Positions 1 to 61,086 of a stretch of 61,086 nucleotides of DNA are shown piece by piece; the first letter of the stretch is position 1, and each line of letters starts with the position of its first letter. This DNA comes from Planctomycetota bacterium (GTDB taxonomy: Bacteria > Planctomycetota > Planctomycetia > Pirellulales > PLA5). The notes below the pieces were generated by a model. The model was not told the origin of the DNA and did no database searches. It saw nothing but the letters and a program-made list of their open reading frames with translations. The stretch is from assembly GCA_003576845.1 (NCBI GenBank), contig QEVJ01000017.1, positions 1 through 61,086 of the forward strand. Direction: 5' to 3'. The position numbers and the translations under genes are program-made.

Positions 1-141
1 CCGCCGCACGGCCAGCAGCAACTCACGTTCTTTCACGGCTATTACAGCCAGTATCAATACCAGCCGGTCGTCATCACGTGCGCCGAAAACGATCAGGTCA
101 TGTTGCCGATATTGTTGTACGGCACGGCGCACGCGGCAGAA
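1..141 (+). mobile_element. IS1380-type transposase fragment, cut by window edge
   Basis: Reading frame 1 from the first base gives HGQQQLTFFHGYY followed by QYQYQPVVITCAE and a GTAHAA segment. This matches the conserved core of IS1380-family transposases, where a D.TDD.xHG.Q stretch precedes FHGYY..Y.Y.PL. The left end lies outside the window. On the right the homology stops about 30 bases before the stop codon of the minus-strand kinase, and the frame continues into meaningless sequence antisense to that kinase. It is therefore a 3'-truncated remnant, or an element whose end was lost. No terminal inverted repeat is visible. The family call rests on the short HG.Q/FHGYY signature only. Confidence 0.6.
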
Positions 142-168
142 GTGCGATCGAAACCTCAGCCTTCTGGA

Positions 169-3100
169 CTATGGCGGCGCGCGAAACTGCACGAGCGAGT
201 ACCGACCTTCCTCCCGTTCGAGTACCGCGTACAGCGTGTCTCCCTCGGGCGAGAAGATGCACGTGCTGCGCGCGAAGCCCTTCGATGCCAGCTTCAAGAG
301 CGGGCGTCCCCGATCGACCGCCCAGAGGTGGAGCGATCCGTCGAGCGACTTCGTCGCCAGCACGCGGTCGTCCGTGCCGAACGCCACGAACCCCACCCTG
401 TCCGTGCTTGCCATGCGCAACATTTCGCGGCCGGTCGCGACCTCCACGATCCGCAACGAGCGATCCATATTCGAATAGGCCATCCACGCTCCGTCCGCGG
501 TGAATGCCGGTCCGTAATCGACGTCGTTGATCCGCCACAACTCGGGTCCATCGAGATTCGACCGGCGAACCAGGTAACGATAGCCATTGCAGCGCATGAT
601 CGGCGACCGGTCGTGGCCGTTGAACGTGACGCGGTCGATCGCCTTCTCGCCGTCAACGAGAACCTCGGCGAACTTCTCGCCGTTTCCGACGCGCCAATAC
701 CGCACGCGGCCGTCGTCGTGCGGCGTGGCCAAAACTTCGCCGGAAGGGTCGAAAGTCACGTGTACCGTGCCCGTTCCTGCGGCCAAGTCGAATGCCGGGC
801 GAAGTTGCCCCCGCTTGATTTCGGCGACGCGCCAGACTTGCACCTTGCCGTGCGAGGCCACCGCTAAATTGCCCCCGTCGGCGGAGAGGGCGACGTAATT
901 CCCGTTTGTGTCCAGGTGCAGCTTCGCGATGAGCCGGTGAGGCTGCGTATCCCAAACCCAAACTTCGCGGGGATGGACCGTCGCCGCGAGGATATTCCCC
1001 CTTTGCGAAACGGCCAGCGAACGCACGTTTCCGGGCAGATCGTCCAGCACTTCCAACGCCGGCGGATCGCGAAAGTTCCAAATCTGGGCCGTCTTGTCGC
1101 GGCTGCAAGTCAACAGTCGCGATTCGTCCGCGGACATAGCGCCGCCCATGATGGCGTCGGAGTGAACTACGATGTCTTGGCGACGGACCAAGTCGCGTCC
1201 GGCGATCACATCCGACCAGAGGACGCGATTGTCGTGCCCCACCGAGACCAAGCCACTCCCATCGTCGATGAACCAGACGCCTTTGATCCAACTCTCGTGC
1301 GCCTTGACCGACGGGCTGACGCGGAACGTGTTCAGGTCGAAGAGTTGAACGTAGCCGCCCGCACCGCCCGCGCCCGTCGAACCGGCCGCACCGGCCACCG
1401 CGGCGACGCGACCGTCGGGACGAATCGCCAAGGCGTACGCATCGCGCAGGCTCGTCTTGACCTCGATCGGCGTCTGAGCGGCGTCGTTCACATCGCAAAT
1501 CCGCAGCGGACCCTCGACGGGCACGGTAATCAAGCGATTGATCCCCGGCACGAACGCGATGGCCCGCACGGGTTTCTCGTGCTGCGTGATTTCCCGGAGT
1601 TTTTTGGGGTCGATCAGATTCCACAGCCGCACCTTGCCGTCCCAACCGCCGGAAACGAGGGACTTGCCGTCGGGAGTCAACGTCAGGCACATTACCGAGC
1701 CGTCGTGAGCGATTATCGCCGGCGCAATTTCCGCGGCCAAACCTACATCCCAGAATCGGATCGTGCCGTCGTCCGCGCCGCTGGCCAACCAGTCGTTTCC
1801 TCCGATGAACGCGACGCAGTTTACATCGCCGATGTGACCGCGAAGCGCGGCGAGTAAGCGACCGGAAGCGGTATCGAACACGCGGACCACACCGTCCTTG
1901 CAGCCCGTCGCAGCGCGGCTGCCGTCGGCAGAGAACGCGCCGCTGAACACCTCGTCCGAATGGCCCCGGAGCCAGGTCCGGCTCGCACGCAGCCGGTCGG
2001 ACAGGTAATACCAGGCAAAGTCGCGCACGTCGGGCATCCCGTCGCGCGGGACATAGCGATCGAGGAGAAGCTGCACCATCGGCAAGCGGCCGTCCTGCCA
2101 CTGCACGCTCGCTCCCGACATGTCGGCGACGTACGATTCGCGCGTCAAATCACGACGCAGCCGCAGTTCGGCCCGCTCGACTGCCTCCTGCCTCGCCGCA
2201 ATCACTTCACTTAGCCGGGCAAAATGCCACGCCACACCGCCGACCATCCCGCCCGCCGACACGATCAGCGTCGCCGCCAGCGCGACCCACAACGGATTGC
2301 GAATCATCCACCGCCACGTCCGCGCGATCTTTCCCACCGGTCGGGCTTTGATCGGCACGCCGTCGAGATACCGCGCCAAGTCATCCGCCAATTCCTTCGC
2401 CGTCGCATACCGCTGCCCCGGCTGTTTCTCCAGGCATTTGAGGCAGATCGTCGCCAGATCGAGCGGAATCCGGGCATTGAGCTTGCGGGGATGCGGCGGC
2501 TCGTCCGTGAGCACTTGCCGGAGCACCATCGCCACCGTGCCGCGAAACGGCAACTCGCCCGTCAACAGCTCGTACAGAATCACCCCTAGCGAATACACGT
2601 CGCTACGGGCGTCGCAAGAGTGTGCTTCACCGGCGGCCTGCTCCGGCGACATATAGGCCGGAGCGCCGAGCAATTTGCCGTCGAACGTAACCGTCGTCTC
2701 GGCGGCGTTTCGCTTGGCGAGGCCGAAGTCGGTAAGATGCGGCTTACCCGCCGCGTCCACCAGAATGTTCGCCGGCTTGAGATCGCGATGCACGATGCGC
2801 GCCGCGTGGGCAAACTCCAACGCCTCGGCGACCGCCCGGCACAACACCGCCGCCTCGCGAAACGTCGGCGGCCGCTCGCGGCTGGCGACATCCAACGTCT
2901 TGCCGGCGATGAATTCGCTGACCAGGAACGTCCGTTCGTTCTCCCGCCCGATCTCGTACACCGCAACGATGCCCGGATGCTGAAGCGCCGCCGCCGACCG
3001 GGCTTCGTGGAGTAGTTCGGGGTCCATGACGTGGCGGTGGGCGACCTTCACCGCCACCGTTCGCTTCAATTCGGGGTCGGTGGCCTTCCAGACGGCCCCG

Positions 3101-3891
3101 AACGCGCCTTCGCCGAGGAATTCGACGAGGTCGAACCGGCCGAATTGCCGCGATGCCGCCGAAGCCATCGACACGAGCAATTGAAATCGGTTGCCGCACT
3201 TGGGGCACTCGACTTCGACGATCTTTTGGTCGTCCGGAACCTGGACGCGACCGCGGCAGTGGGGACAGCGGCAACTCAGTTGCACTGCCGCGTCGTCGCT
3301 AAGGACGCCGAGTTGGGCGTCGACCTGGGCGAGTGCGGCGACGAGCTCGCCGCCCCGGCGTCCGAAACGCTGCACGAATTCCGCGTGCGCGGGACCGTCG
3401 CCCCAGCGGTGGCGGACGCGGTACTCATTCACGACCAGTGCGAGCGGCGCGCTTGTCGCGTCGCCGAACTCCACGAAGCGTCCGAGGTAATTCTCGACGT
3501 GAAACGGAGGCTCTTCCCGCGCGAAATCGGACGCTTCCTGCGCGGAATCGCCGGATACCGCAGTTGGCGGCGTCGGCGAGGAAGACAGCGTGTCGCCCAG
3601 CGCCGCCCGACGCCGCCAACGGTACTCCATATCGACCATGACTAGTTCGACGAGCAACCGCCGGCGCTCGTCGGCGTCCTCGCGGCCCGCGCCGCTGCCG
3701 GCCAGATAGTCGTCGATGCGGGGCGCGTGGCCCGACTGCCAGGCCTGGTCGAAACGGAGAATCCGCGCGTCGAAGCCGTCGTCGCCGTTCGGGAATCTGA
3801 GGATTTCGCGGTCCACGGTGCGGTCCGTCGGTGACGTTGCGTTGGTTCTGTAGCGTATGTGCGCAGACGTACCTAGGATGTTGATTGCCAT
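169..3891 (-). CDS. Membrane Ser/Thr protein kinase with WD40 beta-propeller
   Basis: This is a 1240-residue planctomycete-type sensor kinase. The order is an N-terminal helical region with CPHC (209-212) and CPKC (229-232) zinc-ribbon pairs, then a Hanks-type kinase domain (about 252-510) with LGEGAFG (259-265), the VAVK lysine (282), HRDLKPAN (368-375) and DFG (388-390). One membrane span follows near 530-550, and the C-terminal half carries many WD40 units such as LRGHSDEVFSGAFSADG and IRFWDVG. All kinase catalytic residues are present. The propeller probably lies across the membrane and binds a protein or ligand. The frame stays open to 4605, but that part is antisense-like sequence covering the sigma gene, so I start at the ATG at 3891 (MAINILG). 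It follows a broken ECF sigma gene, the usual partner of this kinase class. Confidence 0.9.
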   Translation of the reverse strand: MAINILGTSAHIRYRTNATSPTDRTVDREILRFPNGDDGFDARILRFDQAWQSGHAPRIDDYLAGSGAGREDADERRRLLVELVMVDMEYRWRRRAALGDTLSSSPTPPTAVSGDSAQEASDFAREEPPFHVENYLGRFVEFGDATSAPLALVVNEYRVRHRWGDGPAHAEFVQRFGRRGGELVAALAQVDAQLGVLSDDAAVQLSCRCPHCRGRVQVPDDQKIVEVECPKCGNRFQLLVSMASAASRQFGRFDLVEFLGEGAFGAVWKATDPELKRTVAVKVAHRHVMDPELLHEARSAAALQHPGIVAVYEIGRENERTFLVSEFIAGKTLDVASRERPPTFREAAVLCRAVAEALEFAHAARIVHRDLKPANILVDAAGKPHLTDFGLAKRNAAETTVTFDGKLLGAPAYMSPEQAAGEAHSCDARSDVYSLGVILYELLTGELPFRGTVAMVLRQVLTDEPPHPRKLNARIPLDLATICLKCLEKQPGQRYATAKELADDLARYLDGVPIKARPVGKIARTWRWMIRNPLWVALAATLIVSAGGMVGGVAWHFARLSEVIAARQEAVERAELRLRRDLTRESYVADMSGASVQWQDGRLPMVQLLLDRYVPRDGMPDVRDFAWYYLSDRLRASRTWLRGHSDEVFSGAFSADGSRAATGCKDGVVRVFDTASGRLLAALRGHIGDVNCVAFIGGNDWLASGADDGTIRFWDVGLAAEIAPAIIAHDGSVMCLTLTPDGKSLVSGGWDGKVRLWNLIDPKKLREITQHEKPVRAIAFVPGINRLITVPVEGPLRICDVNDAAQTPIEVKTSLRDAYALAIRPDGRVAAVAGAAGSTGAGGAGGYVQLFDLNTFRVSPSVKAHESWIKGVWFIDDGSGLVSVGHDNRVLWSDVIAGRDLVRRQDIVVHSDAIMGGAMSADESRLLTCSRDKTAQIWNFRDPPALEVLDDLPGNVRSLAVSQRGNILAATVHPREVWVWDTQPHRLIAKLHLDTNGNYVALSADGGNLAVASHGKVQVWRVAEIKRGQLRPAFDLAAGTGTVHVTFDPSGEVLATPHDDGRVRYWRVGNGEKFAEVLVDGEKAIDRVTFNGHDRSPIMRCNGYRYLVRRSNLDGPELWRINDVDYGPAFTADGAWMAYSNMDRSLRIVEVATGREMLRMASTDRVGFVAFGTDDRVLATKSLDGSLHLWAVDRGRPLLKLASKGFARSTCIFSPEGDTLYAVLEREEGRYSLVQFRAPP

Positions 3892-4048
3892 GCCGGGACG
3901 CCACGTGACACGCAAGCGCGGCGCACTTGCGGAACGCCGGACGTCGAGCGCCTCGGTTGTGGCGTTTCCGGCCGTTCTAGGTCGCCGCCGGCGCGGCCCA
4001 ACGCTTCGGGCGGCCGCTATCGCCCCCCAAAGCGATGAACCACGGCGA

Positions 4049-4571
4049 TCATTCGCTCCCGTGCCGTTCGGTCGCCACTTCGCAGCAACGTTCGAGCGCG
4101 CGGAGCACGGTTCGTTCGCAACAACCCGCGCGCTCGGCAATCTCGGGCCGCCTCGTCGTCGCTCGCCGCGATCGGTTCCGGCGGATCGCCGGCGTCCGAC
4201 GCCTGCCTGGCTTCCGACCGCACCGACCTCCGGTCGGCCAGGTTTTTTCGCGCGTGCGCGGCAAGTTTGCGCAGGGCAATCAGCGAGAGCAGGGTCCAAA
4301 GGTCCTCGCCGGGGTCGACGGTAAGCCGCCCGGTACGAACCCGCATGAAGAACGTTCGCAGTGTCGATTGCACGACATCCTCGCCGTCGAACCGCGCCTG
4401 CAACGCGGCACACTGCCGGCCGCTCACGAGCCGCACGAGTCGGTCGTAATACTTGCCGAATACCTCCTTGGACGCGCAATCCTCGCCGTTGCCCGCTCGG
4501 TCGCGGTTTTCCAGGCAACCCGAGTCCACGGGCGGATCGCAGCGCAAAGACGTATTGTCCTGAAGCGTCAT
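4049..4571 (-). pseudogene. ECF RNA polymerase sigma factor, internally deleted and frameshifted
   Basis: The first frame (from 4571) encodes sigma region 2: a FGKYYDRLVRLV helix, the DGEDVVQSTLRTFF motif and the WTLLSLIALRKLAAHARK stretch typical of planctomycete ECF factors coupled to kinases. After PPEPIAASDDEAA the frame degenerates into arginine-rich nonsense. The region 4.2 helix-turn-helix, EIAERAGCCERTVLRALERC, is found in the adjacent frame ending at 4049. About 30 residues that normally join regions 2 and 4 are absent, and the frame changes at the junction near 4142. The simplest reading is a deletion whose length is not a multiple of three, which inactivated the gene. A sequencing error alone would not explain the missing linker. 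Confidence 0.75.
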
Positions 4572-4933
4572 CGTCGAATCCGCCGGCGTCGGGGTTTAGG
4601 GACATTCCCCTCGACCATACTAAACCGATCGCCGACCGGCTGCAAATGCGAAACGCGGCTTTTTCTCGGCGGGCATGCCTTGCCGATTATCGAGGTTTTT
4701 TGCCGGGTCTTTGTCACATCGCATCCGGAAACCGCAATTCTCCTTGTGCGTGGGCCGTAAGCAGTTGGCGGCGACGCCCGTGCGAACGAGCCAGCGAGAG
4801 CAACGACATTCGAGTTTTTTTCCGCAAAGTCGCGCGCGAACGGCAATTACCTACGCAGAGGCACTCGCATCGCAGGCACGAAGCGTTTCGGCCGCAGTGC
4901 CCAAGAACTCACGCAAGCATCGGGAGAAGCGTA

Positions 4934-6487
4934 ATGAAATGTCGCATTGCCGCGCCGCTATTGGTTTTTCTCGCCCTCGCGTTGCACGCAACACAGGTTC
5001 GGGCCGGGAACCTGGCCAGCGTAATTCAGATTCCCGGCAGCGCCGCGGACCTTTCGACGCAAGGATCGGGGCTCAACTTCGACCGTCTGGCGATCGGCTC
5101 CGATCTGTACTACGACGCCACTGCGAACGTGTACTACGGCCTGGCCGATCAGCCGTCGCCGACGCTTCCGTACCGCGCCCGCGTACAGAAGTTCACGCTC
5201 GATGTGCATCCGGTAACCGGCGCGGCCAGCAACTATCAGTTGCAGGAGACCATTTATTTCAAGACCGCCGACGGTAGCCAGTTCTTCGACGGCCGAACCG
5301 CCGCGAACCTCAACGGCAACCCGTCGGTGCTCGGGCTAAGTTTTGACACCGAAGGCTTTGTCGTCGCTCCGAGCGGCAATTTCTACGTCGCCGACGAATA
5401 CGGCCCGAGTCTGTACGAGTTTCAGCCGGTTCAAGTCGGCGGAGTTACCGAGGCCCGGTTCGTCCGGGCGTTCACGATCCCGAGCAACCTTCTGCCGCGC
5501 GATGCGAACGGCGTCAATCACGATATCGCGTTCACGACGCCAGCCACGACGCTGCTCACCGGGCGTCAGGAAGGCCGCGGTTTCGAGAGTCTGGCGATTT
5601 CGCCGAGCGGCGACAAGCTCTACACGCTGCTGCAAACGCCGCTTCAAGAGGAAGGAACGGGCGCGACGAATCCCGGCCGCCGCAGCCGCAACATTCGAAT
5701 GGTCGAATTCGACGTGGCCACCGGCGCGAGCACCGCACAATACGTCTATCAAACGGAGTCGATCGCCGACATCAACGCCCGGATTCCTCCCGAAGCCGCG
5801 TTCGGCGCCACGCAGCAAGGCCGTAACATCGTGGTGTCGGGGCTCTTGGCGATGGGCGACAACAAGTTCCTGGTTCTCGAGCGCGACAATCGCGGCATCG
5901 GCGATGAAAACCCCGTCAACACCAACCCCGTGCTACGGCACGTTGGTGCGAAGCGGGTTTATGAAATCGACATCGCGGGCGCGACCGACGTGAGCGCGAT
6001 CAGTCTGGTTGGCTTTACCGATGCCGTGCCCGGCGTGACGCCGGTCGGCAAAGCACTGTATCTCGACATTCAGGCGGAGTTGCAGCAGGCCGGTCTGATC
6101 GTGCCCGAGAAGATCGAGGGAATCGCCCGCGGACCGTCGCTGGGCGGCAAGCGTTTCGCGCTGATTGCGATCAACGATCACGATTTCTCGTCGATCGGCG
6201 TCGCCGACCCGGCCGGCATTCTGCCGTCAATCGACCTCGATATCTACACGAACGGGACGATGGCGCTCTACACGCCGACGGACGACCCGAACAAGTCGTA
6301 TGCCCTGGCGGCGTTCGAGGACCCGACGACAAACCCAGACCTCGGACCGCTCCCCAATGGCTTCGTGAAGCTCAACACATACATTCACTCGTTCAACGTG
6401 CCGGAGCCTTCGAGCTTTGGCCTCGTCGCGGTCGGGGCCGTTTGCGGAGCGATCGCATTCGTCCGACGGCGCGTTCGGCAAAGTTAG
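4934..6487 (+). CDS. Secreted esterase-like/phytase-like protein with PEP-CTERM anchor
   Basis: The 517-residue product begins with a signal peptide (MKCRIAAPLLVFLALALHA), consistent with the start at 4934 behind a GGGAGAAG ribosome site. The body matches the 'esterase-like activity of phytase' beta-propeller family, with repeated segments such as GLSFDTEGFVVAPSG, YVADEYGP and GRGFESLAISPSGD. These enzymes are calcium-dependent propellers acting on phosphate or ester bonds, and the substrate here cannot be told. The C-terminus, VPEPSSFGLVAVGAVCGAIA then FVRRRVRQS, is a complete PEP-CTERM sorting tail (motif, membrane span, basic cluster), so the protein should be processed by an exosortase and released or anchored at the surface. 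The next gene starts 122 nt downstream on the same strand and is also a surface protein. Confidence 0.88.
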   Translation: MKCRIAAPLLVFLALALHATQVRAGNLASVIQIPGSAADLSTQGSGLNFDRLAIGSDLYYDATANVYYGLADQPSPTLPYRARVQKFTLDVHPVTGAASNYQLQETIYFKTADGSQFFDGRTAANLNGNPSVLGLSFDTEGFVVAPSGNFYVADEYGPSLYEFQPVQVGGVTEARFVRAFTIPSNLLPRDANGVNHDIAFTTPATTLLTGRQEGRGFESLAISPSGDKLYTLLQTPLQEEGTGATNPGRRSRNIRMVEFDVATGASTAQYVYQTESIADINARIPPEAAFGATQQGRNIVVSGLLAMGDNKFLVLERDNRGIGDENPVNTNPVLRHVGAKRVYEIDIAGATDVSAISLVGFTDAVPGVTPVGKALYLDIQAELQQAGLIVPEKIEGIARGPSLGGKRFALIAINDHDFSSIGVADPAGILPSIDLDIYTNGTMALYTPTDDPNKSYALAAFEDPTTNPDLGPLPNGFVKLNTYIHSFNVPEPSSFGLVAVGAVCGAIAFVRRRVRQS

Positions 6488-6609
6488 GCCCACAGGCTGA
6501 AAGAAACCGATCCCGATTCGTTTTGCCGTTGTGTCGATTCGCAGTGGGCACGCGCTGGGTGGCCGTGCCCGCTCCTCCACCTCCCTTTCTACCCTAGGAG
6601 TGTCCCGCG

Positions 6610-8625
6610 ATGCTAAATCTCCTCTCCCCAATGTCGAAAGGAAGCCGCCGTCAGCAACGCGAGCGCCGCCGAAAGCGGCCGATTCTCGCCAGCGAAACGC
6701 TCGAAGCCCGACAGATGCTTAGCGTCACGCTCACGCCGATCGGGCGGTACGCGACCGGCATTTACGACCAGGGCGCCGCCGAGGCGGTCAACTACAACGC
6801 CGAAGCCGAGCGAATTTTCATCGGCAACCAGGCGCCGTTTACGCCGGGCGACCCGGATAACGCCTACGTGCCAAACTGCGCCGGCGATCCAGAAGCCGAT
6901 CCGCCGATTCCCGCCGAGCCGTGCGCGTTCGGCCGGATCGACGTGGTCGATGCTTCGGACCCGACCGATCTCGGCCCGGACAAGAAACTGTTTTCGATCG
7001 ATGTGAGCCAATACGGGGCGCCGACGAGCATTGCGTCGAAGGGCAACCTGATCGCCGTAGCGATTCCCAACGGCACGGACGCGACGAAGCCCGGCGTGGT
7101 GGCGTTCTTCGACGCGTCCGCCGACGAGCCCGAGAAGCCGCTCAAAGTCGTCAAGGTGGGCGCGCTGCCCGACATGGTCACATTCACGCCGGACGGCAAG
7201 AAGGTCGTTACCGCGAACGAAGGCCAGCCGTGCGATCTTGCCGATCCGGAAGATTGTGCCGAGGCGGACCCCGGCGGTTCGATCTCGATCATCGACATCT
7301 CCCACGGGTTGCGCCGTGCTAAGGAGCGGCGGGCGACGTTCAGCCATTTCGACGGGCACGAGAACTTCCTCAAAGCACTCGGCGTGCGCGTGCTGCCGGA
7401 TCGTCCGGCGTCGCAAAGCATCGAGCCGGAATATGTAGCGATCGACCCCTCGTCGCACGTCGCCTGGGTCACGCTTCAGGAGAACAATGCCATCGCGATC
7501 GTGAGCCTGGATCTCGCGAAGGTGATTTTCGTGCGCGGGTTGGGGACGAAGGACCATTCGCTCACCGAAAACGCACTCGATCCGAGCGACCGCGATGGTC
7601 CGGGAGCGCCTGGGCCGGCGGGGGCGATCGACATCGGCACGTGGCCCGTCGAGGGTTTGTATCAGCCCGACGGCATCGCGGTGTTCACGACCGATGACGG
7701 CTTGTTCCTCGCCACCGCCAACGAAGGCGACAATTTCATCGGTGAGGACGCCCGCGTCTCTACGCTCGATCTCGATGACGCGGCGTTCCCCAACGAAACC
7801 GATCTGAAAACCAACGCACAGTTGGGCCGCCTCACGGTCAGCAAGGGCTTTGGCGATACCGACGGCGACGGCGACATCGACAAGCTCTACAGCTTTGGCG
7901 CCCGTTCGTTCACGATTTGGAATCCGCTCGGCGGCAAAGTCTGGGACAGCGGCGACGATTTCGAGCAGATCACGGCCGCGGCGTATCCCAACAACTTCAA
8001 CGCCAGCAACACCAACAACAACCTCGACGCCCGTAGCCCTGCGAAGGGACCGGAGCCGACCACGGTCGCCGTCGCCAAGGTCGACGGTCGCAGCTATGCG
8101 ATCGTCACGATCGAGCGCACCGGCGGTCTGATGGTATACGACGTAACGACGCCGACCTCGCCGTCGTTCGTGCAATACGTCAACACCCGCGACTTCTCGA
8201 TCGTTCCGTCGGCGGCCGGCGAGACGACCGACTTGCACCCCGAGAACCTCACGGTCGTTTCGGCGGCGGACAGCCCGACGGGCAAGCCGCTGGTCGTCGT
8301 GAGCTATCAGGTCAGCGGTTCGGCGGTTGTGTTCGAGATCGATAGTGTGCCGGCCGCGGCCGCATCTGCCGTCGTAGCCCGAGCCGCGGCGACATCGCCG
8401 GCGGGCGAAGCACCCCGCGCCGCCACGGAAGTTCGGGCGACTCGGCGCACGACGGCCGCCGCCGCACGAGCGCCGACGCGCCAACTGACCGCCACCGATC
8501 GGGCGCTCTCCGCGGCGGCGAGCGCGGGCAGTGCGGCGCTTTATGCATCGCGCGCCGCGCGGCTCGCGGTTCAAGACGCCATTACCTCGCTTTCCATTGA
8601 CCTGGCGAGAACCGTTGTTCGGTGA
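6610..8625 (+). CDS. Choice-of-anchor-I family surface protein
   Basis: The 671-residue protein opens with a basic stretch and then ETLEARQMLSVTLTPIG, the LExRxxLS motif that marks many planctomycete extracellular proteins and replaces a normal signal peptide. The central part matches the choice-of-anchor-I / 'mesenchyme-specific glycoprotein-like' propeller family: GALPDMVTFTPDGKKVVTANE, EPEYVAIDPSSHVAWVTLQE, LYQPDGIAVF, LATANEGDN and YAIVTIERTGGLMVYD. The last 90 residues are Ala/Arg-rich low complexity with no clear anchor. An AGGAG site lies 10 nt before the ATG. The gene is probably co-transcribed with the preceding PEP-CTERM gene. Biochemical function is unknown; relatives are often annotated as alkaline-phosphatase-like without proof. 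Confidence 0.82.
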   Translation: MLNLLSPMSKGSRRQQRERRRKRPILASETLEARQMLSVTLTPIGRYATGIYDQGAAEAVNYNAEAERIFIGNQAPFTPGDPDNAYVPNCAGDPEADPPIPAEPCAFGRIDVVDASDPTDLGPDKKLFSIDVSQYGAPTSIASKGNLIAVAIPNGTDATKPGVVAFFDASADEPEKPLKVVKVGALPDMVTFTPDGKKVVTANEGQPCDLADPEDCAEADPGGSISIIDISHGLRRAKERRATFSHFDGHENFLKALGVRVLPDRPASQSIEPEYVAIDPSSHVAWVTLQENNAIAIVSLDLAKVIFVRGLGTKDHSLTENALDPSDRDGPGAPGPAGAIDIGTWPVEGLYQPDGIAVFTTDDGLFLATANEGDNFIGEDARVSTLDLDDAAFPNETDLKTNAQLGRLTVSKGFGDTDGDGDIDKLYSFGARSFTIWNPLGGKVWDSGDDFEQITAAAYPNNFNASNTNNNLDARSPAKGPEPTTVAVAKVDGRSYAIVTIERTGGLMVYDVTTPTSPSFVQYVNTRDFSIVPSAAGETTDLHPENLTVVSAADSPTGKPLVVVSYQVSGSAVVFEIDSVPAAAASAVVARAAATSPAGEAPRAATEVRATRRTTAAAARAPTRQLTATDRALSAAASAGSAALYASRAARLAVQDAITSLSIDLARTVVR

Positions 8626-8755
8626 TTCGTATCGTTGCATTTGCCTCGGCGTCGGCCGGGGGATTGCGTTTGCCGCAGACCAGAGGCGGGTGCGGCAACG
8701 GAATCCTCCGGCGGCGTCCGGCAAGTCGCTCGTCGTTCGCAGAGTCGAGGCCGCG

Positions 8756-9334
8756 ATGGCTCAGCCGCCCGATCTTCCTCATTCCCCGACCGATCGCGCT
8801 CGCCAAACCGTGCTCCAAGAATGGAAACATCTCTGCTTCGCCCTCGAACAGGCGCAGGGCGATCATCTCGTCGCCACTTGCCGCGATAAGTACCAGTATG
8901 CCAAGACCTACCTTGTTTACGGTCGCGAACTCGACCATCTGTGCGTCGAAGTCCGTCAGTCCGCCAAACAAGGCAACTACCAGTTCTTCGTCGACCGGGG
9001 CATCTCGGCCCGGCATCTGACGCCGATTCTCGCAGACGAGATGCTCCGCGCGTGGCGGACGGCCATCGCCTCGAAGCGGGCCCGCGTCGCCGAGATGTTT
9101 CAGCGGCGTTTTGGCGAAGACATTGACGAGTTCATCGGCACCCCGCACAACGCATCGCGGCTCGTCATGGCCGTCGCGTTCGACCGCCGCGATGCCGTGT
9201 TGGCCCTCGCCGATTGGACGCAGGACAAGCTGGTTGCGGCGGAGCTCGTCCAACTTCGGGCAGATTTGGACATCTTGAAACAGGAGGTCGATCGCCTTGC
9301 GTGCGTCTTCAGGGCGTGGTGCGACCGGCCATGA
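8756..9334 (+). CDS. Hypothetical helical protein
   Basis: The 192-residue frame starts at MAQPPDLPHSPTDRARQ and encodes a mostly helical, soluble product (EWKHLCFALEQAQGD, LHADLDILKQEV-like helices near the end) without a signal peptide or membrane span. The amino-acid composition is that of a real protein, and the opposite frame over the same bases is arginine-rich, which favours this strand. I recognise no family. The frame is open upstream to 8531, but that part overlaps the previous gene and does not look coding. It may be downstream in the same transcript. Confidence 0.55.
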   Translation: MAQPPDLPHSPTDRARQTVLQEWKHLCFALEQAQGDHLVATCRDKYQYAKTYLVYGRELDHLCVEVRQSAKQGNYQFFVDRGISARHLTPILADEMLRAWRTAIASKRARVAEMFQRRFGEDIDEFIGTPHNASRLVMAVAFDRRDAVLALADWTQDKLVAAELVQLRADLDILKQEVDRLACVFRAWCDRP

Positions 9335-9403
9335 TTTCTCTTGATTGAAGCTCGCCGTCAACCTTGCTCAGAGCCGCACTTGCCGAACGCCGGTGAGCCG
9401 CCT

Positions 9404-9540
9404 ATGACCATCCGCCGCCCGTGCCTTTCGCTCTCCGACTTCGCCCGCGCATGCGGTGTGAGTCGGTCGACGGCTTGGGAGTGGCTTCACGCCGGGCGTG
9501 TGCCCAGTGCGTATCCCTCCGGCCAGCAGAGCAGTAGGAG
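9404..9540 (+). pseudogene. Helix-turn-helix (excisionase/MerR-like) gene start, probably decayed
   Basis: From the ATG at 9404 the frame reads MTIRRPCLSLSDFARACGVS, then RSTAWEWLHAGRVPSAYPSG, a good DNA-binding domain of the excisionase/MerR-like type with a wing after the second helix. After SSRRY the expected continuation (RIPRS...) is not in frame. The next frame reads VFPRSGNVAGQR, suggesting a one-base slip near 9543, and the rest of the open frame to 9856 is cysteine/arginine-rich with no protein character. I therefore treat it as a truncated or frameshifted regulator. It lies alone between a hypothetical gene and a convergent terminator. Confidence 0.4.
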
Positions 9541-9802
9541 GTATTCCCGAGATCGGGCAACGTCGCAGGCCAGCGCATTCGGTCAGCATTGCCCGGGTTT
9601 TTCGGGCTGTTCTTGTTTTTTCGGTTGCGCGTTAGATTCTGCCGCGGATTGCTGGGCCGGATCGTGCGTCGATCGTGTTCCGTTCTGCCATCGAGTGCGC
9701 CGGTTTTTGCGCCGCCTTTTTCGGAAAGCAACGCACGCCGCGATTCACCGCGCTGCTCCAAGCAACGCGGTATCCGATTACGCCAGGGCGTTCGCAACGC
9801 GT

Positions 9803-9849
9803 AAAAAAACACCCGCAAGTTTCCGGCCTTGGGCCGAAGCATTGCGGGT
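9803..9849 (-). terminator. Intrinsic terminator for the PEP-CTERM gene at 9908-10747
   Basis: Read on the minus strand, ACCCGCAA pairs with TTGCGGGT, with an inner CGGCC-TTG-GGCCG stem, followed directly by GTTTTTTT. It sits 58 nt after the stop codon. This is one of the clearest factor-independent terminators in the window. Confidence 0.85.
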
Positions 9850-9907
9850 ATTCTGAATCGGGCGCCGCAACGTAACGAGAAGCTACATCGCTCGACGAGA
9901 TCTGCGT

Positions 9908-10747
9908 CTATCGTCGTCGCGCGCGATAAAATCCGAAACCGGCGAGACCGAGGCCGATCTGCGACAACAAGACAATGCTCGCCGGTTCGGGCACGACTTC
10001 TCGGGAGAATGCGATGTCGGACACGGCGCTGGTGAAGGCATCGCCGAGCATCGCAATGCTGGACGTCGACGGGTCCAACGCGAAGATTTCACCGCCGGCG
10101 CCGCCAACGGAACCGTAAAACACGCCGGCGCCGTCGATGCCGAAACCGTTCCATTGATTGTGCCCGGCGCCGACCGGCGGGCCGAACGTTGTCACGAGGG
10201 TGCCCGCTCCGGTTAGCTTGTCGAGCGAGAACAGCTCGCCGTTGTTGTAAGTCAGGCCGTAAAGGACGTCCGTCGTGGGGTCGACGGCGAGGCCCTCGAT
10301 CGCGCCGTTGATCGGACCGACGGCCGTTCCGGCGCCCGTGCTGGGATCGATCGTGAAGAGCTCGGCGAAGTCGGAGCCGAAGATCGTGCCGCCGTTGTCG
10401 ATGGCGAGGTCGACGACCGCACCAAAACCCGTCGAGCCGATCAGCGTCGCCGCGCCCGTGCCGGGATCGACGGCAAACAAGCTGGCTGGATTCGGGCCAT
10501 TTCCGCCGCTGCCCGCGAACAACGTGTTGGTGCCCGGCTGAAACTCGAGACCGGCAAGCCGTCCGAGGCCGGTGGAACCGACGACCGTGACCGAGAACGG
10601 CGAGGGCGTCACGGCGAGCAGGGTCGAAGTATCGCCCGCTCGACCCATCGCATACATCTGTTGCGCGGCTGCGTCGCGCGGAGGTGCGGCAGCGGTAACG
10701 ACCAATGCCGCAAGCACGGCCAGCGTCGAAGCTCTGAAACGGCTCAT
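9908..10747 (-). CDS. PEP-CTERM beta-propeller secreted protein
   Basis: The 279-residue product has a signal peptide ending near DAAAQQMYAMG. It then carries six or so repeats of the pattern LFAVDPGTGAATLIGSTGFG (also LFTIDPSTGAGTAVGPING and LFSLDKLTGAGTLVTTFG), which form a propeller of the kind often called DUF4394-like. It ends in VVPEPASIVLLSQIGLGLAG plus FGFYRARRR, a PEP-CTERM sorting signal. The start is fixed by AAGGAA five bases before the ATG at 10747 (MSRFRAST); another ATG at 10753 overlaps that ribosome site. It stands alone with its own terminator and is likely exported to the surface or biofilm matrix. No catalytic motif is visible. Confidence 0.85.
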   Translation of the reverse strand: MSRFRASTLAVLAALVVTAAAPPRDAAAQQMYAMGRAGDTSTLLAVTPSPFSVTVVGSTGLGRLAGLEFQPGTNTLFAGSGGNGPNPASLFAVDPGTGAATLIGSTGFGAVVDLAIDNGGTIFGSDFAELFTIDPSTGAGTAVGPINGAIEGLAVDPTTDVLYGLTYNNGELFSLDKLTGAGTLVTTFGPPVGAGHNQWNGFGIDGAGVFYGSVGGAGGEIFALDPSTSSIAMLGDAFTSAVSDIAFSREVVPEPASIVLLSQIGLGLAGFGFYRARRR

Positions 10748-11311
10748 TAGCATTTCCTTTTGGGGATAACGGGAACGGTCGCTCGCGGCGCCGCGCGAAC
10801 GGCCTAACGGTACACGTGCCAGATTAGTCACGCCGGCTGGCTTTGCAATCGAAATCTGCACTCCAGCAGCAAAAATGTCGCGAATCGTTCGGAAAGCTCG
10901 CGACGGGGCCGCCGTTTCACCCGCAGCTTTGGCCGGTTTTGGTCGAATGACTTGCCGCCGCGCAACGTGCCGCGGGGTCGGGTCGCCGCGTGGGCCGGTT
11001 CAAGGCGTTGGTAGCCTCGGGTCGGTCGGAAACTTCGGCTCGAACGTTCCGGTCGATTGGGACGCAAACGCACCGTCCGGGGCGTCGCCGCGGGGTACGT
11101 GCGACACCGTCGCGTTTCCGTCAGGCGGAGGAGAACGGACGACCGCAAGAATCCTGGCAGAATCCACGCAACTTCTGCGTGCGACGCGGGAGAATAATCG
11201 GAGGGGATGCCCCGAGGCGCTCGCGCGGCGGTCACAAATCGCCGCCGGTATCGCTACGCCCGCGTCACTGCGCCCAACCACGTCAACAACCGAACACAAG
11301 GAATCTCGATC
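10748..11311. other. Intergenic region between divergent genes
   Basis: These 560 bases separate the minus-strand PEP-CTERM gene from the plus-strand metallopeptidase, so both promoters must lie here. I see no good sigma-70 hexamers, no structured repeat, and no open frame with protein character. Confidence 0.5.
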
Positions 11312-12070
11312 ATGGCACTGCTCTGTATTGGCAGCCGCGGCCCGGAGGTCGTCACCGTCCAACGCGAACTGAACCGGCAACTCTTTCCCCGGCCGAATCT
11401 CGACGAAGACGGCATCTTCGGCCCGCTAACGGCGGCGGCCGTGCGGGCATTTCAGCGGCAAGCGGGCATCGACATCGACGGGATCGTCGGTCCACAAACC
11501 CGCGCCGCTCTCGGCATCGCGGAACCGGGCAATGCGTTCACGCACCGCGTTCGGCTGCACTTTCGCAGCATCAGCCTGACGGACGTGCCGTTCGAGTCGA
11601 TCCTGTCGGCCACGCAGTTGGTTTACGCGCAGTACGGCATCAAGATCGAGTTCGGCTCCGGCATGAGCCTGATGCTCTCGCCGGCCGAAGCGGCGCAGCT
11701 CGAACAGCTCGACGGCCAGTGTACCTGGTCGATCACCGGCGGCGAGTTCGCCAATCTTCAGCAGCGCGGCGGCAGCGTTCCGGCCAACGAAATCGTCGTG
11801 TTCTTCGTGAACCGCTTTTCGCAAGCGATCAACGGCTGCGGCGGGCACATGACCAACCGCCCGGCGTGCATCGTCGCCAAGGCGGGCACGAAGTTCTGCA
11901 CCGCCCACGAAGTCTGCCACGTGCTGCTCACGTCGGCATTCTCGCCGGTGCACATCACCGACACGACGAACCTGATGCACCCGGTCGACATCCAGCGAAC
12001 GGCGACGCCCAAGCTGACGCCGGCGCAGGTAACGCAAATCAAGGCGTCGCCGATGTGCGTGTCGATTTGA
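11312..12070 (+). CDS. Peptidoglycan-binding domain plus zinc metallopeptidase-like protein
   Basis: Residues 1-68 form a PG_binding_1 domain, with GSRGPEVVTVQRELN, DGIFGPLTAAAVRAFQ and DGIVGPQTRAALG all clear. The rest is a predicted zinc-protease domain with HEVCH at 199-203, a match to HExxH, followed by TNLMHP at 219-224, which may place a third ligand. There is no signal peptide, which is odd for a cell-wall protein, so it may be exported by another route or act in the cytoplasm on phage or toxin targets. The stop codon lies inside a 90-bp segment (12014-12103) that is duplicated at 13555-13644. The peptidase family cannot be named. Confidence 0.8.
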   Translation: MALLCIGSRGPEVVTVQRELNRQLFPRPNLDEDGIFGPLTAAAVRAFQRQAGIDIDGIVGPQTRAALGIAEPGNAFTHRVRLHFRSISLTDVPFESILSATQLVYAQYGIKIEFGSGMSLMLSPAEAAQLEQLDGQCTWSITGGEFANLQQRGGSVPANEIVVFFVNRFSQAINGCGGHMTNRPACIVAKAGTKFCTAHEVCHVLLTSAFSPVHITDTTNLMHPVDIQRTATPKLTPAQVTQIKASPMCVSI

Positions 12071-12103
12071 CGGGGGGCGACGCGGATGGACCGGCGGCGA
12101 TGC
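12014..12103. repeat. Direct repeat copy A (metallopeptidase 3' end)
   Basis: About 90 bases covering the last 18 codons, the stop and 33 bases beyond are repeated at 13555-13644 with roughly 10 percent differences. It ends two bases before the convergent stop codon of the next gene. Confidence 0.85.
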
Positions 12104-12104
12104 A

Positions 12105-13157
12105 CTATGCACGTCGTGAAGTTCGACGAAAGCGCCTGCGCCAAGCAAGCATCGCGGCGACGCCCACGACCGCCAACGCCGCCGTCGACGGTTCGGGGAT
12201 CGCGGGAATGACGGCCATGTCGATCGGATCGTAAGACAGATTCGGGCCTTCGAAGTCGTCGTCATAACACGATCCGTCGAGGCAATACTTAACGAGGTGT
12301 CCGTTTTGGTCGTCGTAGGCGAACAAGATGCCCGCCACCGGATCGATCGCGAACGACTTCGGATTGATGCCGATTTCCGGCACTCCGGGAACGTCGTCAT
12401 ACCGATAGTCTTGCACGGCCACTTGTGGGTTCGAGCCGTCGAGGTTGGAACGCACGATGCGGCCGGACGTCTGAAACGGCGCCTCGCCCTGCTGCAGGAT
12501 GTCCCACTCGGACCAGTACAGTTGATCGTGGACCAAATCGAGGGCAATGTCCCACGCCACATAAGGCTGTTCTGGTCCAGGAGGGTAGGGGCCGACGATG
12601 ACTTCGACCGGCCCGCCCCCCAACGGCATCCTCCGAACAGCACGGCTTGCAGCCCAATACAGCCAGCCGCCGTTCGGATCGATCGCCATCGCCGTGATGC
12701 TCTGCACGCCGCTGGGGACCGGATACACTTCGCGCACGTCCGTGCCGTCGTACGTAGATGAAAAGATTGCACCGGATGAAACACCGAAGTAGATGCGGGC
12801 GTTTATTGGATCGGATGCAACTGCGTATGCGTTGTATCCAGTCAATAGCACAGCCACCGCACCGTCTTCGAGGGTGATGCGTTCCAACGACGACAACGCA
12901 GTTCCGCCCGCGATGTAAAGGGTCCGAGGACCGCGCAAACCTTCGGCTGCGATGGCGCGATATCCAGACACGGCACCCAAGACATGCATTTCGATCTCTT
13001 GTCCAGAATACGAATATTGCTGCACAAATGATCGCGCCTGCCCCTGTTGCTTCCCGAGAACGTAGAGTTCCTGTGCGCTGGTCGGCGCTGCAGTGGTTAC
13101 GGAGACAAGCGCTATCAAAACGCAAGTATGACGGACTAGCCGAAATTTCGTTTGCAT
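12105..13157 (-). CDS. PEP-CTERM protein with YWTD/LDL-receptor-like propeller
   Basis: The 350-residue protein starts at MQTKFRLVRHTCVLIALVSV, a signal peptide cleaved near APTSAQ. The body contains YWTD-type repeats such as GGWLYWAASRAVRRMPLGG, HDQLYWSEWD and SFAIDPVAGILFAYDD, as in low-density-lipoprotein-receptor-like propellers of planctomycetes. The tail PEPSTAALAVVGVAAMLAW then RRRFRR is a PEP-CTERM signal. It is convergent with the metallopeptidase gene, with the two stops 34 bases apart. It is the third PEP-CTERM protein within 8 kb, so this stretch is an export-rich block. Role unknown, probably binding rather than catalysis. Confidence 0.82.
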   Translation of the reverse strand: MQTKFRLVRHTCVLIALVSVTTAAPTSAQELYVLGKQQGQARSFVQQYSYSGQEIEMHVLGAVSGYRAIAAEGLRGPRTLYIAGGTALSSLERITLEDGAVAVLLTGYNAYAVASDPINARIYFGVSSGAIFSSTYDGTDVREVYPVPSGVQSITAMAIDPNGGWLYWAASRAVRRMPLGGGPVEVIVGPYPPGPEQPYVAWDIALDLVHDQLYWSEWDILQQGEAPFQTSGRIVRSNLDGSNPQVAVQDYRYDDVPGVPEIGINPKSFAIDPVAGILFAYDDQNGHLVKYCLDGSCYDDDFEGPNLSYDPIDMAVIPAIPEPSTAALAVVGVAAMLAWRRRFRRTSRRA

Positions 13158-13579
13158 AAATCTACCCGGAGCAAATCTTGCGCAACACACAGGAGCTCTA
13201 TTGGTTTGGATTCTCCACGAGGACCCACCATCCGTAGTCTTGGAATGCGCTCACCGTTGCACCGGGAAAATCAAAAAGTTGGCCCGGTACGCGCACGATG
13301 TGGCCGGAAAGCGTGCGAAAGTCCACAAAGTCGGTTGACGTCGTCGTGATGTTGCCGATCGGCGGATCATCGTAGATGCGAACGAGTCGCGTAGGGTGGG
13401 CTGTGCCCACCGGATCATCCATTTCTTCTCGCATTGCTCGGCGTGGCGATCGTTTCTCGACTGACCAGCACTCGTTGGCCGCTGGTTTGTCGGCTCGACG
13501 TGGCTCTTACACAGAGCATTCGGTGGGCACAGCCAACCCTACATTACTAGTTTACTGACACCGGCCCAGGTAACGCAAA
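13158..13579. other. Intergenic region with a small open frame and hairpin repeat
   Basis: This region holds an inverted repeat (13391-13542), the start of the duplicated metallopeptidase fragment, and a 78-codon minus-strand frame (13198-13434) ending in GATVSAFQDYGWWVLVENPN. That frame has some protein character but no recognisable family, and its first codons fall in the repeat arm, so I do not call it a gene. Confidence 0.4.
13391..13542. repeat. Inverted repeat, GTAGGGTGGG family
   Basis: GTAGGGTGGGCTGTGCCCAC at 13391 faces its reverse complement ending in CCAACCCTAC at 13542, with one mismatch in 22 bases. Each arm is also internally palindromic (GTGGGC/GCCCAC). A related arm, GTAGGGTGGGTCGAATG, occurs at 20913. 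It lies 37 nt after the stop of the HEAT-repeat gene. Confidence 0.75.
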
Positions 13580-13644
13580 TCAAGGAGTCGCCGAAGTGCG
13601 TGTCGATTTGACGCGGGGCGACCTGGATGGATCGGCGGCGATGC
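13555..13644. repeat. Direct repeat copy B: relic of a second metallopeptidase gene
   Basis: The plus-strand translation reads LTPAQVTQIKESPKCVSI and a stop, against LTPAQVTQIKASPMCVSI in the intact gene, and the match continues about 30 bases past the stop. Nothing else of the gene remains upstream. The opposite strand of this relic encodes the last 20 or so residues of the HEAT-repeat protein. Confidence 0.85.
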
Positions 13645-16408
13645 GGTCGAGCATCGCCGCGGCTTGCCAGCGGGTCTCGGGATCGATGTGGCCTGCGGCC
13701 GATTTGAGAATCGACGCGAGGCGCTCGGATCGGTCGTCGAGCGTTTCGAGAATCGCCATCAATTCAGCCGCATCGCCGTATCGTAGCTTGTCGCGACGCA
13801 ACTCGGCGTCGAGCAGGTCTTCGACCCGTCGGCAGCAAAGTGGATCCGACGGCGCGACGGCCTGCACGTAAGGGGCAAGGAAGGCCAGCGTGCGCGTTTC
13901 GTCGAGCCAATATGCCGCGCGATCCTGGTCCGAATTCAGAGTACGCGCCGTCCGAAGGAATTGGCGACGCAGTTCACGGGCAATTTCGGGATACGTCTTG
14001 CCCAACGCGGATAGTTCTTCCGCCGCGGAAAACCGCAAGTCCTCAGCGCGCGTCGTGCGGAGTATTTCCATTACGGCGGCGACATCGGCCGGGTTTCCCT
14101 TGCCGTCGATGCGGAGCGTTGCGATTGCGAGCGCGAGTTGGCGCGATTGGTCCAAGGGGTCGGAGTTGCGCAACGCAACTTGCGCGCGTAGTGTTGGTAG
14201 CGCGTCTCGGGCAGCCGTACCCATGCGGCCCACTGCAATAGCCGCGTCCGGAGCGATCGGCGCTTCGTAAGTGTAGGCGAGTTTGCGCTCTGCCGTTTTC
14301 GGGTCGCAAATAATGAGCGGCCTCGTCAGGGCCGTTCCGGTCAAGAACTCGATTTGTCGTTGCGTTCGCGTTTCGAGTCGCCCTAGCGCTACGACAAACT
14401 TTTCGGGCTGCGAGTTTTCCGCCACCCACGGTTTCTGGATGCGCTTATGAGCGGCGGCATACGCTTCGATCAGCAGCGGAACGACCGACTCGTCGTCAGG
14501 CACAATCGCGGCCAGGGCAAGCACGGCCGCTTCGCGTTCTTCGACGACTTCTGACTTCGCGATTCGGCGCAGCTTTGGAACCGCGGTCTTCGCAACGGGC
14601 CCGGCGAGAGCGAGCGCGTTCGCGGCCAAGCACGTTCGCAGAACCGTACCCGATTCGTCGGGCGCTCGACCGTCTTCTGAGAGGGCGGCAACGAGTCGTG
14701 GAACCTCCGAACCAATATGCGTTGGGTGTCTTACAAGCACGTTAAATGCCGGGCCGACAAGATCCGACTGTTTGCAATCTTCGCTGTCGAGAATCCGGCC
14801 GACCATCGCGGCGACGAGTTGGTCCGACGGTGGAGCGTGCGCCTCCAAAACGCGTGCGGCCACGACACGAGCGTCGTAAAGATCGCTGTCGAGTGTCGCG
14901 AAGGCGGCCTCGACCGCTTCACGTCCGTAGGGCCCGAGATGCGCGAACAAGTAAAGGGCTTTCGTGCGGTCGACCGCGTCGCCCGCAAGCATCTTTCGGA
15001 GCGCCGGAAGATAGGAGTCGGGGCGATTCCGTACGGCTTCGCGGAGGAACAACAAATCCGGCCACTCAAGGCCACCACAGCCGTCGCCGTGCTGTTCGGG
15101 ATACTGGCAATAATCGGCCTCGTCAATGATGCGCAACGTGGCCTCGACCAGTCGCGGATCGTGCAAAGCGATGCCGTTCCAAGCGGCGGCGGTTTTCGCG
15201 CGGAAAAACCGTTCATCGTCGATCGTCCGCAGGCGAAATCGGCGCTCCTTGTCTTGATTGCCTTCGGCATCGGCGATCGCCTCGCGACACAACCGCTCGA
15301 CGCGGTCGGTGGTCGTTGAAGGCGACAAGACTTGTGCATACAGATCGGCAAGCGTCTGGCCATCGGGACGCAACGAGTCGCCGCCGAAGTCCACGACGCC
15401 GCGATCGAGCCGCCGGCGAATGCGCGTTTTTCCTTTCAACGCAATAAACCGGTCGGCCGGCGGGCGCGTTTCGGCGAGCGCTCTCTCGGATAATTCACCG
15501 AGGGTCACCTCGCCCGCGAGTTTGCCGTACTTGGCGAGAACCACTTCGTTGGTCACCGGGCTGTCGTTCTTCACCAGGCCAAACAGCCGATCGGCCAGCG
15601 ACGTGGCTTGGGGGCCGAGCTGCTCGATCGAGTAGATCGCGGCGGCGCGGCGTTTGCGGTCTTTCAAGGCGGCGGCGAGTTCGGCGAGGGAAGCGTCGCC
15701 GATGTGAATCAGGGCGTTCGCGGCAATGACACACCGGTCTTCGTCTTCGACCGACAGGTATTCGGCCAGAAGCGACGTAGCTTCGGCGAACTCCGGGCCG
15801 GCAAGCTGCGACACGGCGACCAGCAGCGCGAGCGAATCGCGGTCTTTTTCGAGCGCCGCAACGAGCCGGCCGGCGATCTTTTCCGGTCCAATCAACAGCA
15901 GGGCCTGCTTGACCCCGGTTTGGTTGGACCAGCCATCGGCCTCTCGCGAGAGGGCCTTGTTCGCGGCGATCAAGCCGATTAGCGGTTCGATCGACGCGGT
16001 GTCGCCCGGCTCGGCGAGGGCTGCGAGCAGTTCGTCGTCCTCCGGCAAGCGCGCGATCACGGCCGGCAGCGCCGGGTTGCCGATCCGCAAGAGTGCTCGG
16101 CGGCCGAACCGGCGAACGTCGCTCTCGCCGTCGAGCGGGTCGAGCAGCGCGACCGCTTCCGCGATTGCGTCCGCATGGGCGGCAAGAGCGTGGGCATGCT
16201 CCAAAAGCTTCCTGCCGGCCGCGAGACGAACGTTGGCGTCGGGATCAGCGAGACCGTTCAACACGGACGCCACGTCGATGTCCGCGGCGTGTTGCGCGGC
16301 GGTTGCAGTGGTCGGCACGGATTCAAGGTGCTGCTGGCCCCAAGCGGGCGCCGCGGCGCCGACAGATACCAGTACGGCAAACAAATGACGGAGAGAACGA
16401 GTCGGCAC
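13580..16408 (-). CDS. Secreted HEAT-repeat protein
   Basis: This is a 942-residue protein with a signal peptide (RHLFAVLVSVGAAAPAWGQQ). It is made almost entirely of HEAT/Armadillo-like helical pairs, for example LADPDANVRLAAGRKLLEHA, LLRIGNPALPAVIARL, ANALIHIGDASLAELAAALK and AAIAVGRMGTAARDALPTLR. Such solenoids bind proteins or act as scaffolds; no catalytic domain is seen. Planctomycetes carry many secreted HEAT proteins, some fused to cytochromes, but there is no CxxCH here. The C-terminal 20 residues (from about ADPSRSPRVKSTRTSATP) are read from the antisense strand of a relic metallopeptidase fragment, so the original C-terminus was probably replaced by recombination. Confidence 0.8.
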   Translation of the reverse strand: MPTRSLRHLFAVLVSVGAAAPAWGQQHLESVPTTATAAQHAADIDVASVLNGLADPDANVRLAAGRKLLEHAHALAAHADAIAEAVALLDPLDGESDVRRFGRRALLRIGNPALPAVIARLPEDDELLAALAEPGDTASIEPLIGLIAANKALSREADGWSNQTGVKQALLLIGPEKIAGRLVAALEKDRDSLALLVAVSQLAGPEFAEATSLLAEYLSVEDEDRCVIAANALIHIGDASLAELAAALKDRKRRAAAIYSIEQLGPQATSLADRLFGLVKNDSPVTNEVVLAKYGKLAGEVTLGELSERALAETRPPADRFIALKGKTRIRRRLDRGVVDFGGDSLRPDGQTLADLYAQVLSPSTTTDRVERLCREAIADAEGNQDKERRFRLRTIDDERFFRAKTAAAWNGIALHDPRLVEATLRIIDEADYCQYPEQHGDGCGGLEWPDLLFLREAVRNRPDSYLPALRKMLAGDAVDRTKALYLFAHLGPYGREAVEAAFATLDSDLYDARVVAARVLEAHAPPSDQLVAAMVGRILDSEDCKQSDLVGPAFNVLVRHPTHIGSEVPRLVAALSEDGRAPDESGTVLRTCLAANALALAGPVAKTAVPKLRRIAKSEVVEEREAAVLALAAIVPDDESVVPLLIEAYAAAHKRIQKPWVAENSQPEKFVVALGRLETRTQRQIEFLTGTALTRPLIICDPKTAERKLAYTYEAPIAPDAAIAVGRMGTAARDALPTLRAQVALRNSDPLDQSRQLALAIATLRIDGKGNPADVAAVMEILRTTRAEDLRFSAAEELSALGKTYPEIARELRRQFLRTARTLNSDQDRAAYWLDETRTLAFLAPYVQAVAPSDPLCCRRVEDLLDAELRRDKLRYGDAAELMAILETLDDRSERLASILKSAAGHIDPETRWQAAAMLDRIAADPSRSPRVKSTRTSATP

Positions 16409-16506
16409 GGCTTTGCGGCTCCTAAACTGCAGCGCGAATGCCCCTGGGCATTAGCTTACCGCAAAGCGGGAGCGAAGTCCGCCACAGTTTCCGGTCGCGA
16501 CGCTGT

Positions 16507-16950
16507 CTACTGGCAATCCGCGCAGTGTCCTTTGAGCAGGACTTCGGTCACGGCGCCGACGGCGGCTACTTTGCGGCCTTTGCTGGGGGAGATTTGGACC
16601 GTGACTTCCGGGAGGCAGGCGACTTTGCCGCAGTCGATGCACATGAAGTGCGGGTGTTCGTCGGCGCGGTGCTGTTCGCCGCGGCGAGCTTCGAATCGCC
16701 AGACGTGATCGCCGAGGTCGAGCCGGTTGGCGAGGCCCGCTTCCGCCAGTTCGACCAGGCAGCGGTAGATCGTGGACTTATCGAAGCCTTCGGGCACGAG
16801 GTGGTCGGCGACGTCGGCGTGGCTCAAGGGACTGGTTGCCGCGGCGAGGTATTGCAGCACGCCGACGCGGCAGGTCGTCGAACGCAAGCCCGCGGCGCGG
16901 ATCATCGCGCGGGCATCGGCGGTCGAGAGATTGTGTTTCTTGTCGGCCAT
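16507..16950 (-). CDS. Fur-family metal-responsive repressor
   Basis: The 147-residue protein has a winged-helix N-terminus (AGLRSTTCRVGVLQYLA, HADVADHL, FDKSTIYRCLVELAEAGL) and a metal-binding C-terminus with HPHF (99-102), CIDC (104-107) and CADC (143-146), the two structural-zinc cysteine pairs of the family. I use the ATG at 16950 (MADKKHN). A GTG at 17001 is possible, but it adds residues unlike the family and a TAGAAT box would overlap it. Whether it senses iron, zinc or peroxide cannot be told from sequence; the CxxC/CxxC layout is common to Zur and PerR. No Fur-box was recognised nearby. Confidence 0.9.
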   Translation of the reverse strand: MADKKHNLSTADARAMIRAAGLRSTTCRVGVLQYLAAATSPLSHADVADHLVPEGFDKSTIYRCLVELAEAGLANRLDLGDHVWRFEARRGEQHRADEHPHFMCIDCGKVACLPEVTVQISPSKGRKVAAVGAVTEVLLKGHCADCQ

Positions 16951-17072
16951 AAACGGCAACGGCGACGTGCGACCCAACAGCCCACAGCTTTCCAGCTTCA
17001 CATTCTATGCTAACACAAACCGAAGTCGGGTACAGGACGGCGAGAAATGCTTGGACGCGCGATTTTCGTCGC

Positions 17073-17594
17073 TTAGAGCCGGCGGTAGGCATCGACGGCC
17101 AGTTCGTCGCAGCGGTCGTTTTCGGGGTGGCCGCTGTGGCCGGCGACGCGGTGGAAGCGGACGTTGTGGCGGGCGACGAGTTCGTCGAGTTGCTGCCAGA
17201 GTTCGACGTTTTTGACTTCCTTGGTCTTGCCCCGTTCCTTGCGTTTCCAGCCGTTGCGTTTCCAGCCGGCCATCCACTGGGCGAGGCCCATACGGACGTA
17301 TTCGCTGTCGGTGTACAGGTCGACGGACGACGGCTTTTTGAGAGCGGAGAGGCCCTCGATGACTGCCTGAAGCTCCATGCGGTTGTTCGTCGTCTGCCGC
17401 TCGGCGCCGGATTCTTCCATCTCTTTGCCGGAGGCGGGATGTTTGAGAATGAACGCCCAACCGCCGGGGCCGGGATTGCCGCGGCACGCGCCATCCGTGT
17501 AGAGGAGAACGTGCGGCAGGTTGGACGGCTCTCCCAAGACGGGCTCCGGAGCGGTTTCGAGCAGCGGACGCGAAGCGGGGCGGCGGTCGGGCAT
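17073..17594 (-). CDS. rnhA: Ribonuclease HI
   Basis: The enzyme removes RNA from RNA-DNA hybrids during replication and repair. The four catalytic carboxylates are present: D34 in [11 protein letters not shown]74 in [11 protein letters not shown]96 in LYTDSEYV and D159 in GHPENDRCD, along with the conserved GGWAF. The basic loop [20 protein letters not shown] is the handle region that contacts the hybrid, so this is the E. coli-type enzyme with handle. A 25-residue N-terminal extension precedes the fold. The gene lies between the histidine kinase and fur on the same strand, with gaps of 121 and 122 nt. Confidence 0.95.
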
Positions 17595-17715
17595 GAATGC
17601 AAGCGTGTTCTTCGGAGGTAAACGCGGTAGCGGAATTCACCAAGAATTCCGAGCGACCTGGGCGACGCTTTCGTTTGTCCACGGAATGCTTGACGCATTC
17701 CGCTACGCTTCGGCG

Positions 17716-19527
17716 TCATCCGCGCGACGCGGCGGCCGAAACGGCGTCGGCTTCTTCGCTGCTCGCTGTATCGGGCGAGGGTACTTCGAGCAAACGCTTT
17801 GCGTCGATGGGGCGAAGCTTGGTAAGTTCGTCGGCGTCTTCTGCCATCGGCGAAACGAGCCGCGGGCGATCGGCCAGTCGCCAGGGCAACCGGACCGTGA
17901 ACGTGCTGCCTTTGCCCAACTCGCTCACGAGCGAAATCTCGCCGCCGAGGAGCTTGCACATTTCCTTGACGATCGACAAGCCCAGGCCGGTGCCGGAGTG
18001 TTCCCGCGTGATGGCGTCGCCGCCGGTAAGGGCGGTGGCGCCTTGGCGGAACTTTTCGAAGATGACGTGCTGATCTTCCGGCGCGATGCCTACGCCCGTG
18101 TCGGCCACGACGAGCGCCAATTCACCGGAAGCGTGCCGGACGGCGGAAACGGTGATGCGGCCGCCTTCGGGCGTGAACTTGATCGCGTTCGACAAGAGGT
18201 TGTTGAGGATTTGCTGCACCTTGGCTTGATCCTGGTGCATTTCGGGTAGTTCCGCGGCGATTTCGACGTCGAGGTCGATGTTCTTCCGCTCGGCGAGCGG
18301 GCGGGCCATGTCGCACTGCGCCGAAATGACCGCGTCGATGCGAAAATCGGTAAGCCGCACTTCCATCCGCCCGGATTCGATCTTCGCCAGGTCGAGAATG
18401 TCGTTGATCATTTCGAGGAGCATGCGGCCGGACTTCTGAATGTTGAGCACGTACCGCCGCTGCCGCTCGTCGAGCGAGTCGATGGCGGCGAGCACGTCGG
18501 AGAAGCCGATGATGCTGTTTAGGGGCGTGCGGAGCTCGTGGCTCATCGTCGCGAGGAAGTCGCTCTTGAGGCGGTTGAGCTCGTGCAGCTTGAGGTTTGC
18601 CTGGGCGAGCTGATCGACCTTCCCGTCGAGGTCGACGTTTACGTGGCGAAGCTCGTCCTGGGCAGCGATCAAGTGCCGCAACATGCGATTGAAGGCCGCG
18701 CCGACCTCCTCGAACTCGTCGGCGGTGTGGATTTCAGCGCGGACGACGAGATTGCCGCGGCTCACTTCGTCGGCCACCTCGCGGAGGTGTTTGAGCGGCT
18801 TGACGATGACGTAGCGCACGACGACATAGAGCAGGAGCATTGCCAGAAAGACCGTGATGATCGCGGTGGCGTAGAGAATGGCGCGGTTCAGGCTCAAGGC
18901 GTGGTGCGTTTCTTCGTCGCTGAATTGCACCATGACGACGGCCATCAAATCGCCTTGGGCAAAGCCTGGATTCTCGGCGTATCCCGGGACCATGACCTTG
19001 TGGCAGTGATAGCACGATTGTTCGGCGTAGATGGGGCGATAGTATTGGTACTCGCGGGTGTCCTCGATGCGGCGTTCTTCGAATTCGTACTGGTTGCGTT
19101 CGCCGCGCTGGCGTGCTTCGCCGATGTCGGCAAATCGCTGCAAGAGAGCCCGCTCGAACGCGTCCCGGGGCGCTACGTCTTCGGGCCGCATTCCGGGGCG
19201 CTCCGAAACGACCTTCGGCATATTCTCGGGGGCGCGGATGAAGCGCGCCGCGAACGGCTGGTTGCGGAGATTCTGTGTGATTTGGGCGATATTGTCCTTC
19301 TGGCGGACGTCGGTTTCCCAAGCGTTCCAGTGGATCGTGTAGAGGGCGACGGTCGCGAGCGCATCGCCGTGGACCCGGGCTTGTTCGTAGACCAATTGCT
19401 CGTTTCGCCGGCCGTACCAGACGAAGCTGGCGGTGATGAGCATCAGCAGGCAGGCGCCGAACAGGAAGCGGCACTTGCGCTCCAGGCTCGTTTCGCCCAA
19501 GACACGTTTGAAACCCCGGTACGACAT
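17716..19527 (-). CDS. Sensor histidine kinase with periplasmic c-type haem motif
   Basis: This is a 603-residue membrane kinase. TM1 spans about 21-38. The periplasmic domain (40-215) resembles the DUF3365/Tll0287-like haem sensor and contains CYHCH at 172-176, a c-type haem attachment site. TM2 spans about 216-242, followed by HAMP (to 292), a coiled coil, HisKA with the phospho-acceptor H330 in MSHELRTPLN, and HATPase with LNNLLSNAIKF, DTGVG (477-481) and GTGLGLSIV (512-520). All kinase motifs look intact. It should sense redox state or a gas through a covalently bound haem. No response regulator is adjacent, so it is an orphan whose partner lies elsewhere. The C-terminal 45 residues are an acidic tail. 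Confidence 0.93.
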   Translation of the reverse strand: MSYRGFKRVLGETSLERKCRFLFGACLLMLITASFVWYGRRNEQLVYEQARVHGDALATVALYTIHWNAWETDVRQKDNIAQITQNLRNQPFAARFIRAPENMPKVVSERPGMRPEDVAPRDAFERALLQRFADIGEARQRGERNQYEFEERRIEDTREYQYYRPIYAEQSCYHCHKVMVPGYAENPGFAQGDLMAVVMVQFSDEETHHALSLNRAILYATAIITVFLAMLLLYVVVRYVIVKPLKHLREVADEVSRGNLVVRAEIHTADEFEEVGAAFNRMLRHLIAAQDELRHVNVDLDGKVDQLAQANLKLHELNRLKSDFLATMSHELRTPLNSIIGFSDVLAAIDSLDERQRRYVLNIQKSGRMLLEMINDILDLAKIESGRMEVRLTDFRIDAVISAQCDMARPLAERKNIDLDVEIAAELPEMHQDQAKVQQILNNLLSNAIKFTPEGGRITVSAVRHASGELALVVADTGVGIAPEDQHVIFEKFRQGATALTGGDAITREHSGTGLGLSIVKEMCKLLGGEISLVSELGKGSTFTVRLPWRLADRPRLVSPMAEDADELTKLRPIDAKRLLEVPSPDTASSEEADAVSAAASRG

Positions 19528-19590
19528 GCTGGCATTTTAGAAAACCGGCCGGCGCGGGACCATAGCAGCGTGCACGGCGTCGCACCGGCG

Positions 19591-20010
19591 CTAATCCCAC
19601 GATTTTCGGCCGCGAGACTGCTTTTTGGCCGAATGCTCGCTTTTTGCTTTGAGGCGGCGTTCGCGTGCGGCGCGGCTCGGTTTGATGGGGCGACGCTTCT
19701 TGGGGGGCGCGGCGACTTCGAGCAGCATCTCCCTGAGCTTGTCGAGGCAGTCCTCGGCGTTGCGGCCTCGATCGCGATGGCGGTCGCTCGAGAGCACGAT
19801 TTCTCCGTCGACGGTGAGGCGGCTCCCGTACTTTGCCGCGAAGCGCGCGCGAACGTCTTCGGGCACGCTCATATTCGCGGCGACGGACCAGCGGAGCACG
19901 GCCTTGCTATTCACCTTGTTGACGTTCTGTCCGCCGGGTCCGGAGCTGCGGACATACGTGTACCGCAGCTCGTCGTCGGGAATCGCGATGCGGTGGTTGA
20001 CGACGAACAT
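19591..20010 (-). CDS. arfB: Peptidyl-tRNA hydrolase ArfB (ribosome rescue)
   Basis: ArfB releases peptides from stalled ribosomes without a stop codon. The 139-residue size, the YVRSSGPGGQNVNKVNSKA motif with catalytic GGQ at 26-28, and the basic C-terminal tail (PPKKRRPIKPSRAARERRLK) that enters the mRNA channel are all diagnostic. There is no codon-recognition domain, which separates it from RF1 and RF2. The start at MFVVNHRIAIPDDEL matches the family. It is on the minus strand, with a repeat hairpin between it and the HAD phosphatase gene. Confidence 0.95.
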   Translation of the reverse strand: MFVVNHRIAIPDDELRYTYVRSSGPGGQNVNKVNSKAVLRWSVAANMSVPEDVRARFAAKYGSRLTVDGEIVLSSDRHRDRGRNAEDCLDKLREMLLEVAAPPKKRRPIKPSRAARERRLKAKSEHSAKKQSRGRKSWD

Positions 20011-20051
20011 GGCGGGCGGCGATTGGGATCGTTGTAGCGGGCGACAACTAT

Positions 20052-20118
20052 GCGAGGCGAATCCCTTCGCCGACCGGCGCGATCACCGCCGTTATCGGCG
20101 AAAGGATTCGCCTCCTAC
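20052..20118. repeat. GAGGCGAATCC hairpin repeat, copy 1
   Basis: The left arm (20052-20073, slightly degenerate) and right arm TCGGCGAAAGGATTCGCCTC... (20095-20118) form a 22-24 bp hairpin with a 21-nt loop. It begins 26 nt after the stop codon of the HAD phosphatase gene. Confidence 0.9.
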
Positions 20119-20144
20119 AGTTTAGATTGCGTCGACCGAACGCA

Positions 20145-20837
20145 TCAGGCCGCGCTCCAGACTTCCATGATCGCCGCGACGTCGCGGAGATCGGCGACGA
20201 GAAAATCGGGCACGCTCGGCGCGAGGTCGTCGACGGAATGCACGCCGGTGGCGACGGCGACGGCTTTCGCGCCGATTGCGCGGGCGCATTGCACGTCGAG
20301 CGGCGTATCGCCGACGATCCAGATCCGATCGGCCGGATGATCGGCCGCGACGTGTTGGCGGACGAGTTGGCGCGCTTCCCGGGCGACGCCGTCGCGGTCG
20401 CGCTGGACGTCGCCGAACGCGCCGAACCGGAACCGGTGGAACAGGTCGAAGTGGGAGAGCTTGACCCGCGCGCCTTCGGCGATGTTGCCGGTGAGCAGGC
20501 CGAGCGTGACGTGGGCGAAGCGTTGCAGTTCGTCGAGCAGCGCGACCACGCCCGGCAGGACGCGGCCGGGACGTTCGGCGAGGGCTTCGGGCAAACGCCG
20601 CAGATAGCCGGTGCGGAGTTGCTGCCAGCTTTCGGGCGAGTCTTCGATGTCGTGAACGCGGAACAGGTCGCCGGCGATTGCGCGATCGGTGCGGCCGCTC
20701 ATGGGGACGTTGCCGCGAAGGGCGTCGAGTCCGAATTCCTCGCGGAGCGCCGTCTCGAACGCGGCGCGTCCCGCGCCGCCCGTGCTGACGAGCGTTCCGT
20801 CGATGTCGAACAGGCAGACGATGTTTCGGACGGGCAT
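20145..20837 (-). CDS. HAD-superfamily phosphatase, phosphoglycolate-phosphatase-like
   Basis: The 230-residue protein has HAD motif I, LFDIDGTLVSTGG, with the two catalytic aspartates, motif II in LGLLTGNIA, a lysine near RVKLSHFDLF and motif IV WIVGDTPLDVQCARAIGAK. A helical cap lies between motif I and II, so it is subclass I. It hydrolyses a phosphomonoester; phosphoglycolate is the common substrate of this subfamily but is not proven here. The start at MPVRNIVCLF is family-typical. It stands alone on the minus strand. Confidence 0.85.
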   Translation of the reverse strand: MPVRNIVCLFDIDGTLVSTGGAGRAAFETALREEFGLDALRGNVPMSGRTDRAIAGDLFRVHDIEDSPESWQQLRTGYLRRLPEALAERPGRVLPGVVALLDELQRFAHVTLGLLTGNIAEGARVKLSHFDLFHRFRFGAFGDVQRDRDGVAREARQLVRQHVAADHPADRIWIVGDTPLDVQCARAIGAKAVAVATGVHSVDDLAPSVPDFLVADLRDVAAIMEVWSAA

Positions 20838-20912
20838 GGGTTGCGGTTTTCTGGCGGCGCGGCGAGACGCTGGATTATACGCGCCGCGGCCGGGTGAGGT
20901 ACGACGGATTTC

Positions 20913-21017
20913 GTAGGGTGGGTCGAATGAAGTGATGCCTACCAAGACCGCGCAAGGGGAACAAACGCGATCAAAACGCCATGTCCGGTGGGCCTCACTT
21001 CGTTCGACCCACCCTAC
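20913..21017. repeat. Inverted repeat, GTAGGGTGGGTCGAA family
   Basis: GTAGGGTGGGTCGAATGAAG at 20913-20943 faces CTTCGTTCGACCCACCCTAC at 20987-21017, a stem of about 31 bases with four mismatches. It is related to the element at 13391. It lies between the HAD gene start and the enolase-like gene end. Confidence 0.85.
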
Positions 21018-21043
21018 GATTCGCCCTACGATTCTTCGCATGG

Positions 21044-21140
21044 CAGCCTGTTGAAAAAGGGGACAGACCCTTGGGAAAGCGCGTTTTCGCCGCAGATTGC
21101 AACGTGCCTGAGAGGGTCAGTCCCCTTTTTCAACAGGCTG
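21044..21140. repeat. Inverted repeat overlapping the enolase-like stop codon
   Basis: CAGCCTGTTGAAAAAGGGGA (21044-21070 arm) pairs with the arm 21114-21140, with one mismatch in 27 bases and a 43-nt loop. The last three codons and stop of the enolase-like gene (21130-21141) are inside the right arm. It could terminate transcription. Confidence 0.88.
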
Positions 21141-22413
21141 ATAGCTCTTCTTCGATTCGCAGCAGGCGGTTGTACTTTGCGAGCCGTTCGCTGCGGACGA
21201 TCGAGCCGATCTTGATTTGGTCGGCCGCGGTGGCGACGGCGAGGTCGGCGATGGTCGTGTCTTCGGTTTCGCCGCTGCGGGCGGAGACGATCGTGCGAAA
21301 GCCGGCTTGGCGGGCGAGGCGGATGGTTTCGAGCGTTTCGGTGAGCGTGCCGATCTGGTTTAGCTTGATGAGCACGGCGTTGGCGGCGCGCTCGGCGATA
21401 ACCCGTTTGAGCCGCCCGGGATTGGTGACGATCAGATCGTCGCCGACGATTTGAAGCTTATTGCCATGCTTTGCAGTGAACTCGCTCCAAGCGGCCCAGT
21501 CGTCTTCCGCGAAGGGATCTTCAACGCTGGCGAGCGGAAAGCGAGCGATCAATCGTGCGTAGAATTCCGCTAGCTTTTCACTCGGCATCACGATTTTTAC
21601 GAATTGCATCAGGCGGTAATTCTTATTTCGGCAGTTGTAGAGTTGCGTGGCGGCGACGTCCAGCGCGATTTGCATTTGGTCGAACGTGAAGCCCGCTTCC
21701 TTAATGGCACTCGCCACGAATTCGATTGCGCTCTCATTGGATTCTAGGCGTGGACCGAAGCCGCCTTCATCCCCGACGAGTCGTCCTTCGAGGTCGGCGG
21801 TTTCCAGTAAATCTGCGAGTCGCCGATAAACTCGCGCGATCGATTCGAGGCGCTCGGACATCGGCCCTGCGCCTGTGGGCATGATGAGGATGTCTTGAAA
21901 GTCGATGTTTTCACCAGCGTGCGCGCCGCCGGAGATCATGTTGGTCATCGGCGTCGGCATGCGCGGGGTCGGCGGCGACAGTGGGACGAACGCTTCGGCG
22001 GCCAGGCGATTGAGATGTTTCCAGAGCGGAACGCGCTGTGCGGCCGCGGCGGCGTGGGCGATGGCGAGCGATGCTCCGAGGATGGCGTTTGCGCCGAGAC
22101 GATGTTTGTTCGGCGTGCCGTCGAGAGCGATCAGGCGGCGGTCGATGGCGGCTTGATCGACAACGTTCAGGCCGGAGATGGTCGCCGCGATTTCGCCGTT
22201 GACACTGGCGACCGCGCGGAGCACGCCGCGGCCGTCGTAGCGGGACACGTCGCCGTCGCGAAGCTCGTGGGCTTCGGCGGCGCCGGTGCTTGCGCCGCTG
22301 GGGACGATCGCGCGGCCGAGCGCACCGTCGTCGCAACGAACGTCGACTTCAACAGTGGGCCAGCCGCGGCTGTCGAGGACTTCGCGGGCGTGGACGGAGG
22401 CGATACGAGCCAT
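21130..22413 (-). CDS. Enolase-family protein with altered active site
   Basis: The 427-residue protein aligns with enolase along its whole length: VLDSRGWPTVEVDV, VPSGASTG, GGAHAGENIDFQ, VGDEGGFGP, ALDVAATQLYN, SVEDPFAEDDW, QIVGDDLIVTN and LIKLNQIGT. The metal ligands (D, E, D) and the catalytic glutamate and lysine are retained. However, the normally invariant VSHRSGETED reads VSARSGETED, with alanine at residue 378 encoded by GCC, and the usual LDSRGNPT has W for N. The conserved histidine lost here helps bind the substrate phosphate side. The protein is probably a paralogue with reduced or changed activity rather than the main glycolytic enolase. It lies downstream of a kinase-fold and a Rieske gene on the same strand. 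Confidence 0.85.
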   Translation of the reverse strand: MARIASVHAREVLDSRGWPTVEVDVRCDDGALGRAIVPSGASTGAAEAHELRDGDVSRYDGRGVLRAVASVNGEIAATISGLNVVDQAAIDRRLIALDGTPNKHRLGANAILGASLAIAHAAAAAQRVPLWKHLNRLAAEAFVPLSPPTPRMPTPMTNMISGGAHAGENIDFQDILIMPTGAGPMSERLESIARVYRRLADLLETADLEGRLVGDEGGFGPRLESNESAIEFVASAIKEAGFTFDQMQIALDVAATQLYNCRNKNYRLMQFVKIVMPSEKLAEFYARLIARFPLASVEDPFAEDDWAAWSEFTAKHGNKLQIVGDDLIVTNPGRLKRVIAERAANAVLIKLNQIGTLTETLETIRLARQAGFRTIVSARSGETEDTTIADLAVATAADQIKIGSIVRSERLAKYNRLLRIEEELSAC

Positions 22414-22457
22414 GCGATTGCGGTCTAGAACGTGTGATTTACAGCTATTCGACAACT

Positions 22458-22526
22458 GTAGTAGGCGAGTCGTTTCGCCGAACGAGTCGCAAAGCATCAC
22501 CGTCGGCGAAAGGATTCGCCTCCTAC
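22458..22526. repeat. GAGGCGAATCC hairpin repeat, copy 2
   Basis: The degenerate left arm (22458-22481) and perfect right arm TCGGCGAAAGGATTCGCCTC... (22503-22526) enclose a 21-nt loop. The element begins 27 nt after the stop of the phosphotransferase gene and lies before the enolase-like gene. Confidence 0.9.
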
Positions 22527-22553
22527 AGTCTCGGAGCTCGGCGTCGTTTGTTT

Positions 22554-23663
22554 TCAGAGCCAGGCGACGCTGAGTCGCAGGCGGGTTGTTGCGGCGGGCC
22601 AAGCGTCGACTGGGTCGAGGAGCAGGTTTCGGCCGAACGTGCGGGCGGCGTCGCGACGCTGCGGTTCGTCAAGGTAGTCGACCGGGCTTTTGCCGTCGAG
22701 GCGGGCGACGATGCACGCGCCGAGATGCTGCATCGCCCGGCGGGCAAGATCGCGCTGGTCGTCGGCGGTGTGAAGACCGAGCGTGACGAAGTAGGCGGCC
22801 CAAAAATCGTTGGCCAAACCGATCAACGGCGTCGACAGCGGCGCGAAGTAGCACGCCTTGAGCACGAGGTGCGTGAGAAAGAACCCGAGGTCGAAGGCGG
22901 GGTCGCCGAAATGGCCGGTCTCGAAGTCGACCATCATCAACTCGGTCCGGTCGCCCGAGGGATACACGAGCAGGTTCTTGGGGCTGAAGTCGGCATGGAC
23001 GAGGGCGAGCGGGTGCTCGGCCAGCGAGTCGATGAGCCGTTCCACGTGTAGCCGGAGATCGGCGTGGACCGCGGCGATTGTTCGGTAGTACGGGTCGATG
23101 CGCAGGGCGTCGAAGATTGCGGTGTCGCCCAGTTCGGCGCGGATGGCTTTGTCGCGCCACGAGCCGGAATGCAACCGCGCGAGGAGGCGGCCGCAGGCAG
23201 TGGCGATGTGGCCGTTGCGAGCGTGCGCGGCGAAGTTCGCACCGCCGCCCGTGAGGAGCCACTGCTTCCAGACGCCATGATTCATCGGCGCGGCGGTCAT
23301 CGCGAAGGCGAAGTTCTCGCGATCCTCCCATAGCACGGCGGGCGTCGTGGCGCGTAGGTCGTCCGCGGTTTCGACGTGGGGCGGCTGGGATTCGAGAATG
23401 CTTTGGCAGATCCGAAGCACGGCGAGCTCGCGCCAATTGCGTTCGACGTTGCAGAACCAGGGCTGGGCGACGCGAAGTTGTGGGCGGGCTTGCTTGAGGA
23501 CGAACGAGTTTTCCGGCGCGTCGTCGGCGGTCTGCACGCGGACGTAGAACACGGCGTTCGACACGCCGCCCGCGAGCTCGCGAACGACGATGCGATCTGC
23601 CGCGCTGGCCTTGCCGGTTTGGCGGAGATAGTCGGCCGCGGTCTCGGTGGTGATCTCGTGCAT
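22554..23663 (-). CDS. Aminoglycoside-phosphotransferase-fold small-molecule kinase
   Basis: The 369-residue protein has the APH/choline-kinase fold: a glycine-rich region RELAGGVSNAVFYV, the ATP lysine in SFVLKQA, the catalytic loop LVHADFSPKNLL and the metal-binding MMVDFETGHFGDPAFDLGF. It resembles 5-methylthioribose kinase and homoserine-kinase-like enzymes, which phosphorylate small hydroxyl compounds; an antibiotic target is unlikely from context. The ATG at 23663 (MHEITTETAADYL) is 7 bases after the Rieske stop codon, so the two are translated from one message. The substrate may be whatever the Rieske protein and enolase-like protein share. Confidence 0.82.
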   Translation of the reverse strand: MHEITTETAADYLRQTGKASAADRIVVRELAGGVSNAVFYVRVQTADDAPENSFVLKQARPQLRVAQPWFCNVERNWRELAVLRICQSILESQPPHVETADDLRATTPAVLWEDRENFAFAMTAAPMNHGVWKQWLLTGGGANFAAHARNGHIATACGRLLARLHSGSWRDKAIRAELGDTAIFDALRIDPYYRTIAAVHADLRLHVERLIDSLAEHPLALVHADFSPKNLLVYPSGDRTELMMVDFETGHFGDPAFDLGFFLTHLVLKACYFAPLSTPLIGLANDFWAAYFVTLGLHTADDQRDLARRAMQHLGACIVARLDGKSPVDYLDEPQRRDAARTFGRNLLLDPVDAWPAATTRLRLSVAWL

Positions 23664-23670
23664 GGCGCGG

Positions 23671-24891
23671 TCACGCAAGTCGGGCCAGATACCACGCGAC
23701 CCAGGTTCCGATTTCGGCTTCGTCGGCGGCGAAGGGACCGGGCAGATAGCGCGTTGCGTTGACGCCGAGCTGGTTGTCGCTGGCGAGTTTGAGCACGCGT
23801 TCGACGTTCGCGCGCCAGAGCCAACTTAGCCGCGGGGCATCGTAGTCGGCGCCTTCGACGGCGGAAGTCCGCACGAGCCAGGTGACGTCGATTTCGGTGA
23901 CTTGCGGTTCGAGCGGCGTGAGGCGGACGATGACCGCGTAATCGGCGCAGACGACGATCCAGGATGCGAGGACACGGATCACCGCGAAGCCGCCGTCGGA
24001 AGCGGTTTGCGAGCCGAGCAAGGGCGCGATTGCCGCGCCGGTTTCGCTCTGCGTCGCGAAGCCGGGGCGGATTGGCTCGCGGCGGCAGGTGTAGTCGAGC
24101 GCTCGATCGGCGGTTGTGTGCGATGCGGCGATGGGTTGCCGATTGGCGTCGCGTTGCCACGCCGCGGCGAACGCTTCGTACTTGCGGTGCAACGAGGGAT
24201 CGCCAGTGGCGGCCGTTTCGGACTTGAGCATGACGCGGCACATTTCGGGAAACGAGCCGACGGAGGCGTGAAGTTCGAGAAAGCACTGCTGGATGAGCTT
24301 CCAGTTTGCGGGGCAAAGGTAGCGGCGATGGTAGGCGATGCGCGTGTGGGCAAAGTCGTATTGGGCGAGCGCGGCTTCGATGTCGCGGCGGAGCGGCGCG
24401 ACGTCGGGCGGGGCGTCGAGGCACAGGAAGATGACGCCGGAGACGACTTCGACGTGGGCGCGGAGCAAGCCGAGGGAATCGCGGTCGAAATCGGGCGGCA
24501 TGTTGGGCGCGGCGACCAGCTTACCGTCTTGCGCATAGGTCCAAGCGTGCATCGGGCAGACGAGTTCGCGGCAGTGCCCGTATTCTTCGATGGCGACGCG
24601 CGAGCCGCGGTGGCGGCAGACGTTGACGCAGGCGTGGACGGCATCGCGCTCGCCGCGAGAGATGACGAAGGACTCGACTCCGAGGTCGTAGAGGAAATAG
24701 TCGCCTTGGCGAGGAATCGAGGCGACGTGGCCGGCGACGATCCAGTGGCCGAGGAACAAGCGTTCGAGGTCGCGGCGATGGATGTCGGGGTCGACGAAGA
24801 ACGCGCGCGGGAGATTATGGCTCGTGGCCGAAGCCGCGGGCAGCGCCGCCGGAGCGGAAGTTGCGTCGGGGTCTCGGCGGGCCGGATTCAT
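23671..24891 (-). CDS. Rieske-domain protein of ring-hydroxylase alpha-subunit type, catalytic iron site missing
   Basis: The 406-residue protein has an intact Rieske [2Fe-2S] site, CRHRG (C92, H94) and CPMHAW (C112, H115). The C-terminal domain has the aromatic ring-hydroxylase alpha fold, including ANWKLIQQCFLELHASVGSF. In active enzymes this stretch reads like NWK....FLECYHC...HP and carries two histidine ligands of the mononuclear iron. Here those positions are A and F by my alignment, and the later aspartate ligand before the Q.GV motif also seems replaced by valine. It may move electrons or bind substrate without oxygenase activity. The start is uncertain: 24891 (MNPARRD), 24951 and 25065 are possible, with the longer N-terminus unlike the family. 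It is first in a cluster with a kinase and an enolase-like gene. Confidence 0.8.
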   Translation of the reverse strand: MNPARRDPDATSAPAALPAASATSHNLPRAFFVDPDIHRRDLERLFLGHWIVAGHVASIPRQGDYFLYDLGVESFVISRGERDAVHACVNVCRHRGSRVAIEEYGHCRELVCPMHAWTYAQDGKLVAAPNMPPDFDRDSLGLLRAHVEVVSGVIFLCLDAPPDVAPLRRDIEAALAQYDFAHTRIAYHRRYLCPANWKLIQQCFLELHASVGSFPEMCRVMLKSETAATGDPSLHRKYEAFAAAWQRDANRQPIAASHTTADRALDYTCRREPIRPGFATQSETGAAIAPLLGSQTASDGGFAVIRVLASWIVVCADYAVIVRLTPLEPQVTEIDVTWLVRTSAVEGADYDAPRLSWLWRANVERVLKLASDNQLGVNATRYLPGPFAADEAEIGTWVAWYLARLA

Positions 24892-25101
24892 GGTACTTGC
24901 CCAGCGGCGAACGAACCGCGGCGACGCCCACGACGCGAGTCTTTGCGCCATCGTAGTGTCCGCCCGGCGGAGCGGGAAGTTAATCCGGCCCCATGGCGGC
25001 GTGGCCGGTTCCAAAGGCGTTTCGGTGCGGGAGAGCGTGTGTTTTGGCCGAGGGGCATTTCGCACGCATTAACGCACATAATATATCTATAGTTGTGTTC
25101 T

Positions 25102-25377
25102 TTATTCTGAGTTTGGCGTACCATTTTCGGCCAGTAGTTCTTTCGCTTTTTTGGCCCCCAAATTGCGCATTGCGGCGAGCTCGAATCGCTGGCGTGCCTC
25201 CTCGGCCCAGAATTCGAGCTTGGCGATCCACTCGTTGGCCTTCTTGTCGTGAACGGCGACCTGCTCGATGCGTTCGTCGCGGGTGCGGCGGGCAATCTCG
25301 CGGAATAATGCGGCCAAATCGAGGAATCGCAGTGCTAGCCGGTCGAATTGGTCGGCCTGGTAAGGAATGAGTGTCAT
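25102..25377 (-). CDS. Small hypothetical helical protein
   Basis: The 91-residue product starts at MTLIPYQADQFDRLALRFLD behind a strong AAGAGGGGGG site. It is predicted to be helical and charged throughout, with FREIARRTRDERIEQVAVHD and WIAKLEFWAEEARQRFELAA as amphipathic helices. No domain is recognised. The promoter of the Rieske gene must share the short AT-rich gap to its left (25070-25100). Confidence 0.6.
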   Translation of the reverse strand: MTLIPYQADQFDRLALRFLDLAALFREIARRTRDERIEQVAVHDKKANEWIAKLEFWAEEARQRFELAAMRNLGAKKAKELLAENGTPNSE

Positions 25378-25619
25378 GCCCCCCTCTTGAGAAAGATCAG
25401 AACAGGTCGCTGTTCCCCGTGCAATCGCCATCCTACCAAGTCGCCGGCGGGAGCGTCGAGCCTTCTGGTCGTTTTTGCGGACGAATTGCCAAGAATCCGG
25501 CCGAAGCACGGCGCATAAAATGGTCAAAATTATGGTTGTAATTGTGCCACTTATTGTGTACGATCACGTCCGGTTTGGCTTCCATTTCATCGCCGTTATC
25601 GTCGGGAGGCACGCAAAAA

Positions 25620-25949
25620 ATGACGCGAATTCGCAAGTCAACGCAGCGCAAACCCACGCGAAGTTTGGGACAGGGCAAGGAATCGGCCGCATCGTATCCT
25701 TACCGCGACTTATGCCAGGAAGAGGGGGTATTCCCGGCGGAGGAAACGTCGGCCGACGACGGGAATGGCGCGGATCGCGTTGCCGGTGGGGTCTTGGATG
25801 AGACGAAGGACGTTGACGTCGATCTCGACGACCTCGAATTCGACCCAAACGCCCGCGACATCCTTGGCGACTTTGGTCTCGACGACGAAGAGGCGGTTCC
25901 CGAGGAGAGCGATTTCTGGTTCGACGCGGACGACGAGTTCGAGGATTAG
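25620..25949 (+). CDS. Small acidic hypothetical protein
   Basis: The 109-residue frame starts at MTRIRKSTQRKPTRSLGQGK, so it has a basic head and a very acidic tail (VDVDLDDLEFDPNARDILGD, DDEEAVPEESDFWFDADDEF). A GGGAGG site lies upstream. The charge split suggests a nucleic-acid or protein partner, but no family is recognised. A GTCAGGCC hairpin repeat follows 42 nt after the stop. Confidence 0.55.
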   Translation: MTRIRKSTQRKPTRSLGQGKESAASYPYRDLCQEEGVFPAEETSADDGNGADRVAGGVLDETKDVDVDLDDLEFDPNARDILGDFGLDDEEAVPEESDFWFDADDEFED

Positions 25950-25991
25950 GGTGACGGGGTGTGGTCCATGGGCAGTGGGCAGATTTGGTGT

Positions 25992-26055
25992 GTCAGGCCG
26001 GCGCGGATTGGGGTTTTTGATGATGGCAAATCGTTTGCCGCTTGGCCTGACCTAC
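25992..26055. repeat. GTCAGGCC...GGCCTGACCTAC repeat, copy 1
   Basis: A 64-bp element has GTCAGGCC and GGCCTGAC ends and the inner signature GATGGCAAATCGTTTGCCGC, itself containing GGCAAA/TTTGCC. It is 42 nt after the acidic-protein stop. Related copies are at 28404 and 35172. Confidence 0.85.
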
Positions 26056-26122
26056 GAGCACTGCGGGGCGTTCGTTGCACTGAGTTTTTCATCCAGAGGA
26101 CTATCTTCACGGAGCACTTCGT

Positions 26123-26446
26123 ATGTTGTCGGAAGCTCGCGAGAAGCAGATTCGGATGTTGCTAACCGAAGGAAAGTTGTCGCAGCGCGAGGTGTCGGAG
26201 TTGACTGGGACGAGTCGGGCGACGGTCAACGCGATCGCGCGGGGCCGGCGCAGCGTGTCGCTGCAAAGCGGCAACGACACGGCCGCGTGCTTTGCGCCCA
26301 AGCAACGTCCGCGGCGGTGCCCCGGTTGTGGCGGGATGGTCTATTTGCCGTGTCACTTGTGCCGAATTCGGCGTTACGTCCTGGCAAACGGTGCGAATCG
26401 GGTGCGGACGTGCGTTGGCGCGGGGTGCGGCATCGATCAAGCGTGA
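26123..26446 (+). CDS. Helix-turn-helix protein with zinc-ribbon tail
   Basis: The 107-residue protein has an N-terminal HTH (REKQIRMLLTEGKLSQREVS then ELTGTSRATVNAIARGRR), followed by CPGCGG, a CHLC pair and a late CVGAGCG, which likely bind zinc. Similar small HTH proteins are common in planctomycetes as probable regulators, with unknown targets. Its 3' end overlaps the convergent response-regulator gene by 10 bases. Confidence 0.75.
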   Translation: MLSEAREKQIRMLLTEGKLSQREVSELTGTSRATVNAIARGRRSVSLQSGNDTAACFAPKQRPRRCPGCGGMVYLPCHLCRIRRYVLANGANRVRTCVGAGCGIDQA

Positions 26447-28098
26447 CCGGCAACGGAGCAGTCGGCGGGCCATTCGCATGCCCGCGAGTCCACGCGCGGC
26501 GGTCCCCAGCCGGACGAGGCGACGACCCGTTCGTTCGCCGGCCCCACGTCGCGTTGGGCGCCTGCGAGGAGGTCGTTGACGAGTTCCTGGATTCTGGAGG
26601 CGGTGCCGATTACGTGGGGGGCGACGTCGTCGAGACCGTCTTCGAGGGCCGCCTGCAATTCGTACACTTGCCGCAAGATTGCCGCGGCGGTGAGGCAGAG
26701 CTCGTTGGAATCGGGCGCCGGGGGCGAGTCTTCCACGACGCCCGTGTGAATCCGGCGGCTCACGACCATGTTGCTGAACCAGCGGAGCAACGTCCCACGG
26801 CTGATGATACCGGTGGGCTTACCCCCGTTCGACACGACGACGCTTCGGATGGGAACGCGGCAGAGGAACTCGTAGATCGAGAGAATCGGCTCGTCTTCGT
26901 CGTAACATACGACGTTGGTTTTCATGATGTCGGCAATCTTGCGGGTCCAGCAATCGGGCCACAGCAAGACGTTCATCACGTCCTTTTCGGAGAGAAAGCC
27001 GATGAGTTGGCCGCCGGCGTCGACCACCGGGGCCGAACTGTAGCGGAAGCGCAGGAAGTAGCGGGCTGCGGCGCCGACCGTGGCGTCGCTGGGCAGCGCC
27101 GCGACGATGGTGGTCATCACGTCGCGGGCCGCGATGCCGGCGAAGATCGCGCCGGCGGCGTTTTGGGGGTCGCGGCAGGCGGCGTTGATTCGCCGCAATT
27201 CGCCGAGACCGATCACACGATCGCGTCCGGCCTGTTTGGCTGCCAAGAGGCATTGATCGGCGTCGTCGACGAGTTGAGCCGCCGCGTCGGTTTCGTCAAC
27301 CATTTGAGCGACGCCCAAACTGACCGTCACGGCGAGCGACTTGCCGTCGAACGTAATCGGCGTACCGGCGACGCGCCTGCGCAAACGCTCCGCCCAGGCG
27401 ACGGCGTGTTCCTCGTCGGTTTCGGGAAGGAGCACGCAGAATTCTTCGCCGCCGACGCGGCCGACGAAGTCCGATGCGCGGCAGTTTTCGGACAGCACGC
27501 GGCCGATGGTGCGAATCACTTCGTCGCCGGCCGGGTGGCCGTGCGTGTCGTTGATCCGCTTGAAGAAGTCGATGTCGAGCATCACGCACGAAAGGTTCGT
27601 GCGGTAGCGGCGGGCGCGGCGCCATTCGCGTTCGAGATGCTCGTTGAGCGTGCGTTTGGTCGCCAGGCCGGTAAGCGGGTCGGAGTTTGCGAGCAGCGAC
27701 AGGCGATGCTCGAGCTCGATGATCCGCGAGCCGGCGTTGAGGCGGGCGAGAAGTTCCGACCGATCGACCGGCTTGCGAGTGAAGTCGTCGGCGCCCGATT
27801 CGAGCGCCTGGACGAAGCCGTCGGCTTCCGAGCGGCCGGTGAGCATGATCGTATAGACGTACTGCGGCAACTCCGTTCGCCGCACGTGGCGGCACAACTC
27901 GATGCCGCTAATTCCGCCAGGCATTTCCCAGTCGGTGACGAGGAAATTCGGGCACGCCAGGTCGATGGCGGTCACGGCGTCCACGCCGTTCTGTGCGAAC
28001 GAGACGATATATCCCGCCGAGGTCAGCCACTTGTGCAGCAGGCGACAGATGGCGGGATCGTCGTCGACGACGAGGACGTGCGTATTTTCGGACGCCAT
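26437..28098 (-). CDS. Response regulator - diguanylate cyclase - CBS protein
   Basis: This 553-residue signalling protein has a receiver domain with VVDDD, phospho-acceptor D56 (VTDWEMP) and K109 (RKP). A GGDEF domain follows with the active GGEEF motif at 216-220 and an RxxD inhibitory site (R207-D210) five residues before it. A pair of CBS domains spans about 320-440 (ARDVMTTIVAALPSD, APVVDAGGQLIGFLSEKDV), and a helical tail of about 100 residues ends the protein. It should make cyclic di-GMP on phosphorylation, with adenine-nucleotide control through CBS and product feedback. AAGG lies 6 bases before the ATG at 28098. No histidine kinase is adjacent; the orphan kinase at 17.7 kb is a conceivable partner but untested. 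Confidence 0.92.
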   Translation of the reverse strand: MASENTHVLVVDDDPAICRLLHKWLTSAGYIVSFAQNGVDAVTAIDLACPNFLVTDWEMPGGISGIELCRHVRRTELPQYVYTIMLTGRSEADGFVQALESGADDFTRKPVDRSELLARLNAGSRIIELEHRLSLLANSDPLTGLATKRTLNEHLEREWRRARRYRTNLSCVMLDIDFFKRINDTHGHPAGDEVIRTIGRVLSENCRASDFVGRVGGEEFCVLLPETDEEHAVAWAERLRRRVAGTPITFDGKSLAVTVSLGVAQMVDETDAAAQLVDDADQCLLAAKQAGRDRVIGLGELRRINAACRDPQNAAGAIFAGIAARDVMTTIVAALPSDATVGAAARYFLRFRYSSAPVVDAGGQLIGFLSEKDVMNVLLWPDCWTRKIADIMKTNVVCYDEDEPILSIYEFLCRVPIRSVVVSNGGKPTGIISRGTLLRWFSNMVVSRRIHTGVVEDSPPAPDSNELCLTAAAILRQVYELQAALEDGLDDVAPHVIGTASRIQELVNDLLAGAQRDVGPANERVVASSGWGPPRVDSRACEWPADCSVAGHA

Positions 28099-28335
28099 GA
28101 CGTACCTTGCCCTTGGCCGCCAAATCGCTCTCGTGCCGCAGTACCGGAAAGCGTGATGCAGGCGCGAGTAACCGAGATCGGACGCGCTTGTGCGCGCTGC
28201 CCGACGGAAAAGCATAGGCCACGCCATCTAGGGGTATACGCGCGGCATCGGGAAATCACGAGCTCGTCTCAGGGAGGGCAAAGCATACGATCGGCATAGC
28301 TGCTACGGCCCCGGCGACCGTCCAGCGGCAATTGT

Positions 28336-28364
28336 CACTGCCGGGCAAGCCCGCGGTGGCACCC
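28336..28364. repeat. CACTGCYGG...GTGGCACCC half-element
   Basis: The 29-mer begins CACTGCCGGGCAAGCCCGCG and ends GTGGCACCC. It matches the right arm of the inverted repeat at 55116-55144 at about 24 of 29 positions. Confidence 0.6.
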
Positions 28365-28372
28365 AAAGTCAA

Positions 28373-28400
28373 TTCGAGATTCGAGATTTGAGATTTGAGC
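28373..28400. repeat. Heptamer array, TTYGAGA units
   Basis: Four consecutive 7-bp units read TTCGAGA, TTCGAGA, TTTGAGA and TTTGAGC. Confidence 0.8.
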
Positions 28401-28403
28401 GCT

Positions 28404-28467
28404 GTCAGGCCGGCGCGGGCGGAGTCTTGCGATTATGGAAAGCCGTTTGCCGCTTGGCCTGACCTAC
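28404..28467. repeat. GTCAGGCC...GGCCTGACCTAC repeat, copy 2
   Basis: A 64-bp element like that at 25992, with GCCGTTTGCCGCTTGGCCTG identical at its right end. It begins 52 nt after the stop of the C25 protease gene. Confidence 0.85.
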
Positions 28468-28519
28468 CGCAGACCTACTGCCGACCTGCCATGAGGATTG
28501 GAGCATGAGGGGTGGGGGC

Positions 28520-30148
28520 TTAGCGTGCGCCGGTGCTCTCGCGGTCGGCGGTCGATTCCGCGCGGGGACGGCGGACATAGACATCGCTTGCGCCGATCGC
28601 GGCCCCTCGCTCGCCGGCGACGAACACGCGAACGTGGCACGGGCCGTCGACATTGTCAGGCACGTCCAACTCGGCGGCGAACTTGCCTTCGCGGGCGGCG
28701 ACGCGCCGCGAGACGAGCAGCGGATCGTTCGCCCGGCGATAGGTCTCGGCGAACGCGGCGAGGGCATCCGCGGACTCGTCGTAACGCTCGCGGACGGGCG
28801 GGTCGAACGTGAGCCGATCGCGGCGAACGACCAGCTCGACCGTGCAATTCCCGTCGACATCGCATTTTCCGTCAAGGCGGAGGACTTCGCCGGCCGTGAC
28901 GAACCGCGGGGCGTCGATTTTCGCGTCGCCGGGATGCGGGATTTGCAGCAGCGGGTCGCCGATGAGGTTGAAGAGCAGGACGTGCTCGGCCCGTTCGTCG
29001 GCGGGCTTGGTTCCGTTGGGACTGACGATGGCGGCGATGGCGTCGAGGGTAGCGCGGTTGGGGGCGGTTCCCTTTTCGTCGAGGAGGGAGCGTTTGGCGT
29101 GCAGAATGACCTCGCCGATCGTGTCGCGGCGTTTGACGAAGCACTCCTGCATCAATTCGCCGCCCATTACGGCCATTGCATAGGGCATCGTGACGCGCGA
29201 ACCACAAATCGCGGCGACCGGAGCGCCGTCGCTGCGGAGCATTTCTTCGGCGAGGCAATCTTCCGCGTCGTCGAACGCACCGGTGTAGCAGGCGAGAAAC
29301 AGCGCGATCGGGCTGCCAGACGCCGCACGCATTTTTGCGACATCGCGGACGTTGAGAATCGGATAACCCTTGCCGGGCACGCGGATCGCGTCGAGACCGC
29401 GGCGGTGTCCGTGCCCGATGTAGACCCAGAACAAGCTGCCTTCGTTGAGGCGGTCGAGCGTCGCCTGGCCGAAGCTTGCAGGCGGCGGACAGTAGGGACT
29501 TTGCCAACTGCCGTAGGTGACGGTCGTGGCGTAGGCGGCGGGGACGCCGTCGGAAATGACCATCCGCGCGCCGGATTCGATCGCGGCGTCGGCCAGCGCG
29601 CCGAAACCTCCGACGCCGGCCACGAAGCTCACGCGCCGCCGCCACAGGCCCAGGTCGGTCGACTTTTCATAGGCGAGGATTTTGGCGACGATCCGCGAAA
29701 GCTCCTGGGGCGTGTCGCAAGTGAGGCGGCCGATGGCCACGTCGGGACGACCGTCGCCGTCGAGGTCGGCATAGGGGTTGTCCGTGGCGAGTTCCGGCTC
29801 GGAGCCCCAGCGGACGACGACTTTCGATTTGGCGTGGTGCGTGGGTACGGATCGCGCGCGGACGGTTGAGTCGCGATCCGCGGTCGGCTCGGCATCGCCC
29901 ACGAGGACGACCGACGTCAGCTTGGTCCGTTTCGCGAGTTCCGCGATGCGGGCGCGGATTGCGTCGGGCGTGCCTTCGCTGGACACGAGCGCGAGGCGAT
30001 GCCCTTGTCGCTCGCGATGCTGGATCCACGGTTTGAGGGCGTCGCGGAAGGGCGCGGGACAGACGACGGCGACGTCGGCGGTCGCGCGCATGTCGTCGGG
30101 CGCTGCGGCCGCGGCGAGCGAAAGGGCCAGGCAGATGGGCGTCAACAT
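28520..30148 (-). CDS. Secreted C25 (gingipain-like) cysteine peptidase
   Basis: The 542-residue protein has a short signal peptide (MLTPICLALSLAAAAA) and the peptidase C25 fold. It shows TSVVLVGDAEPTADRD, then DLDGDGRPDVAIGRLTCDT, the catalytic histidine in VYIGHGHRRG (H246) and catalytic cysteine in LFLACYTGAFDD (C287). After the protease domain comes LLFNLIGDPLLQIPHPGD, a usual C25 segment, and a C-terminal beta domain. Unlike Bacteroidetes gingipains it lacks a type IX secretion tail, so it is probably exported by Sec to the periplasm or outside. The start follows the family. It is a single gene, with a hairpin repeat after the stop. Confidence 0.85.
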   Translation of the reverse strand: MLTPICLALSLAAAAAPDDMRATADVAVVCPAPFRDALKPWIQHRERQGHRLALVSSEGTPDAIRARIAELAKRTKLTSVVLVGDAEPTADRDSTVRARSVPTHHAKSKVVVRWGSEPELATDNPYADLDGDGRPDVAIGRLTCDTPQELSRIVAKILAYEKSTDLGLWRRRVSFVAGVGGFGALADAAIESGARMVISDGVPAAYATTVTYGSWQSPYCPPPASFGQATLDRLNEGSLFWVYIGHGHRRGLDAIRVPGKGYPILNVRDVAKMRAASGSPIALFLACYTGAFDDAEDCLAEEMLRSDGAPVAAICGSRVTMPYAMAVMGGELMQECFVKRRDTIGEVILHAKRSLLDEKGTAPNRATLDAIAAIVSPNGTKPADERAEHVLLFNLIGDPLLQIPHPGDAKIDAPRFVTAGEVLRLDGKCDVDGNCTVELVVRRDRLTFDPPVRERYDESADALAAFAETYRRANDPLLVSRRVAAREGKFAAELDVPDNVDGPCHVRVFVAGERGAAIGASDVYVRRPRAESTADRESTGAR

Positions 30149-30271
30149 AATTGCATCTCGCGGAACGAGCCACGAGCGACCGATGCCGCGATTCCACCGC
30201 CGCGCTCGACCGCCTCGTTCTGCAACTTGTTGTACCTTGGCTCGGCCCGCAGAAGCAATGCGAAAAAGGGG

Positions 30272-31258
30272 TCAGCTACCGCGTTCGGGCGGCGGGGCCG
30301 CGTCTTTTTCCTCGACTCTTTCCTCCGGCTTGCGTTCCCCGGCCGAAACGCGGGAGCGGCGAATCCGCGGCGGCGCAAGCGGTTGCGGCCGGTCGTCGAA
30401 CTCGGCGCCCAAGAGGTCCTTCAACTTGCCTTGCTGCTCCGGCGTCAGCTCGTTAAGAATTTCCTCGCGGGCTTCCTCGCGGAGCTTGGCGATCTTCTCT
30501 TCGAGTTCCTTCTGTACCTCGGCGGCGCGGCGGCGGATACGTTCTTTTTGGGCGTCGCCGATGTCGAGCGTCTTGGCAAGCTCGGTGTCGACCAGCGAGC
30601 CGGACGTACCGCGCTGCTTCATTTTCATCCGCAAGCGGATTTCTTCGAGGCGTTTCTTTTGGTGGGGCAGCAGGACGTTATCGACGTCTTTGGCCAGTTG
30701 GTCGCGGAGGGCCTTGAGCCGCTCCTGCGACTTCTTGAAATCCTCCGGCGGCTCGACCACGCGCGGCACGGCCCGATCCGGCCCACCGCTGGGCTCGCCG
30801 CGGGCAGCGCCGCCGCCCCCTTCGCGGCGAATGACTCCGCCGCCGCCTTGCGAATCTTGCAGGTCGCGAATCCGCCGCGTGTGCAGCTCGCGCATTTCGG
30901 TGAAGTGCTGCTGCATACCCTCGTGCATCTTTCGCTGGGCTTCGCGGATCTTTTCTTTCTGTTCGTCGATCAGGTCCAGTTCCGTTTGCACGTTGCCCAT
31001 GTCGAGCAACGAAGCGGGGTCGTCGCCCACCGGGTGGGCGAAGAACACGGCCTCGCTCAAGACGCCGTCCGACGTGAGGGTGAGCGAATGAACTTGCGGC
31101 GCGATGGCGAACACGTCGCCCTCGACGCCCGGCGCGACTTCCACGACACCCGCCGTCGGAGGAAGCACCAGGTCCTGAGCGACGGCAGCGCCGCCTGCCC
31201 ACGCTGCCCAACCGCCAACCAAGCACGCACCGACCGATCGGAATAGCGTTCGCGACAT
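30272..31258 (-). CDS. Secreted coiled-coil protein, paralogue of 41012-41755
   Basis: The 328-residue protein has a signal peptide (to about GGAAVAQ) and long charged helices: LDLIDEQKEKIREAQRKMHE, VLLPHQKKRLEEIRLRMKM, IGDAQKERIRRRAAEVQKEL and LNELTPEQQGKLKDLLGAEF. The repeated 'LT.EQ..KLK.LLG' pattern recalls the LTXXQ motif of CpxP/Spy periplasmic proteins, which act as chaperones or stress sensors. A glycine-rich insert lies in the middle and a proline/charged tail ends it. It is divergent from the permease gene that starts 232 nt away. A second copy with the same layout occurs 10 kb downstream. Function is inferred only from the coiled-coil/LTXXQ resemblance. Confidence 0.7.
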   Translation of the reverse strand: MSRTLFRSVGACLVGGWAAWAGGAAVAQDLVLPPTAGVVEVAPGVEGDVFAIAPQVHSLTLTSDGVLSEAVFFAHPVGDDPASLLDMGNVQTELDLIDEQKEKIREAQRKMHEGMQQHFTEMRELHTRRIRDLQDSQGGGGVIRREGGGGAARGEPSGGPDRAVPRVVEPPEDFKKSQERLKALRDQLAKDVDNVLLPHQKKRLEEIRLRMKMKQRGTSGSLVDTELAKTLDIGDAQKERIRRRAAEVQKELEEKIAKLREEAREEILNELTPEQQGKLKDLLGAEFDDRPQPLAPPRIRRSRVSAGERKPEERVEEKDAAPPPERGS

Positions 31259-31490
31259 GACAAAGCTCCTGACGACGAGAAGATTCTTCGATAATTCGGC
31301 AAATCCGCCGGCGATTCTGTTTCCGCCCGGATGGGTGTCTTGTGGGAGAATTCACAAAATCGGCCAAAAAGCCTCCGGGCGGGCCAAAGTCGCCTTGAGA
31401 GAGCGTAATCCAAAGGCCATGCTGAAGGCAACGGCGGCTCGCGCCGCACCCTCCGTTGGCCCCGTCACCAGACCCGATGCGCCTCTGGCC

Positions 31491-32735
31491 ATGAAACTCT
31501 TCCTCCTCATCGCCCGCAACGTTCGGCGGAGTTACGTCCGATCGGGCCTGACCGTTCTGGGGACGATGGTGCTCGTGTTCGTGATGACGCTGGTCTGGTC
31601 GGTTTTGTGGTTCATCGACGACGCGATGAGCGAGAAGAACTCGAACTTCAAGGCGATCGTCACGGAGCGCTGGCAGATTCCCAGCCAAATGCCGTTCGCC
31701 TACGCGGATTCGCTGAGCCAAGGTGCGGCCCGCACGGAAGACGACGTTCGCCCGACCGATGCGATGACGTGGCAATTCTTCGGCGGCGCGACCGAGCAGG
31801 GCACGCGAACGCGCGAGAATTCGGTGTTCGTGCTGGCCCTCGATCCGCGGAAGATCAACACGATGGTGGACGAGTTGGATTCGCTTCCCGCCGACCAGGC
31901 CGCCGAATTGCAGGTGTTGGTCGACAAGCTCGCGGAGAATCGTCAGGGCATCGTCATGGGTAAGGAACGCCTTGCGACGCTCGGCCGGCAGGTCGGCGAC
32001 CGCATCACGCTTTACAGCTTCAACTATAAGGACATCAATCTCGAGTTCGAGATCCTCGGCGTGCTGCCCGAAGGCCGTTACGACGGCAGCTCGTTCATGA
32101 ATCGCGATTATCTCCTCGCCGCGATGGATCAGTACGAACGGACAACGGGCCAGAAACACCCGCTCGCGCAGAAGACGCTGAACCTCGTGTGGCTGCGCGT
32201 GCCGGACGCCAACTCGCTCCGCCGGCTAAGCGAACAGATCGAGGCGTCGCCCGACTATCGCAATCCGCAGGTCAAATGCGAAACGCAGTCGTCGGGGGTA
32301 GGGATGTTCATGGAGGGCTATCGGCAGTTGCTCGATTTCTTCCGCTACGAGCTGACGGCCGTCATCGTGGCGACGCTGTCGCTGGTCGTGGCGACGGCGA
32401 TCAGCATCAGCGTTCGCGAGCGCCGCGCGGAATTGGCCGTGATGAAGGTACTCGGTTTTCGGCCGTGGCAGTTGATGGTGCTCGTTCTGGGCGAAGCGGT
32501 GATGCTCGGCGTCGTGGGCGGGGCGCTGAGCGTGTCGGCGACGTATTACGTCGTCAACCAGGTGACGGGCGGGATCGCGTTTCCGATCGCGTTCTTCCCC
32601 AAGTTTTTCATCTCGGAGCGGGCGTTTGCCCTCGGCATCGCGGTCGGCGGCGGAGCGGCGCTCGTGGGGAGCGTGATCCCGGCCTGGTCGGCGCAGAAGG
32701 TCAAGGTGGCGGAGGTGTTTTCGAAGGTGGCGTAA
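31491..32735 (+). CDS. ABC transporter permease, FtsX/MacB type (first copy)
   Basis: The 414-residue membrane protein begins MKLFLLIARNVRRSYVRSGL with one N-terminal span. It has a large periplasmic domain (about 45-275) and then three C-terminal spans (LTAVIVATLSLVVATAISIS, LMVLVLGEAVMLGVVGGALS and the last helix before IPAWSAQKVKVAEVF). The cytoplasmic RERRAELAVMKVLGFRPWQL is the typical coupling region of FtsX-like permeases. Such permeases pair with an ATPase to move lipoproteins, peptides or to signal across the membrane. No ATPase gene is in this window, only a second permease downstream, so the ATPase lies elsewhere. The start at 31491 gives the family N-terminus. Confidence 0.88.
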   Translation: MKLFLLIARNVRRSYVRSGLTVLGTMVLVFVMTLVWSVLWFIDDAMSEKNSNFKAIVTERWQIPSQMPFAYADSLSQGAARTEDDVRPTDAMTWQFFGGATEQGTRTRENSVFVLALDPRKINTMVDELDSLPADQAAELQVLVDKLAENRQGIVMGKERLATLGRQVGDRITLYSFNYKDINLEFEILGVLPEGRYDGSSFMNRDYLLAAMDQYERTTGQKHPLAQKTLNLVWLRVPDANSLRRLSEQIEASPDYRNPQVKCETQSSGVGMFMEGYRQLLDFFRYELTAVIVATLSLVVATAISISVRERRAELAVMKVLGFRPWQLMVLVLGEAVMLGVVGGALSVSATYYVVNQVTGGIAFPIAFFPKFFISERAFALGIAVGGGAALVGSVIPAWSAQKVKVAEVFSKVA

Positions 32736-33076
32736 CCGTCGCCGACGCGCCCGCACGAACGCGGCGGTCCGAAAAAAACAATCGCATGTAGGCCAAAAGC
32801 AATACTCAGCCGTAATCACAATGGAAAGCTGGTTCGTTTTCTAACGCAGAGGGCGCAGAGGATTCGCAGAGGGCGCTGAGAAGAGTTGGAAATCAAATGC
32901 CGTGTCTCCACCGCAACATCCGGGTTGAATTCTCTGCGTCCTCTGCGCGACCTCTGCGCCCTCTGCGTTGAAAAACAAACAACCTCTGCGTTGAAAAACA
33001 AACAACCTCTGCGTTAAAAAACGAACCGCCTCAGTTTTGGGATCCGAGCAAGAATTGCAGCACGGCGTCCATCAAA
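32736..33076. other. Repeat-filled gap between the two permease genes
   Basis: About 340 bases with no gene. Most of it is the GCAGAGG inverted repeat and a 23-bp tandem repeat (32833-33028). Confidence 0.75.
32833..33028. repeat. GCAGAGG-family inverted repeat with 23-bp tandem repeats, copy 1
   Basis: The left arm TAACGCAGAGGGCGCAGAGG region (32833-32884) faces CTCTGCGCGACCTCTGCGCC (32929-32980). The right end is then repeated as CTCTGCGTTGAAAAACAAAC plus AAC, giving two exact 23-bp copies (32961-33006) and a third divergent one. The same element, without the tandem part, lies at 57058-57198. Confidence 0.85.
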
Positions 33077-34489
33077 ATGAATCCCACTTCCGTATCGCCG
33101 CTGTTGGCCCAGTCCGCCACCGACGTGCCGTCGATCTGGTCGGCCGTTCCGATGGAGGCGAAGCTGTTTGTCGCCGTCGCGGCGGTGGCCGCGGTCGTGG
33201 CTACGGTGCTCGGCAAGATTCCGCTGCGCTACAACGTGCGCAATCTCGGCGTGCGGTGGATCACGACGACGTGCATCGTCGCGGCATTTACGCTCGTGCT
33301 CGCGCTGCTCACCGGCATGCAGGCGCTGGTCAACGGCATGAACAAGCTGACCGAAGCCAGCGGCCGCGAAGGGAACGTGATGATCCTGTCCGACGGCAGC
33401 ACGGACGAGGTGTTCAGCAATCTCGGGTTTGCCGACATCGACGACATCGCCAATCAGCCCGGCGTCGAGCGCGACGAGCATGGGGCTCCGCTGTGCAGCA
33501 AGGAGACGTACATGATCGTGGTGCAGCCGCGCCCAAATCCGCCGCCCGGCGCCCCGAAGCGTCGCTTTCTGCAGCTTCGCGGCGTCGAGGATCCGGTCAT
33601 GTCGGGCGTGGTGCACGGCATCGAGCTTCACGACGGCGGGGCGTGGTTTTCGAGCGTCGGCGTCGAGCGGACCGATATCGAAGGCGACGGCAAGAAAGAG
33701 GATTTGCTCCAAGCCGTAATCGGCGAAGGACTGGCGGGCGAGCTTGGGCGCGACCGAGCTGCCGAGGAGATCGCCAGGGCCAAGAATGCCGAGCGCCTCG
33801 ACGTGGGCGACATGTTTGCGCTGCGCGATCGGCGGTGGCTCGTCGTCGGCGTGATGAAGTCGGCCGGCACGACGTTCGACTCGGAAGTGTGGGCGAAGCA
33901 AAGCCTCGTCGGACCGATGTTCGGCAAGGATCGGTTCTCGACGCTGGCGATCACGACGGCGAGCGACGCTGCGGCCCGCGAAGTGAAACGCTATTTCAAC
34001 AACGACTACACCAAGGCGGCCCTTTCCGCTTACGTCGAGAAAGAGTATTTCGCCTCGCTCAACGCGGTGAACCAGCAGTTCTCGTTCGCGTTCGGATTCA
34101 TCGCGTTTTGGGTGGCCGTGGCGGGCGTCGCCGGGGCGATGAACACGATGTTCGCCGCCGTGAGTCAGCGGACGAAAGACATCGGCGTGCTCCGCATTCT
34201 CGGCTTCGCCCGGTGGCAGGTGCTACTGTCGTTTCTGATCGAGTCGATGTTTCTGGCGTTCGCGGGCGGGCTGCTGGGGTGCGTGCTGGGGTCGCTCGTT
34301 CACGGCCAAACGATGACGAGCGTGATTTCCAGCGGTCAAGGCGGATTCAAGACGGTCGTGATCGTCCTGACGGTCGACGGCGCGATCATCGCCCGTGGAT
34401 TGCTGCTGACGGTCATCATGGGCGTGCTCGGCGGGCTCGTGCCGGCGATCAACGCGATGCGGGTGCGGCCGCTGGAGTCGCTGCGGTGA
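33077..34489 (+). CDS. ABC transporter permease, FtsX/MacB type (second copy)
   Basis: The 470-residue protein has an N-terminal span after a 25-residue cytoplasmic or signal-like segment (VAVAAVAAVVATVLGKIPLR) and a second at WITTTCIVAAFTLVLALLTG. A periplasmic domain of about 270 residues follows, then C-terminal spans near FIAFWVAVAGVAGAMNTMFA, FLIESMFLAFAGGLLGCVLG and LLLTVIMGVLGGLVPAINAM. SQRTKDIGVLRILGFARWQV is the FtsX coupling segment. It is likely the heterodimer partner of the first permease, which shares the same layout. The start at 33077 follows the repeat element directly. Confidence 0.87.
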   Translation: MNPTSVSPLLAQSATDVPSIWSAVPMEAKLFVAVAAVAAVVATVLGKIPLRYNVRNLGVRWITTTCIVAAFTLVLALLTGMQALVNGMNKLTEASGREGNVMILSDGSTDEVFSNLGFADIDDIANQPGVERDEHGAPLCSKETYMIVVQPRPNPPPGAPKRRFLQLRGVEDPVMSGVVHGIELHDGGAWFSSVGVERTDIEGDGKKEDLLQAVIGEGLAGELGRDRAAEEIARAKNAERLDVGDMFALRDRRWLVVGVMKSAGTTFDSEVWAKQSLVGPMFGKDRFSTLAITTASDAAAREVKRYFNNDYTKAALSAYVEKEYFASLNAVNQQFSFAFGFIAFWVAVAGVAGAMNTMFAAVSQRTKDIGVLRILGFARWQVLLSFLIESMFLAFAGGLLGCVLGSLVHGQTMTSVISSGQGGFKTVVIVLTVDGAIIARGLLLTVIMGVLGGLVPAINAMRVRPLESLR

Positions 34490-34498
34490 GAAACGTAG

Positions 34499-34520
34499 GT
34501 CAGGCACTCCTGTGCCTGAC
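34499..34520. terminator. Perfect hairpin after the permease stop codon
   Basis: GTCAGGCAC-TCCT-GTGCCTGAC forms a 9-bp perfect stem 9 nt after the stop. No T-tract follows, so it may be an mRNA 3'-end protector rather than a true terminator. Confidence 0.6.
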
Positions 34521-34524
34521 AAGT

Positions 34525-35061
34525 ATGACTGCGACTCGAAAAAATCCTCTTCCGAAAATGAAACTGCGACCGCTAGCGCTGAGCACGGACGTAATCGTTC
34601 ATCGAAAGAGTATCGAGTTCCCGCGCCGCTGCGTCGTTTGTGATTTGGAATCCCACGCGGAGACAATCGGATTGCGGGGAAACCCGGTCGGCTTCTACGG
34701 AGTTCTCCCGTGGCTATTCCGACGAACCAGGAAGCTCTACGTTCCCGCGCACGGTTACTGCGGATCCAAATTGTGGCGGGCGATCTTGTTTCGGAATCTC
34801 TCGTTGATCGTTGGTGTATTGATCGCGCTGGTATTCGCCGTATACATCGGACTCGCCAAGTGGTATGCAATCGGCTTTGCGGTCACGTTGATATTTTTGC
34901 CGATTATCTGGCAGGTTTTACGTCCCCTGCCCTTCGAATTCACCCATCACGGCGATCGTTTCAATCTGATGTTCGCAAGCAAGGCGCTCGCCCGCGAGGT
35001 CGCGGCTTTGAACGACGGTCACATCGACGACGACGTGAGCGGCGACCAAGGCGGCGAATAG
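34525..35061 (+). CDS. Hypothetical two-span membrane protein
   Basis: The 178-residue frame (or 167 from the ATG at 34558) has a CVVC pair and a later YC (PRRCVVCDLES, VPAHGYCGSK) that could bind zinc. It has two membrane spans (NLSLIVGVLIALVFAVYIGL and YAIGFAVTLIFLPIIWQVL), then a soluble FEFTHHGDRFNLMFASKALA segment. The start at 34525 is only 35 nt after the permease stop, so it may be translated from the same message. No family is recognised. Confidence 0.65.
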   Translation: MTATRKNPLPKMKLRPLALSTDVIVHRKSIEFPRRCVVCDLESHAETIGLRGNPVGFYGVLPWLFRRTRKLYVPAHGYCGSKLWRAILFRNLSLIVGVLIALVFAVYIGLAKWYAIGFAVTLIFLPIIWQVLRPLPFEFTHHGDRFNLMFASKALAREVAALNDGHIDDDVSGDQGGE

Positions 35062-35171
35062 CCAAGACGGCAAGTCAGGGCAAACGGTGTTGGACGCAAC
35101 CACTATCAGAACTCCAGCCCGCGCCGCCGTGGCGGGAAGCGCCGATGAACGCCTTTGTGGGACTCGCGCCC

Positions 35172-35236
35172 GTCAGGACGGCGCGGGCCGAGTCGATCGG
35201 GAATGGCAAGATGGATGGCCGCTTGTCCTGACCTAC
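35172..35236. repeat. GTCAGGACGGCGCGG...GTCCTGACCTAC repeat, copy 3
   Basis: This 65-bp element follows the layout of those at 25992 and 28404. Compensating changes keep the stem: GTCAGGAC pairs with GTCCTGAC here, versus GTCAGGCC with GGCCTGAC elsewhere. It begins 26 nt after the stop of the dehydrogenase gene. Confidence 0.85.
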
Positions 35237-35262
35237 GCGGCCACCCGATTCGCGTTTGCGGC

Positions 35263-36180
35263 TTAACGGGATTTCCAATCGACGCCGGCCATGTTGGCGA
35301 GGGCGAGTTGGAGGGCGTGGGTTCCGTCGCGGGCGTGGCCTTGGGCGGCGAGGGAGATGTAAAGTTGTTGGGCGAGCGCCAAACCGGGCAGGGCGAGGCC
35401 CATGCGACGGGCTTCTTCGAGGGCGATGCCCATATCCTTGATGAAGTGCTCGACGTAGAACCCGGGATCGAAGTTGTTGTCGATGATCCGCGGGCCGAGA
35501 TTCGAGAGGGACCAGCTTCCGGCGGCACCGGGCGCGACGGACTGCATGACGGTTTTGAGGTCCAGCCCGGCTTTGTAGCCATAGAGCAAGGCTTCGCAGA
35601 CGCCGATCATGGCGGAGGCAATGACGGTCTGGTTGACCATTTTGGTGTGTTGTCCTGCGCCGGCGGGACCTTGGTGGACAATGGTCTTACCCATCACCTC
35701 GAAGAGCGGCTGGAGCGCGTCGACGACGCTCTTTTCGCCGCCGATCATGATCGAGAGCCGCGCTTCGCGGGCGCCGATGTCGCCGCCGGAAACGGGGGCG
35801 TCGACGCTGTGCACGCCTTTGGCCTTTGCGGCTTCGTAGATTTCGACGGCGAGCGCGGGCTGGCTCGTCGTCATGTCGACGAGCACGGCGCCCGACTTGC
35901 TGCCGGCGAGGGCTCCCGCGTCGCCGAGCATGACTTCGCGGACGTCCTGGGGAAAGCCGACGATGGCGAAGACGACGTCGGACTTTTCGGCGACGGCTTT
36001 GGGCGTTTCGGCCCAGGCGGCGCCCTTGGCGCGGAGCGGCTCGGCGCGGCGCTTCGTGCGCGTGGTGACGGTCATGGGATAGCCGGCGGCGATGAGATGG
36101 CCGCACATGCTCGTGCCCATGACGCCGGTTCCGATCCAACCGAGACGGGTCTTGCCGGGGGTGATGGCGGGAATGGTCAT
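35263..36180 (-). CDS. Beta-hydroxyacid dehydrogenase (3-hydroxyisobutyrate / tartronate-semialdehyde type)
   Basis: The 305-residue protein has the Rossmann motif [20 protein letters not shown], then [19 protein letters not shown] and [20 protein letters not shown], the substrate-binding signature. The catalytic lysine is in [20 protein letters not shown], and the all-helical C-terminal domain is complete. These enzymes interconvert a 3-hydroxyacid and its semialdehyde with NAD(P); the exact substrate cannot be read off. The ATG at 36180 ([11 protein letters not shown]) is chosen because the longer frame adds an unrelated leader. It is a single gene. Confidence 0.92.
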
Positions 36181-36329
36181 TTGCGGATGATGGCTGGAGG
36201 TAGTCGGATGAAGGGCGCAGGGGCAACGCGCCGCTATCTTTGCGGACGGGCCGGCAAATGGCAACCCGATGGGAGCGGGTCGTCCATCGTCCGGTCCCCA
36301 GCCGCGAGCCTCTGGCCGCCGGCCTGCGA

Positions 36330-37124
36330 CTACCAGCGATCCGTGGGCCGTTGGAGGATTTCGCTCATCACGATCGCGTTGCGGACATTGCCGGTATTCG
36401 CCAGCATGGCCGAAAAACCGATTGGGGCGGGAAGCGCTTTGGCCGCGCTCCGCGTCTTAGGCGCTGCGGAGGCAACGGACGGAGAGGCGGCCGCCTGGAG
36501 CGAGCCGAGCCGATGGTCGAAGACTTCCTTGAGATGGGCCTCCATCACGTCGTCGGCGACTTCGACGGCATCGCCGAGCCGGTCGATGTTGGCCGTAACG
36601 TCGGAGGTATCCGTCGTGCGGGTGACTTCGGCGGCGACGCGTTCTTGCGTGCCCAGGCGGCCAGGGGAAAGCACCGGACCTCCGGCGAGCGTTCGGCGCG
36701 GTTCGGCGAGCTCGGCTACGACCGGTTCGGCGGCGACGGGGCGCGCGGCCGGCCGCGGCGGAGCGCCGCCCTGTTGGCCTTGGGCCTGCTGGGCGGCCTG
36801 CCGCGCTCGGGCGAGGAACTGCTCGATCTCGTCGAAGACGGTCTTCTTCGGTCCGGCGTTCGGCCCGGCGTTCGGACCGGCGTTGGCGGGACCGGCATTC
36901 GCGGGCCGGACGTTCGCGGGTTGGGCGACAATCACGTCGTCGTCGTCATCCAGGTTCCAGTCGCCGGCGGACCGTTGTTCGGCTCGCCGGACGGGCTTGG
37001 CTGGCTCGGCCCTGGTCCGATTGGCGATTTGGCCGATGACCCAAATGATGAAAATGACGACCGGCACGAGCGCGCTGAGCAGGTCGCCAATCCCGGCCGC
37101 AAGGATGGCAAAGTGTTGGTGCAT
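36330..37124 (-). CDS. Hypothetical membrane-anchored protein downstream of floA
   Basis: The 264-residue product has one N-terminal span ([20 protein letters not shown]). It then has a disordered linker with DDDDDV, a short repeat of NAGP units (about residues 76-92) and an Ala/Gln/Pro-rich stretch, and a conserved-looking C-terminus with [15 protein letters not shown] and [19 protein letters not shown]. The last motif, ending in a helix, may be a protein-binding tag. It starts 111 nt after floA on the same strand, so it is likely part of the same membrane-microdomain unit. The function is unknown. Confidence 0.7.
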
Positions 37125-37235
37125 GGCCGCGTCGCAAGAAGGGAAGGGCGGGAACGATGCCGTGCCGAAGCGGATGGCCCGAGCGATGCAATTATACGCC
37201 GGTCGCGGGCGGCACCAACGGCACTTCGCGCGGCG

Positions 37236-38255
37236 TCATGCCGGGGCCTGGGCAGGCGTGGCGATGGTTCGCCGCATGTCCGTGTCGGCCTGGATGTTGC
37301 GGAGCTTGTAGTAATCCATGATGCCCAAGCGGCCCGAGCGGAAGGCGTCGGCGATGGCCTTGGGCACTTCGGCCTCGGCCTCGACGACCTTGGCCCGGCT
37401 TTCCTCGATCGACGACACCATTTCCTGCTCCTGAGCGACGGCCATCGCCCGGCGATTCTCAGCGGCGGCGCGGGCGACGCGGGTGTCGGCCTCGGCCTGG
37501 TCGGCTTGCAAGCGGGCGCCGATGTTCGCGCCCACGTCGATGTCGGCAATGTCGATCGACACGATCTCGAACGCGGTTTGCGAGTCGAGCCGGCGGGCGA
37601 GCACCGCCTTCGAGATGCGATCTGGATTTTCGAGCACTTCGGCGTGCGACTCCGCGGAACCGATCGCGCTGACGATCCCTTCGCCGACGCGGGCGATGAT
37701 CGTTTCTTCCGTCGCCCCGCCGATCAACTGCGCGAGGTTCGTCCGCACCGTCACGCGGGCGCGGACTTTGAGCTGAATGCCGTTCTTGGCGACGGCGTCG
37801 AGCGTTTGCCGCGGGCCATTGCGCGCGGGGCAGTCGATCACCTTGGGATAGACGCTCGTTTTCACGGCGTCGAGCACGTCGCGGCCGGCCAGGTCGATCG
37901 CCGTGGCCGTGCGAAAGTCGAGGTTGATGATCTTGGCCTTGCTCGATGCGATCATCGCCATGATGACCTTGGGCACGTTGCCGCCGGCGAGATAGTGGGC
38001 ATCGAGCGCGCGGGACGTGATGCCCGTCTCGTCGCCCAGGCCAGCTTGCACGGCCATGATCTTGCTGCGGACGATGATCCGCGCGGGCACCTTTCGCAGC
38101 GTCATGCCGATCAGGTCGAAGATGGTGATGTTGGCGCCGGTCGTGACGGACTGGATCCAGAGCCGAAAGTAGCTGGCGAAGATGGCCGCGATCACCAGGC
38201 CGACAATGATAACGACGACAACAATCGCGATGGTGATCGGATCGAGGTTTGGCAT
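37236..38255 (-). CDS. floA: Flotillin-like protein FloA
   Basis: The 339-residue protein organises functional membrane microdomains. The N-terminal membrane segment ([20 protein letters not shown]) is followed by the SPFH-like domain with the FloA signature [38 protein letters not shown] and [20 protein letters not shown]. The C-terminal helical region has [20 protein letters not shown] and [20 protein letters not shown]. Length and order match Bacillus YqfA/FloA. In Bacillus, floA is next to an NfeD protease gene; none is seen here, and a disordered membrane protein takes the downstream place. Confidence 0.95.
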
Positions 38256-38383
38256 GGCATCCTGTACCTGTTGGCGGCTCCCACCGGGTCAGCGGCGCCG
38301 GCGAGTCAACGTCGGGAAGTCGGCGTCGCGGGATTTTCCACTCTGTGTGTATCGCTCGCCGTAAGAAGTGTCAAGCCGGGCGG

Positions 38384-38494
38384 GAGGTTGGAGGTTGGAG
38401 ATTAGAGATTAGAGGTTGGAGGTTAGAGGTTAGGGAATCAGCGGCGGCAGCGTCCTCCAGGTACTAACCTCGAACCTCCAACCTCCAACCTCTA
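38384..38494. repeat. Heptamer arrays (GAGGTTG units) forming a hairpin at an MBL gene 3' end
   Basis: The left arm is seven consecutive 7-bp units: GAGGTTG twice, GAGATTA twice, GAGGTTG, then GAGGTTA twice. The right arm (38463-38494) is TAACCTC, GAACCTC, CAACCTC, CAACCTC and so pairs with the left. The stop codon of the MBL gene (38492) touches the right arm. Confidence 0.9.
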
Positions 38495-39331
38495 GCTAGC
38501 CGTCCATCGCTGGCCGCAGGCGAGCACGGCCACTGGCTGGCCGAGTCGGACGGCTTCGTCGACGAACACATCCGGCGACGCGGTGTTGAACTCGAACATC
38601 TCGTAATGGCAGGGAATCGCGACGCCCGCGCCGATGGCGTGTGCGAGACACGCGGCCTCGCGGCCATCGAGATTGCCGGCCACGCGCCGCTCGGGCGCCG
38701 CGCCGTTAATCGGCAGCAGGGCGACATCGACGGCGAACGGCCGCAATCGGTCGGCCATGCCGGGATACAGCCGCGTGTCGCCGCTGTGGTAGATCGTCCA
38801 CGGCCCACACGCGACGACGTAGCCGAGGTAGCGGTGATGCCCGGCGTCGTCCCGTTCGAGTTCATCGTGGGCGGCCGGTACGCCGGTGATGCGAAACCCG
38901 GCGACTTCGGTGCTCGCTGCGTCGTCGAGGCCGATCAGCCGCCCGATCGGCAAGCCCAGGCGATCTGCGGCAAACTGCCGGTTCGCTTCCGGCACGATCA
39001 GCCGCACGCCGGGATTCGCCTTGATGAGCGAGAGCAGCGTTTGCGCGTCGAGGTGGTCGGTATGGTTGTGGCTCGACGTGACGGCGTCGATGAAACCGAG
39101 CCGGCTCGGCTCGATGCACAGTTCCGTCATCCGCACGTGCGGCTTGTCCGTGTCGGCGTACTTCTTGGTGAGCGAATCGGAGAGATACGGATCGAGGAGC
39201 AAATGCCGCCGCTGCCACTGGACGAGAAAGCCGCTTTGGCCGAGCCACCACAAGTGCAACTCGTCGGGAATCTCGCGCGCGGCGGCGATGTCGTCGAGCA
39301 GGGCGTCGTGGGAAAGGACCGGTTGGATCAT
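38492..39331 (-). CDS. Metallo-beta-lactamase-fold hydrolase, UlaG type
   Basis: The 279-residue protein has LLLDPYLSDSLTKKYADTD and the metal motif SSHNHTDHLDAQTLL (HxHxDH), then VPAAHDELERDDAGHHRYLG, TIYHSGDTRLYPGM and AIPCHYEMFEFN, covering all usual metal-ligand positions of the UlaG-like L-ascorbate-6-phosphate lactonase family. It is a soluble hydrolase of unknown substrate. No ula genes are nearby, so sugar-ascorbate metabolism is not supported by context. The stop codon lies against a heptamer repeat array. Confidence 0.85.
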   Translation of the reverse strand: MIQPVLSHDALLDDIAAAREIPDELHLWWLGQSGFLVQWQRRHLLLDPYLSDSLTKKYADTDKPHVRMTELCIEPSRLGFIDAVTSSHNHTDHLDAQTLLSLIKANPGVRLIVPEANRQFAADRLGLPIGRLIGLDDAASTEVAGFRITGVPAAHDELERDDAGHHRYLGYVVACGPWTIYHSGDTRLYPGMADRLRPFAVDVALLPINGAAPERRVAGNLDGREAACLAHAIGAGVAIPCHYEMFEFNTASPDVFVDEAVRLGQPVAVLACGQRWTAS

Positions 39332-39363
39332 GACGCACCGCTCGCGACGCCGCTTGCGCGAAT

Positions 39364-39434
39364 GTAGGAGGCGAATCCTTTCGCCGAATTGCGCTCGTCC
39401 GGCCGCTTCGTCGGCGAAAGGATTCGCCTCCTAC
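39364..39434. repeat. GAGGCGAATCC hairpin repeat, copy 3
   Basis: Both arms are perfect: GTAGGAGGCGAATCCTTTCG... (39364-39387) and its reverse complement (39411-39434), with a 23-nt loop. It begins 28 nt after the stop of the thioredoxin-like gene. Confidence 0.95.
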
Positions 39435-39462
39435 AGGCAGAAGCAGAAGTCGGTATAGGTTG

Positions 39463-40797
39463 TTACTGAATCGGCAGTTTCAACTCGACCGTCTTGCCGC
39501 CGCGGAGGACCTTGGCTGGGAGCTTGTCGCCCGCACGATGCTTGAGGGCGTAGGCGAGGAACTCGCTTTCGGTGCGGCGGTCTTTGAGGTCGCCGATGGC
39601 GGTGATGATGTCGTTTTGCTGAAAGCCGGCGTTCTTGGCCGCGGCGTGATGTCCGTATTGTCCGACGTGCTTCACGCGGAGCGCGAGCGAATCGCCGGAC
39701 AGGCCGCGTTCCTTTCGCGCGTCGTCCGTCAGGTCTTCGAGCACCAGTCCGCCGGTGGCGATGCCGCGCAAATGCCACGTCGTCGGCCGCCACGAGATGT
39801 CGGTCCGCCCGCGCCAGCCCTCGGGCAGCTTGAGCCTCGTTTCGTCGGTTAGCGGAGCGCGGCCCGTTTCGCGCGGGCTCGTGACTTGCACGACGATTTC
39901 GCCGGAAGCCGGCGCGTTGTGCAGAACCCATTGCAGATCGGCGGTCGAGATAACCGGCTGGCCGTCGAGCTTCATAATGCGGTGACCTTTCTTCAAAACT
40001 GCTTTGGCCGCGATCGAGCCTTCGGCGACTTCCGCGATCGTCGCCGCTTCGTTGGGGTCCATTCTTAGACCGATCGTTTCCGGCAGCGGATAGGGGTAGA
40101 GCACTTCCACGGGCATCGGCTCGTTTGCCGTGCGATATGCGGTGCGCTGCGAGTCGCGAATCTGGTGACAGTGGATGCAACTCTGCACGACCTTGCCGCC
40201 GTAGTCCAGCTTCGCGCCGTATTTGCCTTTGAGGTCGGGCATGGCTTCGGGCACGGGATAGTCGACCGGTTTGCCCTGCTTGCCCGCAAGCTCAAACTTG
40301 TTTCGCGGATAGTCCTTGTGCAGTTCGAGCGCGGCGAGCATCGTCTGTCGCAGGCCCTGCATCGTCATGTCTTCGTGCTCCTTGCGCGCCGAGCGCGTGC
40401 CGAACCGGCCGTAGATCGTCTTGTCGGCGCTGAGGAACATGGCATGGAACGACTGGTCGTAATCGAACTGGAACAGCGCGAGGTCGAGGCCGTTGCCCTG
40501 CACGACGCGAACGCAGACGAACTTGTCGAACAGGTCGCGGACGTCGCTTTCGTCTTCGAGGAGCGCCTTGTCGAACTCGCTGCACGCTTCGCAGGGGATA
40601 CAGCGGAAGACGACGAACAGCGGCTTGCCCGTGCGCTTCGCCTCGGCGACGCCGCGGTCGAAGTCGTTGTAGACCCACACGTCGCTGTCCTTGAGCTTGT
40701 CGCGGTCGTCGCGGACTTTCGTCTCGCGGTCCTGGCCCGCGGCCGAGGCGAGAAATAGCGAGCCCACTGCCAGAGCGAGAATGGTCGCGCGCAACAT
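39463..40797 (-). CDS. Thioredoxin-like / c-type haem / PDZ fusion, exported
   Basis: The 444-residue protein has a signal peptide (to AAGQDRE) and a thioredoxin-fold domain (about 45-165) with GKPLFVVFRCIPCEAC (C66, C69, C72) and SFHAMFLSADKTIYGRFG. Next is a haem-attachment motif CIHCH (207-211) in VVQSCIHCHQIRDSQR. Two PDZ-like domains follow, AVLKKGHRIMKLDGQPVIST and AAAKNAGFQQNDIITAIGDL. It should act in the periplasm or intracytoplasmic membrane space, linking thiol and haem redox chemistry to protein binding. The start at 40797 follows CGGAG. The haem binding is inferred from CxxCH alone. Confidence 0.82.
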   Translation of the reverse strand: MLRATILALAVGSLFLASAAGQDRETKVRDDRDKLKDSDVWVYNDFDRGVAEAKRTGKPLFVVFRCIPCEACSEFDKALLEDESDVRDLFDKFVCVRVVQGNGLDLALFQFDYDQSFHAMFLSADKTIYGRFGTRSARKEHEDMTMQGLRQTMLAALELHKDYPRNKFELAGKQGKPVDYPVPEAMPDLKGKYGAKLDYGGKVVQSCIHCHQIRDSQRTAYRTANEPMPVEVLYPYPLPETIGLRMDPNEAATIAEVAEGSIAAKAVLKKGHRIMKLDGQPVISTADLQWVLHNAPASGEIVVQVTSPRETGRAPLTDETRLKLPEGWRGRTDISWRPTTWHLRGIATGGLVLEDLTDDARKERGLSGDSLALRVKHVGQYGHHAAAKNAGFQQNDIITAIGDLKDRRTESEFLAYALKHRAGDKLPAKVLRGGKTVELKLPIQ

Positions 40798-40840
40798 GAT
40801 CGTGACTCCGGTGTGAGAACCAAGTGCCCGTCGTGGAACC

Positions 40841-40910
40841 GTAGGAGGCGAATCCTTTCGCCGACCGGACTGGCTGGCGATGCGCGTCGGCGAAAGGATT
40901 CGCCTCCTAC
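40841..40910. repeat. GAGGCGAATCC hairpin repeat, copy 4
   Basis: Perfect 24-base arms at 40841-40864 and 40887-40910 with a 22-nt loop. It lies 101 nt after the stop of the coiled-coil gene and 43 nt before the thioredoxin-like start. Confidence 0.95.
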
Positions 40911-41011
40911 AGTTCGCGATCGGCCCTAAGTATCGGACGGCGGCGACGCCGGAGCAAGAGTTTTCGCGCCGCCAATGTGGACCGGCGTCGTCGGCCGGCC
41001 TGGGAGAAGGA

Positions 41012-41755
41012 TTACGGCTTCGCGGCGGGGCCGTCGCTCTTCGGCGCGCCTTTGGACGCCTCGTCGCGAGTCGCGTCGCTCTTGCGTTTGTCGCCGGCAG
41101 GCGCCTTCGTGTGCTGTTGCCAGTCGAACCGCTCGCCGACAAGCTCCTTGAGCTTGCGCCGCTGTTCGGCGGTGAGCACGCCGAGCAACTCTTCCTCCGA
41201 CTCTTCGCGAAGCTGCTCGTAGAATTCGCGCGTCTTGCGCTGCACTTCCGCGGAGATCTCTTGTTCCTTTTTCTTGAGCTCGCGTTTCTGTTCTTCGGTG
41301 AGGCCGAGTTCGTCGGCAACGGCGCCGCTTGCGAGTCCCGCCGCCGAGCCATAGCCCGCGCCGGAGAGCCGCATCTGGAGCACGATCTGCCGGAGCCGGC
41401 GGACCTGATGGGGCAGCAAGATTTCCTGCACCCGTTTGTCCGTTTCGCGCGAGAGGCGGCCGGCAATCTCGTTGTACTTTCGCATCCACTCCTGGCGGTC
41501 TCCGCTGTACGCGGTCTTGTACAGATCGCGGGTTTCATTCGTCACGTCGGCTTGCAGCTTCTTGAGCTTTTCGCGCTGGTCGTCGACGATTTCCAGTTCC
41601 CTCTGCATCTGCGGGCTGAACGTCCAGGAAAGCAACTCGCCCATCGGGTTGGCGTATTGCACGGGCTGGCCATCGGCGACTTGGGCCGCAAGGGGCGGAG
41701 CGAAGCAGCCGATTAGGGCGATCCCAATCAAGTAGCGGCGCGCGACTCGTAACAT
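41012..41755 (-). CDS. Secreted coiled-coil protein, paralogue of 30272-31258
   Basis: The 247-residue protein has a signal peptide (MLRVARRYLIGIALIGCFAP) and helical segments LEIVDDQREKLKKLQADVTN, ILLPHQVRRLRQIVLQMRLS, LGLTEEQKRELKKKEQEISA and LLGVLTAEQRRKLKELVGER. It shares the LLPHQ..RL motif and the final LT.EQ..KLK.L with the protein at 30272, so the two are paralogues with LTXXQ-like periplasmic character. The start at 41755 has GGGAG at good spacing. It is just upstream of the thioredoxin-like gene on the same strand, separated by a hairpin repeat, which suggests envelope stress work. Confidence 0.72.
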   Translation of the reverse strand: MLRVARRYLIGIALIGCFAPPLAAQVADGQPVQYANPMGELLSWTFSPQMQRELEIVDDQREKLKKLQADVTNETRDLYKTAYSGDRQEWMRKYNEIAGRLSRETDKRVQEILLPHQVRRLRQIVLQMRLSGAGYGSAAGLASGAVADELGLTEEQKRELKKKEQEISAEVQRKTREFYEQLREESEEELLGVLTAEQRRKLKELVGERFDWQQHTKAPAGDKRKSDATRDEASKGAPKSDGPAAKP

Positions 41756-41908
41756 CGATTCACTCCCCATCCGGTTCAAGCCAGGCCAGACGCCCTCCAA
41801 AAACCGTCGACCACCCAAGATAGGTGCCCGGACATGCGGAACGGGTTCACTTTTGCCGCGAATCGCGATGTCGGCAAAGGCGTGCGGAAGATCTGGCGCT
41901 TCGCGAAC

Positions 41909-42517
41909 TCAATCGAACACGCGGGCGACCGTCAGTTCAAGTTCGGGAATCGCGGCCGGCGGCGGAATCGGCTCATCGCCGCCGACGACTTTCGGGGCCG
42001 CGTCGGGTTCCTCGATCGTAATCGTCCGCGACGTCTCGTCGACGATCCACACGGTTAGCACACCGGCAGCAAGATAAGTCCGCGCCTTACGCGAGAGCTC
42101 GGCAATCGAGTTGTTTTTGCTGCGAACTTCGACGACAAGTTCGGGAATGGTTTCTAGATAGCCTTCTTTCGATCGACGAACTGGGAGCCGATCGTTCCCA
42201 ATAAACGCTACGTCGGCACTGTAAACCGTATCTGGGTTACGCGAAATGACGATGCCAGTTTCCGTATAGGCTCTGCCAAGTCCTTGATGTTGGCCTTGTA
42301 GTTTTAGGAAAAAGCCGATGTTTGACTGGACGTATCCGTGGCTTTCTCCAGGTGGCGACATGATCGCGAGCTTTCCCATCTCCAATTCATAGTACACGCG
42401 CCCGGACGGCAAGTCCTCCGGCAGAGCCGCGAGATCGGCAGCCGTAAAGACGCGATCGACAATGCCAAACGACGAAGTCGCGATAGGCAACGAAGTTGTG
42501 TCGGCCGTGGACATCAT
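41909..42517 (-). CDS. Uma2-family endonuclease-like protein
   Basis: The 202-residue protein has the Uma2/DUF820 restriction-endonuclease-like fold: YYELEMGKLAIMSPPGESHG, SADVAFIGNDRLP and IPELVVEVRSKNNSIAELSR, where VEVxSxxN is the family core (PD-(D/E)xK-like). Later comes KARTYLAAGVLTVWIVDETS. Members are very common in cyanobacteria and planctomycetes. Nuclease function is predicted from fold and is not demonstrated for most. The start is at one of two adjacent ATG codons (42517 or 42514). Confidence 0.85.
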   Translation of the reverse strand: MMSTADTTSLPIATSSFGIVDRVFTAADLAALPEDLPSGRVYYELEMGKLAIMSPPGESHGYVQSNIGFFLKLQGQHQGLGRAYTETGIVISRNPDTVYSADVAFIGNDRLPVRRSKEGYLETIPELVVEVRSKNNSIAELSRKARTYLAAGVLTVWIVDETSRTITIEEPDAAPKVVGGDEPIPPPAAIPELELTVARVFD

Positions 42518-42589
42518 GTGGCCTAGGCGAAGCTGAAGGCGATACCGGTGGCCTATGGAAGGCAATCGTCACCGCATCCCTATTCTATT

Positions 42590-44068
42590 CTACCCAAACA
42601 GCGCCGGCACCGGTTCCGCTTGCACCAGCTCGCGGGGCTGGTTCAGGTGGTTATAGACGATCGCGTGCGGGTTGATGCCGACGGCGTGGTAGATCGTCGC
42701 CAGGAGCTGGATCGGGTGCACCGGGTCTTTCAGCGGCGCGCTGGCCGTCTTGTCCGACTCACCGTAGACGCTACCCCGCTTCACGCCCGCTCCGGCGACG
42801 GCGGCCGTGTAGCAATACGGCCAGTGGTCGCGGCCGTCGGCGCTGTTGCCGTTGCCGGACGTGCTGACGCCGCGTTGCGGGCTGCGGCCGAATTCGCCGA
42901 GCGCGACGACGAGCGTTTCGTCGAGCAGCCCGCGCTCGTCCAGGTCGCCGATCAAGGCCGACAGGCCTGCGTCGAACATCGGGCCGGATTGCGTCTTCAT
43001 CCGCTTGGGCAGGTCGGAGTGCTGGTCCCAACTGTGGTTGTCGCTGTTGGCGACCTTGGGCCAGATGACTTCGACGACGCGCGTGCCCGCTTCGACCAGA
43101 CGGCGAGCGAGTAGCAAGCTTTGCCCGAACGTGTTGCGGCCGTAGCGATCGCGCATCGCGTCCTTTTCTTTGGTCAAGTCGAACGCATCGCGGGCGCGGC
43201 CGGAGACGATCAGGCTCAGCGCCGTGTCGTAATACTCGTCGAGATCGTGCTTTTTGACCGCCTTGTCGATCTCGGGCATCGTGGCGTTGACCAGCTCGCG
43301 GAGCTTCGCCCGGCGTTCGAGGCGCCTGGCCGGCACGCGCAGGTTCAGATCGTCGATGCTGATCCGGTTCATCTTGTCCATGTCCATGTCGTCCCCGGGC
43401 GGGAACAGATAGTACGGATCGTACGCCCGTCCCAAAAAGCCCGCGGTGCCGGCCTTGTTGACGACGTTGCTCTCTTGCAGCGGCCGCGGCATCATCACGA
43501 ACGGCAGCATCGCCTCGGTGGGCGGCTTGAGCCGGACAATCTGCGAACCGAACGTGGGAAAATCCTTCGGCGTGGGCGGTTCGAGCTGGCCGCTGGGGCT
43601 GACCTTGTCGGCCGTGTAGCCCGTGTGCAACTGGTAGATCGCCGCCGTGTGGTTGAACAGGCCGTTCGGCGTGTAGCTCATCGAGCGAATCAGCGTGAGC
43701 TTGTCGGTCACTTCGGCGAGCTTCGGCAAGACCTCCGTCACGTCCATACCGGGCACTTTGGTCTGAATCCGCTTGAAGACGCTTTTGACGTTGTCGGGCA
43801 CGTCGTCCTTCGGGTCCCACAGATCGAGATGGCTCGGTCCGCCTTGCAGGTAGACCATGATGACGCTTTTGGCCTTGCCCCAGCCCGGGCCGCTGCCCTT
43901 GAAGGCGTCGGCCGTCGGGTTCGCGCGGAGCGTTCGGTCGCGGCACACCAGATCGCCCAGGCCGAAGCCGAGCATCGCCGAACCGCCCACACGGAGCAAA
44001 TCCCGCCGGGTCATGCCGAGGAAGGGATCGCACGTGTCACGTCCTGATCGACCGGGAATGACAAGCAT
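42590..44068 (-). CDS. DUF1501 (sulfatase-like) exported protein
   Basis: The 492-residue protein begins with a Tat-like signal, [20 protein letters not shown]. It carries the DUF1501 pattern: [40 protein letters not shown], then [15 protein letters not shown] with [20 protein letters not shown] and [17 protein letters not shown] at the end. DUF1501 proteins are alkaline-phosphatase-superfamily members frequent in planctomycetes and usually paired with DUF1800 or DUF1553/DUF1549 genes; none is adjacent here. GGAGG lies 9 bases before the ATG at 44068. It is divergent from ffh. Confidence 0.9.
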
Positions 44069-44259
44069 GGCTGGTAGCCTCCAAAGGCTCGGTTCGAGTG
44101 CGCGCGGAATTGCATCGTTCGGCGGACGGGCCGCCGTGCTAGCTGGCAAACCCTGCGACGAGCGCAGAATCCCCCACCGTGAACCTCCAATATACGGGGG
44201 ATCGAACCGACCGGTCAATCAGCTTTGATACGTTTTCGGCGAATCTTGGCATTCCCTAC

Positions 44260-44279
44260 GGGTGGGGGGTGGGGGGGGG
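44260..44279. other. G-run between DUF1501 and ffh
   Basis: GGGTGGGGGGTGGGGGGGGG can form a G-quadruplex on the plus strand. It lies 140 nt before the ffh start. It could also vary in length by slippage. Confidence 0.5.
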
Positions 44280-44418
44280 TCGCGAAGCATTATCACGCCG
44301 CGTATCCGGGCTTCTTCTCGGCATCCGAATTCGTTGCCTTTCCCCACCATCGCCGATTGCCAATGGGCCAGGCAAACCGCTACACTACAAGGCTTCGCAT
44401 TATCGGGGAAATCCGCGC

Positions 44419-45894
44419 ATGTTCGACTCGCTCCAGGAAAGCTTGCAATCCGCCATCCGCGCCGTGCGCGGACGCGGGAAGCTTACCGAATCGAACATGC
44501 GCGAGGGCCTCAAGCTGGTCGAAGAGGCCCTTCTCAACGCCGACGTAAGCTTCTTCGTCGTCCGCGACTTCATGGGCCGCGTGACCGAGCAGGCTCTCGG
44601 CGAAAAGGTAATGAGCCAGCTCGATCCGACGCAGCAGCTCGTCGGCATCGTCTATCAGGAACTGGCCAACCTGATGGGTCCCGTCGACCATTCGTTGCAC
44701 CTGCGGGGCGAGGTGACGACGCTGATGATGTGCGGCTTGCAGGGTTCCGGCAAGACGACGACCTGCGGCAAGCTCGCGCGAATGATCAAGAGCAAGGGCC
44801 GCACGCCGCTGTTGGTCGCGGCCGACTTGCAGCGTCCCGCGGCCATCGATCAGTTGCACGTGTTGGGCGAGCAGATCGGCGTGCCGGTTTATTCGAATCG
44901 CGAAACCCAAGACCCGGTGAAGGTTTGCCGCGATGCGCAGCAAAAGGCCCGCGAGATCGGCGCGAGCGTCGTGATTCTCGACACGGCCGGGCGGTTGCAC
45001 ATCGACGACGAGTTGATGACCCAGCTTCGCCGCGTGGACGAGCGGTGCCAGCCGGATCAGGTGTATCTGGTCGTCGACGGCATGACGGGCCAGGACGCGG
45101 TGAACAGCGCCAAGGCGTTCAACGAAGCGCTCGAGCTCGACGGCGTCATCATGACCAAGCTCGACGGCGACTCCCGCGGCGGCGCGGCGCTGTCGGTCAA
45201 AGCGGTCACGGGCGTGCCGATCAAGTTCATTGGCACCGGCGAGCACACCGACGCCCTCGAAGAGTTCCATCCCGACCGGATGGCCCAGCGGATCCTCGGC
45301 ATGGGCGACATGCTCACGCTGTTCGAGCAAGCCCAAGACAAGCTCGACCAGGAAGAGATGGCCCGGCAGGAAGAGCGGATGCGGGCCGGCGAGTTCACGC
45401 TCGACGACTTTCGCAAGCAGCTTTTGCAGGTTCGCCGCTTGGGCCCGCTGCAAAAAGTGATGGGCCTGATTCCCGGCATGGGCGCGCTCAAGGAGATGAT
45501 GGCCGGGGGCAACGTCGAGCAGGATTTCTCGCGGCTCGTGGCGATTATCGACTCGATGACGCCCGACGAACGCCGCAATCCGACGCGCGTGATCGACCAG
45601 AGCCGCCGCCGCCGGATCGCCCGCGGCGCCGGCGTGCAGCCGAACGAGATCAACGATCTCGTGAAGCAGTTCGACGGCATGGCTTCGATGATGAAGCAGA
45701 TGGCCGGCAAGGGCGTGCGCGAACGGATGGCGATGGTCAAGCAGTTGCAGCAAGGAGCGATGGCCAATCCGGCCGCAATGCTGACCAAGCAGAAAATCGG
45801 GACCGGCAAGCGTTTGTCGGCCCGCGAAAAACAAGACCGCCGCAAGCGGATCGAACAAGAACGTCGCAAACAACGCCGCAAGGGAGAAAGGTAA
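44419..45894 (+). CDS. ffh: Signal recognition particle GTPase Ffh
   Basis: The 491-residue protein targets nascent membrane proteins. It has an N domain, the GTPase domain with GLQGSGKTT (106-114), VAADLQRPAAIDQLHVL, ILDTAGRLHIDDEL, TKLDGDSRGGAALSV and FIGTGEHTDALEEFHPDRMA, and a methionine-rich M domain (MGLIPGMGALKEMMAGG, IDQSRRRRIARGAGVQPNEI, FDGMASMMKQMAGKG). A lysine/arginine tail ends it. It starts the ffh-rpsP-trmD-rplS operon, four bases before rpsP. The matching SRP RNA gene is not in this operon and I could not find it nearby. Confidence 0.97.
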   Translation: MFDSLQESLQSAIRAVRGRGKLTESNMREGLKLVEEALLNADVSFFVVRDFMGRVTEQALGEKVMSQLDPTQQLVGIVYQELANLMGPVDHSLHLRGEVTTLMMCGLQGSGKTTTCGKLARMIKSKGRTPLLVAADLQRPAAIDQLHVLGEQIGVPVYSNRETQDPVKVCRDAQQKAREIGASVVILDTAGRLHIDDELMTQLRRVDERCQPDQVYLVVDGMTGQDAVNSAKAFNEALELDGVIMTKLDGDSRGGAALSVKAVTGVPIKFIGTGEHTDALEEFHPDRMAQRILGMGDMLTLFEQAQDKLDQEEMARQEERMRAGEFTLDDFRKQLLQVRRLGPLQKVMGLIPGMGALKEMMAGGNVEQDFSRLVAIIDSMTPDERRNPTRVIDQSRRRRIARGAGVQPNEINDLVKQFDGMASMMKQMAGKGVRERMAMVKQLQQGAMANPAAMLTKQKIGTGKRLSAREKQDRRKRIEQERRKQRRKGER

Positions 45895-45898
45895 CTCG

Positions 45899-46321
45899 AT
45901 GTCAGTACGCATTCGCATGAAGAAGATGGGCCGCAAGCACCGGCCGTTCTTCCGGATTTGCGCGATGGACATTCGCGCGCCGCGAGACGGGAAGGTGCTC
46001 GAAGAACTCGGCACCTACGACCCGCTCGTGCCGGAGACGCACGCCCGCGCGGTGCTCAACCGGGACCGGATCGACTATTGGCTCGGCGTGGGCGCTCAGC
46101 CGAGCGACAAGGTCGCGGTGCTGATCAAGAAGTACGGCACGAACGGCAAGTTCTTGGGCAACCAGGAAACGGCGCTGGCCCAATTGGCGGAGAAGAAGCC
46201 GGTTCCGCCCGCGCCCAAGCCGGTCGAGCTGCCGAAGAAGCCGGAACCGGTCGCGGAAACGCCGGCGGAAGCGTCTGGTGACGCGGGCGAAACTCCGCCA
46301 GAAGCCGCGGCCGAAGGTTAG
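45899..46321 (+). CDS. rpsP: 30S ribosomal protein S16
   Basis: The 140-residue protein matches bacterial S16 over residues 1-85 (RIRMKKMGRKHRPFFRICAM, LGTYDPLVPE, RDRIDYWLGVGAQPSDKVAV). It is longer than the usual 80-90 residues. The extra 55 residues form a Lys/Pro/Glu/Ala-rich extension (PPAPKPVELPKKPEPVAETP), which probably stays disordered on the ribosome surface. The start is 4 nt after the ffh stop, so translation is coupled. A perfect palindrome (46337-46362) follows. Confidence 0.97.
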   Translation: MSVRIRMKKMGRKHRPFFRICAMDIRAPRDGKVLEELGTYDPLVPETHARAVLNRDRIDYWLGVGAQPSDKVAVLIKKYGTNGKFLGNQETALAQLAEKKPVPPAPKPVELPKKPEPVAETPAEASGDAGETPPEAAAEG

Positions 46322-46336
46322 TTCGTGCGAAACCCT

Positions 46337-46362
46337 GTAGGACGGATTTCAATCCGTCCTAC
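46337..46362. repeat. Perfect palindrome between rpsP and trmD
   Basis: GTAGGACGGATT-TC-AATCCGTCCTAC is a 12-bp perfect stem with a 2-nt loop, 15 nt after the rpsP stop and 16 nt before the trmD start. It may moderate trmD expression, as TrmD is usually made at much lower level than S16. Confidence 0.9.
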
Positions 46363-46378
46363 GAGAGCGCGGCGTGCC

Positions 46379-47071
46379 ATGCGATTCGATGTGCTGACGC
46401 TGTTCCCGCAGATTTTCGGCGGCTACCTCACACAGAGCTTGCTCGCCAAGGCGATCGAACGGCATTTGGTCGACGTGCAGTTACACGACATTCGCGATTG
46501 GGCGAAAGGAAAACACAAAAAGGTCGACGATCGGCCCTTCGGCGGCGGACCCGGCATGGTGATGATGGTCGAGCCGGTCGTCGAATGCGTCGAGGCGGTG
46601 CAGGCGATGGCCCAGCCGCCGGGACGCTTGATCCAGCTTACGCCGCAGGGGCGAAGGCTCGATCAGAGCGTGGTCGAAGAGCTGTGCCGCGAGGCGCGAT
46701 TGATCCTGCTCTGTGGCCGGTATGAAGGTTTCGACGAGCGCGTGTCGGAGATTTTGAAGCCGGATGCGATTTCGATCGGCGACTACGTGCTCAACGGCGG
46801 CGAAGTGGCCGCGATGGTGGTTATCGACGCGGTGATTCGCCACGTGCCCGGCGTCTTGGGAGACGAAGAGAGCGCGAAGCAGGACTCGTTTTCGGGAGAC
46901 GAGCGACAGCTCGAATGGGCACAGTACACGCGACCCCGCGAGTTTCGCGGGCACGCCGTGCCGGAAGTGCTCATCGGCGGAAACCACGAACAAATCGCCG
47001 CCTGGCGAGCAGAACAGGGTCGAAAGCGGACGGAGAAAAGGAAAGGCGAAATGAAGAATGACGAATTGTGA
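46379..47071 (+). CDS. trmD: tRNA (guanine-37-N1)-methyltransferase TrmD
   Basis: TrmD methylates G37 of tRNAs and prevents frameshifting. The 230-residue protein has the trefoil-knot core: FDVLTLFPQIFGGYL, DDRPFGGGPGMVMMVEPV, LILLCGRYEGFDERV, ISIGDYVLNGGEVAAMVVID and SFSGDERQLEWAQYTRP. The catalytic aspartate region DDRPFGGGPGM is intact. The start at 46379 (MRFDVLTLF) is canonical. The last residues, about GEMKNDEL, are encoded by a heptamer repeat array that also carries the stop codon, so the C-terminus is repeat-derived. Confidence 0.97.
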   Translation: MRFDVLTLFPQIFGGYLTQSLLAKAIERHLVDVQLHDIRDWAKGKHKKVDDRPFGGGPGMVMMVEPVVECVEAVQAMAQPPGRLIQLTPQGRRLDQSVVEELCREARLILLCGRYEGFDERVSEILKPDAISIGDYVLNGGEVAAMVVIDAVIRHVPGVLGDEESAKQDSFSGDERQLEWAQYTRPREFRGHAVPEVLIGGNHEQIAAWRAEQGRKRTEKRKGEMKNDEL

Positions 47072-47163
47072 ATGGAAAATGGTGAGTTGTGAATTGTAAA
47101 CGATGAAACGGCGGTTGCGGCGCGACCGTCCATTTTTCATTTTGCCTCTTGCATTCTATGAAT
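47051..47163. repeat. Heptamer array at the trmD 3' end
   Basis: The left arm (47051-47107) consists of 7-bp units such as ATGAAGA, ATGACGA, ATTGTGA, ATGGAAA and ATGGTGA. The right arm (47130-47163) has CCATTTT, TCATTTT, GCCTCTT and GCATTCT and pairs with it. The trmD stop codon is inside the left arm. rplS begins 28 nt after the end. Confidence 0.85.
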
Positions 47164-47191
47164 ACACCCAACTCAGATAAGGAATGAAACG

Positions 47192-47572
47192 ATGAGCCAG
47201 CAAATCCTCAACCTCGTCGAGAAGCCGAACCTCAAAGAAGAGGTCCCGCAGTTTCGCGTCGGCGACACCGTCGACGTGCACTGCAAGATTCTCGAAGGCT
47301 CGAAAGAGCGGATTCAAATTTTCAACGGCGTGGTGATCGCCAAGAGCGGCTCGGGCACGCGCGAGATGTTCGTCGTCCGCCGCATCGTCGCCGGCGAAGG
47401 GGTCGAGCGCAAGTTCCCGCTCCACTCGCCGAAGATCGCCAAGGTCGAAGTCAAGCGGAGCGGCGTCGTCCGCCGGGCGAAGTTGTATTACCTCCGCGAT
47501 CGCGTGGGCAAGGCCGTGCGGCTCACCGAGAAACGCAGCGGCGAGAAGGCGAAGGCCGCGGCGGCGGAATAG
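47192..47572 (+). CDS. rplS: 50S ribosomal protein L19
   Basis: The 126-residue protein matches L19: [60 protein letters not shown] and the [20 protein letters not shown] signature. It lies at the 30S-50S interface. Length is slightly above the usual 115 because of a short Lys/Ala tail. The ribosome site AAGGAAT precedes the ATG. It ends the ffh operon; the 3' region has no clear terminator close to the stop. Confidence 0.97.
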
Positions 47573-48059
47573 CGCGGCGCGGGTGCTCGCTGCCGCCTGA
47601 CTTACCTCACTGCCGTTGCCGCAATCGGCGGCCTGTGAAATCTGCACGCGATGTACCGATCGGACTTCGCGCGCATCTCCGTTCGCTTGCGCGCCGCATC
47701 GCCATCGCGGTGCTATCGAACTACCGTTTGGCCCAGGCTCTTTATCGCGAAATCGCGAAAGGGCGAAAGCGCGAAAAATCGCGAGGACGAGGGATATTGG
47801 CGTCGAGCAAAGCCCCCGCTGGAAATGCGCCGGCGCTTCTTAGGTTTCGCGATTTCGTACTTTCGCGATTTCGCGATGGGCCGGGACGCATTTCATTGCC
47901 ACGCATGCCGCCGAAGACAACTCGGAAGTCATTCTTCGGCCGACCCTGAGGCGCCGACGTCCGCGGGCAAGGCAAGACGAATTCCGCAAAAGTGCAGCGC
48001 GCGGTGACAGCATGTTGTCATCCCCTCGCGCTATGACTTCGCTCGCGTCGGTTGCGGCT
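47573..48059. other. Intergenic region after rplS
   Basis: About 490 bases between convergent genes. It contains the 8-bp repeat hairpin at 47743-47878 and a GCCGAAGA/TCTTCGGC-like stem near 47909-47942 that could stop transcription. I see no gene. Confidence 0.6.
47743..47878. repeat. Array of 8-bp units (ATCGCGAA type) with inverted arm
   Basis: The left part reads ATCGCGAA, ATCGCGAA, AGGGCGAA, AGCGCGAA and a final ATCGCG. The right part (47844-47878) reads TTTCGCGA, TTTCGTAC, TTTCGCGA, TTTCGCGA. The two parts are reverse complements in most units. Confidence 0.8.
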
Positions 48060-48548
48060 TTACTTGGCCGCGATGCGTTGGAACATGGCTTCGACGAGGT
48101 CGACGACGAGGTCGGCGTGCGAGCTCTCGAGCAGCAGGGCCAGCTTGCGATGGGTTTCGCGGTTGCGTTTCATCGTTTGGGCAGCGGCCAGGACGCCGTC
48201 GCTGCCGAGCGCGCCGCCCGTGCCGAAGCGGCTGTAAAGCTCGTCGAAGTCGCCTTCGGTCCAACCGCGGAACACGTCCGGATGCGCCTCGACGACTTCT
48301 TCGACGAGCGGATTCGTGCGGCGATCGAAGTACCGATGCAACAACAGCGACGGATCCTGAAACAACTCGTCCGGATCGACGCCGAGACCCGCGGCCAGGC
48401 GATGGAGCGTGCGGGCGTGCGGACGATTGACGCCGGCGAGAATCCCTTTGATCGTCCGCTCGTCAAGACCGGACCGCGCAACGACATCGCCGAGGGTAAG
48501 CCCCTCGCGGGCCATCAGGCGACGCAAATTGGCGGCGTAATCGCTCAT
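48060..48548 (-). CDS. XRE-family transcriptional regulator
   Basis: The 162-residue protein has an N-terminal HTH_3 domain: MSDYAANLRRLMAREGLTLG, DVVARSGLDERTIKGILAGV and RTLHRLAAGLGVDPDELFQD. Its C-terminal half is helical without a known sensor fold (EEVVEAHPDVFRGWTEGDFD, LALLLESSHADLVVDLVEAM). The ATG at 48548 gives the family start; a longer frame to 48740 runs across the promoter. It is divergent from the gene at 48720, and a perfect TATACA-TGTATA palindrome lies between, the likely operator. Confidence 0.85.
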   Translation of the reverse strand: MSDYAANLRRLMAREGLTLGDVVARSGLDERTIKGILAGVNRPHARTLHRLAAGLGVDPDELFQDPSLLLHRYFDRRTNPLVEEVVEAHPDVFRGWTEGDFDELYSRFGTGGALGSDGVLAAAQTMKRNRETHRKLALLLESSHADLVVDLVEAMFQRIAAK

Positions 48549-48610
48549 CGCGACGCAGGTTCCGAAATCGAAGGGCCGACGTTTTTTCGCAAATCGCCCG
48601 GCGGGGCCGC

Positions 48611-48638
48611 TTGACGAGAATATATACACATGTATACT
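48611..48638 (+). promoter_or_regulatory. Sigma-70-like promoter with palindromic operator, divergent region
   Basis: TTGACG (48611-48616), a 16-bp spacer and TATACT (48633-48638) form a plus-strand promoter, giving a start near 48645. A perfect palindrome TATACA-CA-TGTATA (48623-48636) covers the spacer and the -10 box. On the minus strand a TATATT box (48619-48624) faces the XRE gene. The XRE protein probably represses both directions. Confidence 0.6.
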
Positions 48639-48719
48639 TACGGCGTCGGTCGTGTCAAGTGCCTGCGGAAAGCGGCGGGCGAGACGGGCAACGGCCTTCG
48701 GCAAGGGACCGCAACCGTG

Positions 48720-49088
48720 ATGAACGCGATCGAGAGCCACCCGCCGGCCGACATCCGCGTTTGGATCGTCGCGTCGCAGGGGTGGGAGCCGGCAACGCTG
48801 TTCGACGAACCGCCTGCGAGCAGGCCCCTGTTTCCCGGCGTCGAACGGCTGTTGACGCGGGCCGAGGCGCGGGCGTTCGTGGCGGGATTCAACGCCGAAA
48901 TGCTGGCCTGCGCAGGCCGACGCTGGGCGGTCGCGCGGCGGGTCGTCCCACGCGAGGACGAAGTATGCTCGCCGCCGGTGACGTGGACTTGCGCCGAGAG
49001 GACGAGCCGGGAAGAGGTCGACTTAACGTCCGGCGACGAAAAAACGACAATCTTACCGAATAACGCTTGTGTCTCCGCCGTTGGGTGA
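48720..49088 (+). CDS. Hypothetical protein divergent from XRE regulator
   Basis: The 122-residue frame starts at MNAIESHPPADIRVWIVASQ, 75 nt downstream of the likely promoter. The alternative ATG at 48630 lies inside the promoter and is unlikely. The middle contains LLTRAEARAFVAGFNAEMLA, a helix, and AVARRVVPREDEV. No family is recognised. Its link to the XRE protein is only the shared divergent control region. Confidence 0.6.
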   Translation: MNAIESHPPADIRVWIVASQGWEPATLFDEPPASRPLFPGVERLLTRAEARAFVAGFNAEMLACAGRRWAVARRVVPREDEVCSPPVTWTCAERTSREEVDLTSGDEKTTILPNNACVSAVG

Positions 49089-49369
49089 ATATAAGAGCGT
49101 ATCCGACTATCGTTGCTTTCGAGCGCCGATCCTTCCGGTCGGTATCGCCGCCAATCTGTCCAGCGCCCAACTTCGCTTGCTAATGCAACTCTCCTGGTGA
49201 CTCGTGCCAAGGGCGCGAAGCTGTGGCTTCGCGGGTGGGGCCGTTTCTCGGTCACCGTCTTTTTCGGCCGTCGATCGATCGTGTCGCTCTGCGCGCCGCG
49301 TGCGGATGCCGCGCCGGCTCCCGTCATGCGCGGGCGACGTACCCTTGCTTCGTCACTTGGAGAAGTTCC

Positions 49370-50584
49370 ATGAATTCGGATCGTTCGTTCCATCTCTTGG
49401 TTCGCGCCGCCCTTTTTTCGCTTTGCTGCGCCGCGTTCGCCGTGCCGGCCCGCGGCGAAGTCGATTTCGTCGTTCACATCAGCGTCGACGGCCTGCGGGG
49501 CGACGTGCTGCAAAACATTGTCGCCAACCCGCCGATGCCGGCCTCGACGACGTATCCCAGCTTTCGCCGGCTGCAAACCGAAGGCGCGTTTACGTACCAC
49601 GCCCGCAGCGATTATTTCTACACCGAAACCGTGCCCAATCACATTTCGATGATTACCGGCCGGCCGACGGACCAGCCCGCGGGCCAGCCGAACACGGTGC
49701 ATCACGGGTACACGAGCAACTTTCCCGGCGCGTCGCACACGATCCATGCCAACGGCAATCCGGCGGTTGCGTACAAGGCCAGCACGTTCGACGTCGTTCA
49801 CGACCACGGCCTGTCGACGAATCTCTATACGAGCAAGACGCGGCTGTCGATTCTGGATCGCAGCTACGACGCCACGAACGGCGCGCTCGACACGATCGGC
49901 GCGGACAACGGCCGCGACAAGATCGACAACGCCCAACTCGTCGACGGCACGTCGGCCAACATCGTCACGAATTTCGTCGCGTCGATGACGGCCACGCCGC
50001 GGAACTACACATTCCTGCACCTCGTCGAGCCGGACACGACGGGCCACGCCAACGGCTGGACGAATCAAGCCTGGTACGACTCGGTGAAAACGATCGACGA
50101 CCGTCTCGCGCAGATTTTCTCGCTCGTCGACGACAGCCCCGTGCTCCGCGGCCACACGGCGATCGTGCTCACCGGCGATCACGGCGGCGGCGTGAACATT
50201 CACGTCACGCCGACGGCCTACGAAAACTACAACGTGCCGTTGTTCGTCTGGGGCGCGGACTTGCCCGCCGGGGCCGACCTCTACGAACTGTCGCCGAATC
50301 GCTTCGATCCCGGCCTGGGGCGGCCGGATTACAATTCGCCACAACAACCGTGGCGCAACGGCGACACGGCGAATCTGTCGATGATGCTCTTGGGTCTGCC
50401 GCCGATTCCCGGCTCGACAATGCAACCGGCGCTGGCATTGGTGCCCGAGCCGGGAAGCGCTTTGCTGGCGCTCGTTGGTATAGCAGCGTGCGGCGTAATC
50501 GCGCGACGGAGATTGTTACGCGCGGCTCGTCCGCGCTATCCCCGATCTAGCGCGGTTCGCGTTCCGACCCGAACAGTCGGCTGA
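49370..50584 (+). CDS. Alkaline-phosphatase-superfamily phosphodiesterase with PEP-CTERM tail
   Basis: The 404-residue exported protein has a signal peptide (LLVRAALFSLCCAAFAVPAR) and the type I phosphodiesterase/nucleotide-pyrophosphatase fold. It shows HISVDGLRGDVLQ (metal aspartate), TVPNHISMITGRP (nucleophile region), VEPDTTGHANGW and IVLTGDHGGG with further metal ligands. The nucleophile is probably a threonine or serine near VPNHISM. The tail VPEPGSALLALVGIAACGVI and ARRRLLRAARPR is a PEP-CTERM signal. GGAG precedes the ATG. The last 38 bases overlap convergently with prs. Confidence 0.86.
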   Translation: MNSDRSFHLLVRAALFSLCCAAFAVPARGEVDFVVHISVDGLRGDVLQNIVANPPMPASTTYPSFRRLQTEGAFTYHARSDYFYTETVPNHISMITGRPTDQPAGQPNTVHHGYTSNFPGASHTIHANGNPAVAYKASTFDVVHDHGLSTNLYTSKTRLSILDRSYDATNGALDTIGADNGRDKIDNAQLVDGTSANIVTNFVASMTATPRNYTFLHLVEPDTTGHANGWTNQAWYDSVKTIDDRLAQIFSLVDDSPVLRGHTAIVLTGDHGGGVNIHVTPTAYENYNVPLFVWGADLPAGADLYELSPNRFDPGLGRPDYNSPQQPWRNGDTANLSMMLLGLPPIPGSTMQPALALVPEPGSALLALVGIAACGVIARRRLLRAARPRYPRSSAVRVPTRTVG

Positions 50585-51509
50585 CCGACTCGTTGCGGTG
50601 GATTCGCTTGATGGCCTCGCCCAAGAGCGGGGCGACGCTGACGATTTCGATTTTGTCGATCATTTTTTCCGGCGGCACGGGGATCGAGTCGGTGAGAATC
50701 ACCTTTTCGATCGGCGCGTCGCCGAGGCGTTTGATCGCGTCGCCGGCGAGCACGGCATGGGTCGCGGCGACGATCACCTTCTTTGCGCCGCGGCTCATGA
50801 CCACCCGCGCCGCGCCGCAGATCGACCCGGCCGTGCTGATCATGTCGTCGAACATGAACGCCACGCGGCCTTCGACGGGTCCGCCGATGATGTTCTCTTG
50901 CCGCGTCACGTCGGCGCTTGCCCGCCGCTTGTCGACGATCGCCAGGCGGCCGCCGATCCGCGTCTGATGCCCGAGGGCCCGTTTGATGCTCCCTTCGTCG
51001 GGGCTGACGACGACGACTTCGTCCGACGCATAGCCATATTGCAGGATTCGCTCGTTGAGCACGGGCGCGGCGTAAAGGTGATCGACCGGCACGTCGAAGA
51101 AGCCTTGAATCTGGGCGGCGTGCAGGTCCATTGCCAGCACGCGATCGGCGCCGGCCCGCGTGATGAGATTCGCCACGAGCTTGGCGGTGATCGGCACGCG
51201 GCCTTCGTCCTTGCGATCCTGCCGGGCATAGCCGAAATACGGAATCACCGTCGTGATCCGGTCGGCGCTCGCCCGCTTGCAGCAGTCGATCATGATGAGC
51301 AGCTCCATCAAGCTGTCGTTGACCGGCGGGCAAGTGGGCTGGACGAGGAACACGTCGCGGCCGCGGATGTCCTCGTCGATCTTGCAGAAGGTTTCCGTGT
51401 CGGGAAAGTCTTCGAGATGGATGTTGCCGCGATCGAGGCCCAGATAGGCGCACATCTGGTCGCCCAGTTTCGGATTCGCCCGGCCGCTGAATATCCGCAG
51501 GTCTTTCAT
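50547..51509 (-). CDS. prs: Ribose-phosphate pyrophosphokinase
   Basis: This 320-residue enzyme makes PRPP from ribose 5-phosphate and ATP for nucleotide synthesis. Signatures present are FSGRANPKLGDQMCAYLG, FPDTETFCKIDEDIRGRDVF, PYFGYARQDRKDEGRVPITA, VLAMDLHAAQIQGFFDVPVD and the PRPP loop VAFMFDDMISTAGSI. The start is the ATG at 51509 (MKDLRIFSGRA); a GTG 15 nt upstream is less likely. The 3' end overlaps the convergent phosphodiesterase gene by 38 bases. It lies after a GlmU-like gene on the same strand, joined by a heptamer array region. Confidence 0.97.
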   Translation of the reverse strand: MKDLRIFSGRANPKLGDQMCAYLGLDRGNIHLEDFPDTETFCKIDEDIRGRDVFLVQPTCPPVNDSLMELLIMIDCCKRASADRITTVIPYFGYARQDRKDEGRVPITAKLVANLITRAGADRVLAMDLHAAQIQGFFDVPVDHLYAAPVLNERILQYGYASDEVVVVSPDEGSIKRALGHQTRIGGRLAIVDKRRASADVTRQENIIGGPVEGRVAFMFDDMISTAGSICGAARVVMSRGAKKVIVAATHAVLAGDAIKRLGDAPIEKVILTDSIPVPPEKMIDKIEIVSVAPLLGEAIKRIHRNESVSRLFGSEREPR

Positions 51510-51601
51510 GGCGTGTAAGCTCACTTGGCGGCGGGACTTTCGTACAGCGTCGGGCGGGGACGAAAAACGGGGTGGTTCATTCTAACACAGAGGGCTGGGA
51601 G

Positions 51602-51721
51602 GAATGCAAAATGAAGAATGAAGAATGAAAAATGGGGCGAGGATGCGTCTGTCGCCGGCGCACCGGTCGTTCCGTCCGCGTTCATTTTGCATTCTTCATT
51701 TTGCATTCTTCATTTCTCATG
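51602..51721. repeat. Heptamer arrays at the GlmU-like gene 3' end
   Basis: The left arm (51602-51635) has units AATGCAA, AATGAAG, AATGAAG and AATGAAA. The right arm (51681-51721) has TCATTTT, GCATTCT, TCATTTT, GCATTCT, TCATTTC and pairs with it. The stop codon of the nucleotidyltransferase gene is inside the right arm. Confidence 0.9.
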
Positions 51722-52452
51722 TACGCCTCGACCTCCGCCAGGTCGGCCAGGTTGTTGATGCTCATCGACTCGCACGGTTCGAGGCAATCGAGCGCGCGGA
51801 CGAGCTCGCCATCGCCGCGGAGGATGCCGGGGCAGTCGGTGATGTAGTATTCGCGCTGGGCGTTCTCGTTCTTGAGCCGGTCGAGCGCGGAGAGCAGCTT
51901 GCGGCAGTCGAACACGTAGGTGCTCATGTTCACTTCGCGGATTGCGCGCTCGGCGGGCGTGGCGTCTTTCACTTCGACGATCGCGGCGAAGGCGCCGTCG
52001 GCGTCGCGGACCACGCGGCCGAGGCTGCCGGGTTCGTCCTTGATCGCCGTGCCCAGGATACACGCGGGCCGATCGCAGCGGAATTCGGCGAGCAGCTTGC
52101 CGATCGACGACGTTTGCACGAGCGGCGAATCGCCCGTGACGATCAGCACCGGGCCGTCGTGCTGTGCGAGTTCGTCGCGGCAAACCATCACGGCATGGCC
52201 CGTGCCGAGTTGTTCGGGCTGTTCGACGAACGTAACGTTCTTGCGATTGGCGAGTGCGGTCCGCACGTCGGCCGAGCGATAGCCGACGACGACGAGCACG
52301 CGGTTGATGCCCGCGCGATCGAGGGCGTCGAGGACGTAGTCGATCATGGGCCGGCCGCAAATGGGCACGAGCACCTTGGGCAACTCGGAGTTCATCCGCG
52401 TCCCTTTGCCGGCGGCGAGCACGACGGCGACCGTGCGGGCAGGAGCGGACAT
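51682..52452 (-). CDS. GlmU-like nucleotidyltransferase without acetyltransferase domain
   Basis: The 256-residue protein matches only the uridylyltransferase half of GlmU: AVVLAAGKGTRMNSELPKVL, MIDYVLDALDRAGI, EQPEQLGTGHAVMVCRDEL, VTGDSPLVQTSSI, REVNMSTYVFDCRKLLSALD and SINNLADLAEVEAYM. The left-handed beta-helix acetyltransferase domain is missing, so it should make a UDP-sugar such as UDP-GlcNAc from a sugar phosphate made elsewhere. It is next to prs, as in many bacteria where glmU and prs are neighbours. The final residues RNEECKMKNAK are encoded by a heptamer repeat. Confidence 0.9.
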   Translation of the reverse strand: MSAPARTVAVVLAAGKGTRMNSELPKVLVPICGRPMIDYVLDALDRAGINRVLVVVGYRSADVRTALANRKNVTFVEQPEQLGTGHAVMVCRDELAQHDGPVLIVTGDSPLVQTSSIGKLLAEFRCDRPACILGTAIKDEPGSLGRVVRDADGAFAAIVEVKDATPAERAIREVNMSTYVFDCRKLLSALDRLKNENAQREYYITDCPGILRGDGELVRALDCLEPCESMSINNLADLAEVEAYMRNEECKMKNAK

Positions 52453-52684
52453 GGCAAGCGGACGGAAGCGATGGGACGGGAAAGGACGGGAGGGCCGTGA
52501 CCAGAAAACTCATGAGACGACCGGCGGAAGAACCGCCTGGCCGGTCGACGAGGCCACACTCCCCAGTATAACTCCCGGCGATTCTACACGACAGGGCGCG
52601 AGCACACGCAGGTACGACGATACGCCAGACGCGCGTCGCAGCGGGCACGCTTAGAATTGCCGACCGTCGCGCGAGACGCTGACG

Positions 52685-54001
52685 CTACTTGCCGGCAAAG
52701 ACGACCGAAGCGCCGCCAAGCGGGACATCGTCGGCGGCGGCGACGGTGGTGTCGTCCTTTTCGTTGGGCAATACGCGGACGAACACGATTTCGCCGGGGC
52801 GGGGCTGAAGCTCTTGCATTCGCCTTTCGTCGGGCCAGTTAAGACGAATGGCGATCGGCAAGCCCCATTCCTGCATGTTCGGATCGAAAAGTTGTTTGAG
52901 CGAAACGGCTTCGACGTGGGCGCCGATTTTCACGATCGCGCCGGGTACGGTTTCGTTGGAGCCGCGGAAGCGAACCTCCGCCTTCATGCCCACCCTGGGG
53001 CGAAGCGTCGAGTTCTGGCGAATGTACGCCAGCACGTACTCCGTTTTGGTCGCGGCGATCGTGCAAATGATCGTACTCGGCTGAACTACCTGACCCGGCC
53101 GGGCGAAGACGGCGCTGACGACGCCGTCGAATGGAGCTCGAATCTTTAGAAACTCCTTCTGGGCCTCAATCTCGTCGACCTCTGCGAGCTTCGCTTCCAT
53201 CTCCTTCTGGACGGGCGCGAGCTGCTTTTCCACATCCGTTTTCGGCGGCGGCGGAAGCGACGTCGACATTTCGGCGAGCGACTTCGCTTCTTTGGCGATC
53301 ATGTCGTAGCGCGCCTTGGCGGCCTGGTACGTTTCCTGCGCCACTAACATCAACTTGATCGCCTCGATCATCTGCGGGTCGGAGACGACCTGTCCATCGC
53401 GCTCGCGACCTTCGTTCTTGACGATCGCCTTGCTCGCTTCGTCCCATCGCAAATTCGAGAAGGGCAAATACTTCTCGTAGATCTCCTTATTGCGTTGGTA
53501 TTCGATCTCGGCGACGCGGAACTCTTGCCAGTCCTTCCAATACTGAACCTTCAAATCGGTCTTTACGCCGATCAGGTCGACGCTCGCTTGCAGTTGATTC
53601 GCCGCATAGTCGGCGGTCAAGCGCAAGTCTTCGTACTTCGCAGTGGCAAGAATCTCGTCCAGCGATGCCTTGAGGCTTTCGGCCTCGGCCGTCAGCACCC
53701 GGATGCGCGCGTCGAGCGCTTTCGAATCGAGAACGGCGATCACCTGGCCCTTGCGAACCTCGGTGAACTCCTCGAGCACCGGGTAACCCGGACCGGAGAG
53801 GATTTCGCCGGCTACCTGCGGCACGATATCGGCCCGCGGCGCGTAGACTTCACCCATCGTGCCGCCGCCGTTGCCGTTCGCGTTCCACAGCCAAACGACG
53901 AGCGCGCCGCAGCCCAAGAAGGCCAGGATCGGCAGACCGCTCTGGCAGAACATCTGCAAGCGGCGTTTTCCGGGAATCGGTACAGGCGACAGTCTTCCCA
54001 C
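52685..54001 (-). CDS. HlyD-family membrane fusion protein
   Basis: The 438-residue adaptor has an N-terminal span (LPILAFLGCGALVVWLW), a biotinyl-lipoyl-like half (ADIVPQVAGEILSGPGYPVL, RKGQVIAVLDSKALDARI) and a long coiled coil (about 85-275). The second lipoyl half, IRAPFDGVVSAVFARPGQVV, and a beta-barrel domain with PRVGMKAEVRFRGSNETVPG end the protein. Such proteins bridge an inner-membrane exporter and an outer-membrane channel. No exporter ATPase, RND pump or TolC gene is adjacent, so its partners lie outside the window. A good promoter is found about 240 nt upstream (54244-54272). Confidence 0.88.
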   Translation of the reverse strand: MGRLSPVPIPGKRRLQMFCQSGLPILAFLGCGALVVWLWNANGNGGGTMGEVYAPRADIVPQVAGEILSGPGYPVLEEFTEVRKGQVIAVLDSKALDARIRVLTAEAESLKASLDEILATAKYEDLRLTADYAANQLQASVDLIGVKTDLKVQYWKDWQEFRVAEIEYQRNKEIYEKYLPFSNLRWDEASKAIVKNEGRERDGQVVSDPQMIEAIKLMLVAQETYQAAKARYDMIAKEAKSLAEMSTSLPPPPKTDVEKQLAPVQKEMEAKLAEVDEIEAQKEFLKIRAPFDGVVSAVFARPGQVVQPSTIICTIAATKTEYVLAYIRQNSTLRPRVGMKAEVRFRGSNETVPGAIVKIGAHVEAVSLKQLFDPNMQEWGLPIAIRLNWPDERRMQELQPRPGEIVFVRVLPNEKDDTTVAAADDVPLGGASVVFAGK

Positions 54002-54243
54002 CGTCTCAACTCTCCCGAGGCGACAACTTCACCGACCACCCGACGGCCACAACGCTCGATCGCCCAATCGGCGCGTGCTGCAAAAAACAGTTTCTGCCTA
54101 AATTCACTCGTATACGTTAACTCCGCGCGCGTGGTTCAATCGACGCACAGGAGTCGACACCTTGGTCTCGTATCCTTCAGCGCAACAACCATACGCGGTA
54201 CCAACGGCGCGCATGCGCGCACAGCCGCGCTCACGAAACGCTA

Positions 54244-54272
54244 ATCTTAGTCGAATCGTCCCCGTTTTGCAA
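54244..54272 (-). promoter_or_regulatory. Sigma-70 promoter upstream of the HlyD-family gene
   Basis: On the minus strand TTGCAA (54272-54267), a 17-bp spacer and TAAGAT (54249-54244) match consensus spacing. The predicted start near 54237 leaves a leader of about 235 nt before the ATG at 54001. Confidence 0.6.
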
Positions 54273-54810
54273 ATAAGTTGACCGAAATCTTTTGGTAAAC
54301 GACCTGGTGTGCGCTTTGAGAAGCTGGGAGGCCGGGGAAAACTTTGCCGGACAATCGCCTCGCCGTGACCGCGTGGAACCGGCCAGACCGAAAACCACTA
54401 CCCCAGAGGTAGTCGACGTGTCCGCCGCCAGCGTCTCGGCCCAGCGAGCGTCGGGGGATACACATCGCCGAACGTCCTGGTCCGGATCCGCTCGCCGACC
54501 GGAGTTTTGGCTCCCGACGAAACCCATCAGAAATCGCCCGCCTCGATTTGCTAATCGCCCCGCGACGGGATTGCCGATGCTAAGGCGGCTTGATACCATC
54601 CCGAGCCGCTTCGCGACTGGCGGAGCCGCGGAACAGTCCCGCGCTCGTCGGTTGGCGATCGGGACGTGGTGGGTTCGTCACGATGCCGATTTTCCACGGG
54701 TGACGACCGCGGTGACGCCGATCGTCAACATCCGAATCGAGCGACCGCGCAAATTCGACGATTCCCAAACGAAACTCGGTTTTTCGCGCTCGCGGCCGCG
54801 AAAAATCGGA

Positions 54811-54816
54811 TAGAAT
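54811..54816 (+). promoter_or_regulatory. Possible -10 box for the RNA candidate
   Basis: TAGAAT lies 14 nt before the closing stem of the structured RNA. No good -35 hexamer is found at 16-18 bases, so this is tentative. Confidence 0.3.
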
Positions 54817-54822
54817 ATCGAA

Positions 54823-55035
54823 CGAGGACAGAATCAAACTTACCGGCGTGTAATTCCGGCGGGTGGACCAATTTGTTATCGTGAGCCGAAGCCACCAAAC
54901 GGCTGTGCTTAGCACCGCCCGGCCTCCGCTCTTCTCGAAGCGACACCACCGTCGCAATCGGCCGGAAGTTTGATTCCGTACACGAAAAGGCCCCTGACTC
55001 GTCCGATCCTGGGTGAGTCGGAGGCCTTTTTCTTT
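54823..55035 (+). ncRNA. Candidate structured non-coding RNA with intrinsic terminator
   Basis: GAATCAAACTT-A-CCGGC (54831-54847) pairs with GCCGG-AAGTTTGATTC (54961-54976), a 16-bp stem with a single bulged A. It encloses 113 nt. Inside are GGC-T-GTGC-TTA-GCAC-C-GCC (54901-54919), a perfect GCGAC-ACCACC-GTCGC hairpin (54940-54955), an alternative CGCT...AGCG (54927-54942), and GGTGG...CCACC (54862-54896). Thirteen bases after the closing stem comes a strong terminator with a T-tract. No plus-strand protein gene ends here, so the terminator must serve this element or regulate the TPR gene that begins 244 nt later. I compared it by memory with 6S RNA, SRP RNA, tmRNA, RNase P RNA and common riboswitches and matched none. 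Confidence 0.55.
54989..55035 (+). terminator. Intrinsic terminator ending the RNA candidate
   Basis: GGCCCCTGACTC and GAGTCGGAGGCC form a 12-position stem with two non-canonical contacts and a 14-nt loop, followed by TTTTTCTTT. It is a strong plus-strand terminator; a weaker run of T follows on the other strand. Confidence 0.85.
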
Positions 55036-55054
55036 GCGCCGCGGGCTCTCCACT

Positions 55055-55144
55055 GGGTGCCACTGCTGGCTTGTCAAGCAGTGAGAATGTCCGATTGAAG
55101 TCGCCTCGCGATTCGCACTGCTGGACAAGCAAGCAGTGGCACCC
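55055..55144. repeat. Inverted repeat, GGGTGCCACTGCTGG family
   Basis: GGGTGCCACTGCTGGCTTGT... (55055-55083) pairs with ...CAAGCAGTGGCACCC (55116-55144), with two mismatches in 29 bases. Each arm is partly palindromic. A single related arm is at 28336. Confidence 0.88.
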
Positions 55145-55278
55145 GCCGAGTACGGAGCGTGCCGCCAGGGCACTTGCCGTAGCCAGCGCCCCGCGGCCTC
55201 GCAATAATGTCGGTCGGCGGCACGCCCCCGCGCAACTTTGCCAACCCGTGCCGTTTCTCACTGCCGGAGACTTCCGCA

Positions 55279-57012
55279 ATGCGACCTCGTCCCATGCGAT
55301 ATGGCATGATTGTGGCCCTGGCGTTTCTCGGCGTTGCCGCGACGCGTACGGCGCCACTGAAGGCCCAAGAAGACGCCGGCCTGGCCGAACTCGACGAAGC
55401 CACCCAGCTCAAGCTCAGCGCCAAGACGTTCGACGACCTCGGCAATGTCGTCGACCTGGCCGAAAAAGCCATCGACAAGGGTCTTTCCGACGCGAACAAG
55501 AAATTCGCCCTGACGCTCATCACGTCGTCGCTCTTGCAACGGGCCACCGCCGTTTCCGACGCGATTTTCCGCCGCTCGCCGCCCGATCCCCGCTGGCCCC
55601 AGCTTCGCCGGCTGGCGATGACCGACATCGAGCGGGCGCTCAAAAACGATCCCAATTTCGCCGCGGGCCACCTGCTCATCGCCCGGCTCGAAGCGATGCC
55701 CGGCGGCGACCGCGAGCGCGCCAAGAAATCGTTCGACGAAGCGTTGCGGCTGGCCTCCGACGACGAAGCCAAGGCCGAGACGTACCTCGCCCGCGCCGGT
55801 TTTCAAGAAGAACCGGACAAGCAACTCGAAGACTTGAACGAAGCGGTCAAGCTTGCGCCGCAAAGCGCCGAGGCGATCCGCACCCGCGGCATGCACTACT
55901 TCGGCCGCGGCAAGAACGAAGAGGCCCTCGCCGACCTCGACGCGGCCCTCAAGCTTCAGCCCGACAACGTCGAAACCCACGAAGCCCGCGGTGTCGCGCT
56001 GCTGATGCTCAAGAAGTTCGACGAAGCGATCGCCGCGTTCGACAAGGCGATATCGATTTCGCCGAAGCTGCCGGGCTTGTACGTCAACCGCGCCCGCGTC
56101 TATGCCCTCAAGGAAGATTTCGACAAGGCGATGAAGGACTTGGGCGAAGCCCTGGCCATCGACCGCAACGACGTGGGCGCACTGCTGCTGCGGGCCCGCG
56201 TCTATCAGGTCCAGCAGAAGTTCGACGACGCCATGAACGACGTCAACCGCCTGTTGCGCGTTCGGCCGGGTTTGATCGCCGGAATCGAGCTCCGCGCGGG
56301 CATCAACGCCGCCCAAGGCAACTACAAGGAAGCCATCGACGACCTCGAACTCCTTCGCCGCGACGACCCGAGCGACGTTGAGCGGGCGATCCAACTCGGC
56401 ATGATCTACAACGCCGCCAAGCGGCCCCGCAAGGCGATCGAAGTCTTCGACGACGTGTTGCAAAAGAGCAAGGGCAATTGGAGCGCCCACTACGGCCGCG
56501 CCGACGCGCTGTTGTCGATCGGCAAGCACGTCGAAGCGGTCGCCGATTACGAGATCGCCCTCAAGGAACAGCCGGAAAACAGCGGCATTCTCAATAATCT
56601 TGCCTGGGTGCTCGCCACGTCGCCGATGGACAACGTCCGCAACGCCAAGCGATCGATCGAACTCGGCACGAAGGCTTGCGAGGTGACGGAATTCAAACGC
56701 CCGCACATTCTCAGCACGCTCGCGGCGGGTTATGCGGAAGCCGGCGACTGGGAAAACGCCGTGAAGTGGTCACAAAAATCGCTCGAAGTCGCCGAAGACG
56801 ACGACGAGAACCGCCCGCAGCTCGAAAAAGAACTCCAAAGCTACAAAGACAAGAAACCCTGGCGGGAACTCCAAAACGAAGACGCCGACGCGCCGAAAGA
56901 TTCGAAACCGGAAGAACCCAAGCCGGACGAACCGAAAGAAGAACCCAAATCGGACGAACCAAAGACAGAAGAGCCCAAGAAAGAAGAGCCGAAGAGCGAA
57001 GAACCGAAGTAG
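55279..57012 (+). CDS. Secreted TPR-repeat protein with acidic tail
   Basis: The 577-residue protein has a signal peptide (MIVALAFLGVAATRTAPLKA). About nine tetratricopeptide repeats follow, for example AIRTRGMHYFGRGKNEEALA, NVETHEARGVALLMLKKFDE, LYVNRARVYALKEDFDKAMK and WSAHYGRADALLSIGKHVEA. The last 45 residues are a Lys/Glu/Pro repeat (KPEEPKPDEPKEEPKSDEPK). It is probably a periplasmic scaffold for protein complexes. The start has GGAG at good distance. The upstream RNA element and terminator could control it. Confidence 0.88.
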   Translation: MRPRPMRYGMIVALAFLGVAATRTAPLKAQEDAGLAELDEATQLKLSAKTFDDLGNVVDLAEKAIDKGLSDANKKFALTLITSSLLQRATAVSDAIFRRSPPDPRWPQLRRLAMTDIERALKNDPNFAAGHLLIARLEAMPGGDRERAKKSFDEALRLASDDEAKAETYLARAGFQEEPDKQLEDLNEAVKLAPQSAEAIRTRGMHYFGRGKNEEALADLDAALKLQPDNVETHEARGVALLMLKKFDEAIAAFDKAISISPKLPGLYVNRARVYALKEDFDKAMKDLGEALAIDRNDVGALLLRARVYQVQQKFDDAMNDVNRLLRVRPGLIAGIELRAGINAAQGNYKEAIDDLELLRRDDPSDVERAIQLGMIYNAAKRPRKAIEVFDDVLQKSKGNWSAHYGRADALLSIGKHVEAVADYEIALKEQPENSGILNNLAWVLATSPMDNVRNAKRSIELGTKACEVTEFKRPHILSTLAAGYAEAGDWENAVKWSQKSLEVAEDDDENRPQLEKELQSYKDKKPWRELQNEDADAPKDSKPEEPKPDEPKEEPKSDEPKTEEPKKEEPKSEEPK

Positions 57013-57057
57013 CTCGTCCAGCACGTCCGGCGCATCCTTAGAAGACAGCCGGGGTAC

Positions 57058-57198
57058 TTTTTTAACGCAGCGGGAGCAGAGGTCTCGCAATGGACGCGGA
57101 GAAGAACGGTATCGCCTGCGATGTGCAGACTCGAAACGGAAGTGCATTCTCTGCGACCTCTGCGCGACCTCCGCGCCCTCTGCGTTAAGAAACGAACC
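57058..57198. repeat. GCAGAGG-family inverted repeat, copy 2
   Basis: TTAACGCAGCGGGAGCAGAG (left, from 57058) faces CTCTGCGCGACCTCCGCGCC and CTCTGCGTTAAGAAACGAAC (right, 57144-57198). The right end is the same as the element at 32833-33028. It begins 45 nt after the TPR gene stop. Confidence 0.85.
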
Positions 57199-57257
57199 AA
57201 CTCGACTTCCAATCGCCGCCTGGAACTTTCGGACGAACGTCACCAGGAGAACTCGCC

Positions 57258-57767
57258 ATGCGACAAGCCAAAGAGCACGCGGACAACCGCAACTGGATGG
57301 AGACGATCGTCCGGCACATTCCCGGCTTCAAGGGCTATCTCGAAAAGGAATACCGCCGCGAGAGCGATGAGTTGCAGCGGAACTGGCTCGCCGCCCGCTT
57401 GCAGCAAAGCAAGAAGGGCCTCAACGAGTACATGCAGGACCTGACCGCGGCCGGCAACCTCGACGCGCTCCCGGCAGTCGAGCGCGTTCGCCTCCGCCTC
57501 GACAAGCTGCAGAACCGTATCGCGAGCGCCATGCAAGGTTACAGCGGCATGTTCGACCTGGTCCGCATCGACGAGTCGGTTCTCGATCGCGTCTATCAGC
57601 ACGACGCGAACCTCGTCGACGAAGTCGAAACGCTCGCCGACACGATCGAATCTCTCCCCACCAAATCCGACCCGCCGGCCACCCTGGCAGCCGCAATCAT
57701 CCAACAAATCGACGCCCTGGAAGAAGCCTGGGACATGCGCGAAGATATCCTTAAGGGAATGGAGTGA
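57258..57767 (+). CDS. Conserved small helical protein of unknown function
   Basis: The 169-residue protein is predicted to be all helical. It starts RQAKEHADNRNWMETIVRHI and has the segment IPGFKGYLEKEYRRESDELQ, which I recall from uncharacterised proteins of several phyla, then LAARLQQSKKGLNEYMQDLT and FDLVRIDESVLDRVYQHDAN. No signal peptide or catalytic motif is seen. AGGAG precedes the ATG at 57258. It ends 5 bases before a 13-copy heptamer array. Confidence 0.75.
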   Translation: MRQAKEHADNRNWMETIVRHIPGFKGYLEKEYRRESDELQRNWLAARLQQSKKGLNEYMQDLTAAGNLDALPAVERVRLRLDKLQNRIASAMQGYSGMFDLVRIDESVLDRVYQHDANLVDEVETLADTIESLPTKSDPPATLAAAIIQQIDALEEAWDMREDILKGME

Positions 57768-57772
57768 GAGAA

Positions 57773-57863
57773 GTCTCAAGTCTCAAGTCTCAAGTCTCAA
57801 GTCTCAAGTCTCAAGTCTCAAGTCTCAAGTCTCAAGTCTCAAGTCTCAAGTCTCAAGTCTCAA
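57773..57863. repeat. Tandem heptamer, 13 exact copies of GTCTCAA
   Basis: The 7-bp unit GTCTCAA is repeated 13 times without error over 91 bases, starting 5 nt after a stop codon. Length variation by slippage is likely. Confidence 0.97.
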
Positions 57864-57893
57864 GACTCGGCGGATCAACCGCGCGTTCCCCCC

Positions 57894-57938
57894 AATCCCG
57901 AATCCCGACCCCCGAATCCTGACCCCCGACCCCCGACC
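57894..57938. repeat. Heptamer array abutting the fba start codon
   Basis: Six units, AATCCCG, AATCCCG, ACCCCCG, AATCCTG, ACCCCCG and ACCCCCG, then ACC, end directly at the ATG of fba, so no Shine-Dalgarno sequence is present there. Confidence 0.9.
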
Positions 57939-58973
57939 ATGCCACTCGTCCCCCTTCGCCTGCTGCTCGACCATGCTGCCGAACACAACTACGGTTTGGC
58001 CGCGTTCAACGTCAACAACATGGAACAGATCCAGGCGATCATGGAAGCCGCCAAGGAGACCGACTCGCCGGTCATCATTCAGGCCTCGCGCGGCGCGCGC
58101 AGTTATTCGCAAGATGCCTACTTGCGGCATTTGATGCTCGCCGCGGCCGAGTTGTATCCCAACATCCCGGTCGCCATGCACCAGGACCACGGCAATAGCC
58201 CCGCGACGTGCGCCAGCGCGATCGAGCAGGGCTTTACGTCGGTGATGATGGACGGCTCGCTCAAGGAAGACGGCAAGTCCCCGGCCGACTACGCCTACAA
58301 CGTCCGCGTGACGAAAGAAGTCGTCCAACTCGCGCACGCCCGCGGCATCTCCGTCGAGGGCGAGCTCGGCTGCTTGGGTTCGCTCGAAACGGGCATGGGC
58401 GACAAGGAAGACGGCCACGGCGCCGAAGGCCAGCTTTCGCACGACCAGCTTCTCACCGATCCGGAGGAAGCCGCCCGCTTCGTCGCCGACACGGGCGTCG
58501 ACGCGCTAGCCGTCGCGATCGGCACGAGCCACGGCGCCTACAAGTTCACCCGCAAGCCCGACGGCGCGGTGCTCGCCATGGACCGCATCAAGGAAATCCA
58601 CAAGCGGCTGCCGAACTGCCACCTCGTGATGCACGGCAGTTCGAGCGTCCCGCAAGAGCTGCAAGACATCATCAACCGCTACGGCGGCCAGATGAAGCAA
58701 ACCTGGGGCGTCCCCGTCGAAGAAATCCAACTCGGCATCAAACACGGCGTAAGAAAAATCAACGTCGACACGGATTGCCGCATGGCGATCACGGGAGCGA
58801 TCCGCAAGGTGCTCGCCGAAACTCCCGAGAAGTTCGATCCCCGCGACTATCTCAAGCCGGCGCGGGATGCGATGAAAAAGGTCTGCGTGGCACGCATGAC
58901 ATCGTTCGGCCAAGCGGGGCACGCGAGCAAGATCAAGCCGGTGACGCTGGGGGAGATGGCGAAGCGGTACTAA
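57939..58973 (+). CDS. fba: Class II fructose-bisphosphate aldolase
   Basis: The 344-residue zinc enzyme of glycolysis and gluconeogenesis has [40 protein letters not shown] (with the catalytic aspartate and zinc histidine in QDHG), [45 protein letters not shown] and [16 protein letters not shown]. All metal and substrate positions look present. The start matches family members, although the region just before it is a C-rich heptamer array with no ribosome site. It may depend on a leader-independent or leaderless start. Confidence 0.95.
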
Positions 58974-59036
58974 GCGTCGCGGATTTCTAGGCGAGCCACT
59001 ATTTGACGCGGTCCGGCGTGCTGGTAGGATGCTAGC

Positions 59037-59315
59037 ATGACGAGAACAGAAGTACATCTTCGCGCGGCCGAGTTCTTCGCTGGGATCGGGCTCGTTCGCC
59101 TGGGTTTGGAGCGGCAAGGATGGTCGGTGGTCTTTGCCAACGACCTCGATCCGCAGAAGAAGCGGATGTACGAAGCCAACTTCGGTGACGAGCATTGGAA
59201 TCCCAAGGATGTCCATACGCTCGAACCCGACGAAGTGCCCGACTGCGATTTGTTTACGGCGTCGTTTCCGTGCAACGATCTTTCGATCGCTGGGGCTTGG
59301 CGGGGGCTCAATTGA
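59037..59315 (+). pseudogene. Truncated DNA (cytosine-5) methyltransferase
   Basis: The 92-residue frame has motif I AAEFFAGIGLVRLGLERQGW, FANDLDPQKKRMYEANFGDE (motif II-III) and motif IV ASFPCNDLSIAGAWRGL with the catalytic cysteine C79. It ends abruptly with N and a stop, so motifs VI-X and the target-recognition domain are gone. The following 120 bases have a different open frame that reads NASANIAEMVDKLRRKESAL and may be a tail of another deleted gene. It cannot be active. It heads a decayed restriction-modification locus. Confidence 0.85.
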
Positions 59316-59484
59316 ATGATGTCGTCGGCGTACTTAATGCGAGCGCAAACATTGCGGAAATGGTCGACAAACTGCGCCGAAAAGAATCCGCGCTGATGGA
59401 CCCAGAAAAGGAAGGACGATTTCAAGTTAAGGGTTAAGCATATGGTTCGCCAAAAAGGGAAACACCGCGTTTGGGGTAAACGAA
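59316..59484. other. Junction region in the decayed restriction-modification locus
   Basis: A short open frame (to 59437) continues out of the broken methyltransferase in a shifted register and ends with RRKESALMDPEKEGRFQVKG. It looks like the C-terminus of a protein whose front was lost. The rest is the leader of the DUF3883 gene. Confidence 0.4.
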
Positions 59485-60252
59485 ATGCGCGAGTCGAATC
59501 GCAAACGTCTTGAGACTGCCGCCATTGTCGTTGGATATGCAATGAGCCGCCTCGACGAGCGTTACTTGCGGTCGCAAGGAGTACGTACATGGAAAACGGC
59601 ATTTGAACGAGCGGCAAAAGCATTGCGCGTAAAACCGACAAGTTTGAAGAACCTTCGAGACGAATTTGATCCCGTCCACGACAACTCGCGAAAAGGCTGG
59701 CATCATAGGCCGCTTCGACCAAACCGCCAGCGCGTTATGGGCGATCTTTCCGAGGTGAGTGACGATGCCCTGCTCGAGTCTGTAAATCGCATTCTCGGCG
59801 AAGACGAGACCGCGACTGAAGAATTGCTCGATTCGCTTATTGAAGCGCGACCCCCTGTCCACAATGTTGCGGAGCGACTGTTTACTGGCCGTCGAGCGGA
59901 GAACCTTTTCTTGAGCAACTGCGAGACTTGGATCGGGATTGCGCAATCTGAAATCGTCGACCGGCGAGATTCCGCGCTTGGCTTCGACTTCGGCGTGGCG
60001 GGCAATTCAGAGCGAGCCATCGAAATCAAAGGTTTGCGCGGCGATTCAGGTGGAATTCAGTTCACGGATCGAGAATGGTCGGAGGCAAAAATACGTCGAA
60101 CGGAATATTGGTTGGTGGTTGTTGGTAACGTCGCGGCGACGCCTGTTTTCCGGCTATGGAAAGATCCGCATAGTCTTCTGAATGCGCAGTGCCGATACCA
60201 GCGAAGCGTGACGGCCGTCTGGACTTCGAGAGTGGCATTGAAAGGCGAGTGA
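59485..60252 (+). CDS. DUF3883-domain protein, predicted endonuclease
   Basis: The 255-residue protein ends in a DUF3883 domain (about 165-250), related to PD-(D/E)xK nucleases: LGFDFGVAGNSERAIEIKGL supplies D168 and the E180-x-K182 pair, followed by GGIQFTDREWSEAKIRRTEY and WLVVVGNVAATPVFRLWKDP. The N-terminal part is helical and may bind DNA (FERAAKALRVKPTSLKNLRD). Such proteins accompany C5 methyltransferases and Vsr in restriction-modification loci. The domain looks intact even though its methyltransferase is broken. The start is at MRESNRKRLET. Confidence 0.75.
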   Translation: MRESNRKRLETAAIVVGYAMSRLDERYLRSQGVRTWKTAFERAAKALRVKPTSLKNLRDEFDPVHDNSRKGWHHRPLRPNRQRVMGDLSEVSDDALLESVNRILGEDETATEELLDSLIEARPPVHNVAERLFTGRRAENLFLSNCETWIGIAQSEIVDRRDSALGFDFGVAGNSERAIEIKGLRGDSGGIQFTDREWSEAKIRRTEYWLVVVGNVAATPVFRLWKDPHSLLNAQCRYQRSVTAVWTSRVALKGE

Positions 60253-60299
60253 ATCTAATCGTTCTTTGCACACGGGAGCACGTTTCTGACGAGGTGAAA

Positions 60300-60593
60300 A
60301 TGGCGAAGATCACGGTTGAAATCCCAACATACGACCCCGAAAGCGAAGTTGAATACGATTACGAAAGGCCACATGCGTTGACTCTTCGCGAAGAGGATGG
60401 CTTGCGCGTGTTCATGGGTGACCCAAGTGACGCGAATTCTCCGGATGTAATAATTGAGCGCGCAGTCGGGTTGTGGCGGGTATTTATTCATGCGGATCGG
60501 ACTGACCCGCTTTGCGTCATTGAGATTCGCGAAGACCGCGCTAGCGTCGAGGACTATCGCGGCCGGGTTCTTTTGGAACGCACCCTCGGATAG
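60300..60593 (+). CDS. Small hypothetical protein in the restriction-modification locus
   Basis: The 97-residue protein starts MAKITVEIPTYDPESEVEYD behind a GAGGTG site. It has an acidic beta-rich sequence ending in VIEIREDRASVEDYRGRVLL. I know no family. It is 47 nt after the DUF3883 gene and directly before the vsr fragment, so it belongs to the same unit. The stop codon TAG is 3 nt from the vsr frame. Confidence 0.65.
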   Translation: MAKITVEIPTYDPESEVEYDYERPHALTLREEDGLRVFMGDPSDANSPDVIIERAVGLWRVFIHADRTDPLCVIEIREDRASVEDYRGRVLLERTLG

Positions 60594-60596
60594 GCA

Positions 60597-60902
60597 TTGC
60601 AATCGCGCTTGCACGTTGCGAGTCTGCCAGGAAAACCGGATATCGTCTTTCCGCGGCTGCGGGCGATTATCAACGTGCATGGATGTTTTTGGCACCTGCG
60701 CCGCTGTCGACATGGTCTGCGCGCGCCCGTTTCCAACGCGGCGTATTGGCAAGCAAAGCGAGATCGGAATGTTGCTCGGGATCGTCGCAATTTGCGGCGA
60801 CTTCGCCGGCTGGGTTGGCGGGTGCTGACGATTTGGGAGTGTCAGACGCGCAATGCGGCGAAGTTGAAGCGGAAGATCAGTCGCTTTTTGGCGAACTTGT
60901 AA
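60597..60902 (+). pseudogene. N-terminally truncated Vsr (very short patch repair) endonuclease
   Basis: The frame begins with no ATG at LQSRLHVASLPGKPDIVFPR. It contains the Vsr core: PGKPDIVF with the catalytic aspartate, NVHGCFWHLRRCRH with the metal histidines, SNAAYWQAKRDRNVARDRRN and LGWRVLTIWECQ. The first 40 or so residues, which include a conserved helix and a glutamate, are missing; a stop lies immediately upstream. A TTG at 60597 could in theory start it, but the protein would be incomplete. It is the third member of the decayed locus and is probably inactive. Confidence 0.75.
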
Positions 60903-60918
60903 GGAGAGCTTACAAGTT
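60894..60918. terminator. Hairpin overlapping the vsr stop codon
   Basis: AACTTGTAAG-GAGAG-CTTACAAGTT is a perfect 10-bp stem that includes the TAA stop codon; no T-tract follows. Confidence 0.6.
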
Positions 60919-61086
60919 GCCTCGCCGTCGAGCTTGCAGGCGCGAACGGATTTGCGGGAGTCCGTCGGTCGCTCCGGTGGCATCGAGATTAGGGTCGAGG
61001 ACGAAATAACCTCCCGAACCCGCCGGTGCTAGCACGACCTGTGCAGCAAATACGGCATCTCAATTTGGGATGTTATTTAATCCTCG
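60919..61086. other. Right edge, no gene seen
   Basis: No open frame with protein character and no repeat are seen in the last 168 bases. Confidence 0.5.

Follow-up and report, generated by a model that had tools for sequence, protein, structure and literature searches.

The locus and its predicted transcript

The window is the whole stretch of DNA that we analysed: 61,086 nucleotides from a member of the Planctomycetota (contig QEVJ01000017.1). At 54811-55035, the original prediction placed an undescribed free-standing RNA of about 200 nt, with a 16-bp closing stem, several internal hairpins, a -10-like box upstream, and a T-tract terminator downstream. The features that we recognise there are as follows.

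54811..54816, + strand: -10-like promoter hexamer TAGAAT, from the sequence
54823..55033, + strand: predicted transcript of ~210 nt (RNA plus terminator), placed by the -10-like box and the terminator
54831..54847, + strand: 5' strand of the closing stem P1 (15 modelled pairs)
54848..54878, + strand: 5' strand of the junction, conserved and mostly unpaired (alignment of 94 homologs)
54879..54893, + strand: 5' strand of the long hairpin P2 (13 pairs)
54901..54919, + strand: apical hairpin P3 (8 pairs), GGCTGTGC-TTA-GCACCGCC in the window
54921..54938, + strand: 3' strand of P2, ending in the conserved TCTCGCAG segment (covariation and conservation)
54940..54955, + strand: near-invariant hairpin P4 (covariation and conservation)
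54961..54976, + strand: 3' strand of P1 (covariation)
54983..55033, + strand: intrinsic terminator, from the fold

The terminator is a G+C-rich hairpin followed by TTTTT. Of 60 homologous locus entries, six of them duplicates (repeat fetches of the same place), 54 have a strong hairpin with a T tract within 60 nt of the RNA. On the upstream side, the window lacks a convincing -35 box. Hexamers that match TATAAT at five or more of the six positions lie within 60 nt upstream at 49% of 53 homologous loci, as compared to 18% for shuffled sequences, and in one genus (g55) of another family, f21, just a few nucleotides separate a TACAAT from P1. Together, the -10-like box and the terminator suggest an independent transcription unit, which would start at its own promoter and stop at the terminator.

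The locus does not encode a protein. Any given frame is open in at most 28 of the 94 homologs, and the modelled part of the copies (133-157 nt) varies in length by amounts that are not multiples of three, so we rejected a coding explanation. The ends of the RNA also bound the constraint: between families, the mean local alignment score is 86 for the RNA and 18-19 for the flanks (90-120 nt on either side), with shuffled sequences scoring 14.

A three-way junction supported by covariation

The RNA has a conserved three-way junction, with P1 as the closing stem, the long P2/P3 hairpin, and the small P4 hairpin beside P2. P1 pairs 54831-54847 with 54961-54976 (16 bp, with A54842 bulged; GAATCAAACTT-a-CCGGC with GCCGG-AAGTTTGATTC). 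This is the closing stem of the original prediction, and both the minimum-energy fold and the model of the 94 homologs contain it. The region 54811-55035 folds with an energy of -89.4 kcal/mol, versus -69.1 +/- 4.7 kcal/mol for dinucleotide shuffles (z = -4.3), and a good part of this difference comes from the terminator.

To quantify compensatory changes, we used two alignments. The first contains 30 copies and was built by MAFFT without a model. In this alignment, on which the structure itself was chosen, 27 of the 41 pairs show double changes, and there are 127 double-change cells, versus 42 after shuffling. Sliding the partner strand by just one column reduced the proportion of paired cells from 86% to under 39%. 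In the alignment of 94 homologs, compensatory changes occur in 40 of the 41 pairs, paired cells make up 90% of the total, and there are 846 double-change cells (243 if shuffled); the covariation score is 0.596, versus 0.200 +/- 0.006 for shuffled alignments and at most 0.125 for slid ones. Because the larger alignment was fitted to the model, the test with 30 sequences is the less biased of the two.

By helix (n=94), all 15 modelled pairs of P1 changed on both sides, with 85.8% of cells paired. Compensatory changes are also seen in all 13 pairs of P2, whose cells are paired in 100% (P2a) or 95% (P2b) of cases, and in all 8 pairs of P3. In P4, 97% of cells are paired. These sequences form a structured noncoding RNA family whose pairing is backed by compensatory changes.

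The long stems vary freely in their letters while keeping their pairing. The most conserved letters are in an unpaired strand (CCGNCGGAGG), another strand (UCUCGCAG), and P4, and these meet at the junction. The 5' strand of the junction has the consensus ATTCCGNCGGAGG (ATTCCGGCGGGTGGACC in the window, at 54853-54869), and its core is mostly 70-99% identical across the 94 homologs even though it is unpaired. On the 3' side of P2, the conserved segment TCTCGCAG reads TCTCGAAG in the window (54933-54940). P4 is GCGAC-UCCACC-GUCGC, with the loop ACCACC in the window, and it corresponds to one of the internal hairpins that had been proposed (54940-54955). Four of its five pairs are invariant in the first 30 homologs, and it is kept in nearly all members of the family. 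Two divergent homologs, L130 and L132, lack the P4 hairpin entirely. We also considered a pseudoknot between the GGAGG motif and the P4 loop. There was no excess of pairing in the alignment of 30, and 17 of 300 shuffles were as good in the alignment of 94, so we do not claim it.

The original prediction included a second internal hairpin (54927-54942, CGCT/AGCG), which would exclude P4 and could act as a switch. This hairpin has no compensatory changes and scores the same as shuffles, and its bases are used by the strongly covarying helix P2. We therefore rejected this hairpin as a switch.

The RNA is single-copy and mostly inherited vertically

Using the 225 bases as the query, blastn found homologs in 32 of the 57 genomes in our set from the order, at one place per genome, apart from a single genome that also has a short additional piece. 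With a covariance model built from the 30 copies, we searched 393 genomes from across the phylum, and 76 of them had exactly one copy each. A refined model found one strong copy in all 39 of the survey's genomes from the same order (Pirellulales). Elsewhere in the class, most genomes of a single additional family, f21, also have one; families f22-f24 and the remaining classes of the phylum gave no credible match. A partial match in a genome from another class (G130; E = 0.027, 58 positions) was treated as chance. We also searched 84,980 genomes of named species for a pattern based on the conserved 3' portion of the RNA. All 27 of the matching stretches were from Planctomycetota, and the groups named in these records include Pirellulales, Pirellula, Planctomycetaceae, and Gimesia. 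From the titles of the matched records, we read the order of the survey as Pirellulales and f21 as Planctomycetaceae.

In the set of relatives from the order, the refined model had a strong match in 33 of 39 genomes. The six without a match include several drafts, such as a draft from the same genus (G001, in 790 contigs), as well as a single-contig genome (G006). Given these misses, the RNA may be dispensable or may have diverged beyond recognition.

For 73 of 90 copies, the nearest relative by sequence is from the same family, versus 16 if shuffled, which implies that the RNA is mostly inherited vertically. Since it is kept as a single copy in nearly all Pirellulales and in most of the sampled Planctomycetales, it probably has an important job.

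No known class matches the RNA

None of the 4227 families in Rfam 15 matches the RNA, whether at gathering or relaxed thresholds. The relaxed matches were to eukaryotic microRNA models, which hit either the inverted repeat nearby or the hairpin of the terminator, or were weak and far below the cut-off; we attribute all of these to chance. The search bore out the prediction that no known class would match. Homologs turned up in dozens of genomes.

Of the known RNAs, 6S RNA (SsrS, RF00013) has the most similar layout: it is about 190-210 nt long, with a closing stem, a large bubble, and an apical hairpin, and it is a lineage-wide, single-copy gene. But there is no sequence or covariance match, and the present RNA has other conserved motifs, as well as P4 in its junction. 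Even at relaxed thresholds, the 6S model did not match the window or any of 20 homologous loci. Furthermore, several Pirellulales have separate loci where RF00013 scores above its cut-off. G002, G009, G019, G032, G033, and others carry both RNAs, and wherever 6S was found, its locus is distinct. We therefore rejected 6S as the identity of the RNA. Examples of the 6S loci are G009:C95:5993-6185(-) (L051), G032:C160:1497-1689(-) (L161), G033:C115:4679-4877(+) (L162), and G040:C11:1562-1767(-) (L052). Using one 6S copy as the query, blastn matched 24 of 54 genomes, many of which have the present RNA elsewhere; the 6S-like sequences carry ATGTTCG ... TGAGCCGATA and do not resemble the present RNA. 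In the window's own genome, we did not find 6S, and a pattern search there gave only chance-like matches. Pirellula staleyi and Rhodopirellula baltica were reported to lack 6S (PMC5673643), whereas we find that 6S does occur in Pirellulales.

SRP RNA, tmRNA, and RNase P RNA are also single-copy and housekeeping. Canonical copies of all three, over the cut-off, are at other loci in the window's genome (G000) and in five other carriers, which rules out these identities. The raiA motif, or ModT RNA (PMC11706538), is likewise an orphan structured RNA that is conserved across a large bacterial clade. It belongs to a different clade, and the present RNA matches no Rfam model.

In the literature that we searched, we found no description of the present RNA. 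The only possible prior listing there is the Rhodopirellula-1 motif (Weinberg 2010, PMC2864571), a candidate RNA motif that is listed there for Planctomycetes, with no Rfam accession. That listing describes it as probably cis-regulatory, with ambiguous status as an RNA, and as also present in Proteobacteria. The present RNA is not in a cis arrangement, and its core pattern is found only in records from Planctomycetota, so, going by these descriptions, it is probably distinct from Rhodopirellula-1. Given the lack of a match among 4227 Rfam families and of a description in the literature searched, the family is probably new; we claim newness for the family and not for a biochemical role.

A putative recognition surface at the junction

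It is very likely that the locus is a real autonomous RNA gene that acts in trans. The free-standing gene of the original prediction is supported by the terminator, the -10-like box, the covariation, the absence of an Rfam match, and the single copies in two orders. For 54823-55033 as a whole, we consider it fairly probable that this is a stand-alone, trans-acting structured RNA gene of ~210 nt, from an undescribed family, whose junction is bound much as in a ribonucleoprotein (RNP). We lean towards an RNP-type mechanism, with less assurance than towards the gene itself.

In the mechanism that we propose, transcription of the RNA would start at a promoter of its own and stop at the adjacent terminator. 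The conserved strands CCGNCGGAGG and UCUCGCAG would converge with P4 at the junction and form a putative binding surface. The combination of freely varying stems and a fixed junction suggests that the surface is recognised by a protein or by the ribosome, rather than being a fast-evolving antisense seed. The partner is thus probably a protein or the ribosome. The outcome might be global regulation instead of the regulation of a single gene, as with the housekeeping RNP RNAs 6S and ModT (raiA motif). More tentatively, we propose a previously unknown housekeeping RNP RNA, ancestral to Pirellulales and Planctomycetales, that would be kept in one copy per genome alongside 6S, SRP RNA, tmRNA, and RNase P RNA and would use the conserved three-way junction in a planctomycete-specific process, such as regulation of the ribosome, RNA polymerase, or the chromosome.

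Bacterial RNAs that are single-copy, clade-wide, and strongly covarying are rare, and past cases have been global regulators or the cores of RNPs. To our knowledge, almost no noncoding RNAs have been characterised in Planctomycetes, which have unusual cell biology. Rfam 15 does not include this family. With a consensus structure that can be put to use and members in cultivable genera, among them Gimesia, the RNA is open to direct tests of its expression, partner, and phenotype.

Alternative explanations

The main rival is that the RNA is a trans-acting antisense small RNA whose seed is either UCCACC, the C-rich P4 loop, or GGAGG in the purine-rich strand, and whose targets are Shine-Dalgarno regions or the anti-Shine-Dalgarno of 16S rRNA. 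Both elements are exposed and highly conserved (GGAGG is found in 65 of 94 homologs and GAGG in 86 of 94), and an autonomous gene with a terminator fits this role. We nevertheless consider it unlikely. The window's copy has GGGTGG in place of GGAGG, the conservation of P4 extends beyond its loop into the stem, and two members of the family do without P4. Also, antisense small RNAs do not usually retain 41 covarying pairs over two orders, so the covariation counts against this role as well. Another rival, that the locus encodes an additional RNA of the 6S type which has diverged strongly and binds RNA polymerase, seems quite improbable. It would account for the broad layout (a closing stem, a large asymmetric bubble, and an apical hairpin), for the similar length, single copy, and own terminator, and for our not finding 6S in the window's own genome. 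But RF00013 matches no copy even at relaxed thresholds, bona fide 6S genes are elsewhere in the same genomes, and the junction, with its conserved P4 hairpin and its sequence-conserved strand, is unlike that of 6S.

The terminator lies directly 3' of P1, and in the window a TPR gene of the same orientation lies some 0.2 kb further downstream; the original prediction allowed for a leader that controls this gene. As a cis-acting leader or riboswitch, the RNA would regulate the downstream gene via the terminator. However, the nearest downstream gene is on the same strand at only 26 of 53 loci, as expected by chance. The downstream genes are unrelated (they encode an aminotransferase, a histidine kinase, a TANGO2-like protein, an RNase H-like protein, a dCache protein, and others), although these calls are from a simple script based on open frames and codon positions and single calls may be wrong. 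Neighbours are shared among close relatives only and differ from family to family. The varying neighbours and the chance orientation imply that the RNA does not act as a leader for the TPR gene, and the proposed switch hairpin does not covary. The leader explanation is largely refuted and is very improbable. Finally, G+C-rich intergenic DNA generally folds well, and there is a separate inverted repeat just downstream (55057-55142), so one might suspect that the structure arose by chance or that the locus is a mobile element or a repeat. The covariation, which is far above the controls, refutes this explanation. There is one strong copy in each positive genome, the window's own genome contains no other convincing copy, and inheritance is mostly family-wise. 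We consider the probability of this explanation to be negligible.

Other elements in the window

The inverted repeat at 55057-55142 lies just after the terminator and has two palindromic arms (GTGCCACTGCTGGCTTGTCAAGCAGTG ... CACTGCTGGACAAGCAAGCAGTGGCAC). Related palindromes are found in the window's own genome (L043) and in another genome (L086). It looks like a small repeat element that is unrelated to the RNA. Further along, an intergenic tract at 57771-57868 contains 14 tandem copies of the heptamer AAGTCTC. At 59037-60902, there is a restriction-modification-like island, which includes an N-terminal piece of a C5 cytosine methyltransferase (92 amino acids, cut short by an early stop), a protein whose C-terminal domain is of the NO VEIN type, and a piece of a Vsr-type mismatch endonuclease.
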